From: an uncultured Acidobacteriia bacterium
GTDB lineage: Bacteria; Acidobacteriota; Terriglobia; Bryobacterales; Bryobacteraceae
Assembly: GCA_903882645.1 (NCBI GenBank)
Contig: CAIRXZ010000133.1
Span: forward strand, 1 to 49,402
Reading direction: 5' to 3'
DNA length: 49,402 nt
Part shown: piece after piece, positions 1-49,402 of the stretch
Numbering within the stretch: position 1 is the first letter of the stretch
Layout: each line of letters opens with the position of its first letter
Position numbers and translations under genes: made by a program
Notes under the pieces: generated by a model
What the model was told of the DNA's origin: nothing
What the model saw: only the letters and a program-made list of their open reading frames with translations
Database searches by the model: none

Positions 1-2
1 AT

Positions 3-158
3 GATCAGGTCACGCCGTTACTTTCTTTTCAGCCGACTATTCCAGCACAGAATGTCATTGAAGCTATGGCAAGCGGATTCAATGAGAACAATCTCGACGG
101 AGTGATCATTGCGGCAGTTTCCCATGGTCACTTGGCACCTGATGCCTGGCAATCATGA
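3..158 (+). CDS. partial open frame of unknown function running in from the left edge
   Basis: An open frame enters from the window edge and stops at TGA 156-158, giving 51 residues that I do not recognise. It overlaps the start of the SbcD-like gene in another frame. It may be the tail of an upstream gene, or the original 5' part of the SbcD-like gene displaced by a frameshift or deletion. It contains no GDxxD motif of the calcineurin-like phosphoesterase fold. Confidence that it is a real coding end is low. Confidence 0.3.
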   Translation, partial: DQVTPLLSFQPTIPAQNVIEAMASGFNENNLDGVIIAAVSHGHLAPDAWQS

Positions 159-1059
159 CCACCTGCGGGAGAACGGTCTCTGGGATCGTCTTTCGCGGAC
201 GAATCTCCCGAAGAACGTGCACCTCCATACGACCCCTGGCGCCGTGAAGATTATGGATGACGACGGAACGCCCGTGTTCCTCCTGCCGGCGCCGCTTCCC
301 CATATCGCGAGTGTAGACGATCTCACGGGCTACATGGACAAAGAGGCCACGCCTGAGGGAGCCATCCGAATCGGGATGGCGCACGGCTCGATCCAGGGTT
401 TCGGCTCGGATGGCGAGGCCTCAAACTACGTCGAGCCGACTCGCGCTGACACCGCGGGGCTCGCCTACCTGGCCATGGGCGATTGGCACCGGCAGGTACA
501 GATCAATGATCGCGTGTGGTATTCCGGCACGCCAGAGCCGGATCTGTTCAAGCGCCCACCAGGTTCCAGCGGGACGCTCTGCAACGGCGGCACCGCGCTT
601 GTCGTCGATATCGCCGGCGCGCGCGCAACGCCCACAGTTTTACCCGTCGAGGCCGGCCGGTACCGCTGGCACCAGGTCATGAAGACGCTCACAGAAGACT
701 CTCAGATCGATCTCCTGGAAGCGGAACTTCGTGCGCTCGAACCCGACTTGAGCAGAGTCGTGCTCGATCTCCAGGTTACGGGAACGCTGTCGCTGGCCGG
801 TCGCAAGAGATTTGAGGAGAGGATCATCCACGGCATCGGGGCCGCAGTGTGCGCCACGCGGTGGCAGGATGGTGGGCTGGTTCTTGAGCCGACGGAAGCA
901 GACATGGACGATATCGACCGCTCGGGATTCGTTCGCGTGGCGGCGGACCGGCTCAAGGTGATGGCCGACGACCGCTCCGATCAAGAGCGGGCGCGCCTTG
1001 CTTCCCTCGCCTTGCGCCGATTGTATCTTGAACATCTGCGGCAGGCAGGGGTCTCATGA
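109..1059 (+). CDS. SbcD/Mre11-like metallophosphoesterase, N-terminally truncated
   Basis: The product (about 316 residues) belongs to the SbcD/Mre11 family of calcineurin-like nucleases, which cut DNA ends together with an SbcC/Rad50 ATPase. The motif GNHD is seen at residues 14-17 and GDWH at 124-127, followed by the family's RVWYSG region near 137-142. The first two metal-binding motifs (DxH and GDxxD), normally within the first 60 residues, are absent. An in-frame stop lies at 103-105 and the first usable codon is TTG at 109. The gene is therefore broken at its 5' end, or starts beyond a frameshift. It overlaps the SbcC-like gene by 4 bp, so the two were translated as a pair. A nuclease lacking these metal ligands would probably be inactive (inference). 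Confidence 0.75.
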   Translation: MRQFPMVTWHLMPGNHDHLRENGLWDRLSRTNLPKNVHLHTTPGAVKIMDDDGTPVFLLPAPLPHIASVDDLTGYMDKEATPEGAIRIGMAHGSIQGFGSDGEASNYVEPTRADTAGLAYLAMGDWHRQVQINDRVWYSGTPEPDLFKRPPGSSGTLCNGGTALVVDIAGARATPTVLPVEAGRYRWHQVMKTLTEDSQIDLLEAELRALEPDLSRVVLDLQVTGTLSLAGRKRFEERIIHGIGAAVCATRWQDGGLVLEPTEADMDDIDRSGFVRVAADRLKVMADDRSDQERARLASLALRRLYLEHLRQAGVS

Positions 1060-3740
1060 AAATCCGCTCGATCAAGCTCACAAATTTTCGCAAGTTCATC
1101 GGCACCGTCGGCGTCGATGGAATCACCGATGGCGTCAATCTTCTCGTCGGCGAGAACGAGGTCGGAAAATCGACGCTACTGGAAGCAATCAACGGTGTGA
1201 TCTTCGAAAAGGCGAAGTCACAGACCGAGCGCGCAAGAAGCTTCCGACACTTCGTCAACGGCACAGTACCGGAGGTCGAACTGGCGTTCGATCTCGACGG
1301 TACGCGCTGGACTATTCTAAAGCGGTTCGCCGGCCCATCCGGGAAAGCGGTGCTGACTAATTCAGATCACCGTCGTTTCGAAGACGAGGCGGCGGAGTTA
1401 GAGCTGCAACGACTGCTTGAATTCGCGAGTCGCCGGGGCGGCGGCGAGGCTGGCATTTGGGGAACGCTCTGGGTGCGTCAGGGTAGTTCGTTTGGCGATG
1501 CCAAGCTTGACGATGCCGGTCGTCGCACCTTGCAGGGTTGCATCGAGGCCCAAGTTGGCGTTGTCACAGGCGGGGAGAGGGGCCGGAGGATTCCGGCGGC
1601 GGTCGACCACGCGCTTGAAGAAATTCTGAGCGCGCGGGGGCCACGCGGAAAATTCAAGGATGCCAAAGATCGGCTCGACGAGGTGGGCGGACGAGCCAAC
1701 CAGCTGGAAGAAAAACGACGGGAGATCTTTGAATACATGGACACACTCGCGCGCCAAAAGCGCGAGCGCAAAGACCTTCAGGTCGATTGGAGCGAGGAAG
1801 CCCATCGGCGCGAGCTTGATGAGGCACGGACCCGTCGCACGGCGGCGGCCACCAAAGCTGCTGAGCTTGAGGCGTCCCGGAATGCGGCGAAGCTCGCAGA
1901 GGAGCGGGCGGTACGCGAACGGATGGCAGTGACGGAGCGCGCGAAGCTGGCGCGAGAACTCGACCCGATAGAGGCCGAGATCAAGGGACTCACGACCGAT
2001 ATTGGCCAGGCCGAGACTCACAAGAATGAGACCAGACTTCTGGTCGAGACCTGCGAAAAAAGACTCGCCGAACTCCGCGAGCAGGCGCGTCTTAACGGTG
2101 AGCAGAGTCGGCGACTTGAGCGCATCCGTAGCGCCGCCGCTCTCTATACCGAGATCGCGCAGCATGAGGCGACGCTGGCAAAAGCGGTAGACCTACAGGC
2201 TGATGCCGGCCGGCTCTCCGAGTTAATGGGTCAGATCACCGCGACAGACGAGGCCGTGTCGCGGATCGAGGCTGCCGATACAGAGCTTTCCGGCGCAAAG
2301 GCGGCGCTCAACGCGGTCGCGACCACGGTATCGCTCGCGATCGAGCGAGATGCATTGGGCCGGGTGCGCCTCGATGGTGTGCCGCTTGATGCGCCGACGA
2401 TGTCTCTCGCTGTCGTCGCCAAAACATTGATTGGCGTCGAAGGGGTTGGAAAGATCGCCGTCGAACCGCAAATCCACGACCGCGACGCGATTCTTGAGCG
2501 GCGGCGTCTGGCCGAAAGTCAACTCAAGGCGGCGCTTGAGGCGGCCGGTGCCGAAAACCTGACCGCCGCCCGCTACGCGGTGGCGCAGCGCCGTGAGTTG
2601 GAGCGGCAGCTCGCAGATGTTCGCCGTGAGATTGCGGGTCTTGCGCCGCGAGACCCGTCGACCAAGCTGGCAGCAGGCCTGGATGCGCGCCAGACTCGTG
2701 TGAGGGAATTACGAGGCCGGCTCAAAACGGAATTAGAAGTGCTGGGTCTTTCCGCGCTGCCAACGACTGCGGAGATCGCGAAGGAAATTGCTGAGACTCA
2801 TGACAGGGCCGAACAACTGGCTGCTGACATTGGGACAGCCGAGGCGGCAGTGGAGGGACCAAAGGGCGTGCTCGCCGAAGCGACCGCAACGTTGCAAGAG
2901 CTGGAGCAACGCCTAGCCGGGCGGCGTGGCACTCTTGAGACGAAGCAAGCCGCCCTTACGGCGGGCCGGTCCCAAGCCAGCGACGAAGAACTCTCGACCC
3001 ATGCCAATGAACTCACGCTGCGGGCCACCGAGCAACAGACCGCTCTCACGACACTCCAGAATAGCCAGGGAGAAGCGGTTGAAGCAATCGACGTGCGCAT
3101 TAAGCGCCTTGAGGCTGCCGGGCGAAATCATCAGGATGCTGTGGCTGGGCTGAACAATGAGATCACGCGGCTCACGACGTTGATCGAGGCCAGCGAGGGT
3201 GCCGGCGTCGAAGAAGCACTTGAGGTTGCAAGAGCGGAGCAAGCCCGGCTTGAGGCGGCGGTGAAAGGCTACGAGGAGGAGGCCGCTGTTCTTCAACTAC
3301 TCCAGCAGACCCTGCGTGAGGCCGAACGAGAGGCCAAAGCTCTCTATCTGGCTCCAGTAGTGAGCCGCGTCGAGCCATACCTGAAGATGTTGCTGCCAGG
3401 CACGGCTCTGGTGCTCGACGAGAACCTGAGCATAAGCGCCATTCAGCGCAACGGGACCGCCGAGGCGTTTGGTCGCCTCAGCGACGGAACGCAGGAACAG
3501 CTTGCTGTGCTCACGCGTCTTGCCTTTGCGGAACTCTTGCTCGCGCAAGGCCGCCCGGCAACCGTCATCCTCGATGACGCTCTGGCTTTCAGTGATGACC
3601 TGCGCATCGAGCGAATGTTCGATATCCTGATGCGCGCGGGGGAAAATGTGCAGATCCTCGTGCTGACGTGCCGCAAGCGATTATTCGCCAGGCTGGGTGC
3701 GGCGGAACTAAATCTTAAGGAAATGCACGGCGCGACCTAA
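1056..3740 (+). CDS. SbcC/Rad50-like SMC-type ATPase
   Basis: This 894-residue protein has the layout of an SbcC/Rad50 ATPase. An N-terminal half-site carries Walker A GENEVGKS at residues 32-39. It is followed by about 600 residues of heptad-rich coiled coil, and then a C-terminal half with the signature LSDGTQEQL from residue 808 and a Walker B ILDDALAF with D840/D841. I see no CxxC zinc hook in the coiled coil, so dimerization at its apex must differ from classical Rad50. The ATG overlaps the stop of the SbcD-like gene. Such pairs process DNA ends. Its place directly upstream of SIR2 and HerA suggests a defence role, but that is inference. The family call is secure; the precise subfamily is not. 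Confidence 0.88.
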   Translation: MKIRSIKLTNFRKFIGTVGVDGITDGVNLLVGENEVGKSTLLEAINGVIFEKAKSQTERARSFRHFVNGTVPEVELAFDLDGTRWTILKRFAGPSGKAVLTNSDHRRFEDEAAELELQRLLEFASRRGGGEAGIWGTLWVRQGSSFGDAKLDDAGRRTLQGCIEAQVGVVTGGERGRRIPAAVDHALEEILSARGPRGKFKDAKDRLDEVGGRANQLEEKRREIFEYMDTLARQKRERKDLQVDWSEEAHRRELDEARTRRTAAATKAAELEASRNAAKLAEERAVRERMAVTERAKLARELDPIEAEIKGLTTDIGQAETHKNETRLLVETCEKRLAELREQARLNGEQSRRLERIRSAAALYTEIAQHEATLAKAVDLQADAGRLSELMGQITATDEAVSRIEAADTELSGAKAALNAVATTVSLAIERDALGRVRLDGVPLDAPTMSLAVVAKTLIGVEGVGKIAVEPQIHDRDAILERRRLAESQLKAALEAAGAENLTAARYAVAQRRELERQLADVRREIAGLAPRDPSTKLAAGLDARQTRVRELRGRLKTELEVLGLSALPTTAEIAKEIAETHDRAEQLAADIGTAEAAVEGPKGVLAEATATLQELEQRLAGRRGTLETKQAALTAGRSQASDEELSTHANELTLRATEQQTALTTLQNSQGEAVEAIDVRIKRLEAAGRNHQDAVAGLNNEITRLTTLIEASEGAGVEEALEVARAEQARLEAAVKGYEEEAAVLQLLQQTLREAEREAKALYLAPVVSRVEPYLKMLLPGTALVLDENLSISAIQRNGTAEAFGRLSDGTQEQLAVLTRLAFAELLLAQGRPATVILDDALAFSDDLRIERMFDILMRAGENVQILVLTCRKRLFARLGAAELNLKEMHGAT

Positions 3741-3759
3741 GAGGCATTGAGGGGGAAGA

Positions 3760-3903
3760 ATGCGCATCGACAAAGTGAGAATTAGGAACTTGGGGGTTTT
3801 GCAACGCGTGGGAAGCGCGGAAAAACAAAAAGCTGGTCAGGATTCTCGCGGCTCATACGGCTTATGGCGGTTTTCTGTTCCGTTGCTACTCAGACCCCTT
3901 TAA
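3760..3903 (+). pseudogene. 47-aa ORF resembling the N-terminus of an OLD/RecF-like ATPase
   Basis: A GGGGGAAG ribosome-binding sequence precedes ATG 3760. The product starts MRIDKVRIRNLGVLQ, which is how the first beta strands of OLD and RecF-type ATPases usually read. The similarity ends after about 17 residues, before any Walker A motif. The stop (3901-3903) lies six bases before the SIR2 start, so its translation could feed SIR2 translation. I read it as the stub of a lost ATPase gene, though a short leader peptide is possible. Confidence 0.4.
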
Positions 3904-3909
3904 GGAAAG

Positions 3910-4977
3910 ATGCTGCTATTGAAGACGCTCACGACATTGAGTGCGAACACGGACTACGACGAACTGGTCAAGTTTGTGCAAGGGCATTTCACCGACGGTC
4001 TCGCGTTGGTGATCGGGTCCGGGCTCTCGTCCGCTGAGGGAATGCCTGGGATGCCTGAGCTTGCCGCGCATCTGAGCGGCCGCGCCGGCACGCTGGTAGC
4101 AGACGACGCGGCGCTCTGGTCCCTGATCAAGGTGACCATTGACGCGAATGAGGGACTGGAGGCCGCGCTCCTAAAGCACGCGCCAACCGACTCTCTTGAA
4201 GTCTGGATTGCGCAAGGAACGTCCGAACTGCTAATGCCGAAGGAACGCGAAATTATAAGCGCGGTGCTCCGAGGGGAGAGCACACTTCGCCTGACGACAT
4301 TCCTGGACAAGATATTGAAGCCGACGACTGGATTGCCGATTCTGACCCCCAACTATGACCGACTGATCGAGGTCGCCTGCGAAATGGCAGGATTCCATGT
4401 AGACACCACAGCCGTCGGGCACTATGCGGGCGCGTTCGACCATACCCGAAGTTGCATGGCATCATGCCGAGGCATCACAACGCGCGCCAAGACTACTGTC
4501 CTCGACCACTTCCCGCGTGCGATCGTCCTGAAGCCGCATGGGAGCTTTGACTGGTACAAATTCGGCAATGACGCGCGGCGCTGCAGTTTGGATCTGGACG
4601 CGGAACGGCTCATCATCACGCCTGGTCTCAACAAGTACCGGGCTGGCTACAACGCGCCATTTGACAAGCATCGCGATTTGGCCAACGACTACATCAAGCT
4701 GGCCGGTCGTCTGCTGGTGGTGGGGTACGGGTTCAACGACGATCACCTGCAAACCCATCTCGTAAGACGGATTCAGGATGGCACGCCCACGCTGATCTTG
4801 AACCAATCGGCGAGCTCGAAGGTCGAGAAGCTGGCGGAGGAATCGCCGAGCTGCGTTTGCCTCTCGAAACCGACGGCAGGGGCGGGAGTCGTGATGGTGA
4901 CAAAGGGCCACCGGTTCGAGCATCAGGGGCACGATTTGTGGGATCTGGGCGTTCTGGCAAAGGAGCTACTGACATGA
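3910..4977 (+). CDS. SIR2-family NADase-type defence protein
   Basis: This 355-residue protein carries SIR2-fold motifs in order: GSGLS at 36-40 (nucleotide-binding loop), TPNYD at 146-150, KPHGS at 208-212 with the likely catalytic H210, and VGYGFNDDH at 271-279. Prokaryotic defence SIR2 domains of this type hydrolyse NAD+ rather than deacetylate proteins. The start has a good AAGGAAAG site, and the 3' end overlaps the HerA gene by 4 bp (ATGA). SIR2 next to a HerA-type ATPase matches the known SIR2-HerA anti-phage pair, in which the two proteins form a complex that depletes NAD+ on infection. Assignment to that pair rests on family knowledge and gene order. Confidence 0.87.
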   Translation: MLLLKTLTTLSANTDYDELVKFVQGHFTDGLALVIGSGLSSAEGMPGMPELAAHLSGRAGTLVADDAALWSLIKVTIDANEGLEAALLKHAPTDSLEVWIAQGTSELLMPKEREIISAVLRGESTLRLTTFLDKILKPTTGLPILTPNYDRLIEVACEMAGFHVDTTAVGHYAGAFDHTRSCMASCRGITTRAKTTVLDHFPRAIVLKPHGSFDWYKFGNDARRCSLDLDAERLIITPGLNKYRAGYNAPFDKHRDLANDYIKLAGRLLVVGYGFNDDHLQTHLVRRIQDGTPTLILNQSASSKVEKLAEESPSCVCLSKPTAGAGVVMVTKGHRFEHQGHDLWDLGVLAKELLT

Positions 4978-6764
4978 GCGATGCACCTATTCTGACGTTC
5001 GACGCGCCGAGCAAGCTCGGCAAGGTCGTCTCCGTGGACACGAGCCGCGTACTCATCGCGGTGGAAAACGCTGCACTCTTGCCGCGTGCTGCGGTCGGTA
5101 GCCTCGTCGCAATTCAGGGGACGACCGCTCAGGAGTTCCTGATCGGCATGACGGAGCGTGTGACGCGGCAGCTACGCGAGCAGACAGCGCAGCCTGATCC
5201 GATGGCACCCACGACGCTCGCGGTGGAGGTCGTGCCAGACGATGCGCTCCGGGCCGTCTTGCTCGGCACCTACCGCACCATTGAGGGAACCGTGCGCAAT
5301 CGGTTCAAGCGGGGCGCTGATTCATTCCCACAAATCGATCGCGATTGTTTTCTCATTGAGGGCGGCAACCTTCAGCGATTCATGGGGTTATTGGGCAAAG
5401 ACTTGGATGAAAAGCAGCGGCTCGAACTCGGCCACTTCGTCATCGACCGCTCAGCCGCCGCGATCGCCAACGGTGATCGCTTCTTCCAGCGGCACGCGGC
5501 GATCCTCGGCAGTACCGGCTCCGGCAAGAGCTGCGCGGTGTCGTTGATCTTGGAACGGGCACACGCCCGCAAGCACGCCAATATCGTCGTGTTCGACATG
5601 CACGGCGAGTACGCCTCGCTGGCGAACCCGCCCGCCCGCGAAGGCAGCATTGCTCCGCCGCCGATTGCCAGCGCGTTTAAGATCGCAGGCCCGGGTGATC
5701 TCGCCAAGCCAACGGAAAACACACTCTTCCTGCCGTACTGGCTCCTGAACCGGGAAGAGATGCTCTCGATGATATTGGACCGAAGCGATCAGAACGCGCC
5801 CAACCAGGCAGCGCGATTTACAACTCATGTGCGGGGGTTAAAGGACACGACCCTGAAGGACGAGAAGCAGGAGACGGTCCGTGCAACATTCACCGTGGAC
5901 TCGCCCGTGCCCTACAAGCTCACCGATCTCCTCGTAAAGCTGCGAGAGGACGACACGGGCATGAAGCCTGGGACGGCGAAAGCCGAGATCAAGGGAGATT
6001 GGAACGGGAAACTGACGCGGTTTATCTCCCGCCTCGAAGCCAAGGCCGAGGACCGCCGGTACGGTTTCATGTTCAAGCCGCCAGATGCCGCCCTCAAGTA
6101 CGACTGGCTCGCGAAGCAAATCGTAAATCTGCTCGCTCCAGCCAACGAGAAGCCCGGCATCAAGGTGGTGGATTTCTCCGAAGTGCCGTCGGACGTGCTC
6201 CCCGTCGTCACGGGCGTATTCGCACGAATGCTTTACGATGTTCAGTTCTGGATGCAGCCGGAGAAGCGAACGCCGTTCGTGTTTGTGTGCGACGAAGCCC
6301 ACCTCTACTTGCCCGTCCGTGAGGACGCGGACGCAGTCGAGAAGCAGGCCCTCTACTCCTTCGAGCGCATAGCTAAGGAAGGCCGAAAGTACGGTGTCTC
6401 CCTCCTTGTGGTGAGCCAGCGCCCCTCGGACGTGAGCCGCACCATCCTCAGCCAGTGCAACAACTTCCTCATCCTCCGCCTGACGAACGATCAAGATCAA
6501 AACGTCGTCCGTCGCCTCATGCCGGACTCACTGGCGGGTGTCCTCGACGGCTTGCCGCTGCTCGACACAGGAGAAGCCTTGTTGCTAGGCGACGCGATAC
6601 TCCTGCCCGCCAGAATCAAGTTGAAATTCCCAGCCATCGAACCGCTGAGCCAGACCCGAAACTTCTGGCAGGAATGGGGAGAAAAGGCCCCGGATTCCGC
6701 CGCGGTTGCGGCAGCAGTCGAAACGCTGCGCCGGCAATCTCGCACAGCCGCGAAGATCGCTTGA
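4974..6764 (+). CDS. HerA-type hexameric DNA translocase (DUF87) of a SIR2-HerA pair
   Basis: The start is taken as ATG 4974, which overlaps the SIR2 stop and gives 596 residues. The N-terminal ~170 residues look like the HAS-barrel of HerA. The RecA-like core has Walker A GSTGSGKS at 179-186 and Walker B FVFVCDEAH with D440/E441, followed by the SQRPSDVSRTILSQ segment typical of HerA/FtsK sensor regions. HerA ATPases form hexameric rings. With a SIR2 partner they make the effector-sensor complex of the SIR2-HerA defence system. Spacing and overlap imply translational coupling. Nothing looks broken in the protein. Confidence 0.87.
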   Translation: MSDAPILTFDAPSKLGKVVSVDTSRVLIAVENAALLPRAAVGSLVAIQGTTAQEFLIGMTERVTRQLREQTAQPDPMAPTTLAVEVVPDDALRAVLLGTYRTIEGTVRNRFKRGADSFPQIDRDCFLIEGGNLQRFMGLLGKDLDEKQRLELGHFVIDRSAAAIANGDRFFQRHAAILGSTGSGKSCAVSLILERAHARKHANIVVFDMHGEYASLANPPAREGSIAPPPIASAFKIAGPGDLAKPTENTLFLPYWLLNREEMLSMILDRSDQNAPNQAARFTTHVRGLKDTTLKDEKQETVRATFTVDSPVPYKLTDLLVKLREDDTGMKPGTAKAEIKGDWNGKLTRFISRLEAKAEDRRYGFMFKPPDAALKYDWLAKQIVNLLAPANEKPGIKVVDFSEVPSDVLPVVTGVFARMLYDVQFWMQPEKRTPFVFVCDEAHLYLPVREDADAVEKQALYSFERIAKEGRKYGVSLLVVSQRPSDVSRTILSQCNNFLILRLTNDQDQNVVRRLMPDSLAGVLDGLPLLDTGEALLLGDAILLPARIKLKFPAIEPLSQTRNFWQEWGEKAPDSAAVAAAVETLRRQSRTAAKIA

Positions 6765-6883
6765 AGCGCGAACCATCCGCGCATAGATTTCGACATAATG
6801 GTAGCCATTTGGGGTGTTCTTCGACGCGGATCAACGAATTTCGACGTTGGACGCTGCCAGGTAGATCGACACTAACCATCACG

Positions 6884-6906
6884 AAACCCCCTCTGATACG
6901 GGGTTT
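6884..6906. terminator. AAACCCC/GGGGTTT hairpin after herA; also a possible AbiEi operator
   Basis: A 7-bp inverted repeat, AAACCCC (6884-6890) and GGGGTTT (6900-6906), with a 9-nt loop and a trailing T-rich stretch lies 120 bp after herA. It can act as a weak terminator. A shorter relative (AACCC and GGGTT) occurs at 6957-6977 on the other side of the abiE promoter. Paired inverted repeats flanking a promoter are how AbiEi antitoxins are known to autoregulate. Confidence 0.55.
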
Positions 6907-6917
6907 TGTTACACAGA

Positions 6918-6947
6918 TTGACGGTACCTCATATTTCCTGCTACTAT
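6918..6947 (+). promoter_or_regulatory. probable abiE promoter
   Basis: TTGACG (6918-6923) and TACTAT (6942-6947) are separated by 18 bp and lie about 50 bp before the abiEi start. The promoter sits between the two AACCC-type inverted repeats. This is a pattern match only. Confidence 0.5.
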
Positions 6948-6956
6948 ACCAATCAG

Positions 6957-6977
6957 AACCCAGGTTTCTTAGGGGTT
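6957..6977. promoter_or_regulatory. second AACCC/GGGTT inverted repeat, candidate AbiEi operator
   Basis: AACCC (6957-6961) and GGGTT (6973-6977) form an inverted repeat just downstream of the promoter. The decamer GGGGTTTTGT also occurs twice, at 6900-6909 and 6972-6981, linking this site with the hairpin at 6884-6906. Negative autoregulation by AbiEi binding is the likely meaning. Confidence 0.45.
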
Positions 6978-6995
6978 TTGTGCTGGAGAAATACC

Positions 6996-7853
6996 ATGGA
7001 CTTTGTCACCCGGTCCTTATCGCCGCAGGAAAGCCGCGTCGTGCTTGCCCTGGCTGAGCAGGGGCGGCGGGAGATCGCACGCCCGGAGATCGTCCAACTG
7101 CTCGGGGTGAGCCCAAAAGCCGCTGACCACGTCATCAATTCGCTGCGCCGAAAAGGCTGGCTGGAACGCGCGAGCTGGGGCAAGTACCTGCTCATCCCGC
7201 CCGACCAGGGACCCGAGGCGTTGGGAGAAAGCAATCTCCTGGCGCTCGCCAGCCGGATCATCGAGCCATACTACATAGGCTACGGTACGGCTGCGACCCA
7301 TTACGGGCTGACGACGCAGCATCGCAACGTGATCTGGCTCGTGACGCCCGTGCATCTGCGCGACCGAAGGGTCGGCGACGCCGAAGTCAGGATCGTCAAT
7401 CCCGTACCACACAAATTCTTCGGCTTCGGCCCGGTCGATGTGCTCGGGTACAAAGTCATCATCTCCGACCGCGAAAAAACGGTTCTCGATTGTATCGACC
7501 GTCCCGAGCTGGCCGGCGGAGCAGGGGAGGCTGCGTACATTCTGGCGACCGCAAGTCGCCGGTTCGACTGGGCGAAGGCCGTCGAGTATCTCGAACGGAT
7601 CGGATCGGCACCACTTGTCCGGCGATTCGGCTGGCTCGCCGATCACGCGGGCGTCAATATTCCGGCCGGCGAACGGGAACGTCTACTCCGGTTGGCCGGT
7701 CACAGCCGCAAGGCGTTCCTTGGTCCCAAGGGGGAGGTGAAAGGCGCAATCGGCTATGACGAGACGTGGCGTCTTTTCGTCAATGTGACGCGGGAAGAGC
7801 TGCATGGCAGCGCCGGACTCGGTCGGCGGCGAACCGTCAAGAAGGAGATGTAA
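6996..7853 (+). CDS. abiEi: AbiEi antitoxin, type IV toxin-antitoxin system
   Basis: The chosen start is ATG 6996, preceded by GGAGAA seven bases upstream; an earlier in-frame start would run through the promoter. The 285-residue product has an N-terminal winged helix-turn-helix of the AbiEi type (about residues 12-65, ending in WGKYLLI) and the AbiEi C-terminal domain with the segment REKTVLDCID. AbiEi neutralises the AbiEii nucleotidyltransferase and represses its own promoter. The toxin gene follows after 2 bp. The pair gives abortive infection in some hosts and stabilises mobile DNA in others. Recognition is from motif order and pairing. Confidence 0.85.
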   Translation: MDFVTRSLSPQESRVVLALAEQGRREIARPEIVQLLGVSPKAADHVINSLRRKGWLERASWGKYLLIPPDQGPEALGESNLLALASRIIEPYYIGYGTAATHYGLTTQHRNVIWLVTPVHLRDRRVGDAEVRIVNPVPHKFFGFGPVDVLGYKVIISDREKTVLDCIDRPELAGGAGEAAYILATASRRFDWAKAVEYLERIGSAPLVRRFGWLADHAGVNIPAGERERLLRLAGHSRKAFLGPKGEVKGAIGYDETWRLFVNVTREELHGSAGLGRRRTVKKEM

Positions 7854-7855
7854 AA

Positions 7856-8758
7856 ATGCTTCCGCGACCTCAAGTGCAGCGCTATTCCGCTGAATCCGGC
7901 CTTCGCGACATCATGATCGCGGAGAAGGAAATTGTATTGACGTTCCTGCTTCAGCTTCTGTCAGAGCGCGGTCTGCTGGATCGGTTCGCGTTCAAGGGCG
8001 GCACCTGTCTGCGCAAGATGATCATCGGCAGCCAGGGACGCTTTTCCACCGATCTGGACTTCACGGCCCTGGAGGAACACGACCACGAGACGATCATCCT
8101 CGATATGATGGATGCCTTCGCACAGCCCTTTCACGGTCTTCAGTTCAGCATTCCGGACGACAGCTACTACGAGACGCAAGACGCTCTGTCATGGGGCGTC
8201 AATCCGATCTATACCCATGCGTGGAACGGCAGTGGGGAAAGCGAAGTGAAACTCCAGATCAGCCGTCGCGAGACTCCGACGCTGGCAACAGAGCGGCGGC
8301 CCCAGTTCGAACAGAGCTACTTCAGGCAGTTGCCCTTCGCACCCGCTCAAATCACCTGCCTCGCGCTGCCCGAGATCATCGCCGAGAAAATTCGCGCGTG
8401 CTATCAGCGAAACAAGGCGCGCGACATCTACGATCTTGGAATGTTTGCGACCCGGCCGCTTGACCAGCCGCTCATCCGCCGCCTGGTCGTCCTGAAGCTC
8501 TGGCAGGCGCGCGATACTTTCGATCCGGAGCGCCTGATGAAGAAATTCGAGGAGGGCAGGGCCTTCGACTGGGACGACCTCAGCCAGCTCGTTCGCCGGA
8601 CGGTAGCAGTTGACCGTGAGACAATCACCGCCGATTGCGTCAGAGGGTACCATTTTCTGTTAGACCTGACTGAAGAGGAGCGGCAACTGGCCAATGATCC
8701 GCACCAGCGAGAGCGCGCACTCTGGGAAAGGCTGCGGACCGCTGATGTCCAAGGCTAA
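7856..8758 (+). CDS. abiEii: AbiEii-type nucleotidyltransferase toxin
   Basis: ATG 7856 follows the abiEi stop by two bases and has AAGGAG upstream within abiEi. The 300-residue product carries the DNA polymerase beta-type nucleotidyltransferase motifs FKGGT (46-50) and FSTDLDF (63-69, with the metal-binding DxD), plus the downstream segment EIIAEKIRA followed by KARDIYDL that is characteristic of AbiEii/MenT toxins. Family members transfer nucleotides to tRNA or other targets and stop growth. All visible catalytic residues are intact, so the toxin is probably active when not held by AbiEi. Confidence 0.88.
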   Translation: MLPRPQVQRYSAESGLRDIMIAEKEIVLTFLLQLLSERGLLDRFAFKGGTCLRKMIIGSQGRFSTDLDFTALEEHDHETIILDMMDAFAQPFHGLQFSIPDDSYYETQDALSWGVNPIYTHAWNGSGESEVKLQISRRETPTLATERRPQFEQSYFRQLPFAPAQITCLALPEIIAEKIRACYQRNKARDIYDLGMFATRPLDQPLIRRLVVLKLWQARDTFDPERLMKKFEEGRAFDWDDLSQLVRRTVAVDRETITADCVRGYHFLLDLTEEERQLANDPHQRERALWERLRTADVQG

Positions 8759-8918
8759 GGGAGAGGCATACGACGCCCTCATGGCAATTCAAGGCATAAG
8801 ATGCCCGCGCGGGCATGATTTATCTATCGCTTGGTATGCATCGCGAGGAAAACCGCCGAAGAAAAGCCAAAGGGGACACAATAGTCGCGCCAATGAACCT
8901 CGACCTCTGGGAGGATAA
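8745..8918 (+). CDS. possible 57-aa small protein overlapping the abiEii end
   Basis: ATG 8745 lies inside the last codons of abiEii and opens a 57-residue frame. The N-terminal part is plausible protein, but the rest is basic, low in hydrophobics and unrecognised. It could be the remnant of a third gene of the abiE unit or simply chance. The rest of 8759-8948 shows nothing else. Confidence 0.22.
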   Translation: MSKAKGEAYDALMAIQGIRCPRGHDLSIAWYASRGKPPKKSQRGHNSRANEPRPLGG

Positions 8919-8948
8919 GTGGAAGCGGTAAGCGGTTAGGATGGAACC

Positions 8949-10142
8949 ATGGCTCTTCCGCACGACCCTGACCAACTCCAGGGACAGCGCCCGCCGCCGC
9001 AAATCGACGAGCAGGCGATGAGCGATCTGATAACCGGTTTCGAGGCGCACCTGCCGGCGATGCTGGGGCAGTTCGCCGATCTCCTGGGAAGGACCGCGCC
9101 GCGCATCTCCGTGCAGGAAAGGCGCCGGTTCATGGAGCGTTTGCGGCGCAAGCTCCGGCCTCTGTGGTCCGCGTTTACCGAACTTGAGGCGCTGGGCGCC
9201 GCGCCCGAATCGGCTGAGAAGACGGAGAAGGCGACGGCAGCCCTGCGTAGCATCCTGATCGAGATGCTGGCCACTCCCCGGATTCGAAAATCGCCGGATG
9301 TGGACCGGCTGGACTGGCTGATCGCAATGGCGGCTAGGGCCACGAACCCGCCCCGCGCCGCCTGGGCGCGGCAAGCGCCCTACCTTGAAGCGCGCACGCA
9401 TCTCTGGAACGTCCTGATCAGTGTCTACAGCCAAGTGCCGCTCGCCGCCGTTCAGACCGTGCTGGACGCGTGGGCCTCTGATGGCGAGTATCGGCGCTAT
9501 GTTCATTCCCTGCGGCTGCTCACCGTTGCCGCCGCGCGTTTTCGCTCGAAGCCGACGCAGCGAATCAGCGACCGCGCCGCCGTGGAACTTCAAAACGAAT
9601 ATCTGCGGACCGCCAACGTGTTCGAACAGCAACTGCGGCTGCTGACCTGCCTTGTCCGCGCAGCACCGGGCATCGCGAAACCCTGGTCCTATTGGCAGCG
9701 CCAGAGTCTCAAGAACCTGATGGAGATGGCGTCGATGCACGATGAACTCCGCAACCTTGTACCGTTCATAGACCGCCATGTCCGCAACGCGCTCACACAC
9801 GGCCCCCCGCTCGTCGACCGCAGCTCCCGGCGCTGCCAGTTCTGGGACCGGGATATCTGTGTGACCTGGAACTGGGAAGACTACTTCCGCAATACGCGCG
9901 CGCTGACGCTCGCGGTGCTCGGCTGCGCGAATCTCGACAGCTTCCGCCAGTTAATCGAGATTCAGATTCTGGCGCGGGCTCTCGTCCCCAATCAACCGAT
10001 CTCGCGGACCGCGACAATGGCGCGCATGAATTCCGCGTCGGGGTCCGCCAGAGCTTCAACTGATCCCAGAAGCGCGAAGCGCACCAAAGCCGACGGCCTC
10101 GGCGATAACGTAACATCGGAAGGACAGGGGATAACACCCTGA
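8949..10142 (+). CDS. unrecognised 397-aa helical protein with an HEPN-like R-x4-H motif
   Basis: I do not recognise a named family. The protein is mostly alpha-helical. It contains VRNALTHG with R279 and H284 spaced as in the Rx4H motif of HEPN ribonucleases, followed by polar and aromatic residues and another helix, as is usual in HEPN-like C-terminal domains. HEPN proteins are RNases frequent in abortive infection and toxin systems. The gene stands alone directly after the abiE pair and has only a weak ribosome-binding site. The C-terminal ~45 residues are S/A/R/K-rich and probably disordered. An RNase role is inference from one motif and context. Confidence 0.5.
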   Translation: MALPHDPDQLQGQRPPPQIDEQAMSDLITGFEAHLPAMLGQFADLLGRTAPRISVQERRRFMERLRRKLRPLWSAFTELEALGAAPESAEKTEKATAALRSILIEMLATPRIRKSPDVDRLDWLIAMAARATNPPRAAWARQAPYLEARTHLWNVLISVYSQVPLAAVQTVLDAWASDGEYRRYVHSLRLLTVAAARFRSKPTQRISDRAAVELQNEYLRTANVFEQQLRLLTCLVRAAPGIAKPWSYWQRQSLKNLMEMASMHDELRNLVPFIDRHVRNALTHGPPLVDRSSRRCQFWDRDICVTWNWEDYFRNTRALTLAVLGCANLDSFRQLIEIQILARALVPNQPISRTATMARMNSASGSARASTDPRSAKRTKADGLGDNVTSEGQGITP

Positions 10143-10227
10143 AACCATTCACACTTCCGCCGATGTGATAATATACATTCGGTAAAATGCATTATTCATA
10201 TCATGGGTGAGGGGGCTCAATCTCGCT

Positions 10228-12276
10228 CTACCTAATCCCGGAACTCTGGCCGTTCAGCTTGCACCATTTCCTCCACATCTCCCGGTAAGCCGCTTCCATA
10301 TTGCGGGCAAAAGATTTCTGGTTCATCAGCGGGCTGGATGCCACCCTGTCGCGCAAATTATGCCGCAGGCCGCGCAGCCGGTCCCTGTCCAGCGCCAGAT
10401 TCGTGGCCAGATCGACATACTCATCAACATTTCTTGCAATCAGTTCCGGCATCCCGGCATTAGTCAAAATCGTTACGCCCATTCGCGAGACGAAATGATC
10501 GCCTGCCATTGTGACAAAGGGCACGCCCATCCACATCGTATCCATGCTCGTCGTCCCGCCCGTGCAGGGGAATGGATCAAGGGCGATGTCGATGCGGTTA
10601 TACAGCACGAACTGGTTTGATCGTTTGCGCGGTTCCAGAATGATCCGGTCGAGAGGCAGGCCGGAACGCAGCAGGCGCGCTTCGGTGGCGGCCCGGAATT
10701 GCGGACTATCAATACCTGTGATCTCAAGCAGCAGGCGGGACTCCGGCACCTGCGCCATAATCCGCGCCCATGTTTCCAGTACCGGGTCGGTTACCTTGGC
10801 GAAGTTGTTGAAGCATCCGAAGGTAATGTACCCGTTGTCTTCAAAAGGCGGATGATCGATGCCAGCCGGGCTGTTCTCATGCGCGGCATAGCAGCAGAAA
10901 ATCTCCGGTAGCCGCCACAGCGTCTCCGCGTTCAGGTGCTCGGTCATGCCCGGCGGCTCGGCATAGCCGTCCGTGATGCGGTAATCGACGGCATCCATGC
11001 CGGTGGTCGCCGGATAGCCCAGCCATGTCACCTGCACTGGCGCGGGCTTGCGGGCGAATACCATCAGGCGGTTTTCACGAGTATGGCCCGCCAGATCGAC
11101 GAGGATATCAATCGCGTCCGCTTCGATCAGATCGGCGGCTTCGTCATCGTTCAAAGGCCGGATATCGCGCCAGTGGTCAAATTCCCGTTTGAGCCGGGTC
11201 GTGACGGCGTCTTCCCGGATGACATTGGCATAAGCGAACAGCTCAAACTGCCGCCGGTCGTGCAGCTTGAGTAAAGGCTCAAAGAAATAGTTGACTGCGT
11301 GCTCATGAAAATCGGGCGAGACATAACCGACGCGTAATTTACGCTCGGGATCGTCATCCCGAATCAGCGGACTCTTCCGGCGAAGCGGATCAGCTATCTT
11401 TTTGCCGAATTCCCGCGCTGTAGCAGCCAGTTCCTGCGGCGATACGGATGCCGCATAGACCATGGTCAGCAAGAGATTGCTGTGATGGAGGGCTGATTCA
11501 GGCTTAATAGCAAGGACACGATTGTGGCAGACTATTGCCTCATCGAGATTTCCTTGAGCCTTGAATGTATTGCCAAGGTTATTGAGGGCTTCAACGTCAT
11601 CCGGCTTTAGAGAAAGTACGTGTTCATAGCACGCCACAGCATCGTCGAATCTATCCTGTTCTTGTAGACTGACGCCCAGATTAACATGGGCCTCGACAAA
11701 ACCGGGATCGAGAATACACACGCGCCTGAACATGGCCTCCGCTTCGTCGAGCCGGCCCTGATCCCTGAAAAGACTGCCTAGATTATCGTGCGCCCCGGCA
11801 TGCTCGGGATTCACAAGCAGCAGGCGCCTGTAACAATCCATGGCCTCGTCGGTCCGGCCCCGGGTGCGGAGGACGGAGCCCAGGTTACTGAGCGCGTCGA
11901 CAAAGCGGGGATCGAGCGCCAGCGCGCGCCGGTAGCTCGCCTCCGCCTCATTGAGCCGGCCCATATCCTTGAAAGCGCTGCCCAGATTGTTATACAAGAA
12001 CGGGTCATCCTCCTTCAGCGCAATCGCTTGGCTAATCATTTTGACGGCAATTTCAGGATGGCCAGTCTGGGACGACAGAACGCCGAGCAGATGCAGACTG
12101 TCCGCATGGGAAGGTTCAAGCGCCAGAACCTGCCGGTAAAGCGGCTCAGCCTCGGCCAGCCGTCCGGCCCGATGATGCCGCAGGGCTTCATTGTATTTTT
12201 CCTGAATAACCTGAGGCGATCCGCGCTTGCGATTCAGGCTTTTCTCAGCACGGCGCTGTTTGCGATTGTTAGACAA
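10228..12276 (-). CDS. TPR protein with O-GlcNAc-transferase-like (GT41) catalytic domain
   Basis: The start is taken as TTG 12276, preceded by AGAGAAG and giving a product beginning MSNNRKQRRAEKS; a longer GTG start at 12354 is possible. The 682-residue protein has about seven TPR units (residues ~23-270). A GT41/SPINDLY-type glycosyltransferase region follows: VGYVSPDFHEHAVNYF near 320, VTWLGYPATTGMDAVDYRI, the ITFGCFNNFAKV segment, and DPFPCTGGTTSMDTMWMG, which binds the sugar nucleotide. Family members add GlcNAc or other sugars to proteins in the cytoplasm. It is an unusual passenger on a mobile element and has no evident partner gene. It may modify a surface or regulatory protein of the host. 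Confidence 0.87.
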   Translation of the reverse strand: MSNNRKQRRAEKSLNRKRGSPQVIQEKYNEALRHHRAGRLAEAEPLYRQVLALEPSHADSLHLLGVLSSQTGHPEIAVKMISQAIALKEDDPFLYNNLGSAFKDMGRLNEAEASYRRALALDPRFVDALSNLGSVLRTRGRTDEAMDCYRRLLLVNPEHAGAHDNLGSLFRDQGRLDEAEAMFRRVCILDPGFVEAHVNLGVSLQEQDRFDDAVACYEHVLSLKPDDVEALNNLGNTFKAQGNLDEAIVCHNRVLAIKPESALHHSNLLLTMVYAASVSPQELAATAREFGKKIADPLRRKSPLIRDDDPERKLRVGYVSPDFHEHAVNYFFEPLLKLHDRRQFELFAYANVIREDAVTTRLKREFDHWRDIRPLNDDEAADLIEADAIDILVDLAGHTRENRLMVFARKPAPVQVTWLGYPATTGMDAVDYRITDGYAEPPGMTEHLNAETLWRLPEIFCCYAAHENSPAGIDHPPFEDNGYITFGCFNNFAKVTDPVLETWARIMAQVPESRLLLEITGIDSPQFRAATEARLLRSGLPLDRIILEPRKRSNQFVLYNRIDIALDPFPCTGGTTSMDTMWMGVPFVTMAGDHFVSRMGVTILTNAGMPELIARNVDEYVDLATNLALDRDRLRGLRHNLRDRVASSPLMNQKSFARNMEAAYREMWRKWCKLNGQSSGIR

Positions 12277-12494
12277 AGGAGCTTCTCTAGTTTTGCCGAG
12301 TAAGGGGTATGTTTGCGAATCTATAATGACACTTTCCACCCAATTCAACAGCACCAGATCAGCGCTAATCCGGAATTACCACAGGAAAGGAAAGTCACTG
12401 AATATTAGCCGCATGATCAGGACGGCCCAAACTCTGAAAAGCGCGATTATTCGTAATCTAGATTATCCCGGAATCCGGGCCGAACAACGGCCTC

Positions 12495-13112
12495 TTACTT
12501 CGCGTCCTTCTCGCTTATCAGACGATACTGAGTAATTACATCCTGACCAGCATCACCGAGTTTCGCGAAGGCTCCTAGGCGGTTTCTCAATTCCTTCACC
12601 GAGGCCTCAGCTTTGAGGATTCCTGAGTCTGTTAGAAAATAAAAATTAACCGAGCCTTGTTCTGGCAGCGGATAGATATCTGTGGCTTTAGCTTGCGGCT
12701 GGCATTGTAAGGCCAATGTAACCATTCTCTTCGCGGCCTGACGGACGGACTCATGCTTTTCACCACCAATGAAGCCGCCGCCGCTGCTTAGGTATACGCT
12801 CGCGGCACCGTTAATGAACGCAACTATGGTTGCAGTATCCTCCTTGTCGAGGCCCCAGTCCATTATTACGCCCCAAGAGTCATTAGAGTTAGTAGTTTGG
12901 GGCAAGCCTAGCTGCGTCCGCGAGCTTCGGAGAGCCAAATTCCGCAGATTCTGATAGATCTGTTTTGAATCCGCTACGGTCATGACCCCTTCTCTATTGT
13001 CGGCCTCCACATTTCTACTTTGGCTTTTACCACAGCATTTCTTGTATTTTTGTTTGCTGCCACAGGGACAGGGATCGTTACGCCCGACTTCGCTTGGTGT
13101 GCCTCTTAGCAT
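12495..13112 (-). CDS. SEC-C zinc-motif protein of unknown function
   Basis: ATG 13112 is chosen because GGGGAGAG lies just upstream; a longer TTG start at 13160 is less likely. The 205-residue product begins with a SEC-C motif, C15-x-C17-x8-C26-C27, in the setting VGRNDPCPCGS. This motif is known from the C-terminus of SecA, where it binds zinc and ribosomes or SecB, but it occurs in many unrelated bacterial proteins. The remaining ~170 residues are unrecognised. It is read in the same direction as the TPR glycosyltransferase gene. Confidence 0.65.
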   Translation of the reverse strand: MLRGTPSEVGRNDPCPCGSKQKYKKCCGKSQSRNVEADNREGVMTVADSKQIYQNLRNLALRSSRTQLGLPQTTNSNDSWGVIMDWGLDKEDTATIVAFINGAASVYLSSGGGFIGGEKHESVRQAAKRMVTLALQCQPQAKATDIYPLPEQGSVNFYFLTDSGILKAEASVKELRNRLGAFAKLGDAGQDVITQYRLISEKDAK

Positions 13113-13249
13113 AGATCTCTCCCCTGGCCCGAGAATAACAGGGCGCTCACGGCGGGCCAAACTCGATTTTCACTCAAATAATCAAACCGCCCCGACATTT
13201 CACATTGTCATAACATAGGTGAGGGCCAGGGCCACAGCCGATACAAATC

Positions 13250-13381
13250 AAAACTTCGTGCTCGAACGGCCTCCCCGCCTGCTCCTGAAAATCCCCCAGC
13301 ATCTTTTCAGCGCGGGCCGCGTGCTCCCGTTCCTCCAATACGGCCTTGTCCAGTCCGCGCAGCGCGTATTCAATGCGTCGG
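13250..13381 (-). pseudogene. remnant of the 3' end of a plasmid helicase/methylase-type gene
   Basis: On the minus strand a frame reads RRIEYALRGLDK, then EEREHAARAEKMLGDFQEQ and GRPFEHE. This is the charged C-terminal helical tail typical of the very large plasmid-borne DEAD/DEAH helicase/DNA-methylase proteins of conjugative elements. Upstream in the same frame there is a stop, and downstream the similarity ends. Only about 45 codons remain, so this is debris. The rest of 13113-13688 holds the leader repeat at 13564-13608 and no other gene that I can support. Confidence 0.45.
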
Positions 13382-13563
13382 CTACGCTTGCACGCATTGC
13401 TGAACCAAACCAGGACACCATATTAGCCACTTCCGGGCTCGGCGAGTTGTGTCGTCAACGACCTCACCGCCATTGGCACGCTTGTCCCCGGATCATCGTC
13501 CATCGCACAGCTCTTTTTGCCGGTTTTTCAATTCATGACGCATCGTTGGCCGGGCGCACCGGG

Positions 13564-13608
13564 CCGTCAACGGCCTGCCCGCTCCCAGAATTCCGTGTTG
13601 GCCGTGCC
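13564..13608 (+). promoter_or_regulatory. leader repeat A, upstream of the parB-like gene
   Basis: This is one of four related leaders (others at 18317, 20223 and 21897). It has the shared blocks TCAACGGC, TGCCCGCTCC and GTGTTGGCCGT. ACGGCC near the start can pair with GGCCGT near the end. The element lies about 80 nt before the start codon. A 5'-UTR regulatory RNA or a protein-binding operator is likely. Confidence 0.6.
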
Positions 13609-13688
13609 GCTGCGCTTGACCGCCCGGCTTACGCCCCCGGCCCTGTCTCTCCGCGTTTTGAAAAACCACTAGCAAAAGGAGAACTGTT

Positions 13689-15542
13689 ATGACTGACACT
13701 ACATCCATAGCACTGAACAAGCTCGTCGCCTGGGATGGCAACGTGCGCAAGACCGCCGGAGCCGACACCGCCCTGGCCGAACTCGCGGCATCCATCGCCG
13801 CCCACGGCCTGCTGCAATCGCTTGTCGTCCGCAAAGGCAGACGCGATACCTACGCCGTCGTTGCCGGAGGCAGACGGCTTGCCGCCCTGCAATCCCTCGC
13901 CGAATCCGGCAGGATATGCGCTGACTACGCGATCCCCTGCCACGTCATCGCCGACGATGCCGACGCCACCGAGATCAGCCTCGCCGAAAACGCGATCCGC
14001 GAGCAGATGCATCCCGCCGACCAGTTCGAGGCTTTCCGCGACCTGATCGACAAGGGCATCCCGGCCGTCGATATCGCCGCCCGCTTCGGCGTCACCGACA
14101 AGGTGGTCGAGAAACGCCTGAAACTCGCCCGCGTGAGTCCGGTCATCATCGCCGCCTATCGCGCCGACAAGCTCGACCTTGAACAGGTCATGGCTTTTGC
14201 GATCAGCGACGACCACAAGGCGCAGGAGAAAGTCTTCAAAGCCCTGCGCAACATCGGAGGCGATCCCCGATCCATACGCCGCGCGCTGACCGACGGTGAG
14301 ATTCCCGCTTCACACAAGGCCGTCAAGTTCGTCACCCTCAAGGCCTACGAGAAAGCCGGTGGCCAGGTCCGCCGCGATCTCTTCGCCGAGGACGACGAAG
14401 GCGTCTTCATCCTCGATCAGGAGCTTTTGCAATCCCTTGCCATCGCCAAACTCGAAAAGACCGCAGCCGGTCTGCGCAAGGAAGGCTGGAAGTGGGTCGA
14501 GATCCGGCTTGAGCAGGACCATTCCGAATGGTCGAGCTGCACACGGATGCATCCCGAGATGGCGCCGCTTGCCCCGAAACCGGCGAGGGAACTTGCAGCC
14601 CTGGAGCAGGAACACGACACGCTTGAGGCCGCGTGGGACGCCAACGACGACCCCGACGCCGAATATCCGGAACGCCTGCGTGAGATTTCCGACCGCATCG
14701 ATGAGATCAACGAAGACCGCGAGGATGTCTGGCCCCCTGAAACTCTTGCCATCGCCGGTGCGGTTGTCCGTATCGGCTATGACGGCAAGACCGATATCGA
14801 CCGCGGCTATGTACTCCCGGCTGACCGTCCGAAGAAAGCCTCCCCTGCCAAAACCGTCACCACGACCAATGATGACGGCACTGTCACCGAAACCGAAATC
14901 GAGGAAGCCTTCACGCTATCCGCCGCCCTCGTCGAACACCTGACTCTCCACCGGACAGCCGCCATCAGCGCGGAGCTTCTCAACCGCCCTGATATCGCCC
15001 TGGCAGCACTCGTGCATACTCTCGCTGCGCAAGTGCTCCTGAACAGCGCATCCGGCAATACCTGCCTGGAGATCTTCGCCACCACCAAATCCCTCCACGA
15101 TGTCGAAGGCGCCAAGGCTTTCGATGCCATGACTTCAGCCGGTGAAAACTGGGGCAACCTGATTCCCGGCACACGCGACGCTTTGTGGACTTGGTGCCTT
15201 GAGCAGGATCAGCAGGTCCTTCTCGATCTTCTCGCCTTCTGCATGGCGCGCACCGTCAATGCGGTACGGACGAAGAAAGACGGCGCTAACGATCCACGGT
15301 TCGCATACGCGGACAGGCTTGCCGCCACGCTGAAGCTCGACATGACGGCCTGGTTCACTCCGACCGCCGAGAACTACTTCGCCAAGGTCAGCAAGACCGG
15401 CATTCTCGAAGCCCTCAAGGAAGCCAAAGGCGATATCGCACCTGCGTGGAATACCGCCAAGAAAGGCGATCTTGCCGCAATCGCGGAACGCCAGTTAGCC
15501 GAAACCGGCTGGCTGCCGGAACTTTTGCGCAAAGCCGCCTGA
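13689..15542 (+). CDS. large ParB/RepB/Spo0J-like DNA-binding protein (plasmid type)
   Basis: The 617-residue product has a ParB N-terminal CTPase domain with VVAGGRRLAAL (GGRR at 60-63) and ENAIREQMHP (100-109). A helix-turn-helix follows around 122-146 (IPAVDIAARFGVTDKVVEKRL). The long C-terminal part, including an acidic helical stretch near 300-345, is typical of the big ParB-like proteins found beside ArdC and DUF2958 genes on conjugative plasmids. These are thought to be DNA-binding regulators or partition-related proteins rather than the cognate ParB of a parA gene. The ribosome-binding site AAAGGAG is strong. Leader repeat A is upstream and a clear terminator follows. Confidence 0.87.
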   Translation: MTDTTSIALNKLVAWDGNVRKTAGADTALAELAASIAAHGLLQSLVVRKGRRDTYAVVAGGRRLAALQSLAESGRICADYAIPCHVIADDADATEISLAENAIREQMHPADQFEAFRDLIDKGIPAVDIAARFGVTDKVVEKRLKLARVSPVIIAAYRADKLDLEQVMAFAISDDHKAQEKVFKALRNIGGDPRSIRRALTDGEIPASHKAVKFVTLKAYEKAGGQVRRDLFAEDDEGVFILDQELLQSLAIAKLEKTAAGLRKEGWKWVEIRLEQDHSEWSSCTRMHPEMAPLAPKPARELAALEQEHDTLEAAWDANDDPDAEYPERLREISDRIDEINEDREDVWPPETLAIAGAVVRIGYDGKTDIDRGYVLPADRPKKASPAKTVTTTNDDGTVTETEIEEAFTLSAALVEHLTLHRTAAISAELLNRPDIALAALVHTLAAQVLLNSASGNTCLEIFATTKSLHDVEGAKAFDAMTSAGENWGNLIPGTRDALWTWCLEQDQQVLLDLLAFCMARTVNAVRTKKDGANDPRFAYADRLAATLKLDMTAWFTPTAENYFAKVSKTGILEALKEAKGDIAPAWNTAKKGDLAAIAERQLAETGWLPELLRKAA

Positions 15543-15554
15543 CGCCCTTTCGCC

Positions 15555-15591
15555 AGATGGCCCGTCGTCCCCCGGCGGGCCATCTGCTTTT
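15555..15591. terminator. intrinsic terminator between convergent genes
   Basis: AGATGGCCCG (15555-15564) pairs perfectly with CGGGCCATCT (15576-15585), and GCTTTT follows. It ends the parB-like transcript 13 bp after its stop. The PIN-like gene, read from the other side, stops at 15591, so the hairpin may serve both. Confidence 0.85.
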
Positions 15592-16904
15592 CAGTCGTGC
15601 ATCTTGTAAATGCGATAGCCGTGGGTTGTCTCTATGCCGTGTTCAGCTGACATCGCGGCGCCTAGCATAAAGGTCTCCGGGATCTCCTTGTACTCATCAA
15701 TGAGAACGAAATGATCGGAGCGGCACCGCTCGCGGCATATGGCCAGGATTTCGTCAATACTGATTCCACGCGGCAATTCAATCCTGGTGACATCCTGCAG
15801 CCCGCAAAACGGAACAGGGCGGCCGGGCAGTTGCCGCAGTTCATACGAGGGCATGCCGCCGTCATCGAAGGCGTAAATCTCACCGTATTCGTTCATCCCC
15901 ATGGCCCGCAGCGCGATACCAAGCTGGCCGAAGAATTGAAAGGACTGCTCCCTGCCGGTCTTCGGCGGCAGCACGAAGGCCGTGATTGAGGGGCGGCGTA
16001 TGGGCGCGGTACCGCCAAGGAATGTTTCCAGAAATGTCTTGAGCGCGCGCAGACTGCTTGTCTTCGCGTGGAATACGGATACACCGTATTCTTCGGCAAT
16101 ACGGAGCGATCTCATCTGTTCCGCCATGAAGGCGTCGGTGCAGACAACATCCATATAGGGCGCGTAGGCGCTGAGTGCATCGATGTCGGTGCCGTCGCTG
16201 GGCTTGATCTTGCGCTCGGCGTACCGGGTGAGAATGGTGGCGAAAAGCCGGGCCTCAATGCTCAACAGCGGTATGCTCGTAAAGTCGCTGCTCTGTGTGA
16301 ATGCTGTTAATTCGGGCAGTTTGTCCTGCGGGAGAGGACCGCAGAAACGGGAATAGGTTCTGAGGAATTCCTCGCGCTGTGTTTGCTGTTCGACTTTGAC
16401 TTGCTCCTCGTAGGAGACCTTCTTTTGCAGCAGGCGTTCACGCAGTCCCTCCATTTCTATCGCCGTGCTGTGCCGTCCATCACGGAAATTATGCCGTTCC
16501 AGGTGCGCGTCCACGCTGATGCCGAAGCGCTCGACCTGTTGGTCAGGATGATCCAGAAACGCGGCTTCTGGTCGAAGCGGGTCGGGCGCAGTACGCCCGG
16601 CGAAGCGTTCGAACGCCGCCGATGTCTGGGCATTCCTGATTTCGTCGGGGCGATAGAGGCGCACTTGTCCGAGGTAATGCTGATAGGACACGATCCGGTC
16701 TTTCAAATGCGTCGCAAGGCTGGACTCGACATCGTGCAGCCAGGAGCCGGGGACGACGAGCTTTTCATCGACAAAACCCTGGTGGAGCAGCTCGTAAACA
16801 TCCTTAAATTCGGGCCGGACCTTCTCGTGAGTGTCAGCCTTGGACATCTCGCTCAGAAAGTTCTGATCGAGGTAGACGAGCAGCTTCCTGGTCCGCTTTG
16901 GCAT
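15591..16904 (-). CDS. PIN-like domain protein, putative nuclease
   Basis: The start is ATG 16904, seven bases after the stop of the DUF5677-like gene; no good ribosome-binding site is visible, so translation is probably coupled. The 437-residue product starts LLVYLDQNFLSEM, with D13 in the position of the first acidic PIN residue. Near the C-terminal part of the domain comes the acidic cluster GTDIDALSAYAPYMDVVCTD (D240, D242, D252, D257), which is the usual PIN ending. PIN domains are metal-dependent RNases found in toxins and defence. The ~180-residue helical insertion and the C-terminal ~150 residues are unassigned. Confidence 0.55.
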   Translation of the reverse strand: MPKRTRKLLVYLDQNFLSEMSKADTHEKVRPEFKDVYELLHQGFVDEKLVVPGSWLHDVESSLATHLKDRIVSYQHYLGQVRLYRPDEIRNAQTSAAFERFAGRTAPDPLRPEAAFLDHPDQQVERFGISVDAHLERHNFRDGRHSTAIEMEGLRERLLQKKVSYEEQVKVEQQTQREEFLRTYSRFCGPLPQDKLPELTAFTQSSDFTSIPLLSIEARLFATILTRYAERKIKPSDGTDIDALSAYAPYMDVVCTDAFMAEQMRSLRIAEEYGVSVFHAKTSSLRALKTFLETFLGGTAPIRRPSITAFVLPPKTGREQSFQFFGQLGIALRAMGMNEYGEIYAFDDGGMPSYELRQLPGRPVPFCGLQDVTRIELPRGISIDEILAICRERCRSDHFVLIDEYKEIPETFMLGAAMSAEHGIETTHGYRIYKMHD

Positions 16905-16911
16905 ATGTTCA

Positions 16912-17721
16912 CTATTCGAGCCCAAGCTCTTTCCTGAGCTGGCTTGCCTGTTCTTCGCCGTCGGTCCACGGCACCATCCGGGCATACTGCATCCGTGTCT
17001 TGATCTTCGGGTCGTGCTTGTCGAGCTTAAACTCGTCGATGATCGCCGTCATCAGAGCCATGTAGGCTTTCACCGCGATGGTGAAAGCGATACCCGCCAT
17101 CAGTTCGAATGACTCCTTCTGCAGGTTGGCGAATCCGGTGAGCCCGGAGTGAATATACCAGCTGAGGCGCGGGTATTCCACAGCATATAGCTCGTCGAAG
17201 GGTTGCCCGAGCCTTTCCACGCGCTTTTGCATTTTCAGCAAGGACCAATGCTGGACATCGGGGCGGTTGGGCCAAAGCGAATCGCGTAAGGCCGTAATGC
17301 GGGGACCTTCCAGCCTGATGAACTCCTGAAAAGTCGTCGCATCAACCTGCGCGCCGGAGTTTGCGGCCTTAAAGTCGATGATGGCCTGGGCGGAACGCAT
17401 CTTCTCCACATCGATCAGTGCGAGCATCTTTTCCGGCCCTTGCGGGATCTGGTCGATGAGGGCGACATCGACCGCAATCTCGAAAAGCCCTCGCGCGGCG
17501 GAGGCGATCCCCTGGATATGCTTCACATGGTTGAGCGCGAGTATGGATTCGACGTTAGCAAATGCCCGGTAGTAGTTCGCCGTGAAGCAGATTTCCCGCT
17601 GCTTGGGGTCGATGAGGCCGCGAATTACATTTCGGATTTCGATTTTGTCGAAGTTGTTGAGGCTCGTCAGGGTTGAGAAGAACCTTGCCGGTTCTTCGCG
17701 CAGCTTGCCGGTTGATGTCAT
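16912..17721 (-). CDS. DUF5677-like helical protein, partner of the PIN-like gene
   Basis: The 269-residue protein is all-helical. It has the pattern of the DUF5677 family: a helix with ARGLFEIAVDVALI, a central HWSLLKMQKRVERLG, and then YPRLSWYIHSGLTG, in which the conserved serine and histidine follow an aromatic residue. The family's function is unknown. Members often sit alone or beside toxin-like genes. The tight spacing with the PIN-like gene suggests a two-gene module. Start ATG 17721 is the first in frame. Confidence 0.5.
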   Translation of the reverse strand: MTSTGKLREEPARFFSTLTSLNNFDKIEIRNVIRGLIDPKQREICFTANYYRAFANVESILALNHVKHIQGIASAARGLFEIAVDVALIDQIPQGPEKMLALIDVEKMRSAQAIIDFKAANSGAQVDATTFQEFIRLEGPRITALRDSLWPNRPDVQHWSLLKMQKRVERLGQPFDELYAVEYPRLSWYIHSGLTGFANLQKESFELMAGIAFTIAVKAYMALMTAIIDEFKLDKHDPKIKTRMQYARMVPWTDGEEQASQLRKELGLE

Positions 17722-17831
17722 GGCGGACCGACCTCTTTTGTCCCACTCCTAGTCCCGCTTACGTCAAAGCCTTCTCGGGCCAGCTCGCCATGAATGATAG
17801 TCGACCCAGTCTCTGTACACGCGCCACCGCC

Positions 17832-18212
17832 TCAGTTGCGCGACGCCCAGATGACCAGCCCCGCCGCACAAGCGAGGGCAAGGATACCGACGGCTTGCGG
17901 GCTCCACGCCGTGCCCGTTTCCGCGTAGGTCGCGAGAATGTCACAGTTCGCCTGCTGGTACGGCAACCGGCCAACCTGGTAGATCGCCCGCAGAGCGCGC
18001 ACCTGATGTTCCGCTGGCGTCATTCCGATTGAATCCACTGATCCGCCATACCCCGCGAGGAATTCGGGCAGAGACACAATTCTCGCCCCGGTCTCCGGCA
18101 TGGTATCGACGACGGCCTGGCAGCGGTGATCCGCACACGTTCCGCGATGGCGAATCCACAGAGCCTTGGGCCGGCTGACTGAAGCCCCGAGAAGCGAATT
18201 GTCGACGATCAT
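17832..18212 (-). CDS. 126-aa protein with C-terminal membrane helix
   Basis: I do not recognise this protein. It has a soluble N-terminal part with two cysteines (CADHRC) and a single hydrophobic segment at the very C-terminus (about residues 104-122, AVGILALACAAGLVIW). That suggests a tail-anchored inner-membrane protein. It lies between the DUF5677-like gene and leader B, transcribed away from the latter. Confidence 0.5.
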   Translation of the reverse strand: MIVDNSLLGASVSRPKALWIRHRGTCADHRCQAVVDTMPETGARIVSLPEFLAGYGGSVDSIGMTPAEHQVRALRAIYQVGRLPYQQANCDILATYAETGTAWSPQAVGILALACAAGLVIWASRN

Positions 18213-18316
18213 GCTTTCATATTACGCCCGTTGGCGTCCGGGTGGATGAAGCTCACCTGCCTCCGCTTTCGTGGCCGCCGTCAGTTTTCTCCGCTGTTTT
18301 AGCCGCCCGCGCGGCG

Positions 18317-18364
18317 TGTTCAACGGCACGGCCCGCTCCGAGAATCCGTGTTGGCCGTTCCCCT
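18317..18364 (+). promoter_or_regulatory. leader repeat B
   Basis: Second copy of the leader family: TTCAACGGC, GCCCGCTCC and GTGTTGGCCGTTCCCC. AACGGC pairs with GCCGTT. It lies about 80 nt before the ATG at 18440. Confidence 0.6.
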
Positions 18365-18439
18365 CCGGTGATCCCGCCGCTTTTCCGGCCGGCTGTTTCC
18401 CATCGCGTACTGACCTCAACCACGAAAGGAAACAGAACC

Positions 18440-18679
18440 ATGACTCGCACTGCATCCTACGACTCACTGCCCAATGCCCGGCGCGTCGCCACGGCGCGAT
18501 CCGCCCTTAACGCCGCGATGTGGGCGCGCGGCGACAATCCCGACATCTGCCCCGAGGCCGTTATCGACCTGCTCGTCGATCTCAGGCACTTGTCCGTTGC
18601 CCGGCACATCGACTTCACCGCCTGTAATGCCGCCGCCGAAACCCACTTCGAAACCGAAATCAGCGGAGGCCAGCGATGA
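18440..18679 (+). CDS. 79-aa plasmid-type hypothetical protein
   Basis: A good ribosome-binding site (GAAAGGAAAC) precedes ATG 18440. The product is a small soluble helical protein that I do not recognise. Its stop overlaps the DUF2958 start by 4 bp, so it is the first gene of a four-gene operon (18440-20041) led by leader B. Confidence 0.6.
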   Translation: MTRTASYDSLPNARRVATARSALNAAMWARGDNPDICPEAVIDLLVDLRHLSVARHIDFTACNAAAETHFETEISGGQR

Positions 18680-19041
18680 GCATGAAACTCCTGACCGCGG
18701 AAATCCGCGAACGCCTGCTCAGAAATGGCCGCCTGCAGCGCCAGTGCGCCGAACAGGGCGAAGCCGAACCGGACTTCGTGCCGGTCGTGAAACTCTTCAC
18801 ACCCGATGCCGGATGCACCTGGCTTCTCACGGAACTCGATCCCGAGGACCCCGATCTCGGCTTCGGCCTGTGCGATCTCGGCATGGGCTGCCCGGAGACC
18901 GGTTCCGTGCGCATCTCGGAGCTTGAGTCCGTGCGCGGTAGGCTGGGCCTGCCCGTCGAGCGGGACCGGCATTTCACGGCCACCAAGACGCTGTCCGCCT
19001 ACGCCGCTGAGGCGTGGACGCACGGCGCGATCAGAGCGTGA
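18676..19041 (+). CDS. DUF2958 family protein
   Basis: The 121-residue product matches DUF2958 along its length: KLLTAEIRERLLRNG at the start, VPVVKLFTPDAGCTWLLTEL, then GFGLCDLGMGCPETG and LESVRGRLGLPVERD. The family is common on conjugative plasmids next to ArdC and ParB-like genes, and its function is unknown. An alternative ATG at 18682 would remove two residues. Confidence 0.85.
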   Translation: MSMKLLTAEIRERLLRNGRLQRQCAEQGEAEPDFVPVVKLFTPDAGCTWLLTELDPEDPDLGFGLCDLGMGCPETGSVRISELESVRGRLGLPVERDRHFTATKTLSAYAAEAWTHGAIRA

Positions 19042-19049
19042 GGCGTGCG

Positions 19050-19292
19050 ATGACCAACATCACCGCCGCGCATCGCGCCGCCTTCGAGGCGCTCACCTCT
19101 GGCCGCTTCGATAATTTCGCGCTGTTCTCCTGCTTCGTGGGCGGCGAACCCGCCGCCGCCATCGTGGCCGTCAACCGTGACGGCGACGATTACACCATCA
19201 GCCCGCTGTTCGTGGCGCTGACGCCCGGCATGATCCTCACCGATCATGACGGCTGTCCTTGCGAGCCGCTGCAACAGGGGCGCTCGCCATGA
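19050..19292 (+). CDS. 80-aa plasmid-type hypothetical protein (DUF6117-like)
   Basis: ATG 19050 lies nine bases after the DUF2958 stop. The protein has the pattern of small plasmid proteins of the DUF6117 kind: a helix, a short domain reading AAAIVAVNRDGDDYTISPLF, and a tail. Function is unknown. Its stop overlaps the next start. Confidence 0.55.
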   Translation: MTNITAAHRAAFEALTSGRFDNFALFSCFVGGEPAAAIVAVNRDGDDYTISPLFVALTPGMILTDHDGCPCEPLQQGRSP

Positions 19293-20041
19293 CGCACCCC
19301 CTCACCCCGCAAGACTGCGTTTCCGCGTTTATCAAACGCATCGTGGCGCTTGACCGCGAGAAATCCCCTTACGACAAATTCCGCGACTTCTGCGAGATGG
19401 CTTTCTGCGCCTGTGCCAAGCTCACGGCCCCGACGCACGAGCGCGCGCAGGAGCTGGAGGATCGCTACATGCAGATCGTTGGCACCTACCGCGACAAGGA
19501 CACCGTCCGGACCTATCCCGAGCTGCTGGCCCTGGCAGGAAGCGCGATCCGGCAGGGCTGCGATTTCCTCGGCAGCGCCGCCACGCAGATGGAAGTCCTC
19601 AACGCGCAGGTCGGACAGTTCTTCACCCCGTACGACGTGGCGCGGATGCTGGCGATGATGAGCCTTCAGGACGCGGGGGCGATTATCGGGCAGAACGGCT
19701 TCCTCACGCTTCAGGAGCCCGCATCCGGCGCGGGCGGCATGGTGCTGGCGGCAGCCGATACGCTGGCGCAACAGGGTTTCGACCCCGGCCTGCATATGCT
19801 CGTCAATGCCATCGATCTCAGTCCCCTGTGCTTTCACATGACATTCCTGCAGCTCTCACTCCGCGGCATCCCGGCCCTCGTGGAACACGGCAACACGCTC
19901 AGCGGTGAACGGTTCGCCCGTGCTTGGACGCCTGCCACAACCGCCTTCTATCTCCATCACGGCCGCCTGTTTCCCGAAGCGACCCGCGACAGCCCTGCTG
20001 AAGCGCCAGTCATGCAAGGCGAGCAGATGGTCCTCCTGTAG
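19289..20041 (+). CDS. N6-adenine methyltransferase-like protein without motif IV
   Basis: The 250-residue product has the N6-DNA-methylase SAM-binding region: GQFFTPYDVARM at 109-120, motif I EPASGAGG at 143-150, and NAIDLSP near 177. At the place where (N/D)PP(Y/F) should follow, the protein reads GNTLSGERFARAWTPATT, with no catalytic motif. It may bind SAM but should not methylate adenine. This may reflect a decayed enzyme, or a plasmid family in which the fold has another job. It is the last gene of the leader-B operon. Confidence 0.72.
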   Translation: MTHPLTPQDCVSAFIKRIVALDREKSPYDKFRDFCEMAFCACAKLTAPTHERAQELEDRYMQIVGTYRDKDTVRTYPELLALAGSAIRQGCDFLGSAATQMEVLNAQVGQFFTPYDVARMLAMMSLQDAGAIIGQNGFLTLQEPASGAGGMVLAAADTLAQQGFDPGLHMLVNAIDLSPLCFHMTFLQLSLRGIPALVEHGNTLSGERFARAWTPATTAFYLHHGRLFPEATRDSPAEAPVMQGEQMVLL

Positions 20042-20222
20042 ATCATCCCGGCAACCGAGCCCGCTCACCGCTCCAAAGCGGGACGGACGTGCAGCCCCGC
20101 ACACCGCGAGATTGCCGGTCTAGCGCGGCCATATCCTGTCGTCTTCCGCAACCCTTGTCCGTTCCGATTTCCTGTTCGGTTTTCTCATAACCTTGCCGCG
20201 ATCATGGGCCGGTCGCCGTGCC

Positions 20223-20283
20223 CCGTCAACGGCGCTGCCCGCTCCCTTCGTCCCTGCGGTCCTCCCGTGTTGGCCGTTCCCCT
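20223..20283 (+). promoter_or_regulatory. leader repeat C, upstream of ardC
   Basis: Third copy of the leader family: CGTCAACGGC, TGCCCGCTCC and GTGTTGGCCGTTCCCC. A longer loop separates the pairing AACGGC and GCCGTT arms. It lies about 85 nt before ardC. The rest of 20042-20365 shows no gene. Confidence 0.6.
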
Positions 20284-20365
20284 GCGGTGACAGGTCCCTT
20301 AATCCCGCCCGGCCTTTCAATGCCCGCGTCATGAGAAACCCCGACGCAAGAGAAAGGAACAGACA

Positions 20366-21271
20366 ATGCAGAATACAGAACGGCAGGATATCTACAGCCG
20401 CATCACCGGAAAAATCGTCGCTTCCTTAGAGGCGGGCGTCCGCCCCTGGATCAAACCGTGGAGCGGAGAGAATGCCGCCGGCAGGATCACGCGCCCCTTA
20501 CGCCACAACGGCATACCCTATTCCGGTATCAACATCCTTTTGCTGTGGGCTTCTTCGGTCGAACAGGGCTTCGACTCACCAAGCTGGATGACCTTCAGGC
20601 AAGCGCTTGAGCTCAACGCCCACGTCCGCAAGGGCGAGAAGGGTTCACTGGTCGTGTATGCCAACTCGATCACGAAGACCGAGCAGAACGACGCCGGGGA
20701 GGACGTCGAGCGCGATATCCATTTTCTGAAAGGCTACACAGTTTTCAACTGTGATCAAATCGAAGGCCTGCCCGAGCAGTACTACGTGAAGCCGGAGCCG
20801 AAGTTCACCGCCGTCGAACGCATCGAACACGCCGAGGCGTTTTTCGCGGCCACCAAAGCTGATATTCGCTACCGGGGCGGACGGGCCTACTACGCCCAGG
20901 AACCCGACTACATCCAGATGCCGCCGATCGAGAGCTTCCGCGACGCCGAATCGTTTTACGCCACGCTTGGCCACGAATGTGTTCACTGGGTAAAGCATCC
21001 GTCCCGCCTTGACCGTGATTTCGGACGCAAGAGCTGGGGCGACGAAGGCTATGCCCGCGAGGAACTCGTCGCCGAGTTGGGCGCCGCTTTCCTGTGCGCC
21101 GATCTCGAACTCACCCCGGAGGTCCGCGACGACCACGCCTCCTACCTCGCCTCGTGGCTGGAAGTTTTGAAGAACGAGAGCCGCGCGATCTTCACCGCCG
21201 CCGCCCATGCCCAACGCGCCGTCGATTTCCTACACAAGCTCCAGCCGGAGCGCATAGAGGCCGCCGCTTAG
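20366..21271 (+). CDS. ardC: ArdC-like antirestriction protein
   Basis: The 301-residue protein has the ArdC N-terminal ssDNA-binding domain (IYSRITGKIVASLEAG at 9-24, PYSGINILLLW, then the KGEKGSLVVYA segment). A zincin-like metallopeptidase domain follows with GHECVHW (H203, E204, H207) and a downstream EELVAELGAAF supplying the third ligand. ArdC proteins enter recipients with the transferred strand and protect incoming DNA from restriction. The ribosome-binding site (GAAAGGAAC) and leader C precede it. All zinc ligands are intact. Confidence 0.92.
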   Translation: MQNTERQDIYSRITGKIVASLEAGVRPWIKPWSGENAAGRITRPLRHNGIPYSGINILLLWASSVEQGFDSPSWMTFRQALELNAHVRKGEKGSLVVYANSITKTEQNDAGEDVERDIHFLKGYTVFNCDQIEGLPEQYYVKPEPKFTAVERIEHAEAFFAATKADIRYRGGRAYYAQEPDYIQMPPIESFRDAESFYATLGHECVHWVKHPSRLDRDFGRKSWGDEGYAREELVAELGAAFLCADLELTPEVRDDHASYLASWLEVLKNESRAIFTAAAHAQRAVDFLHKLQPERIEAAA

Positions 21272-21331
21272 GCGGCCTTCGTGTTCGAACTTCTTCACAT
21301 CGGCCTTTTGCGATACTAGGAAATCCGCCAC

Positions 21332-21742
21332 CTAAGCCGTCTCTGAAGCAGACGCAGGCTTCTTCTTCCCGTTCCCCCCGCGCCGTTTCCACTGCTTCAG
21401 AATCCTGACCGTTTCCGTATGGCCGTTGTATTCCGCCATCGACAGCGGCAGACCATCGTACATATGGATATTTGCACCCTTGCGAAGCAGCTCCTTAACC
21501 AGTTCGACTAGGCCGTTCGCCGCGGCCTCCAGCAGCGCGATATCCTTATTGGCCCCGGCGTCGATCAAAGCGCGCATCGTATCGGTGTGGCGTCCTCCCG
21601 CCGCAAACCACAGCGGCGCGTCCGTCCCTGCGTGGACATCGGCTCCGGCGTCCAGCAACGCCCTGACGCTTTCGGTATCGCCATCGCTTGCCGCCATGCG
21701 CAGCGCTCTGTCCATTTTTGCCGCGATGCTGTTTTCTCTCAT
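21332..21742 (-). CDS. ankyrin-repeat protein
   Basis: ATG 21742 follows AAGGGG at good distance and gives 136 residues; a GTG at 21757 is possible. Three to four ankyrin units are visible: ESVRALLDAGADVHAG, DTMRALIDAGANKDIAL, LVELVKELLRKGANIHM and a last half-unit. The lysine-rich tail has no repeat. It is a protein-interaction module with no visible enzyme domain, and is probably transcribed from its own promoter against the neighbours. Confidence 0.8.
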   Translation of the reverse strand: MRENSIAAKMDRALRMAASDGDTESVRALLDAGADVHAGTDAPLWFAAGGRHTDTMRALIDAGANKDIALLEAAANGLVELVKELLRKGANIHMYDGLPLSMAEYNGHTETVRILKQWKRRGGNGKKKPASASETA

Positions 21743-21896
21743 GCCGTGCCCCTTCACCTGGTTTCCTCAAGCATTCTAAAGCGGCTTTTCTAAACATCCG
21801 GTTAAGGCGGATCATACCGGGGTATGCTGCGTGTCTTTCCATTTCGCCCTCTGCCGTTGCCCTCAATCAGCATGGACCCTGACCGCGCGCGCCTGT

Positions 21897-21940
21897 CCGT
21901 CAACGGCCTGCCCGCACCAGTGACCGTGTTGGCCGTCCCC
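21897..21940 (+). promoter_or_regulatory. leader repeat D
   Basis: Fourth copy of the leader family: CCGTCAACGGCC, TGCCCGCACC and GTGTTGGCCGTCCCC. ACGGCC pairs with GGCCGT. It lies about 90 nt before ATG 22030. Confidence 0.6.
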
Positions 21941-22029
21941 GGATACCTCCGGGTTGACAGACAGGCTTATGCGCCCGGTCGAACGGCTCGCATGTTGAGG
22001 ACAACCACGAAGCAAGGGAGATACAGAAA

Positions 22030-22335
22030 ATGACACCGCAGAATTTCACAGTCGAAGATGCCGGCCGCCTTCTCGGACTTGCCGATCAATTCCTTGAGGA
22101 CTGGGAATCCGACGAAGGCAAGAACGATCCGGAATGTCAGGAGCGCCGGTCCGAATGGGATGCAATACGCCCCGTACTCGCCAACGCACCGCGCTTGCTG
22201 GCGATCTTGCAGGATGCCTTGCTCCAGTCCGGTTACGGAATCACAGCCCCTATCCCCGAACAGGATCGGTACATGGTCCCGGCGTGGATCTACAGCGCGC
22301 GCGCGGTTATCGCCACAATACGGGGACAGCAATGA
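22030..22335 (+). CDS. 101-aa plasmid-type hypothetical protein
   Basis: CAAGGGAGA precedes ATG 22030. The product is a soluble, acidic helical protein that I do not recognise. It overlaps the next gene by 4 bp and is led by leader D. Confidence 0.6.
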   Translation: MTPQNFTVEDAGRLLGLADQFLEDWESDEGKNDPECQERRSEWDAIRPVLANAPRLLAILQDALLQSGYGITAPIPEQDRYMVPAWIYSARAVIATIRGQQ

Positions 22336-22523
22336 CCGGAGAGCCGACACCGTTCATGGACTACTGGGATGCTGTTGACGAAGCCATGTTGAAGCTCCTT
22401 GCCCTCGACACCACCGATGCCGCCATAGAGCCGGACCTTATCGCCGCTGCCCAGGAAGAAGGCTGGACGCCGGAAGAGTTTGCGCTTTGGTACGCGAAAA
22501 TGTCCGGGGGTTCTGTGGCATGA
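22332..22523 (+). CDS. 63-aa plasmid-type hypothetical protein
   Basis: ATG 22332 overlaps the preceding stop. The small acidic product (YWDAVDEAMLKLL at the start, GWTPEEFALWYA near the end) is unrecognised. Coupling with the upstream gene makes it likely to be real. Confidence 0.55.
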   Translation: MTGEPTPFMDYWDAVDEAMLKLLALDTTDAAIEPDLIAAAQEEGWTPEEFALWYAKMSGGSVA

Positions 22524-22656
22524 GGGTCGCCTCAATTTGATGAGGCCCGCCCTTTGGTTGCATTGGCTCTACAGATCAATTGATGGTTGTAAAGGCGCTT
22601 GCTGTGCGGCAAATCTTCTGGCAGACTCTTCCATGGCCAAACAGATTCTGATGGCC

Positions 22657-22941
22657 TCACCACGTGCGTAATGACTGAAGGAATTCCGATGACCTGAAAA
22701 TAGAAAACCCGCCGAGGCGGGCTTCCTGAAAGGCAATATTAGGGCTCTTAGCACCCCCAATATTGCAGGATTCGCCACCTGATGCAAGAGCATTCTTGCA
22801 GCGTTTTCGTGTTGCCTCAATCGGCGCGGTTCTCTCCCTGCCACAAACCAGAAGACTGCTTTTGTCCACACTGATCGCATACAAATTTAAAACCCCACAG
22901 GCGCAAGCGTTCCTGCCCTGTTCGCCTGACCAAATCCGCAA
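22657..22941 (-). pseudogene. degenerate minus-strand ORF of the upstream hairpin unit
   Basis: This frame reads NIGGAKSPNIAFQEARLGGFSIF across the hairpin and terminator of unit 1. It aligns with GTAKIPAHSELQFLEG and GGFSFC of the second unit (22990-23247). After that point the similarity continues in another frame (VIGIPS against VIGFPS), which indicates a frameshift. The way a short ORF runs through a structured RNA recalls phage icd/C4 and ash/CI loci. This is only a resemblance in layout. Confidence 0.3.
22695..22768 (-). ncRNA. candidate small RNA unit 1: hairpin plus intrinsic terminator
   Basis: Read on the minus strand, GCAATATT with three G's pairs with its complement across a 9-nt loop (22733-22766). 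After 12 nt comes CCCGCC/GGCGGG (22708-22721), followed by a T-rich run, which makes a strong terminator. A second unit with the same order lies at 23072-23162. No expression evidence exists here. Confidence 0.45.
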
Positions 22942-22989
22942 ACGTCATCGGCGGGACGCCGCGGCGTGCTTGCTGCTTGCCGATTCTTG

Positions 22990-23247
22990 CTACACACTTT
23001 TCCAATGGCCAATCCGATTCCGGATGCTGGCCATTGTGTGTTCACAACTGTTCGAAGGAAATCCTATGACGTAACAAAAAGAAAACCCGCCGGGGGGCGG
23101 GCCTTCTAAAAACTGAAGCTCTGAGTGAGCGGGTATCTTTGCAGTTCCCACTCTCTCAGAAACCGGAAACGGACGCAAGAGTTTTTTGCGGTGAAGTTTT
23201 GCGGCCTGAATTTGGCGGGTTTTCTCATAACCAAGGAGAAGACCCAT
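22990..23247 (-). CDS. 85-aa minus-strand ORF of the downstream hairpin unit
   Basis: ATG 23247 opens a frame that runs through hairpin unit 2 and ends HTMASIRNRIGHWKSV. Parts of it match unit 1 at protein level in two frames, so it was once coding in both. The start overlaps the divergent HTH gene start. Function is unknown. A phage Icd/Ash-like role is speculative. Confidence 0.35.
   Translation of the reverse strand: MGLLLGYEKTRQIQAAKLHRKKLLRPFPVSERVGTAKIPAHSELQFLEGPPPGGFSFCYVIGFPSNSCEHTMASIRNRIGHWKSV
23072..23162 (-). ncRNA. candidate small RNA unit 2: hairpin plus intrinsic terminator
   Basis: CTGAGTGAGCGGG (23121-23133) pairs at 11 of 13 positions with CCCACTCTCTCAG (23147-23159) across a 13-nt loop. 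On the minus strand it is followed by CCCGCC/GGCGGG (23086-23101) and a long T-rich run. Both units carry a TCTT-x-GCA-like element in the apical loop (plus-strand orientation), although the stems differ in sequence, so structure has been kept by compensatory change. Confidence 0.45.
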
Positions 23248-23932
23248 GCACCGACCAATTGAAGCTGAAGTCGCGCAGGAAATGCTCGCCCGCCTTAAGG
23301 CGCGCATGGCCCGCGACGGCATTCGTATCGAACAAATCCCCTCCCCCACTTCGCTCCCGCCAACGACCAGAAACGAAAACCGGCGGCAGCGCTCACTGCG
23401 ATCCTGTCATCTGCCCGCCGAAGCCAAACCTCGCCGCGCACAACCGCGCGACAGCGGCGCTTACGTGCCGGAGATGGCCGCGCGGATCGAGGACGATCCC
23501 AACCTGACGGACGGCGCGCGGCGCTGCGCACGTAAAATCATGGAATACGTCTACCGGAAAAATCGCGAAAGCCGGGAAGCCGAAATCACCGTATCTTATC
23601 TGGTAAAGGCGCTCGGCCGTTGCAGCCGCAGCGTGCAGCGCTATCTGCGCCAGTTAGAGGCGGGAGGCTATATCAGCGTTGCCGTCATCCATGCCCGCAC
23701 GCGGATGTGTGCCGGGCTGCTGGTTGAAGTGCTGGCTCCGTTGTTTCCAAGGCATCACCGGCAAAAATGGCCGGGCAAGCTAATGGATTCGGATACGACA
23801 CGAGAGTCACAGAATAATAGACCCAGATATAAATACAGCCGTGAATCATGGGCGCTTCGCTGCATGGACGGCGTGTTCCGCTCACTTATGAAAACGCGGC
23901 CGACCCTTCCGGTGCTTTCGATCACCGTTTGA
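23246..23932 (+). CDS. helix-turn-helix plasmid protein, replication- or regulation-type
   Basis: AAGGAG precedes ATG 23246. The 228-residue product has a basic disordered N-terminal third. A winged helix-turn-helix follows around residues 90-145, reading LTDGARRCARKIMEYVYR, ITVSYLVKALGRCSRSVQRY and LRQLEAGGYI. This is the DNA-binding domain type of plasmid replication-initiation helpers and helix-turn-helix regulators. The C-terminal tail is unrecognised. Its position next to the putative oriT could mean a role in replication or transfer control. Confidence 0.7.
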   Translation: MHRPIEAEVAQEMLARLKARMARDGIRIEQIPSPTSLPPTTRNENRRQRSLRSCHLPAEAKPRRAQPRDSGAYVPEMAARIEDDPNLTDGARRCARKIMEYVYRKNRESREAEITVSYLVKALGRCSRSVQRYLRQLEAGGYISVAVIHARTRMCAGLLVEVLAPLFPRHHRQKWPGKLMDSDTTRESQNNRPRYKYSRESWALRCMDGVFRSLMKTRPTLPVLSITV

Positions 23933-23953
23933 GCCTGTGTCTTCTAAAAAGTT

Positions 23954-24017
23954 GCTTGGCGGGAGAGTGCCTGTGGCAGGCGCCGGAAAACTCCGTTTGC
24001 ATCCCGGCTTGTGGCAT
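23954..24017. repeat. direct repeat, left copy (oriT-proximal)
   Basis: A ~64-bp segment starting GCTTGGCGGG and ending GCTTGTGGCAT is repeated imperfectly at 24249-24311. The same blocks (GCTTGGCGGG, CAGGC, GCATCC, CTTGTGGCAT) keep order and spacing. The copies flank the hairpins of the putative oriT. Confidence 0.6.
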
Positions 24018-24059
24018 GCATTTTAAGTGGGGCGCCCTCGCCGTTCCGGCGGCCGGGCT

Positions 24060-24372
24060 CTAGTCGAACCGCCGTCAAGAAGTGACGGCGTAACTCCCCG
24101 AGCCCCCTTCTGGGTCTCGGCCATGCGGTGACGATCCCTGGCGCGTTCACCAGATCATTCGTGGCATTTAACTATCCCGCTCTCTGACGGTTCACCGTGG
24201 CAGGTCGTACCTGCGAAACTCACACCGCTCCTGCTGTCCTACCCTTTTGCTTGGCGGGTGGAGCCTTTAGCAGGCACCCGAGAACTACCCCTGCATCCTC
24301 GCTTGTGGCATCATCATCTGTACAACCGAAGGTTTTAACCGGGTTTTAACGGGTAATGGCTCAGCATCAAGT
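24060..24372. other. putative origin of transfer (oriT)
   Basis: This gene-free stretch directly upstream of the relaxase gene is packed with inverted repeats. CGCCGTCA/TGACGGCG (24070-24090) is perfect, with a 5-nt loop. CCGAGCCC pairs with GGG-T-CTCGG (24098-24120). GCAGGT/ACCTGC (24200-24214) is perfect, with a 3-nt loop. Tandem GGTTTTAAC repeats lie at 24331-24339 and 24342-24350, close to the relaxase start. Relaxase genes are usually next to their nic site, so oriT is the natural reading; the nic position cannot be assigned by eye. Confidence 0.55.
24249..24311. repeat. direct repeat, right copy (oriT-proximal)
   Basis: Partner of 23954-24017. On the minus strand both copies can be read in one open frame with related residues (DANGVFRRL against DAGVVLGCL), so they may derive from a duplicated short coding or RNA unit. 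Confidence 0.55.
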
Positions 24373-26040
24373 ATGATCCTGAAGGGCAATCAACGCGCCG
24401 GCGGGCAACAACTGGCCGCCCACCTGATGAACTCGTTCGATAACGAACGCGTTGAGGTCGCGGAAGTCCGGGGCGCCGTCGCGCAGGATCTTTCCGGCGC
24501 TTTCGCCGAATGGGCCGGAGAGGCCCGCGCCACCCGCTGCGAAAAATACATCTACAGCCTTTCCTTAAGCCCCGACCAGGCGCAGGGCCGCCTCACCCGC
24601 GAGCAATATTTCGATCTGATCGCCCGCACCGAACGCAGCCTGAAGCTGATCGACCAGCCGCGCGCCGTGGTTTTTCACGAAAAACGCGACAAGGATGGAA
24701 CCTTGCGCCAGCACGCGCACGTCGTCTGGTCGCGCATCGACAGCGAAAAAGCCAAGGCCATCCCGATCGGGCACGACCACCTGAAACTGCGCAGCGTAGC
24801 AAAGGAGTTCGCCCGCGATTACGGGCTGGAACTCCCCGACGGCATGAGGAAAGACGGCAAGAGCGATCGCTTCAACGACCGCGCGAAACAGGAAAACCTC
24901 GGCGAAAAGCAGCAGCAGGAAAGAACGGGAATCACCAAGGCCGGGCGCATGGCCGAGATCGCCGCCTGCTGGACCGCCACGAAGACCGGCCCGGAATTCG
25001 TCCGCGCCATGGAGGACAAGGGTTATCACCTGGCGCGCGGCGACAAGCGCACTTACGTGGTGATCGATCTTTATGGCGAAATCCATAGCCTGTCGCGCCA
25101 GCTTGGCGGCGTAGCGAAGAGGAAAGAACTCATGGACCGCCTGTCCGGTTATCCGCCGGACAAACAGCCCGACATTGAATCCGCGCGGGCTTACGCCCGG
25201 CAGAAATTGCAGCAACGGCAGAAGGCGCAGGAGAAAGGCAGCAGCCAGGAGGCGATGGGCTTGTCCGCCGAAGCCTCGGCGAAGGCGGAAGCGAAAGCGG
25301 CCGAGGGGAATCTCTTGAAGCAGCGTCGAGAGGCATTGGCGGAACGCCAGGCCGAAAGGCGCGCCCAGCTGGACAAACAGCGCACCGACCTCTTCGCCCG
25401 CCAATTCGCGGAACGAGGGGCGCTGCGCGAGATGCAGGCGGCCGGGAAGGAAGGCGTCGCCGCGGCCCGGACGGAGCGGCAACCGAAGGGCCTGGCCGCG
25501 TTCCTGACGCGCATCACCGGGATCGGCAGTCTTGTTTCGTGGGTGCAGAACAAGGCCGATCAGAAACGCGAATCGGCGCACAAGCGGCAGACTGAAACCC
25601 TTCTGCGCCGCCATGACCGCGAGTTGAAGGAAGTGGACCGCCATTACAGCGCCCTCGACCGCCTGGAAGCGCGCGAAAATCGCGCCGCCGACAACGCCGG
25701 CCTCCGCGAAGGATACCGTAAGCTGCGCCTGCGCACCTTCGCGCTCAAACCGGAATTCGATAAAGCCCTGACGCGGCCAGAGGCGACGGCCGCCGCAGGC
25801 GGCGGCGGAAAAACCGCCGGATTATTCAACCGCCTCGCCGCCGGCATGGGCTTCAGCAAAGGGGACCTGCAGGCCGCTTTCGAGCGCGCCACCGCCGGCA
25901 AAGCTGCGCCCTCGGGCGATACCGATACTAAAGGCCACTCCCCCGCCGATCCCGAAAAACTGGAACAGGCCCGCCAGCTCCGCGACGAACTCAGCCGCCG
26001 CCAGCCGCGTCCGGGTCCCGACCGGGACCGGGAGCGCTGA
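24373..26040 (+). CDS. relaxase/mobilization nuclease (VirD2/MobP-like)
   Basis: The 555-residue protein starts MILKGNQRAGGQQLAAHLMN, a typical N-terminus of plasmid relaxases. It carries the catalytic three-His motif as VVFHEK (H102) and QHAHVVWSR (H114, H116). The enzyme would nick one strand at oriT and pilot it to the recipient. The C-terminal half (about 260-555) is long charged helix, rich in A, K, E, R and Q, and probably interacts with the coupling protein or DNA. The nicking Tyr cannot be fixed by eye. The oriT-like hairpins lie just upstream. Confidence 0.88.
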   Translation: MILKGNQRAGGQQLAAHLMNSFDNERVEVAEVRGAVAQDLSGAFAEWAGEARATRCEKYIYSLSLSPDQAQGRLTREQYFDLIARTERSLKLIDQPRAVVFHEKRDKDGTLRQHAHVVWSRIDSEKAKAIPIGHDHLKLRSVAKEFARDYGLELPDGMRKDGKSDRFNDRAKQENLGEKQQQERTGITKAGRMAEIAACWTATKTGPEFVRAMEDKGYHLARGDKRTYVVIDLYGEIHSLSRQLGGVAKRKELMDRLSGYPPDKQPDIESARAYARQKLQQRQKAQEKGSSQEAMGLSAEASAKAEAKAAEGNLLKQRREALAERQAERRAQLDKQRTDLFARQFAERGALREMQAAGKEGVAAARTERQPKGLAAFLTRITGIGSLVSWVQNKADQKRESAHKRQTETLLRRHDRELKEVDRHYSALDRLEARENRAADNAGLREGYRKLRLRTFALKPEFDKALTRPEATAAAGGGGKTAGLFNRLAAGMGFSKGDLQAAFERATAGKAAPSGDTDTKGHSPADPEKLEQARQLRDELSRRQPRPGPDRDRER

Positions 26041-26057
26041 AATCCTTGGTGCCCTCC

Positions 26058-26243
26058 TCAAGGACGGCATCCCTGCATGCGAGCCACCCGCGCCCGGCTG
26101 ATATTTTCCAGAGAGGCGAGGGCGTTTCGCCGCTCCGGCGATCCCCGCTTCGTGCGCACAAGACCCTTCGACACCGTGCAGAACAACGCGGATAATTCGC
26201 TTTCACTCCGTTTGTGCAGTTCGTGGGTTGATATCAGTTTCAT
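26058..26243 (-). CDS. 61-aa hypothetical protein convergent with the relaxase
   Basis: A very strong AGGAGG site lies upstream of ATG 26243. The product begins MKLISTHELHKRSESELSAL and ends with a basic segment; its internal text SPERRNALASLENISRA is protein-like and resembles small proteins often found near such relaxases. Function is unknown. Confidence 0.6.
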   Translation of the reverse strand: MKLISTHELHKRSESELSALFCTVSKGLVRTKRGSPERRNALASLENISRARVARMQGCRP

Positions 26244-26497
26244 TTTTTCCTCCTGTGTTCGCGGTCCCGGCATGGGGCCTTTCATGAGGAAGCGGAACGC
26301 CCGGCAGCCAGCCGGACTGTCAAACGGACTACACGGTCACTCGGTGCGGGCCGAAAGTTGACAGTCCGGAGGGCTCCGGGCAGCGTCCATTCTGAAAAGG
26401 CCCTGTCGGGCAAGACACGGAAGGAAAACGATTTTACTGATTATTAACGCAAAGGTTGTACAGTGGAAAAATAACAATCTGTAATATGGGGGCTTTC

Positions 26498-26824
26498 ATG
26501 CCGCTCCAGCTTGTAAGGAAACCGCCGGTCGGAAACGTCAAAAGCGACAGGCTGAAGGTCACGCTTGCGGGGTGCCACACCCTCAAGCAAAAAGCCAGCA
26601 TGATCATGCAGGTTAAATTCTGGCTTCAGCACGAGCAGGGCATCGACATTGCCGGCCCCAGCGATTTTTATCTTTCGCTGCTTGATTCGAACGGCTATCC
26701 GCTGACCTCCTTCCGCGACGGGCAGGCCCTTTCCGACTACATCGTTGTTATCGAGAGCCCCTACCACTGCGCCGCCGACGATTACGACCGGCCTCATCTC
26801 CCGCCTGTCCCCCGCCCCTTCTGA
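26498..26824 (+). CDS. 108-aa hypothetical protein
   Basis: ATG 26498 is preceded by ATGGGGGC; ATG 26486 is an alternative. The product is soluble and mixed alpha/beta (KVTLAGCHTLKQKASMIMQV near the start, SDYIVVIESPYH near the end), and I do not recognise it. An AT-rich stretch at 26430-26480 could hold its promoter. Confidence 0.5.
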   Translation: MPLQLVRKPPVGNVKSDRLKVTLAGCHTLKQKASMIMQVKFWLQHEQGIDIAGPSDFYLSLLDSNGYPLTSFRDGQALSDYIVVIESPYHCAADDYDRPHLPPVPRPF

Positions 26825-27079
26825 ACCGCGCGCCGCATCACAGGTTTTTGTGGTCACGTCGTTTCCCGTTCGCGCGGCCTGTCACTTCATCACCAGCCTT
26901 GACTGTGAATTTCTGCCAGAAACCGTCCCTCTTGGCCGCAAGCACAAAATCCCGTCTCCCCCAAAGGTCCCAGGTGCGGGTCCCTCGGTTTTTCTGCTGG
27001 CGTCCGGTCCCGTCCCCGGCGCAGCCGAAATCACAAGGCTGGCAATGGTGCAGGCCGAACAAACAGAAGGAAACCGAAC

Positions 27080-27328
27080 ATGACGACGAACAAAAAACCC
27101 GCTTTTGAAGCTTTCACGGTCCGCGACGGCGCCAAAGGCAAATCCTACTTCACGAAGGTCGGCGCCGCCTGGCCGACGAAGAACGGCGGTGGGGTCACGC
27201 TGTATCTCGACGCGCTGCCGGTTGACGGCAAGCTGATCCTGATGCCGCCCAAGGCAAAGCAGGAAGCCGCGCCCGATGCGACCGTCAACGACGACGGCCC
27301 CTACATCGAGGACGAGATCGCCTTCTGA
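27080..27328 (+). CDS. 82-aa conserved plasmid hypothetical protein
   Basis: GAAGGAAACC precedes ATG 27080. The product has the pattern of small plasmid proteins found next to transfer genes: FEAFTVRDG, a WPTKNGGGVTLYLDALPVDGK-type core (read here in pieces) and LILMPPK. Function is unknown. The stretch 26825-27079 before it shows no gene. Confidence 0.6.
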   Translation: MTTNKKPAFEAFTVRDGAKGKSYFTKVGAAWPTKNGGGVTLYLDALPVDGKLILMPPKAKQEAAPDATVNDDGPYIEDEIAF

Positions 27329-27502
27329 ACCCGAACAGCGGCGGCTCTTGACCGGGCCGCCGCTTTCCCGCAGACTCACGGTTACACCTGCTCTGCTTCG
27401 GCATCAGGCTTTAAGACCCCACCAGGGGCAAGGCGGCAGCCCGCAATGGTTGCCGCCTTTTGACCTCTTCCCGGCTACGATTGCGCTATAATCCAGGCAC
27501 GT

Positions 27503-27874
27503 ATGGCGGAGCCGGAACGCACGACATCGTTCGCCAAGAACGTCGAGGGCCTGCAGCACGAGGAATCGGCCCTGGACCGCGCCCGCGCCCTGCGCGACCA
27601 ATTTGCCCACGCGCAGAACGACAACCAGAAACAGAAGGAAACCGAGACGGAAAAACCGCCTGCAGGCTCGCAGATGATCAGTCAGGACGCCCCGGTCCTG
27701 CGCCCCACGCCGAGCGGCCCGATGCGTCAGATGACCGACCGGCAGGCCGCTTCAACGCGGCTGGGGAAGGAACGCGGCGACGCCGAAAAGAAGAACGATG
27801 CGGCGAAAATGGCGCAGCAGTTCAGGTCCCTGCAGGGCAAATCCCACGATCACGAACACGACCGCGATCTATAG
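27503..27874 (+). CDS. 123-aa hydrophilic protein beside the coupling-protein gene
   Basis: The product is very hydrophilic and helical, rich in Q, K, E, D and R, with ALDRARALRDQFAHAQND near the start and HDHEHDRDL at the end. It overlaps the last six bases of the convergent coupling-protein gene. Its composition resembles accessory relaxosome proteins. No family is recognised. Confidence 0.5.
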   Translation: MAEPERTTSFAKNVEGLQHEESALDRARALRDQFAHAQNDNQKQKETETEKPPAGSQMISQDAPVLRPTPSGPMRQMTDRQAASTRLGKERGDAEKKNDAAKMAQQFRSLQGKSHDHEHDRDL

Positions 27875-30304
27875 CGGTTTGCCGCCGCGCTTCCCGATCA
27901 GATCCGTCTGCCGGGCCGACTTCACGCTCATTCCGACGGCCACTGCGGCGAACGCGAGCAGAAGTATGACCGCCCCGCCCGACGGGCTTTGTGTCACCCA
28001 CCATAGTGTCCCGGCGGTAAGAATCCAGAACATCACCGCCGCCAGCCGGGCCATCCCCCGCGACTCCATCAGCGCGCCGGTTGCAGTTTCCTGCTTCGCC
28101 GCCACGGCGCGCGCGAATTCCTGCTGGTATTTCCGCAGTGCCGCAAAGGGGTCCACTGGGGCTACGCCGTCTTCGTAATATTCCACCTGGTACAAAGGCC
28201 CGCTCGTAAACTCCCCCGTCAGGCCCTTGAACCGCCCGCCCCTGCCAGCCAGCAGCTGCGCCACCCACTTCTCCCCGGCGGCGAAAACACCAACCGGCTG
28301 GCCGGGGCTGACAATCGTGCCGGGTCCGATCTTCCAGCCAGCGAACTTCAGCCCCGCGCTGTCCGGATCGAATAGCCGCGCCAGTTCCCCGCAGTCCTCC
28401 CCACTGACGAGTAGCGTTTGTATTTCGTTCAGAGCATGATCCGGATGCGGATCGAACAGCCGCGCGAACTGGAAATCCTCGTAGTAATTCACCCGCCGCA
28501 GCGCCACCGGCCGCGCCCCGGAGATCACCGCCAGCGCGAGGCCGGGATAGGCGGGATGCGCCCGGTCATCGATGCGGGAAAAAACCTGCCCTATCTCATC
28601 GGGGGTAACAAGGGCGCGCTTCTGGATGGTTTCGCTCGCCCCCGAGGTGCGCGACTCCGAGCTGCCGCGTGTCGTCCCATCCGTTTCGCTTATGCTGGTC
28701 CCCGAAGTATCCGAAGTCCCGTCCGTCGCCGATCGCGACGTGCCGTGAGACACCCCGTGCGACTCGCCCTCGGTCCAGCCCCTGGATTTGCCCTGCGACT
28801 GGCTCCTGCTGTCCCCGATCTTCTCGTAGTCGTAGTGACGGAAGATTATGCCCTGCGCATAGGTGTAATTCCGGGACCGGCTTTCGGAGCTGTTGACGCC
28901 CCATGATTTCCCGGTGCTGACCGAGCTGTTTGTCCCCTCGGTTTCGGAAGTGCCCGTCGAGGACGACCGCCCCCGGCTTTCCGATTGCGAACGCGCCGTG
29001 CTGCGCGATGTGCTTTCGGATTCCGACGCGCCCTCGCTCGCCGACTTTACCTCGCGGATGACTTCGGTTTCCCCGATCAGTTTGCTGACATAGTCGCGCG
29101 AGAAGTTGTCCTCAAGGTTGAAAAACACCTTAAGGCCGGAGTTCGCGAGGAAGGTTTCCCAGTTCTCCTTGTACGCCCCTTTCAGTTGCTCAAGGCTCTG
29201 AAGGACGAAGAACATCTTGACGCCGTAGCCCGCGATCTGGGCAACGGCGTGCTCGATGACCTCCATGCGTTTCAGCCCCGCGAATTCATCGAGCACCAGC
29301 AGGACGGGATGCCCGGCAGCCGGACGGCCGCCCACCTTCTCCATTTCCGTGACGGTCAGGCCGATCATCATGCGCAGCCACCGGTAGTGCGTGCTCATGT
29401 AGCGCTGCGGCAGGCACAGGTAAAGACTGAGCCCCTCGGGGCGGGTTTTCAGCTCCGAAAGCTGGAAGTCCGAAGCCTCCAGCAGGCGCTGCATGGCGGG
29501 TGAGTCGATGAACTCGGTGTTCCGGTTGGCGACCTGCAGCACGCTCTCATACTGCTTGGGCGAATTGATCAGCATGTTGGTGAAGGAATCGCCAATCCCG
29601 GCGACCAGCCCGTCGAATGCCGGGTTGTTCGCCAGCCCCGTCCACAGGAGGCCGTGCGCCGGGGGAAGGTTCGTCTCGCCCGCCTGCCGCAGCTCGTCGA
29701 TCGATTCCCAGTCGCCCCGCGTGACCAGTTTGCGCAGGGTGTTCAGGTTCCTTCGCCCTTCGTATCGGGGCGCTGTCAGAATGTGCAGGAGCAGTCCCTT
29801 GACCATCGCGCGCGCCGACTCATCCCAGAAAGGATCGGTCGTCGCGCCCTCGTGGATGACGACAAGGGCGTCGGCAATGCGCCCCGCCTCGTCGATGGTT
29901 TCCTCGTTCTGTGGATTGAGGGAGTCGAGCGGATTGAAGCGCCCCCGCAAGGCGTCGTCCACCTGAGCGGACTGGAACGGATCGAGAACCATGACCTTCT
30001 GGTTCATGCCCGTGGCGTGCTGCGATCCCGCGCCCCTTCTGGCGGCTGTGATGGTGGCGTTTTCGCCCTTGGGATCGACGACGCACACCGACCCCGGCCA
30101 GGTCAGCAGCGCCGGGATTATCCCGGTTGTGCCCTTGCCGCCCCGCGATCCGCCCACAAGACAGACATGGCGGTCGTCCATATAGCCGAGGGGAACCTGG
30201 TGTTCACTGGAGCGCCCCAGCCAGATCATGCCGTCGTGGTAGAGGTAGCGTTCCTCGACCTCGTCGGGGTTTGCCCATTCGGCTGTGGCGATGCGCATGG
30301 TCAT
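27869..30304 (-). CDS. type IV coupling protein (VirD4/TraG-like) with Ser-rich insertion
   Basis: The 811-residue protein is a TraG/VirD4-type ATPase that links the relaxosome to a secretion channel. Walker A is GGSRGGKGTT (51-60), followed by VCVVDPKGENA; Walker B is LLVLDEFAG (D338/E339 region); then comes the motif FVLQSLEQL. The usual N-terminal membrane helices are missing. Instead, one hydrophobic pair lies near the C-terminus (MFWILTAGTLWWV and ILLLAFAAVAVGM). Residues ~420-562 form a Ser/Gly/Thr/Glu-rich low-complexity stretch. No channel genes are present, so the element must borrow a channel if it transfers. Confidence 0.88.
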   Translation of the reverse strand: MTMRIATAEWANPDEVEERYLYHDGMIWLGRSSEHQVPLGYMDDRHVCLVGGSRGGKGTTGIIPALLTWPGSVCVVDPKGENATITAARRGAGSQHATGMNQKVMVLDPFQSAQVDDALRGRFNPLDSLNPQNEETIDEAGRIADALVVIHEGATTDPFWDESARAMVKGLLLHILTAPRYEGRRNLNTLRKLVTRGDWESIDELRQAGETNLPPAHGLLWTGLANNPAFDGLVAGIGDSFTNMLINSPKQYESVLQVANRNTEFIDSPAMQRLLEASDFQLSELKTRPEGLSLYLCLPQRYMSTHYRWLRMMIGLTVTEMEKVGGRPAAGHPVLLVLDEFAGLKRMEVIEHAVAQIAGYGVKMFFVLQSLEQLKGAYKENWETFLANSGLKVFFNLEDNFSRDYVSKLIGETEVIREVKSASEGASESESTSRSTARSQSESRGRSSSTGTSETEGTNSSVSTGKSWGVNSSESRSRNYTYAQGIIFRHYDYEKIGDSRSQSQGKSRGWTEGESHGVSHGTSRSATDGTSDTSGTSISETDGTTRGSSESRTSGASETIQKRALVTPDEIGQVFSRIDDRAHPAYPGLALAVISGARPVALRRVNYYEDFQFARLFDPHPDHALNEIQTLLVSGEDCGELARLFDPDSAGLKFAGWKIGPGTIVSPGQPVGVFAAGEKWVAQLLAGRGGRFKGLTGEFTSGPLYQVEYYEDGVAPVDPFAALRKYQQEFARAVAAKQETATGALMESRGMARLAAVMFWILTAGTLWWVTQSPSGGAVILLLAFAAVAVGMSVKSARQTDLIGKRGGKPL

Positions 30305-30564
30305 GTTTCAGCACATTCGGGGATAATGATAATGATACGCCCGTTGAGGTTTCGTTAAGGGATCGGGGGCAACAATGCTCTTGCATGGGAAACGCCGGTG
30401 ATAGTATGATGCGGTTACGTCAATTCGTTCCGGTTTTGTTCCGGAGCCAGCGCGCTGAGAAACCAAAGCGCAATCCAGCAGAAGAGACCGTCGCGGTATC
30501 GCTCGCAAGATGTGCGCGGGCAGACCGCGCGACCGTTCGCCTGGCGGCTCTCTCATCTTGGCAA

Positions 30565-30860
30565 GGGGGCAGCTTCGCCCCCCGTTGCATCCCCCGGACC
30601 AGGAGCGTTGCTCCGTGGACCTCACCAGACGCGCTTCGCCTTCTGGACTTCCGACCGGGAGGTGTTTCACCCTCCGGCCACCTGACCGCTGTTTCGACAG
30701 CGGCTTCGACCAGGAGAGCCTTCGTGCCCTCCATGGACCTCCAGACCGAGGGAGACTTCGCTCTCCCTCTGGACACCCATCGACCAGCCGTCCGCCGTCT
30801 GGACCAGCGCCAGGGCTTTCGCGCCCATGGACCACGACGAGGGGGCGTCCCCTGCCCTCG
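30565..30860. repeat. array of about ten consecutive hairpins separated by GACC
   Basis: Between the coupling-protein gene and mobC lies a run of short inverted repeats. The best are GGGGGC/GCCCCC (30565-30582), GGAGC/GCTCC (30602-30614), CCGGGAGGTG/CACCCTCCGG (30655-30677), CCGCTGT/ACAGCGG with TTCG loop (30686-30703), GAGGGAGA/TCTCCCTC (30748-30769), GGGC/GCCC (30813-30826) and CGAGGG/CCCTCG (30838-30860). GACC recurs between them at 30597, 30618, 30653, 30684, 30708, 30736, 30782, 30802, 30830 and 30860. The stems differ, but loops often contain TTCG. The rest of 30305-30935 shows no gene. Confidence 0.6.
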
Positions 30861-30935
30861 ACCCCCGGCCAACCCTGGGCGGATTGGATGCGCCCCGAGC
30901 GGGGGAAACACACAAGAGGCAACAGGAGCGGCGGC

Positions 30936-31400
30936 ATGAGCGACGACGGCAAGGACAAACGTAGCGGCAGCGAAAGCCGCCAACGGAGAAAGCGCTGGAC
31001 CATCCGTTTCAGCGACGACGAGAATGCCATAATCGAAAAACTGGTTGAAGCCACCAGACAGTCTCCAGGCGCCCTCCTCCGGGCTGCGCTGCTGAACGTT
31101 CCCCTTCCCCGCCACCGTCGGCCCACCGTCAACGACAAAGCTCTGGGTGCGTTTCTGGCCGCCGCCGCCAAGGTCAAGGACGCGCTCAAGGACAGCCTCG
31201 CCGAATTGGGGAAGTCGGGATCGAATCTTAACCAGATCGCCTACATGCTGAACGCTAACACCGCCCCTGCCCGGATCATGAACATCATCGAAAACGCCAT
31301 TAATGAACACAACGCCCTCGTCGCGCGGCATGAGGCGGCCTCCAAGGATCTGGATGAATTGCGCACTATGGCCATGGACGCTCTGGGGCTTGAGCGCTGA
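30936..31400 (+). CDS. mobC: MobC-like relaxosome protein
   Basis: ATG 30936 follows AGGAGCGGC. The 154-residue product has an N-terminal basic segment and a ribbon-helix-helix (KRWTIRFSDDENAIIEKLVE at 19-38). The MobC signature region comes later, with SLAELGKSGSNLNQIAYMLN followed by a helical tail. MobC proteins bind oriT and help the relaxase open the strands. An in-frame upstream extension to 30510 is open only because the hairpin array lacks stops; it is rejected as start. Confidence 0.82.
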   Translation: MSDDGKDKRSGSESRQRRKRWTIRFSDDENAIIEKLVEATRQSPGALLRAALLNVPLPRHRRPTVNDKALGAFLAAAAKVKDALKDSLAELGKSGSNLNQIAYMLNANTAPARIMNIIENAINEHNALVARHEAASKDLDELRTMAMDALGLER

Positions 31401-31440
31401 AACCGCCCGCTGCCCGAACAACAGTCCCCCACCTTCTCAT

Positions 31441-31458
31441 TCCGCCCCCGAGGGCGGA
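31441..31458. terminator. hairpin after mobC
   Basis: TCCGCCC (31441-31447) and GGGCGGA (31452-31458) pair perfectly over a 4-nt loop, 40 bp after the mobC stop. There is no T-run, so termination efficiency is uncertain. Confidence 0.45.
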
Positions 31459-31514
31459 CGCCGGGGCGGGAGGGTTCCCCCCACGACGGCCAAGACAGCC
31501 GTCTCCCCCCGCCA

Positions 31515-31550
31515 GAGGGATTTCAAAACGCAGCCGCTGAAATCCCCCTC
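31515..31550. repeat. long imperfect inverted repeat
   Basis: GAGGGATTTCA (31515-31525) pairs with TGAAATC and the following C-rich CTC (31538-31550) over a 12-nt loop, and flanking CCGC/GCGG extend it. It may be a terminator or a protein site; no gene is near. Confidence 0.4.
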
Positions 31551-31680
31551 GCGGCTCCCCCTGGCAGACCAGATGACGGCCCAGATGTGCGCTTGATCGG
31601 GGCGCGCATTGGTATGCCCCTAACCCGCTGACTCTGGGATGGCGCCCCTCATACAGTCCGCAGGATTAGAGCCCTAACCA

Positions 31681-32310
31681 GTAGCTCCGATCCTGACGAA
31701 GCATGCGGGCATGCTCGAATGCCAACCGGCAAAGCGTGTGACGAGCCCGGCATGCTAGGGCCTTCCGCTCTCCCGCATGCCAGCATGCCCGCATTGCCTA
31801 GGAACTGACCCTTATACTCCTCAAGAGCCATTCATGTACGACGTTAGCGACGCCCCTGAGGGTTGATATGGCACCCCCCCTTCACGCATGCCCTCCTGAC
31901 ACAGCATGCCCGCATGATGGCCCGCCAGCAGTTTCGCATTCGCGCCGTCGCGCATGCCAGCATTAGCCCTTCAGGCCGAGCATGCCCACATGCCAGAGTG
32001 CCAGCAGTTTCGCATTCTCGCCGCCCAGCCTTTCTGCCCTCACGCATGCTCGCATGCCAGCATTAGCCCTGACAGAGCATGCCCGCATGATGGCCCGCCA
32101 GCAGTTTCGCATTCGCGCCGTCGCGCATTCTGGCCGTCTAGCCTTTCGGCTCGCTCGCATGCGAGCATGCCCGCGTGGCCCTCTTGAACACAGCATGCCC
32201 GCATGGTAGAGTGCTAGCAGTTTCGCATTCTCGCCTCCTGTACTTCCAGCCTCCCAGCCTCCCAGCCTTTCTGCCTTCTCGCATGCCAGCATGCCCACAT
32301 TAACCAACAG
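31681..32310. repeat. GCATGC-rich repeats upstream of parA, putative centromere (parC)
   Basis: The palindrome GCATGC and its extension AGCATGCCC[GA]CATG recur many times (for example 31701, 31709, 31903, 31979, 32076, 32192). The 15-mer AGCAGTTTCGCATTC occurs four times exactly, at 31927, 32003, 32100 and 32216. The long units grow from 76 to 116 bp. The array ends just before parA, as in partition loci where a small ribbon-helix-helix protein binds repeats upstream of parA. I see no gene in 31401-32322. Confidence 0.65.
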
Positions 32311-32322
32311 AGAGAGGTCATC

Positions 32323-32976
32323 ATGGCCGTCAAGATCGCAATTGCCTCACAAAAGGGGGGCGTCGGAAAATCAAGCTGCGCCCGCCTGATCGCCCGCGAA
32401 TTCGCCGATAACGGCTGGAAAGTGAAGATCGCCGACATGGATATCCAGCAAGGAACCAGCTTTCACTGGTGCAAGGAACGCGCGGCCAATGAGATCCTTC
32501 CCGAGATAAGGACGGAGACATTCGCCAGTATCAAACAAGCCCTCAAGGATGCCGACAACTTCGATTTATTCATCATGGATGGCGCCCCGGCCGCGTCCGC
32601 TGCCACGCGTGAAATGGCGAAGGCGGCTGACATTGTTCTTCTGCCAACCGGGCTATCGAACGACGATCTGCGCCCCCAGGTTCTTCTTGGCCACGAGCTG
32701 ATCAAGGCCGGTGTGAGCGCCGAGAAGCTGTTCTTCGTTCTTTGGAGGGTAGGGGACAGCGACGCCGAAATACAGGATGCCCGCGAGTACATTACAAAGG
32801 CTGGTTACCGTGTTCTCTCCGGCGAAGTTCCCGACCGGACCCTATACCGTCGGGCGAGCGATCGAGGCAAGGCATTCACCGAGACCACGTCTGCCAGTCT
32901 GAACCAACGCGCCGACAAGGTGGTCCAGAGCGTTGTTAGCGCTATCGAGAAAATTTCCAAGAGGAGGGCCGCCTAA
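32323..32976 (+). CDS. parA: ParA-type partition ATPase
   Basis: This 217-residue protein is a small (type Ib-like) ParA. It has the deviant Walker A KGGVGKSS at residues 11-18, MDIQQGTSFHWCK as the next ParA motif, and a Walker B-like FDLFIMDGAP. It lacks the N-terminal helix-turn-helix of type Ia ParA. Such ATPases move plasmid copies along the nucleoid. The next gene starts on its stop codon (TAATG). The repeats upstream are the likely partition site. Confidence 0.9.
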   Translation: MAVKIAIASQKGGVGKSSCARLIAREFADNGWKVKIADMDIQQGTSFHWCKERAANEILPEIRTETFASIKQALKDADNFDLFIMDGAPAASAATREMAKAADIVLLPTGLSNDDLRPQVLLGHELIKAGVSAEKLFFVLWRVGDSDAEIQDAREYITKAGYRVLSGEVPDRTLYRRASDRGKAFTETTSASLNQRADKVVQSVVSAIEKISKRRAA

Positions 32977-33206
32977 TGGCCAACATCAGCGCCCTTCACA
33001 AACCAGCGCGCAAGGGCGAACCGCCCAAGCCCACCGAAACCGTTCAGAATCTGGTCAAGCCACCAGCCGGAAGCAAAGTGCCCCTGCAATTGAAGATCTC
33101 CCCTGAAATGCGTCGCGACTTCAGAACGTATGCCTTGGCACACGACCGCGACGCCAACGACCTCTTTGAGGAAGTGTGGACCTACTACAAGGACAAACAC
33201 GGCTAG
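32976..33206 (+). CDS. ParG-like ribbon-helix-helix partition protein
   Basis: The 76-residue product overlaps parA by one base and has GAGGAGG upstream. The N-terminal half is flexible and basic, and the C-terminal half reads VPLQLKISPEMRRDFRTYAL, a ribbon-helix-helix. Size, arrangement and fold fit the ParG/small ParB class, which binds repeats upstream of parA and stimulates ParA ATPase. Confidence 0.75.
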   Translation: MANISALHKPARKGEPPKPTETVQNLVKPPAGSKVPLQLKISPEMRRDFRTYALAHDRDANDLFEEVWTYYKDKHG

Positions 33207-33304
33207 CATGCTCGCATGCCTGCCACTCAGCCTACGGGAATGAACGCCTGAATCCTCCAGACCGCTTTCGAATCCGATCCGGCTTAAAATGGATCGAGCC
33301 TGCC

Positions 33305-33530
33305 ATGGCCGGGGAACCCGAGCAGAACTCGACAATCACCGTACCGGAAATCGCCAGACGCCTCGACGTGTGCGAGGAAACGGTCTACGCGATGCTCAAG
33401 GCTCACGAAATCCCGAACCTGCGCGCACATCAAAGCCGATCCTGATGTCGTTGAAGAGTCCTACCGGGTCGCAGATGCGCGGAGCTGGGTCCTGCGCGAA
33501 ACGCTGGGGCCGACACAACACCCCGAATAA
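33305..33530 (+). pseudogene. frameshifted excisionase/MerR-type HTH gene
   Basis: ATG 33305 opens STITVPEIARRLDVCEETVY, a helix-turn-helix typical of excisionases, but the frame ends at 33445. In the +1 frame the protein continues (from about 33426) to VADARSWVLRETLG and a stop at 33528-33530, as a complete excisionase would. A single indel near 33420-33445 therefore disrupts the gene. With no integrase nearby, the element may be fixed in place. Nothing else is seen in 33531-33729. Confidence 0.5.
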
Positions 33531-33729
33531 CCCAGCACATCGCGAAGGGGCGGGCAGGGGGGCAGGATTTTCCGCGAGGCCCAAGCAGCGCGCGGCTTCC
33601 ATGACTGGTAAGATGCGGGGGCAGGGGAGAGATTTCAAAAACGGCCAAAATTTACACAGTCGCTTACACGGTTTCACATTTCTAGAATGTAAGTCGCATT
33701 GATGCAGTTACTTGCAAGCAGAATCAAAG

Positions 33730-33788
33730 GACTCAAAATCTGGCGCACTTCACTGTGCGTGTGGGTTCGACCCCCACCTTCGCCACCA
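33730..33788 (+). tRNA. 3' fragment of tRNA-Leu(CAA): right attachment site (attR)
   Basis: The 59 bp run from the anticodon stem to CCA: anticodon loop CTCAAAA with CAA, the 3' stem TCTGG, a long Leu-type variable arm (GCGCACTTCACTGTGCG), T-arm GTGGGTTCGACCCCCAC (33761-33777), acceptor CTTCGCC and discriminator A with CCA. The 5' half is absent, and the 5' anticodon stem does not match. This is what is left when an element integrates in the 3' part of a tRNA gene. The intact gene should lie at the left end, outside the window. Confidence 0.85.
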
Positions 33789-33859
33789 TCTCAACGCTTT
33801 CCGCGCCTCCGCCGCGTGTTAATCTCAGGCTTTCAATCCCCTTCCGGAGAGCCTCAAAT

Positions 33860-35035
33860 ATGGCATATTTATCGATTCGCGATCTCGATCTGAACGGCAA
33901 ACGGGTCTTCATCCGCGTGGATTTCAACGTTCCGCTGCAAAGGAACGACGCGGGCGCCATGGAAATCACCAGCGACAAGCGCATCAAGGCGTCGCTGCCC
34001 ACCATTCAGTACGCGCTCGAGCACGGCGCCGGCGTCATCCTGGCGTCCCACCTCGGCCGTCCCAAAGGCAAACCGAATCCGGAGATGAGCCTCAAACCGG
34101 TCGCCGCGCGGCTCGAAGAGCTGCTCGGCCGCCCCGTGAAGATGGCCCCGGATTGCGTCGGCCCCGAAGTGGAGGCCCTGAAGCCCGCGCCGGGCGAAGT
34201 GTTGCTGCTCGAGAACCTCCGCTACCACGCCGAGGAAGAGAAGAACGACCCGGAGTTCGCCGCCAAACTGGCCGCCCTGTGCGACGTCTACGTCAACGAT
34301 GCATTCGGCTCCGCGCACCGCGCCCACGCCTCCACCGAAGGTATGATCCGGTTCGTCCCCACGGTCGCCGCCGGCCTGCTCATGGAGCAGGAGTTGAAGT
34401 ATCTCGGCATGGCCGTCACCAACCCCGTCCGGCCGTGCGTCGCTATCCTGGGCGGCGCCAAGGTGTCCGACAAGATCGAAGTCATCCAAAACCTGGGCAA
34501 GGTGGTGGACCGCCTGCTGATCGGCGGCGCCATGGCGTACACGTTCCTGAAGGCCCAGGGCCTACCCACCGGCAACTCGCTGGTGGAGGCGGACAAGGTC
34601 GATCTGGCCAAGAGCCTGCTGGCCGAACTCGGCGGCAAGCTGTTGCTGCCGGTGGATCACGTGGTAGTCTCGGAGATCGCCGCCGGCGCCGCGAGCGAGG
34701 TGGTGGAAACCATTCCGGACGGCAAGATCGGCGTCGATATCGGACCTAAGACCATCGACGAATACGCGCAGGTGATCGCCGGCGCCAAGACGGTGATCTG
34801 GAACGGCCCCATGGGCATCTTCGAGAAGCCCCCGTTCGACAAGGGCACCGTGGCGCTGGCGAAGGCGGTGGCCGCTTCGGGCGCAACCTCGGTGGTGGGC
34901 GGCGGCGATTCCGAAAAGGCCATCAAGGCCGCCGGCGTCACCAGCAAAATCACGCACGTCTCTACGGGCGGCGGGGCGTCCCTGGAGTTTCTGGCGGGGA
35001 TTCAACTGCCGGGCGTTGCCGCTCTGAATCGTTAG
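33860..35035 (+). CDS. pgk: phosphoglycerate kinase
   Basis: The 391-residue protein matches phosphoglycerate kinase throughout: [13 protein letters not shown] at the start, SHLGRPKG, the [14 protein letters not shown] region, GGAKVSDKI, the ATP-binding [12 protein letters not shown] and GGGDSEKA, and [13 protein letters not shown] at the end. It makes ATP from 1,3-bisphosphoglycerate in glycolysis. It is the first chromosomal gene after the integrated element. The ATG at 33860 has CGGAGAG upstream. Confidence 0.97.
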
Positions 35036-35159
35036 GACGCCGCGCCGCGCCGCGGCAGGAATTCGACATGCAGGTGGGTATGCCGAACCGCGGCAGTACC
35101 CACTTCATCAGCGCGAAGTACGCCGCCGCAGCCAGCACAACTGTCAACCATTCGGGCAT
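34962..35159 (-). CDS. 65-aa small membrane protein antisense to the pgk end
   Basis: ATG 35159 opens [19 protein letters not shown], one hydrophobic segment, followed by [16 protein letters not shown], which is a protein-like text of small acidobacterial membrane proteins as I remember them. The frame then runs into the antisense of pgk, where it is R/P-rich and probably accidental. The useful part may end near 35040. The stretch 35036-35261 holds nothing else. Confidence 0.4.
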
Positions 35160-35261
35160 CTGTATGTGATGATGCAAGGAAAGCCCGGCAGGTGACAGGG
35201 CGCTAAGCACGGCTTGTTCCCCTCCCCTCGATGGCGTACCCTGAGAGAAGGAGCCGAAGCG

Positions 35262-35486
35262 ATGGAAGTGAATTTCACGCCCGAACTGGAAGCGAAGCTG
35301 ACGACCTCCGCCGCCCAATCGGGCCGCAATGCTGGCGAGCTGGTCCAGGATGTCGTCGCTCGCTACTTCGAGGAAGAAGCCCGCTTCGTCGAGGCCGTGA
35401 AGCGCGGCGAGGAGGCCTTCGAGCGGGGCGAGTACCTCACCCATGAGCAAGTCGGCCGGCGCCTTCAGCGCTTTCTACAGCCTTGA
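35262..35486 (+). CDS. ParD-like antitoxin
   Basis: AGAAGGAG precedes ATG 35262. The 74-residue protein has a ribbon-helix-helix start (VNFTPELEAKLTTSAAQSG), then GRNAGELVQDVVARYFEEE, and an acidic C-terminal tail suited to bind a toxin. The toxin gene begins on its stop codon. It is a common chromosomal pair, and the antitoxin probably represses the promoter. Confidence 0.75.
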   Translation: MEVNFTPELEAKLTTSAAQSGRNAGELVQDVVARYFEEEARFVEAVKRGEEAFERGEYLTHEQVGRRLQRFLQP

Positions 35487-35764
35487 TGGAACTCCGTTGG
35501 TCGGTGCCCGCAGCGGAGGACTTGGAGCGCATCTGCGAACTGATAGAGCGTGACAATCCCGCAGCCGCGCGGCGGGTAGCTCGAACCATCTATGACGGGT
35601 GCGCCAAGTTGAAGGACTATCCCCACCTTGGACGAGCCAGCAGACGCATGAACGGACGACGTGAGTTGGTGTTTTCACACCTGCCCTATATTGCGGTCTA
35701 TAAGATCACGGACCAGGCAGTTGAAATCTCGCGCATCTTCCCTGGCGCGCAGGACTGGCCTTAA
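35486..35764 (+). CDS. ParE/RelE-family toxin
   Basis: The 92-residue product has the RelE/ParE fold text: LRWSVPAAEDLERICELIE, AARRVARTIYDG, LKDYPHLGRASRRMNGRREL and AVYKITDQAVEISRIF. The start ATG 35486 overlaps the antitoxin stop; TTG 35483 is an alternative. ParE members poison gyrase and RelE members cut mRNA on ribosomes; which applies cannot be told here. Confidence 0.82.
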   Translation: MELRWSVPAAEDLERICELIERDNPAAARRVARTIYDGCAKLKDYPHLGRASRRMNGRRELVFSHLPYIAVYKITDQAVEISRIFPGAQDWP

Positions 35765-35790
35765 ACCGGATTTGCGATCCGCCGGTTTTT
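35763..35790 (+). terminator. terminator after the toxin gene
   Basis: AAACCGG (35763-35769) pairs with CCGGTTT inside CCGGTTTTT (35782-35790), directly after the toxin stop. The T-run fits termination on the plus strand, and the hairpin also lies at the end of the convergent GH31-like gene. Confidence 0.7.
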
Positions 35791-37343
35791 CATCTTACGT
35801 GAATCACGCAGTCTTCCCCGGCCGCCACCCGCACTCTTACATGCAGGTTCTTTTGCGCGGCGTCGTAGAACCACGTGCCGTCGGACAATGCGGCCGGGGC
35901 GTCTACCTCGCCGTACTTCCGCTCCTCGAAACCTACTTCGGCGGGGCGCTCCACGTGATGCACTACCCATTGGTAGTCGCGCTCCACCTTGGATTCGATT
36001 TCCAAACGCAAAATGTCGCCCGCCGGCGCGGCGTGGACCTGCGACCAATCCGCCACCGCGCTCTCCAGCAGGAAGAACTCGGCCCCCAAACTCGGGAAGT
36101 AGTGCAGCGCCATGGCTCCCTTTGAATCGAGCGGCACGATGGCGCCATTGCGCGCGAAAACGGGCAGGCCTTTGCTCTCCGCCGCGATGGTGCGCCGGCC
36201 CTGCTCCACGCCGTTGGTTTCGAGGTTGGTCCAGGTGCCCTGCGGCAGGTAGAGCGAGCGCTTGCCGGTGGCATCGTAGATCGGCGCGATCAGCATTTCG
36301 TCGCCGAGCATGAATTCATCGGCGTGATGAGCGCATTCCGGGTCGTCCGGAAACTCGAACGGCAGCGGATGCCACAACGGGTAGCCCTTGTCGCGGGTTT
36401 CCGGGCCATAACTCGCGAAGAACGTCTCCAACTGCTTGCGGAAGTCGCTCAACTCCACCGCGCCGTGCTTTACATCCGGGACGAGCGAACCGATCTGCCG
36501 CGCCCGCTGGAGCAGGTCCGGAGACATCTTGGCCCAGTCGTCCAGATCGAAATACCCAACCGATGCGTTCGCCATCGCGCCGTGCGTAAAGTCCAAAAGG
36601 ATCTCGGGCAGCGATTGCCATCCCCAACGGGACTCGGCGTCGAACGCCGCTCCCACGGGGGTATCCACGAACCCTCGCCTCACCGATCCCATGTCGATCA
36701 AGACGGCGCCGCCGGACCCCTCCAGCGCGCCATGCCGTTCCTCGAAAATGCGCTTCGGCGTGGGACCGTAATAGAAGAAATAATCGACGCGCGGGGCATG
36801 AATTCGGTAGCGATCCGCGGCCGTGAAATCGAAGCTGAGATCGCTGCCGTCGGGCACATGGTATTCGCCATAGCCGGCAGTCGAAAGCAGGAATGGCTCC
36901 GCGTGGTCCGCGGTCCCGCCGCGCCGGTCGTAATCCATGCCCTTCCTGGCATCCGACCCGTAGTACCGCACGCCCGCCGGCATCGCGCGCTCCCACTCCA
37001 CGCCGTCTTGCGCGGCGCGCGGCTCGGAAACGTCGGTCATGACCGGCTGGCCGTCCGGGCCGTTAACGCTCACCAGCAGCCCGCGCTTCTGAATGCTCAC
37101 CTCGATCCGCTTCGAGCGCAGGCGCACGGCGCCGGGCAGGTCGTCGATCTTGACTGCCACGGCATTGGGGGGATTCCACTCGGCCGTGGGCAGCGCTCCA
37201 TCGAGCGAACGGCGGAACCGGAACGTGCTGTCGGACACCCAGGTCAGCTCGGCGCTGCCGTGGTCCAGCTTGAACTCGATGCGATTGCCCTGCGCGGCGA
37301 ACGAGAGCAGCGTCGCCACGGCCGCCAGAGCTTGCGGAGGCAT
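35790..37343 (-). CDS. GH31-like (alpha-glucosidase type) protein lacking part of the catalytic barrel
   Basis: The start is ATG 37343, with a signal-peptide-like beginning (MPPQALAAVATLLSFAAQ), and it overlaps the M24 peptidase stop by 1-4 bp. The 517-residue protein has the GH31 N-terminal beta domain (FKLDHGSAELTWVSDSTFRF and YFFYYGPTPKRIFEE) and the proximal C-terminal domain (FMLGDEMLIAPIYD, GKRSLYLPQGTWTN, GLPVFARNGAIVPL). The barrel between them is only ~200 residues, and the usual nucleophile segment with W-x-D-M-N-E is not seen. It is either a shortened, inactive relative or a new variant. It is probably exported. Confidence 0.7.
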   Translation of the reverse strand: MPPQALAAVATLLSFAAQGNRIEFKLDHGSAELTWVSDSTFRFRRSLDGALPTAEWNPPNAVAVKIDDLPGAVRLRSKRIEVSIQKRGLLVSVNGPDGQPVMTDVSEPRAAQDGVEWERAMPAGVRYYGSDARKGMDYDRRGGTADHAEPFLLSTAGYGEYHVPDGSDLSFDFTAADRYRIHAPRVDYFFYYGPTPKRIFEERHGALEGSGGAVLIDMGSVRRGFVDTPVGAAFDAESRWGWQSLPEILLDFTHGAMANASVGYFDLDDWAKMSPDLLQRARQIGSLVPDVKHGAVELSDFRKQLETFFASYGPETRDKGYPLWHPLPFEFPDDPECAHHADEFMLGDEMLIAPIYDATGKRSLYLPQGTWTNLETNGVEQGRRTIAAESKGLPVFARNGAIVPLDSKGAMALHYFPSLGAEFFLLESAVADWSQVHAAPAGDILRLEIESKVERDYQWVVHHVERPAEVGFEERKYGEVDAPAALSDGTWFYDAAQKNLHVRVRVAAGEDCVIHVR

Positions 37344-38512
37344 CAGAGCAGCGCCAGCTCGCGTTGGATTTCGCCGGTGACGCGCGCCTCGCCATCGCCT
37401 ACGAACATGTCGATTTCCGAGCGCACGCCGAACTCCGGCAGGTAGACGCCGGGCTCGATGGAAAAGCAAGTCCAGGGCGACACGCGGCGCTCGTCGTGGT
37501 TCTCGAAGTTGTCCATGTTGGCCCCGTTGCCGTGTACTTCCCGGCCGATGGAGTGGCCGGTCCGGTGCGTGAAGTACGGTCCAAAGCCGCGGCTCTCGAT
37601 GTAGCCGCGCGCCACGTCGTCCACCTCGTAGCCGCACAGATTATGCCCCGCCGCCACGGCGTCCCGAACCCGCTTGATGGCGGCATCGCGCGCGCCGGTC
37701 ACCACCGCGAAGACGTTAAGCATCTCGTCGGTCGGGCGATCGCCGCAGAAGCCCGTCCAGGTGATGTCGTAGTATGCGGCGTCCGGCCGGTCGAGCTTGG
37801 CCCACATGTCCAGCAGGACGAAATCGCCGGGGCGGATGGGCGAAGTAGCCTCCGGCGTCGGCTCGTAATGAGGATTGGAAGCGTTCGCGTTCGCGCCGAC
37901 GATGGGGCCGTGATCGGTCACCATCCCGGCTTTGGCGAAGCCCTCCAGCACGAACCGTTTGACGTCGATTTCCTGGAGTAAGTTCCCGTTGCGGGTCCGC
38001 TCGCGGATGAGCGCGAAGGCCTCGGCGCGGATTCGGTCCACGCGGCGGCCGGCTTCCAGGTGCGATTCCAGCATCTCCGGCGTCCACCGCGCTTCGAAGG
38101 TCTGGATCAACTCCGCGGAAGTAGCCACCTCCACGCCCAGGCTGCGCACCAGATCCACGGTCCCGGCGTCCACCATGGCGACGTACGGGATGGCGCACAG
38201 CGGCGAATACTGCATGGCCACGCGCCGCAGCCCCGCCGTAAGCCGGCGCAATCCGGCCACCAGTTCGGTCCAACTGGAGTACGGGATCTTCCTGCCCGGC
38301 AGGGCGGCGATCATGCCGGGCTCAACGCGGTGCTCCAAGCCAACCGGCTCGCCTTCGGCCGGGATCAGGTAGTACCACCGCCGCGTCGGAATGCGGGTGG
38401 CTGGAAGCCCGAGCACGCGGTAGGCCAGCGGGTCGCGCAGGTGGTGATCGAAGAACAACCACCCATCGAGGTTCTGATCGCGGATCTCCCGCTGAATGAG
38501 TTCGAGTCGCAT
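37343..38512 (-). CDS. M24-family peptidase (Xaa-Pro aminopeptidase-like)
   Basis: ATG 38512 is chosen over GTG 38515. The 389-residue protein has the M24 creatinase/Xaa-Pro peptidase layout. An N-terminal domain is followed by metal-binding DMWAKLDRP with YYDITWTG, then THRTGHSIGREVHG, FSIEPGVYLP and VRSEIDMFV, together the D, D, H, E, E ligand set. It would cleave X-Pro peptides in the cytoplasm. The GH31-like gene follows in an overlapping operon. Confidence 0.87.
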   Translation of the reverse strand: MRLELIQREIRDQNLDGWLFFDHHLRDPLAYRVLGLPATRIPTRRWYYLIPAEGEPVGLEHRVEPGMIAALPGRKIPYSSWTELVAGLRRLTAGLRRVAMQYSPLCAIPYVAMVDAGTVDLVRSLGVEVATSAELIQTFEARWTPEMLESHLEAGRRVDRIRAEAFALIRERTRNGNLLQEIDVKRFVLEGFAKAGMVTDHGPIVGANANASNPHYEPTPEATSPIRPGDFVLLDMWAKLDRPDAAYYDITWTGFCGDRPTDEMLNVFAVVTGARDAAIKRVRDAVAAGHNLCGYEVDDVARGYIESRGFGPYFTHRTGHSIGREVHGNGANMDNFENHDERRVSPWTCFSIEPGVYLPEFGVRSEIDMFVGDGEARVTGEIQRELALL

Positions 38513-38593
38513 CACGAATCCAGTGTACGCCGAAAGCGCGAGGGCGCTTCTATCTGCAATTTCTTACTCGATTGGCTAAAATTAAGGCCTTGG

Positions 38594-40117
38594 ATGGGTA
38601 AAAGAACCTTGGATCGCGCGGGGCTGTGGCTCGCGCCGGCGCTCATGTTGTGGAGCGCTTGCGCGGTCTGGTTCTTCTATTCGCGCGGGTGGCTGCTGTA
38701 CTATGGCGACGCCGAGGCGCATCTCAACATCGCGCGCCGCATCGTCGATTCCCGGACGCCCGGATACGCCCAGATCGGCGGGGTGTGGCTGCCGCTGCCG
38801 CACGTCCTGATGCTGCCCTTCGTGCGATACGACGCGCTGTGGCGCAGCGGGCTGGCCGGGGCGATCCCGTCGGCCGCGTGCTTCGTCGCGGCGGGCCTGT
38901 TTTTGTTCGCGGCCGCGCGGCGGGTCTTCGATTCCACGGCGGCCGCGCTGGCGGCCGTTGGGCTGTTCGCCCTCAATCCCAACGCCATGTACCTGCAGTC
39001 CACGGCCATGACGGAGGCGGCCTTCGCCGCGGCGCTGATGGGCCTGCTGTACTTCACCGTGCGGTTTCGCGAAACCCAGGGTTGGGGCGCGGTGTTTGGG
39101 GCGGGCGTGGCGGCCTGCGCGGGGACGCTTACGCGCTACGAGGGTTGGTTTCTGCTTCCGTTCGTGGCGGCGTACTTCTTCGTGACGGCCAAGCGGCGGC
39201 GTGTCCGGACGGCGTGCCTCTTCTGCGCGGTGGCGGGAATGGGACCGCTCTACTGGCTGGCGCACAATTACTGGATCGTGGGCGACCCGCTCGATTTCTA
39301 CCGCGGGCCGTACTCCGCGCGCGCGATTCAAGGGGACCGGTACTATCCGGGCAAGGGCAACTGGGCCATGGCGTGGCTTTACTATCGAACCGCGGTCCGG
39401 CTCTGCGCGGGCTGGTTCCTGGCGCTGCTGGCGCTGGGCGGCGCGGTGGCGGCGCTGGCGAAGCGAGTATTCTGGCCCCTGGCGTTACTGGCGCTGCCAG
39501 GCGCGTTCTACGTCTGGAGCCTGCATTCGGGCGGTACGCCGATCCACGTGCCGGAACTGTGGCCGCACTCTTACTACAACACCCGTTACGGGTTGGCGGC
39601 GCTGCCGCTGCTGGCCCTGGCGTCGGCCGCCTTGGCCGCCGTCGCGCCGGCGCGGCGGCGCACGCTGGCCGCGGTCCTGGTAGTGGCGGCCGGGGCGGCG
39701 TGGTGGGTCGCGCATCCGGGCCGCGAGAACTGGATTACCTGGGCGGAGTCGCGCGCCAACTCGGAGGGCCGCCGCGCGTGGATGCACGAGGCGGCGGCGT
39801 ACCTGAAGCCCCGCTACGCGACTGGCGCCGGGATCAACACCGGGGGCGGCGACGATCTGGTTGGGATCTACCGGGAAATGGGGATTCCGCTGCGCGAGAC
39901 GTTCAGCGTCCGCAACGGAATGGCTTGGCAGGCGGCGCTGCGGAAGCCGGAACTCCTGCTTCGGCAGGAATGGGCCGTGGCGATACGCGGAGACCCGTTG
40001 GACGCAGCGGCCCAGCTTGCGGCAAGCGGCGGCGCCCGGTATAGCCTGGAATTGACCATCGTCAAACCATACGAGCCGGTAATTCAAATCTACCGGCGCA
40101 AGGAAGGCGTTCGATGA
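38594..40117 (+). CDS. multi-pass membrane glycosyltransferase (GT39/ArnT-like)
   Basis: ATG 38594 gives a 507-residue protein with about ten to twelve membrane helices. After the first helix comes the loop DAEAHLNIARRIVDS, where acidic residues of polyprenyl-phosphate-dependent sugar transferases lie, and later TRYEGWFLLPFVAAYF. The C-terminal ~110 residues are soluble and probably periplasmic. It would add sugars from a lipid donor to protein or lipid. The dapF gene begins on its stop (ATGA overlap). Confidence 0.75.
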   Translation: MGKRTLDRAGLWLAPALMLWSACAVWFFYSRGWLLYYGDAEAHLNIARRIVDSRTPGYAQIGGVWLPLPHVLMLPFVRYDALWRSGLAGAIPSAACFVAAGLFLFAAARRVFDSTAAALAAVGLFALNPNAMYLQSTAMTEAAFAAALMGLLYFTVRFRETQGWGAVFGAGVAACAGTLTRYEGWFLLPFVAAYFFVTAKRRRVRTACLFCAVAGMGPLYWLAHNYWIVGDPLDFYRGPYSARAIQGDRYYPGKGNWAMAWLYYRTAVRLCAGWFLALLALGGAVAALAKRVFWPLALLALPGAFYVWSLHSGGTPIHVPELWPHSYYNTRYGLAALPLLALASAALAAVAPARRRTLAAVLVVAAGAAWWVAHPGRENWITWAESRANSEGRRAWMHEAAAYLKPRYATGAGINTGGGDDLVGIYREMGIPLRETFSVRNGMAWQAALRKPELLLRQEWAVAIRGDPLDAAAQLAASGGARYSLELTIVKPYEPVIQIYRRKEGVR

Positions 40118-40935
40118 GGATTCCGTTTACCAAGGCGCACGGCGCCAAGAACGACTTTCTGCTGACCTGGGAGCGCGAGGCGCCCGGACCCGGAGGCTTC
40201 GACCGCTCCGCCATCGCCCGCGCCATCTGCGACCGGCGTACCGGCGTAGGCGCGGACGGATGGCTGCTGGTCTCGGCAACCGCGGAGGACGCCCCGGATT
40301 CGGAGGCCGACGGGGCCATCCAACTCTACAATTCCGATGGCAGCGTGGCCGAGATCTCCGGCAACGGAACGCGTTGCGCGGCGGCGTTCCTCATCACGCA
40401 TGGCCGCGCGGCCGGCACTGTCCGCATACGCACCGGGGCCGGCGTCAAAACGCTGCGCCTCCTGAAGCGCGACGGTCCAGAGTTTGAGTTCGAGATGGAC
40501 ATGGGCCGGCCGGAGATCCGGGCCGAACGGTTCCCGTTGCCGCTTTCCAGCGGACCGCGCGACGTTGCGCTGTTGTGGGTGGGGAATCCGCAGTGCGCCG
40601 TTCCGGTGGCGGATTTCAATTTCGACTGGCGGGCCATGGGCGCGGAAATCGAGCGGCATCCTCACTTCCCCAACCGGACCAACGTCTCGTTCGTCATGCC
40701 GGTGGACGAGCGCTCGGTCGGCGTGCGATTCTGGGAGCGCGGCGCGGGCGAGACGATGAGCTCGGGAACCGGGTCGGCGGGCGCGGCGGTGATGGCCGTG
40801 GCGCGGGGCCTGGTGAAGTCGCCGGTGCGCGTGCTGACGCCGGCCGGCCCGCTCGATGTCCGCGTGGAAACGAACATTTATCTCACTGGCCCCGCGGAGG
40901 TCGTCGCGGAAGGCGAGTTTCTTTTGGGAGGATAG
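40114..40935 (+). CDS. dapF: diaminopimelate epimerase (second catalytic Cys replaced by Ser)
   Basis: The 273-residue protein matches DapF: KAHGAKNDFLLTW at the start, LYNSDGSVAEISGNGTRC with C88 as first catalytic cysteine, NRTNVSFV, and GETMSSGTGSAG. In the last motif the second catalytic cysteine of the family (ACGTG or similar) is Ser217. DapF converts LL- to meso-diaminopimelate for lysine and cell wall through a two-cysteine mechanism. Either the Ser variant is tolerated in this lineage, or the enzyme has another substrate. Confidence 0.85.
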   Translation: MRIPFTKAHGAKNDFLLTWEREAPGPGGFDRSAIARAICDRRTGVGADGWLLVSATAEDAPDSEADGAIQLYNSDGSVAEISGNGTRCAAAFLITHGRAAGTVRIRTGAGVKTLRLLKRDGPEFEFEMDMGRPEIRAERFPLPLSSGPRDVALLWVGNPQCAVPVADFNFDWRAMGAEIERHPHFPNRTNVSFVMPVDERSVGVRFWERGAGETMSSGTGSAGAAVMAVARGLVKSPVRVLTPAGPLDVRVETNIYLTGPAEVVAEGEFLLGG

Positions 40936-40940
40936 CCATC

Positions 40941-42254
40941 ATGCCGGAAGCGGAAGGAGCCGCGCGCGTTCTGGGAGAGAAGATCCGGACGCGCCAGGCG
41001 CGCGTGGGAGTGGTCGGGTTGGGGTACGTAGGACTGCCGCTGGCGGTGGAATTCGCCAAGGCCGGCTTTTCCGTGACCGGGATCGACGTCAGCGAGGAAA
41101 AAGTCGGGCGCGTCAACGCGGGGGATTCCTACGTGGGCGACATTCCCAGCGCCACGCTCGCGCCGCTGGTGGAGGCCGGGAAGTTGCGCGCCACCACGGA
41201 TTTCCGGGCGGCCGCGGATCTCGACACGATCAATATCTGCGTGCCCACGCCGCTGCGAAAAACCAAGGACCCGGACATGAGCTTCATCGTGTCGTCCTGC
41301 CAGGAAATAGCCCGGTACTTTCACTCCGGCATGCTGGTGATCCTGGAATCCACCACCTATCCGGGGACCACGGACGAAGTGGTGCTGCCCATGCTCTCCA
41401 AGGGCGGACTGCAAGTGGGCCGCGACTTCTTCCTGTGCTTCTCTCCGGAGCGCGTGGACCCGGGCAATCCGAAGTACCAGACCGTCAATATTCCCAAGGT
41501 GGTGGGCGGATGCACGCCGGCCTGCACGGAAATGGGGCGGCTATTCTATTCGCAGGCGCTCGAGCGGGTTGTGCCGGTGAGCTCCACGCAGGTCGCCGAG
41601 ATGGTCAAGCTGCTCGAAAACACCTTCCGCATGATCAATATCGGGCTGGTGAACGAGATCGCGATGATGTGCGACCGCATCGGGATCGGTGTTTGGGAGG
41701 TGATCGACGCGGCGGCCACCAAGCCGTTCGGCTTTATGCCGTTCTACCCGGGGCCGGGCTTGGGCGGCCACTGCATCCCGATCGATCCGTTCTACCTCTC
41801 CTGGAAGACCAAACAGGCCGGCATCGAGGCGCGGTTCATCGAACTGGCGGGGTACATCAACGGGCAGATGCCGCGCTTCGTGGCGGACAAGGTGCAAAAA
41901 GCGCTGAACGACGCCGGCAAGCCCGTCAAGGGATCGCGCATCCACGTGATGGGCGTGGCCTACAAGCGCGACATCGACGACCTGCGCGAATCGCCGGCTC
42001 TGGACGTGATCCTGCTGTTGCGCCGTCTCCGCGCGGAGGTCAGCTACAGCGATCCTTATGTGCCCGCGCTGCGCCTGGACGGGGTGGAACTTACGGCGCT
42101 CCCCGAGGAAGCCGCCGGCGCCGCCGATTGCGTGGTGATCGTGACGGACCATTCGGCATTCGACTACCGGGCGCTGGTGGAGCGCGCCCGCCTCATCGTG
42201 GACACGCGCAACGCATTGAAGGGCGTGGTCTCGGAGAAGATCGTGAGGTTGTAA
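40941..42254 (+). CDS. UDP-N-acetyl-D-glucosamine/UDP-sugar 6-dehydrogenase (WbpA-like)
   Basis: The 437-residue protein has the NAD motif GLGYVGLP (26-33), VILESTTYPGTTDE, FSPERVDPGN, and the catalytic loop PGPGLGGHCIPIDP with C278. The sequence is of the WbpA/WecC type, which oxidises UDP-GlcNAc or UDP-ManNAc for surface polysaccharide. A GGAG site lies just before ATG 40941, five bases after dapF. It is the last gene of the unit with the glycosyltransferase and dapF. Confidence 0.92.
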   Translation: MPEAEGAARVLGEKIRTRQARVGVVGLGYVGLPLAVEFAKAGFSVTGIDVSEEKVGRVNAGDSYVGDIPSATLAPLVEAGKLRATTDFRAAADLDTINICVPTPLRKTKDPDMSFIVSSCQEIARYFHSGMLVILESTTYPGTTDEVVLPMLSKGGLQVGRDFFLCFSPERVDPGNPKYQTVNIPKVVGGCTPACTEMGRLFYSQALERVVPVSSTQVAEMVKLLENTFRMINIGLVNEIAMMCDRIGIGVWEVIDAAATKPFGFMPFYPGPGLGGHCIPIDPFYLSWKTKQAGIEARFIELAGYINGQMPRFVADKVQKALNDAGKPVKGSRIHVMGVAYKRDIDDLRESPALDVILLLRRLRAEVSYSDPYVPALRLDGVELTALPEEAAGAADCVVIVTDHSAFDYRALVERARLIVDTRNALKGVVSEKIVRL

Positions 42255-42305
42255 GGGCCGGGCCTGTCCTGGACATGTCCGACCCCGGCCGGGCTGTCGC
42301 CCGGC
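42255..42305. terminator. GC-rich hairpins between converging genes
   Basis: GGCCGGG (about 42256-42262) and CCCGGCC (42284-42290) can pair, and GCCGGGC/GCCCGGC (42288-42305) over a TGTC loop forms an alternative stem. There is no T-run. It separates the dehydrogenase gene from the convergent smc gene. Confidence 0.4.
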
Positions 42306-42331
42306 AGGATGCCATCCTGCCCCACGTTGAA

Positions 42332-45300
42332 CTACGCGGCGGCGACGGCTCCGGCGATCTTAACCGACACCAGGCGCGAGACGCCGGGTTCCTGCATGGT
42401 CACGCCGTAGAGGGATTGCGCGGCCTCCATGGTGCGCTTCGAGTGCGTAATCAGCACGAACTGCGTCTGATCCGACATCTCTTGCAGCAGGCGCGTGAGG
42501 CGGCCGATGTTGGCTTCGTCGAGGGGCGCATCCACCTCATCCATGACGCAGAAGGGGCTGGGCTGGTACTTGAAGATGGCTATTAGCAGCGCCACCGCCG
42601 CCAGGGCTTTCTCGCCGCCGGAAAGCAGCAGCACGTTTTGCAGACGCTTGCCGGGAGGCGAGCATACGATGTCGATTCCCGATTCGGCCAGGTTCTCCTG
42701 GTCCGTGAGCCGCATCTCGCCGGTCCCGCCGCCGAACAGCGTCTGGAAGGTTTCGCGGAAATGGGCGTTGACGGCTTCGAACGCTTCGGCGAACTTGCGG
42801 CGCGATACTTCGTCGATCTCCTGAATCGCTTTCTCCGTGTCGCGTATGGAATCGACCAGGTCCTGCTGTTGGGCGCTCAGGAAATCGAGGCGCTGCTGGG
42901 TTTCGCGGTACTCCTCGAGCGCGGTGGGATTCACCGGTCCGAGCGCTTCGATCCGGCCGCGAATCTCGGCGGCGGATTGCTCGGCTTGCTCGATGGCGGC
43001 GGCTTCGGGAATCGGGTCGCCGGACGCGGACAACTCCTCGACGGGACAGTTCAAGTCCCGCCTGCTGATCTCGTCGAGGTACTTCAGCTCGGCCTGCTTG
43101 CGGACCAAATCCACTTCAATCTGCGATCGCCGTTCGTGACTCTCCTCGACCCCGGCGCGCAACGCTTTGAGCTGCTCCTCGCCCTCGCGCAAGCCTTCGC
43201 GCAGGAGCGCCTCCTGCGACGCCATTTGCGCGGCGCCGGTCTCGAGTTCCGCTATTCCGGCGGCCAACTCGGCGGCCTTGCGGTCCAGCTCGATATTATC
43301 GGCCAGGAGCCGCACCCGCTGCTCGCCCAGCCGCTCGATCTCCGGAGCGAGCGCGTCGCGCCGGGCCGCCAGATCGCGGAACTGCTGTTCGAGGCGCGTC
43401 ATGGCGGCGCGCTCGCCGCGGCGCCGCTCTTCGACGCCCGCCAGTTGCGCGCGGATCGAGGCGTGCTCCTCGCCGACCGCCGCCGCGCGCTCATCCAGCT
43501 TCTCGAGTTCCTGGCGCTCGGCTTCGAGCGCGTCCTCAAGATCGGCGCGGGCCAGCTCCTTCGCCTCGATCTCGGTCCGGCGCCTCTCGCGCTGCTCGGC
43601 CGACTTGATCGCGTCGCGGTCCAGCCGCTCCAGTTCGAGCCGCGCCACCGAAACCCGCGAGTTGGCGCGCGCCAGGTCGTCGGCCAGCTTGCGCATCTCA
43701 TGGTCGAGGGCCACCCGGTCCTTCTCGCGGGATTGCTGCAACGCGCGCAGTCTCTCGACCTCGGCTTCCAGGCCGGCGATTTCCCGGTTCAGCCCTTCCA
43801 GGCGCGCCAGCAGCTCGTCGAGCGAGGTCTGGCGGCTTTCGAGCCTGCCCGCCAGCTCGCGCGCTTCGCGCTTCATGCCCAGCGGTCCGGTGCCGGACTT
43901 CTTGCCGCCGGTGACGGTGTGGCCGTGGTAACAGAGGCCTTCCGGCAGGAGAAAATACAGGTGGGGATAGCCGGCCGCCAGGCGTTGCGCCGCCGCGCGA
44001 TCCTCCGCCAGGAAGCACAGCGAGACGCGCGGCAACAGGTCCGCCGCGCGGTCGCGCAGACCGTTGGTGAGCCGGAGCGATTCGCTCAGCCGCGCCACGA
44101 TGCCGGTCTCGGGGCCGATGGGCGGCTCGGGCAGATGGCTCTTGCCGTTGCCATTCGGCTCGGGATGGACCAGGAAAGTGGCGCGGCCGTCGAGTTCCGC
44201 GCGCAGGAAATCCAGGCCGCGCTCGGCCTGCCGCCAGTCCTTGACCACCACGTATTCCAGCTCTTCGTGCAGGAATTCCTCGGCCGGCTTTTCGAACTGC
44301 GGATCGACCTCCACAAAGTCGGCCAGCACCCCGAGGGGCTTCAGATCCTCCGCCTTGCCTTTTTCGAGCGCGGCGAAGAGGCGCTTGACCGATTCGGTGG
44401 TGTAGGAACGGTGCGCCAGCACCTGCTCGAGCGACTCCTTGCGGGCTTGGATCTGAGAAACCTCGGTCTTGGCCGCGTCGATTTCCCGGAGCAGGCGCGC
44501 CGCGGTCTCGCGGCGCGCGGCAAGCTCCCCTTCCGCCCCGCGCCGCTCTCCCGCGACCGACTCTAATTCGAGCTGGCGTTGCGCCACCAGCTCGGACAGC
44601 TTCCTCGACGCCCCCTGTAGCCGCTCGATCTCCGCGGCGGCCGTTTGTTCCTCGCGCGTCGAACGCAAGGTCTCCCGCTCGATGCCCGCCAGGTACTCCT
44701 CGACCTGCGCGAGCTGATTCTTGAGCGTGGAAGCTTCGCCAAGCAGGCGCAGGATGGCCTGCCGCCCCGCTTCCAGAGACTTCTCCCGCTCCAGCATTCC
44801 GGCCTGCAGGGTCTCGCGCTGGCTATTGATCTCCAGCATTCGGACGCGCGCCTCTTCGATGCGGGCCTCGATCGCCTCCACGCTTCCGCGATGCGTGGCG
44901 ATCTCCCGGTCCAGCGCGCCGAGGCTCGCGCCGAGCTCGCGCGATTCGTCTTCCGCCTGCGCGATGCGCTGCTCGATGGCCCCGCTTTCCCTGACCTGCG
45001 ATTCCAGGCGCCCGCGCGTGCGCTCGGCCTCGACGTTCTTCTCCGCGAGCCGCCGCCGCGCTTCGGTGAGCGCCTGCTCCAGTTCGTAGCAGGCGGCCTG
45101 GGCGCGCTCGTGCTCCAGCTCGCGCGCGGCGACGCGTTCGGAGATGGACTTCAAGTCGGCCGCCGCAAGGTTCAGGTCGAGCGCGGTTTTGGCGGCGTCG
45201 CGCTCGAGCAAACGATACTTGCCGGAGAGCGCCACCCGCAGGCGGGCGTCGAGCTCGCTCTTCAATTCACCGAATCGGCGAGCCTTGGCCGCCTGCCGCT

Positions 45301-45964
45301 TGAGCGAGTTCACCTGGCGCGTCACCTCTTCCACGATGTCGTAGACACGGGCCAGGTTCTGCTTGGCGCTCTCCAGCTTGGCTTCGGCCAGGCGCTTCCG
45401 CGTCCTGAACCTGGTGACTCCGGCAGCCTCTTCGATCACGCCCCGCCGGTCCTGCGGCTTGGAGCTGAGGATCTGACCGATGCGGCCCTGCTCGATGATG
45501 GCGTAGCTCTCCGGCCCCAGTCCCGTGCCCATGAACAGTTCCTGGATATCGCGCAGGCGGGCCAGGCGGCCATCGACCAGGTACTCGCTTTCCCCGGAAC
45601 GGAACAGCCGCCGGGTGATTGTGACTTCGCCATTGGGCCGCTTCTCGCCGTCCTGCACGGGCATGATCTTGTGCGCGGCGTATTCCTGGTACACGGCCGG
45701 GTCCACCAGGGTCATGGTGACGGAGGCCATCCCCAAGGGCTTGCGTTCGCGGGTTCCGGCGAAGATCACGTCCTCCATGCGGGTCCCGCGCAGGCTCTTG
45801 GCGGACTGCTCTCCGAGCACCCAGCAGATGGCGTCGCTGATGTTGGACTTGCCGCAGCCGTTCGGGCCGACGATGGCGGCCACGCCATCCCCGCTGAACC
45901 GCAGTTCGGTCCGCTCGCAAAAGGACTTAAATCCTTGCATTTCGACGCGTTTGAGCTTCAGCAA
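42332..45964 (-). CDS. smc: chromosome segregation protein SMC
   Basis: This 1210-residue protein is a complete SMC: Walker A GPNGCGKSN at 33-41, a coiled coil, a hinge (about residues 500-660, GVLADFVEVDPQFEK and on), a second coiled coil, signature LLSGGEKALAAVALL near 1113, and Walker B FCVMDEVDAPLDEA near 1140. It organises the chromosome with ScpA and ScpB. The start is TTG 45964 with AGAGGAT upstream. The minus-strand promoter candidate lies at 45995-46023. Several long opposite-strand frames inside it are shadows of its biased codons. Confidence 0.97.
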   Translation of the reverse strand: MLKLKRVEMQGFKSFCERTELRFSGDGVAAIVGPNGCGKSNISDAICWVLGEQSAKSLRGTRMEDVIFAGTRERKPLGMASVTMTLVDPAVYQEYAAHKIMPVQDGEKRPNGEVTITRRLFRSGESEYLVDGRLARLRDIQELFMGTGLGPESYAIIEQGRIGQILSSKPQDRRGVIEEAAGVTRFRTRKRLAEAKLESAKQNLARVYDIVEEVTRQVNSLKRQAAKARRFGELKSELDARLRVALSGKYRLLERDAAKTALDLNLAAADLKSISERVAARELEHERAQAACYELEQALTEARRRLAEKNVEAERTRGRLESQVRESGAIEQRIAQAEDESRELGASLGALDREIATHRGSVEAIEARIEEARVRMLEINSQRETLQAGMLEREKSLEAGRQAILRLLGEASTLKNQLAQVEEYLAGIERETLRSTREEQTAAAEIERLQGASRKLSELVAQRQLELESVAGERRGAEGELAARRETAARLLREIDAAKTEVSQIQARKESLEQVLAHRSYTTESVKRLFAALEKGKAEDLKPLGVLADFVEVDPQFEKPAEEFLHEELEYVVVKDWRQAERGLDFLRAELDGRATFLVHPEPNGNGKSHLPEPPIGPETGIVARLSESLRLTNGLRDRAADLLPRVSLCFLAEDRAAAQRLAAGYPHLYFLLPEGLCYHGHTVTGGKKSGTGPLGMKREARELAGRLESRQTSLDELLARLEGLNREIAGLEAEVERLRALQQSREKDRVALDHEMRKLADDLARANSRVSVARLELERLDRDAIKSAEQRERRRTEIEAKELARADLEDALEAERQELEKLDERAAAVGEEHASIRAQLAGVEERRRGERAAMTRLEQQFRDLAARRDALAPEIERLGEQRVRLLADNIELDRKAAELAAGIAELETGAAQMASQEALLREGLREGEEQLKALRAGVEESHERRSQIEVDLVRKQAELKYLDEISRRDLNCPVEELSASGDPIPEAAAIEQAEQSAAEIRGRIEALGPVNPTALEEYRETQQRLDFLSAQQQDLVDSIRDTEKAIQEIDEVSRRKFAEAFEAVNAHFRETFQTLFGGGTGEMRLTDQENLAESGIDIVCSPPGKRLQNVLLLSGGEKALAAVALLIAIFKYQPSPFCVMDEVDAPLDEANIGRLTRLLQEMSDQTQFVLITHSKRTMEAAQSLYGVTMQEPGVSRLVSVKIAGAVAAA

Positions 45965-45994
45965 AGTCTTATCCTCTGCTCGGGGGTTGTAACC

Positions 45995-46023
45995 ATACTA
46001 AACTCGTTGAGGCGAAAAGTAAA
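45995..46023 (-). promoter_or_regulatory. candidate promoter of smc
   Basis: Read on the minus strand, TTTACT (46018-46023) and TAGTAT (45995-46000) are 17 bp apart and about 30 bp before the smc start. Pattern match only. Confidence 0.45.
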
Positions 46024-46239
46024 GGACATCCAATACATTATCCAGCGTATCCGCGGTGGACGCCACAAGATCTAGCCCACCGCATGCAGCGGGGAGGCTG
46101 TCAGGGTCCTGCTATCAGCTTACCGCCAAAGGCGCTTAGGTCTTCGGCAGGCTGCCGGCTTCGTTTTCGGCTTGGAGGAAGGCAGGGCAGGAGGCCCGCC
46201 CCACTCGTTCCCGGTCTCCCCGCCCGCTCAAAAACAGCC

Positions 46240-46268
46240 TTGGCGCGCATCCGGCGAAGTGCTATAGT
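46240..46268 (+). promoter_or_regulatory. candidate promoter of the cytidylate-kinase-like gene
   Basis: TTGGCG (46240-46245) and TATAGT (46263-46268) are 17 bp apart, 57 bp before ATG 46325. The rest of 45965-46324 shows no gene. Confidence 0.5.
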
Positions 46269-46324
46269 TGACGCCGTATAGGAGTAGCGGGCCCGGACCC
46301 AGGGCCCGGAGGAGGGCGCGACGT

Positions 46325-47128
46325 ATGGCCGTCATCACCATTTCCCGGGGAACATTCAGCGGCGGCAAGATGCTCGCCGAGGGTTTGAGCCGCATGCTGG
46401 GCTACCGGTGCATCGACCGGGACATGCTCGTCCGCAAAGCAGCCACGAAGCGGGTGTCCGAATTCGATCTCCGCGCCGCCCTGGAACAGCCGCCTTCGTT
46501 TCCAGGCCGGTTCAACCACAGGAGATACCTCTACCTGGCTCTGATCCAGGCGGCTCTGATGGAAGAGGTTCGCGCGGGACAAGCTGTCTATCATGGCCTG
46601 GCCGGGCACCTGCTGCTCAGGGGAGCGCCCGGCATGCTCCGCCTAAGAATCATTGCGCCGCTGGAGTTCCGCATCCGCATGGCCCAGGAGCGGCTGAATC
46701 TGGGCCGCGCCGAAGCCATTGCGCACATCGAGCACATGGATGAAGACCGCCGCAAATGGACGCAGTTCCTTTACGGCGTGGACTGGCGGGACGACTCGCT
46801 ATACGACCTGGTCATCAACCTGGAGAGCATTGGCATTGACCAAGCCTGCCGGCTGGTGGTCCGGATGATCGAGCAGGGCGGATTCGAGTTGTCGCCGGCC
46901 GGCCATGCGGCGATGAAGGACCTTGCGCTGGCCAGCCGGGTGCGCGCGGAGCTTGCGGTGAACCCGTACACCCTCAATCTGGAGTTTGAGGTGGAGTCCC
47001 ATGGCGGGTCGGTAACGATTCAGGGGGACTCGCTCGATGAGGCTGAGGTAATCCAGCGGGTGGCCTCGGCCGTGCCCGGCGTGACCGGGGTCACCGTCGA
47101 GGCGGCCGTCGCGGCAAATCCCCGCTGA
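46325..47128 (+). CDS. cytidylate-kinase-like protein fused to a BON domain
   Basis: The 267-residue protein begins AVITISRGTFSGGKMLAEGL, followed by LGYRCIDRDML. This is the cytidylate kinase-like family (AAK_cytidylate kinase 2 type), in which the P-loop is SRGxxSGG-like. Residues ~195-262 (ASRVRAELAVNPYTLN, then VTIQGDSLDEAE and VPGVTGVTVE) look like a BON domain, a small phospholipid- or ligand-binding module. The fusion is uncommon in my experience. A nucleotide-sensing or membrane-associated role is inference. GGAGGAG lies upstream of ATG 46325. Confidence 0.75.
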   Translation: MAVITISRGTFSGGKMLAEGLSRMLGYRCIDRDMLVRKAATKRVSEFDLRAALEQPPSFPGRFNHRRYLYLALIQAALMEEVRAGQAVYHGLAGHLLLRGAPGMLRLRIIAPLEFRIRMAQERLNLGRAEAIAHIEHMDEDRRKWTQFLYGVDWRDDSLYDLVINLESIGIDQACRLVVRMIEQGGFELSPAGHAAMKDLALASRVRAELAVNPYTLNLEFEVESHGGSVTIQGDSLDEAEVIQRVASAVPGVTGVTVEAAVAANPR

Positions 47129-47266
47129 ACCTCGCATAATGCCGCGACCAGCCGCCGGACCCCCGGGCCCAGTGATCCGTTGAGGCTCCGTGCGGGTACA
47201 GGAGTGTGGACGCGGCGGGCCGAAAGCGCGCGCCACGTGGCGCGGGCGCTAGCGTTTAGTTTTGCG

Positions 47267-47476
47267 TTACGACTTGCCTCCAGGCCGTCCAGTGCTGGGC
47301 CGCCGGATGAAGGACCGTTCCCCGCATGTCTCGCAGCGGTAGGGTAGAACGACAAGCGAAAGCGCTCGTTCCCAGACATTACGCCGGGAGGAACGGCGGA
47401 CGCGAGACGACCCACAGCGGGGGCAAAGGATTTCAGGGGCGCCGTTGACGGGAGCGCCGCCTGGCGATCCCTCCAT
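47267..47476 (-). CDS. 69-aa zinc-ribbon protein
   Basis: The product has two CxxC pairs, CPRC (18-21) and CETC (48-51), separated by basic and hydrophobic residues (RRSSRRNVWERALSLVVLPY), which form a small zinc ribbon. It is unlikely to be chance. Partner and function are unknown. ATG 47476 is the only start. Confidence 0.6.
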   Translation of the reverse strand: MEGSPGGAPVNGAPEILCPRCGSSRVRRSSRRNVWERALSLVVLPYRCETCGERSFIRRPSTGRPGGKS

Positions 47477-47570
47477 GGGGGAAGGATACCATGAATTGGT
47501 TTTTGAGTTGCCTCGGATATTGGAATGCGGCGCAGCAGACGTCTTGTGCGCTCCGCTTCGCCCCGCTTTG

Positions 47571-49352
47571 CTACAGCTTCGCGTATTCCGCCTTGGCTTC
47601 CTTCAGGATCGGTACGTCGGGGTCGGCGTCTTTCCAGAGGGTGAGGAAATCCTGATACGCAGCGCGGGCTTTGGCCGTGTCGCCCTGTAAGGCGGAAGCG
47701 CGCGCCAGTCCGAGGCGAGCCAGCGCACCCCAAGGAAAGTTCATCACCACTCCTCGGTGGTCGATGAATTTCTGAAATTCTGCTGCCGCTCGGTGGCCGT
47801 CGTGCAGCATAAGCCAGGCTTCCCCACGCACATAAACGGGGCACAGGAATATCGTGAATTGCGATGGTTCGCTAAGTTCGATCGTGCTCGCCGCCTTCAA
47901 TAACTCGATGGCTCGGTTCGGGTCGTTGCGCTCCAGAGCTACCGCCGCCCGGATGGTGGGCAGCCAATACCTCTGCACCAGCGTGTCCAGCGGAAAGGTC
48001 TTGTCGAGTTCGGCCGCCAGCTTCTCCGCCCCTGCCGTGTCGCCTGCCCGCGCCAGGGCCAGCGCCGCCATGGCCCGCACATCGCGGTTCGGGGCCAGCT
48101 TCAACGCCGCGTTGGCCTCGGCGCGCGCCTGCTCCCGGTTTCCCGATTCCACCTCGCGCAGTGCCGCCGCTGCCTGATATGCCGCAGCAACCTCTTTGGC
48201 GTCGTGGTGCTGGGCTGAATCCATCGCCCGCCCGGTCAGCTCGTGCGCCGTCTTCAGCTTGCCGTACCAACCTTCGGTGTCCGCTTGCGTGGCCAGCATC
48301 AGGTCTTCCGAGCCCGGCTTTTCCATGGCGGCTGAGACCAACTGCGCCATCCGCGCCGCATTGCCCTTCAGAAAAGCCAACCAGTAGCGGCTCTGGAGCA
48401 GAAACTCGCCTTCCAGCTTGCGTTCCTCCGCCTGCTTGTACACCGCCTCCGCTTCATCCAGCCGGTTGAAGACCGTGTAGGTTATGCCGAGGTTTTCATA
48501 GTTGGTCACATCACTTGGATCCAGGCGCAGCGCCTCCCGAAATACCTCCAATGCCCTTTCCCAGTTTCCCAGGGCGGAGCAAACGAATCCCAGCCCTTGG
48601 TAAGCCCAGTCGTCTCTTGGGTAGGTCTGCTGCCACAGCTCGTCGGTCTGCGCCGCCTTCTCCAGATCTCCTGTCACGGTATCGTAGAAGCTCGCCTCGA
48701 TGTTCAACCGCTCCCGTTCGCTTACCTTCTCCCGCAGCGCGTAAGCCTTGCGTGTATATTCGGCCCCCCGGCCACCTTCGTTGAGGACGAAGTAACTCAT
48801 TCCCATCCAGGCGTAGGCCATGGCAAAACTCGGATCAAGGTCCAACGCCCGTTGGATGAAGGGCCGCGCGGCTGTGGTCGATTTCGCATAGGCCGTCTTT
48901 ACTCCCAAGCTGTAGGCTTTCAGCGCCTCCAGGGATGATGTGGTCGCTTCCTCCACCGGCGTGGCGTATTTCTGCACAGAGCCGAGCGATTCGCCCAGTT
49001 TCTTCCGCAAACTGACTGCCGCGGCGCCCAGAGCCTTGAGCACCGCTTCCTTGCCCCCCGCCTGCTCCTGCGCTTCCGCCAGCACGTCCCCCGTCTCGCA
49101 GTCCACGGCCTTCAGGCCAATCACGTATTGGCTGCCTAGCCCCGCAATCGATCCGGCCAGCATGGCCTTGCTGTTCGTGCGCTGGCAGACCTCGCGGGTG
49201 ACCTCCGGCGTCAACCGGTCACCGGCCGGACGCCCCATTAGCTTCAAGGCCTCATTCACCCGGCGCTCGGATAGCAGCTTGAGAGTATGCGTCAGAGGAA
49301 CTACAGGCTTGACTGGGGCAGCGAGTGGCGCTATCGGCCCTTGGCCGCCCAA
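47571..49352 (-). CDS. TPR protein, C-terminal part of a Ser/Thr-kinase-TPR type protein
   Basis: The 593-residue frame starts at TTG 49352 and an in-frame stop lies at 49392-49394. It begins with a segment (NEALKLMGRPAGDRLTPEVT, AMLAGSIAGLGSQYVIGL, DCETGDVLAEAQEQA) that in acidobacterial serine/threonine kinases links the kinase or membrane part to a long run of TPRs, and it then contains more than ten TPR-like units. The N-terminal kinase portion is not in frame here. Either the gene is truncated or frameshifted near the window edge, or this is a stand-alone TPR protein. Confidence 0.65.
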   Translation of the reverse strand: MGGQGPIAPLAAPVKPVVPLTHTLKLLSERRVNEALKLMGRPAGDRLTPEVTREVCQRTNSKAMLAGSIAGLGSQYVIGLKAVDCETGDVLAEAQEQAGGKEAVLKALGAAAVSLRKKLGESLGSVQKYATPVEEATTSSLEALKAYSLGVKTAYAKSTTAARPFIQRALDLDPSFAMAYAWMGMSYFVLNEGGRGAEYTRKAYALREKVSERERLNIEASFYDTVTGDLEKAAQTDELWQQTYPRDDWAYQGLGFVCSALGNWERALEVFREALRLDPSDVTNYENLGITYTVFNRLDEAEAVYKQAEERKLEGEFLLQSRYWLAFLKGNAARMAQLVSAAMEKPGSEDLMLATQADTEGWYGKLKTAHELTGRAMDSAQHHDAKEVAAAYQAAAALREVESGNREQARAEANAALKLAPNRDVRAMAALALARAGDTAGAEKLAAELDKTFPLDTLVQRYWLPTIRAAVALERNDPNRAIELLKAASTIELSEPSQFTIFLCPVYVRGEAWLMLHDGHRAAAEFQKFIDHRGVVMNFPWGALARLGLARASALQGDTAKARAAYQDFLTLWKDADPDVPILKEAKAEYAKL

Positions 49353-49402
49353 GCTGTGGGCGTGAGTTCTGCGAGTTGCTGAATCGATATGTCAGCGAGA
49401 CC

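Follow-up and report, generated by a model that had tools for sequence, protein, structure and literature searches.

A run of short hairpins with differing stems follows an oriT-like core in plasmids and candidate mobilizable elements

We describe an array of short hairpins that lies directly 3' of an oriT-like core in a contig from an uncultured Acidobacteriia bacterium of the family Bryobacteraceae (49,402 nt analyzed as a whole, hereafter the window). Many plasmids and chromosomal elements, judged from sequence, carry an array of this kind behind one oriT-like core, and it needs no adjacent mobC gene. The explanation that we tentatively place first is that the array is a cis-acting part of the oriT module, located directly 3' of the probable nick site, where it would act as a single-strand structure of the leading end. 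The core, the array and the surrounding mobilization genes of the window are arranged as follows.

24373-26040, top strand: relaxase gene (PF03432, 44.7 bits, cut-off 24.6)
27869-30304, bottom strand: T4SS coupling protein gene (PF02534, E 7.8e-59), divergent from the core
30506-30595, top strand: oriT-like core, aligned with 27 other cores (model R1, 58.4 bits)
30602-30614, no strand assigned: array hairpin 1, GGAGC[GTT]GCTCC
30625-30646, no strand assigned: array hairpin 2, CCAGACG[CGCTTCGC]CTTCTGG (script list)
30655-30677, no strand assigned: array hairpin 3, CCGGGAGG..CCTCCGG (inner part from the script, outer pairs by reading)
30686-30703, no strand assigned: array hairpin 4, CCGCTGT[TTCG]ACAGCGG (script list)
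30710-30736, no strand assigned: array hairpin 5, CCA GGAGAGC[CTTCGT]GCCCTCC ATGG (script list)
30741-30772, no strand assigned: array hairpin 6, CCAGA..GAGGGAGA[CTTCGC]TCTCCCTC..TCTGG (script list)
30784-30802, no strand assigned: array hairpin 7, CCAGCCG[TCCGC]CGTCTGG (script list)
30810-30830, no strand assigned: array hairpin 8, CCA GGGC..GCCC ATGG (by eye, absent from the script list)
30838-30860, no strand assigned: array hairpin 9, CGAGGGG..CCCCTGCCCTCG (inner part 30840-30853 computed, outer pairs by reading)
30869-30895, no strand assigned: distal unit of a recurrent type, CCAACCCTGGGCGGATTGG + ATGCGCCC
30936-31400, top strand: MobC/NikA-like relaxosome protein gene (PF21983, 35.2 bits, cut-off 27), behind the array

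Positions 30596-30860 form a run of short hairpins whose stems are all different, with GACC or GGACC at the boundaries and TTCG-like loops, as the original prediction had described; a script lists eight hairpins in this stretch and a ninth (30810-30830) was added by eye. That prediction had started the run at 30565. The run is real, but its first hairpin (30561-30588) is part of the oriT-like core. One more hairpin is found at 30869-30887 (alternative pairing 30877-30895), and the distal unit is also present in L070, L084, L086 and L046. Hairpin 6 aligns across all five sequences of alignment A3, and the unit of hairpin 5 has a homologue in L084 and L070 and is missing in L086.

Whether the hairpins exceed chance depends on the test chosen, and the excess is real when folding is limited to short range. 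The fold of the whole 396 nt is about as good as that of its shuffles (z -0.78 and -1.04, with 21 and 18 of 100 shuffles equally good), and the array is inconspicuous when hairpins are counted per 330 bp, because its stems are short and imperfect. Short-span folding therefore took over from whole-length folding and hairpin counting as the test. With pairing spans of at most 25 nt, z falls to -4.3 on the top strand and -4.6 on the bottom strand (0/300 shuffles each), and longer spans weaken the signal (span 60, top strand: z -2.4, 3/300 shuffles). The equality with shuffled sequence that had been named as counting against the array thus holds for the whole-length fold and fails for the short-range fold. 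In a tile scan, none of the 308 window tiles scores below the one starting at 30561 (mean z -5.2), whereas 2 of 753 host genome tiles, sampled from 20 stretches (~0.36 Mb), do. Another strong palindrome series lies on host genome contig C1 (L012:1-240), with different stems and TTGGCAA- or TTGCCAA-like centers; its sequence is unrelated to the array.

The core that precedes the array is built like an oriT: in the 28-core alignment, inverted repeats are followed by a conserved unpaired end on one strand. In the window, the inverted repeat CAAGATG (30506-30512) / CATCTTG (30554-30560) is followed by a second hairpin, GCAAGGGGG..CCCCCCGTTGC (30561-30588), and then by ATCCCCC (30589-30595), the probable nick region, which we take to resemble relaxase nick sites such as that of RP4. 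The hairpins lie 5' of the conserved unpaired end, from which we infer that the nick would be on the top strand. The block common to the DNA upstream of related mobC genes is CAAGATG..CATCTTG followed by GCAAGGGGG..CCCCCCGTTGCATCCCCC. The 28 related cores make up alignment A1, from which a covariance model was built; conservation of the fixed core letters is partly by construction, because the cores were found by patterns or similarity fixing those letters. In the second core hairpin, both sides of the outer pair differ in L112 (GACAAG/TTGTAT) and L168 (GGAAGG/TTCCAT) from the GCAAGG/TTGCAT seen elsewhere. These double changes suggest that GCAA pairs with TTGC beside the nick region. A relaxase shares the element with the core: one is present in the window, and one lies at most 31 kb away for 35/43 cores.

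The core occurs as one exact copy in the host genome. Across the 257 genomes of the order, MobC homologues are found in seven (own genome included) and an exact pattern for the second half of the core in eight, and the reversed core pattern has zero matches. The exact core pattern identified 39 loci in genome_contigs and one IMG/VR contig. The covariance model detected the core in 51 of the 394 genomes of the family to which L087 belongs, read as Rhodobacteraceae, at 68 places and up to four per genome; at least two of these 51 genomes (G277 and G281) had supplied cores to the model.

Hairpin-rich DNA, defined as a mean short-span z of -2 or lower across the 220 nt behind the core, follows the core in 67/113 loci, or 65/111 once two duplicates are removed. 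The original prediction had held that a lack of similar arrays in relatives would speak against it, and these core-linked arrays in 65 of 111 distinct loci show that relatives do carry them. At 400-640 nt behind the core, most stretches are near zero and a few (L065, L051) are still near -2. Named carriers include Roseococcus (L056), Stappia stellulata (L078), Ahrensia (L065) and Bryobacterales MAGs (L061, L070, L086), and plasmid carriers are found in Devosia neptuniae, Sphingopyxis, S. meliloti, R. ruizarguesonis and Tritonibacter mobilis. In Bradyrhizobium sp. 62B, array units are present in the stretch examined, in which no core was seen by eye or found by model R1. A plasmid search with MobC as query and a phage search with one array as query gave no match. 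In L110, the array stops mid-unit and is followed by what appears by eye to be a transposase reading frame (about 170-380 nt behind the core). The core stands without a clear array in 46 of the 111 distinct loci (including L052, L053, L059, L062, L066 and L073), so the array is dispensable for persistence of the core. In L059, L062, L066 and L073 (Jiella, Aurantimonas), among others, such an array-less core sits in a chromosome or large contig; these are possibly decayed or minimal mobilizable islands.

The array could also consist of double-stranded or cruciform sites in the donor, to which MobC, the relaxase or a further relaxosome protein binds. In favor are the position of the array next to the core and the linkers and loops common to its units, but stem sequences vary from unit to unit and many cores have no array, which makes this reading quite improbable.

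The position of the relaxase bears on what the array belongs to. We looked for it around 43 cores, the part of the 68 family places that falls in 30 genomes, with and without arrays. For 30/43 cores, a PF03432 relaxase is encoded on the opposite strand 5-31 kb downstream, which places the array at the end of the element opposite the mob genes. Elsewhere, the relaxase is less than 2 kb downstream on the same strand (4/43), upstream (1/43) or absent on the contig within 50 kb (8/43). Among the 30 cores with a distant, opposite-strand relaxase, 23 have a mean z of -2 or lower behind them and 26 are among the 75 arrays analyzed below. The array was originally proposed to be a structured RNA ahead of mobC, which is not borne out as stated, because an array of the same type follows the same core where the relaxase is kilobases away on the other strand. 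Arrays occur without an adjacent mobC, and we discarded a mobC leader as the general explanation. The array thus accompanies the oriT and is not merely a mobC leader.

A more general version of this idea is that the array is the top-strand 5' leader RNA of whichever gene follows, mobC in plasmids and a methylase or ArdA in islands. We examined the reading frame behind the array, for which the longest ORF that had 90 aa or more and ended over 420 nt past the core served as a crude proxy, and searched 20 of 47 such proteins. They comprise HsdM (4/20), MmeI-like proteins (3/20) and ArdA (1/20), all directed away from oriT, alongside other proteins (7/20) and ORFs with no Pfam match (5/20). Taken together, 12/20 are directed away from oriT, including all eight restriction-modification or ArdA genes, as a leader would have it, but 8/20 are on the other strand. 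The only sigma-70-like promoter site in 30250-31000 is on the top strand at 30298-30327, ahead of the core and outside the array, a position that would suit such a leader. Against it, the stems contain fewer G.T than A.C mismatches, the reverse of what a folded top-strand RNA would show, and we consider a leader RNA very unlikely. The restriction-modification and ArdA reading frames lie behind the arrays of L103, L107, L113, L114, L115, L126, L129 and L139.

Several of these loci resemble mobile elements. L172 and L173 encode a PF00239 serine recombinase, a coupling protein, a relaxase and, at the far end, a protein resembling MobC, whose match in L172 falls just short of the cut-off; they thus combine a relaxase with a site-specific recombinase, as integrative and mobilizable elements do. 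L175 carries a coupling protein and ArdA (4/13 ORFs scanned), and the scan of L174 covered 6/12 ORFs. In L173 and L174, tRNA genes are located within about 1 kb outside the mob end. No convincing att direct repeats of at least 13 bp were found at four elements, where short or shifted repeats can escape because the ends were guessed; the mobility of these elements is thus deduced from gene content only. Within about 20 kb behind the array, gene annotations include Shedu and TIR in pRlX4 and SAVED and Fic in Bradyrhizobium. In the window, an SMC/AAA-type ATPase gene adjoins a SIR2-like gene (1056-4974), an arrangement that looks like a defense system, and an ArdC-like antirestriction protein with a zincin-like metallopeptidase domain is encoded at 20366-21268. 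A phosphoglycerate kinase gene (33755-35032) lies on the same contig as the conjugation genes, and the contig may be a chromosomal island or a chimera. The window is one whole contig of a 366-contig genome, so a mis-binned plasmid contig is also possible.

The units of the array fall into recurrent types that conserve the loop or inner stem and the 3' linker and vary in the outer stem. These types include GAGA[CTTCGC]TCTC with ACCCATCGA, GGGC[TTTCGC]GCCC with ACCACGA, CCG[TATCGC]CGG with ..CACTCGC, GGGC[ATCGA]GCCC, which is the first unit, and CCAACC..GGATTGG+ATGC. The first two unit types hold their position behind the core in 38 loci. UUCG tetraloops were considered as the cause of the TTCG motif and rejected: the commonest loops are hexaloops (103/261 hairpins) without a C-G closing pair. 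Close relatives differ by the presence or absence of whole units. The Limimaricola, Defluviimonas and Seohaeicola loci are nearly identical, and Seohaeicola lacks exactly one 26-bp unit between GACC boundaries. In an alignment of the window with four relatives, L086 lacks one unit present in L084, and the window carries several 5'-side units absent from the four relatives. The suggestion of a cassette that grows by hairpin gain thus holds insofar as units come and go between GACC boundaries; the differences are unpolarized and fit gain or loss alike.

Of the 38 segments, 30 entered the covariation analysis of the first two units; L051, L058, L071, L087, L110, L115, L120 and L146 were left out. 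The shuffles used for comparison ignore the relatedness of loci, and slid versions preserve it. Read on the top strand, 91.5% of cells pair (shuffles 81.7%), 39 cells are changed on both sides (shuffles 10.5), and the covariation score reaches 0.238, compared with 0.079 for shuffles (0/500) and 0.009-0.100 when slid. One pair appears as CG 13, AU 7, UA 6 and GC 4 times, with no exceptions. Two top-strand measures are weaker: pairs changed on both sides (19/500 shuffles) and further pair types (190/500). On the bottom strand, all five covariation measures reach at most 1/500 and 94.2% of cells pair. The predicted stems stay paired while changing, by compensation.

Palindromes of this kind could in principle be functionless: template switching from arm to arm while single-stranded DNA is being synthesized would create them and keep them perfect, and GACC slippage near a site that is often single-stranded would multiply them. 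Such growth would account for the whole-unit differences between GACC boundaries, and template switching is reported to homogenize the arms of imperfect inverted repeats (PMC8604942; PMC3820800; PMC7202029). Neutral growth does not predict, however, that loops and linkers recur across genera while stems vary, nor that the first two unit types are fixed in place in 38 loci, and a strand bias of mismatches is not expected from it either. We judge this origin unlikely.

That strand bias concerns the mismatches that remain in the stems. Across 75 arrays (324 unique hairpins), A.C mismatches outnumber G.T by 140 to 50, and in the strongest 70 hairpins by 52 to 13. The 75 arrays are the 79 loci with a mean z of -1.5 or lower, adjusted by hand (L084, L086, L110 and L119 added; L047, L050, L055, L068, L080, L082, L083 and L108 removed). 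The G.T share is 0.26 for all hairpins and 0.20 for the strongest 70; shuffled arrays give 0.40 and control stretches 0.35 to 0.49. Relative to Watson-Crick pairs, A.C amounts to 8.0 to 9.6% and G.T to 2.4 to 2.8%. The inner pair of the first unit is CG in 25 cases, CA in 13, TA in 10, GC in 1, AC in 1 and TG in 0, and a pair in another unit type is AC in 11, AT in 5, GC in 3 and GT in 0. Of 58 positions alternating between G-C and A-T, 18 show A.C and 5 show G.T. Since a top-strand A.C is a G.U on the bottom strand, this bias favors a bottom-strand molecule. It speaks partly against the leading-end reading, where the top strand would be single-stranded. Selective repair of G.T in top-strand hairpins could, speculatively, be another source of the bias.

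In a rival reading, the array encodes a structured bottom-strand RNA, either templated by the incoming single strand or transcribed from an unrecognized promoter, which might serve near oriT as a primer, a regulator or a transfer factor. Such an RNA accounts for the excess of A.C over G.T better than single-stranded DNA at the leading end does, and is consistent with the larger share of cells that pair on the bottom strand. There is also a precedent: SGI1 is reported to need an RNA encoded between mpsA and oriT (PMC9299015). This sgm-sRNA resembles the array in coming from a non-coding region beside the oriT and mob genes of a mobilizable island, and differs in being an essential RNA with a mapped promoter, whereas the array is modular and known from DNA alone (PMC9299015). 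Other observations weigh against a bottom-strand RNA. The wobble counts are not independent, because homologous units share states; 11 of the additional cells that pair on the bottom strand trace to a single pair, so that the bias is carried by few positions, and the second unit is slightly opposite (three top-strand G.U cells, two on the bottom strand). No bottom-strand promoter-like site was found in 30250-31000, no common sequence was seen by eye at the distal ends of 15 arrays, and no array in the window or in 20 array loci matched an Rfam family at the gathering threshold (the one match, a tRNA, lies outside arrays, and sub-threshold matches look like chance). We regard a bottom-strand RNA as somewhat unlikely overall.

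Several known systems share features with the array. It resembles the oriTs of PF03432 (MobA/VirD2-like) relaxases with MobC/NikA-like proteins in its inverted repeats and conserved unpaired end and in its linkage to relaxase, MobC and coupling protein, and differs in the run of hairpins, variable in length and in stem, directly 3' of the core. We know of no described oriT with a hairpin array in this position. The Frpo/ssi sites of F-type plasmids are similarly folded structures near oriT, and the array, like them, is probably in the leading region. They are, however, one structure bearing a -35 and a -10, whereas the array consists of many short G+C-rich hairpins; in 30250-31000 of the window, no -35/-10 lies inside a folded stem, the sole promoter-like site being outside the array. 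Leading regions are reported to have anti-defense and methylase genes nearby (PMC11541004), and the array resembles them in having such genes near it. The array folds at short range, and we place it in the leading region by inference. CRISPR arrays and REP/RAYT elements are likewise rows of repeats or palindromes. The stems of the array are unrepeated, though, and it has one location, tied to oriT, with no dispersed host copies: we found neither near-identical direct repeats with unique spacers nor a second copy in the host genome, so that the original dismissal of CRISPR and REP was right. Searches of the literature by topic and by oligonucleotide letters, mainly in open-access text, turned up nothing recognizable as such an array. 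We group the array with oriT and leading-region structures, with a real chance that it is more than a variant of these.

Taken together, several observations speak for a role at the leading end: hairpin-rich DNA follows the core in 65 of the 111 distinct loci, the stems covary, relatives differ by single units, the relaxase lies far from the array for 30/43 cores, and restriction-modification or ArdA genes follow it in 8/20 cases. The genes behind the array that lie on the other strand (8/20) speak against it, as do the 46 distinct loci whose core has no clear array. Under the leading-end reading, the relaxase would nick the top strand in the ATCCCCC end of the core, and the array would thus enter the recipient first. 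There it would fold into a row of short hairpins with single-stranded linkers between them, marking the leading end for fast conversion to double strand as a landing and priming zone for establishment. It may be a single-strand initiation site, excluding SSB and aiding the loading of primase or polymerase, and fast copying would allow early expression of the first genes (methylase, ArdA, MobC). Differing stems would prevent pairing between hairpins and loss by recombination. In islands, the mob genes would enter last, as they do in classical plasmids, whereas early entry of mobC would be expected in loci of the plasmid type, the window included.

The first recognition and copying of a transferred single strand in its new cell is understood, to our knowledge, for few plasmids. 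The array may, though we advance this with some reserve, be a widespread modular device at the leading end, an open-ended series of interchangeable hairpins with conserved loops and linkers and free stems, that works as single-stranded DNA in the recipient or as RNA made from the incoming strand and starts establishment before the methylase or ArdA is expressed. It is a structure kept without its sequence, of a kind that ordinary similarity searches miss. The array can be read from sequence, and with its core in 51 of 394 genomes of one family it offers a concrete target for deletion and swapping.
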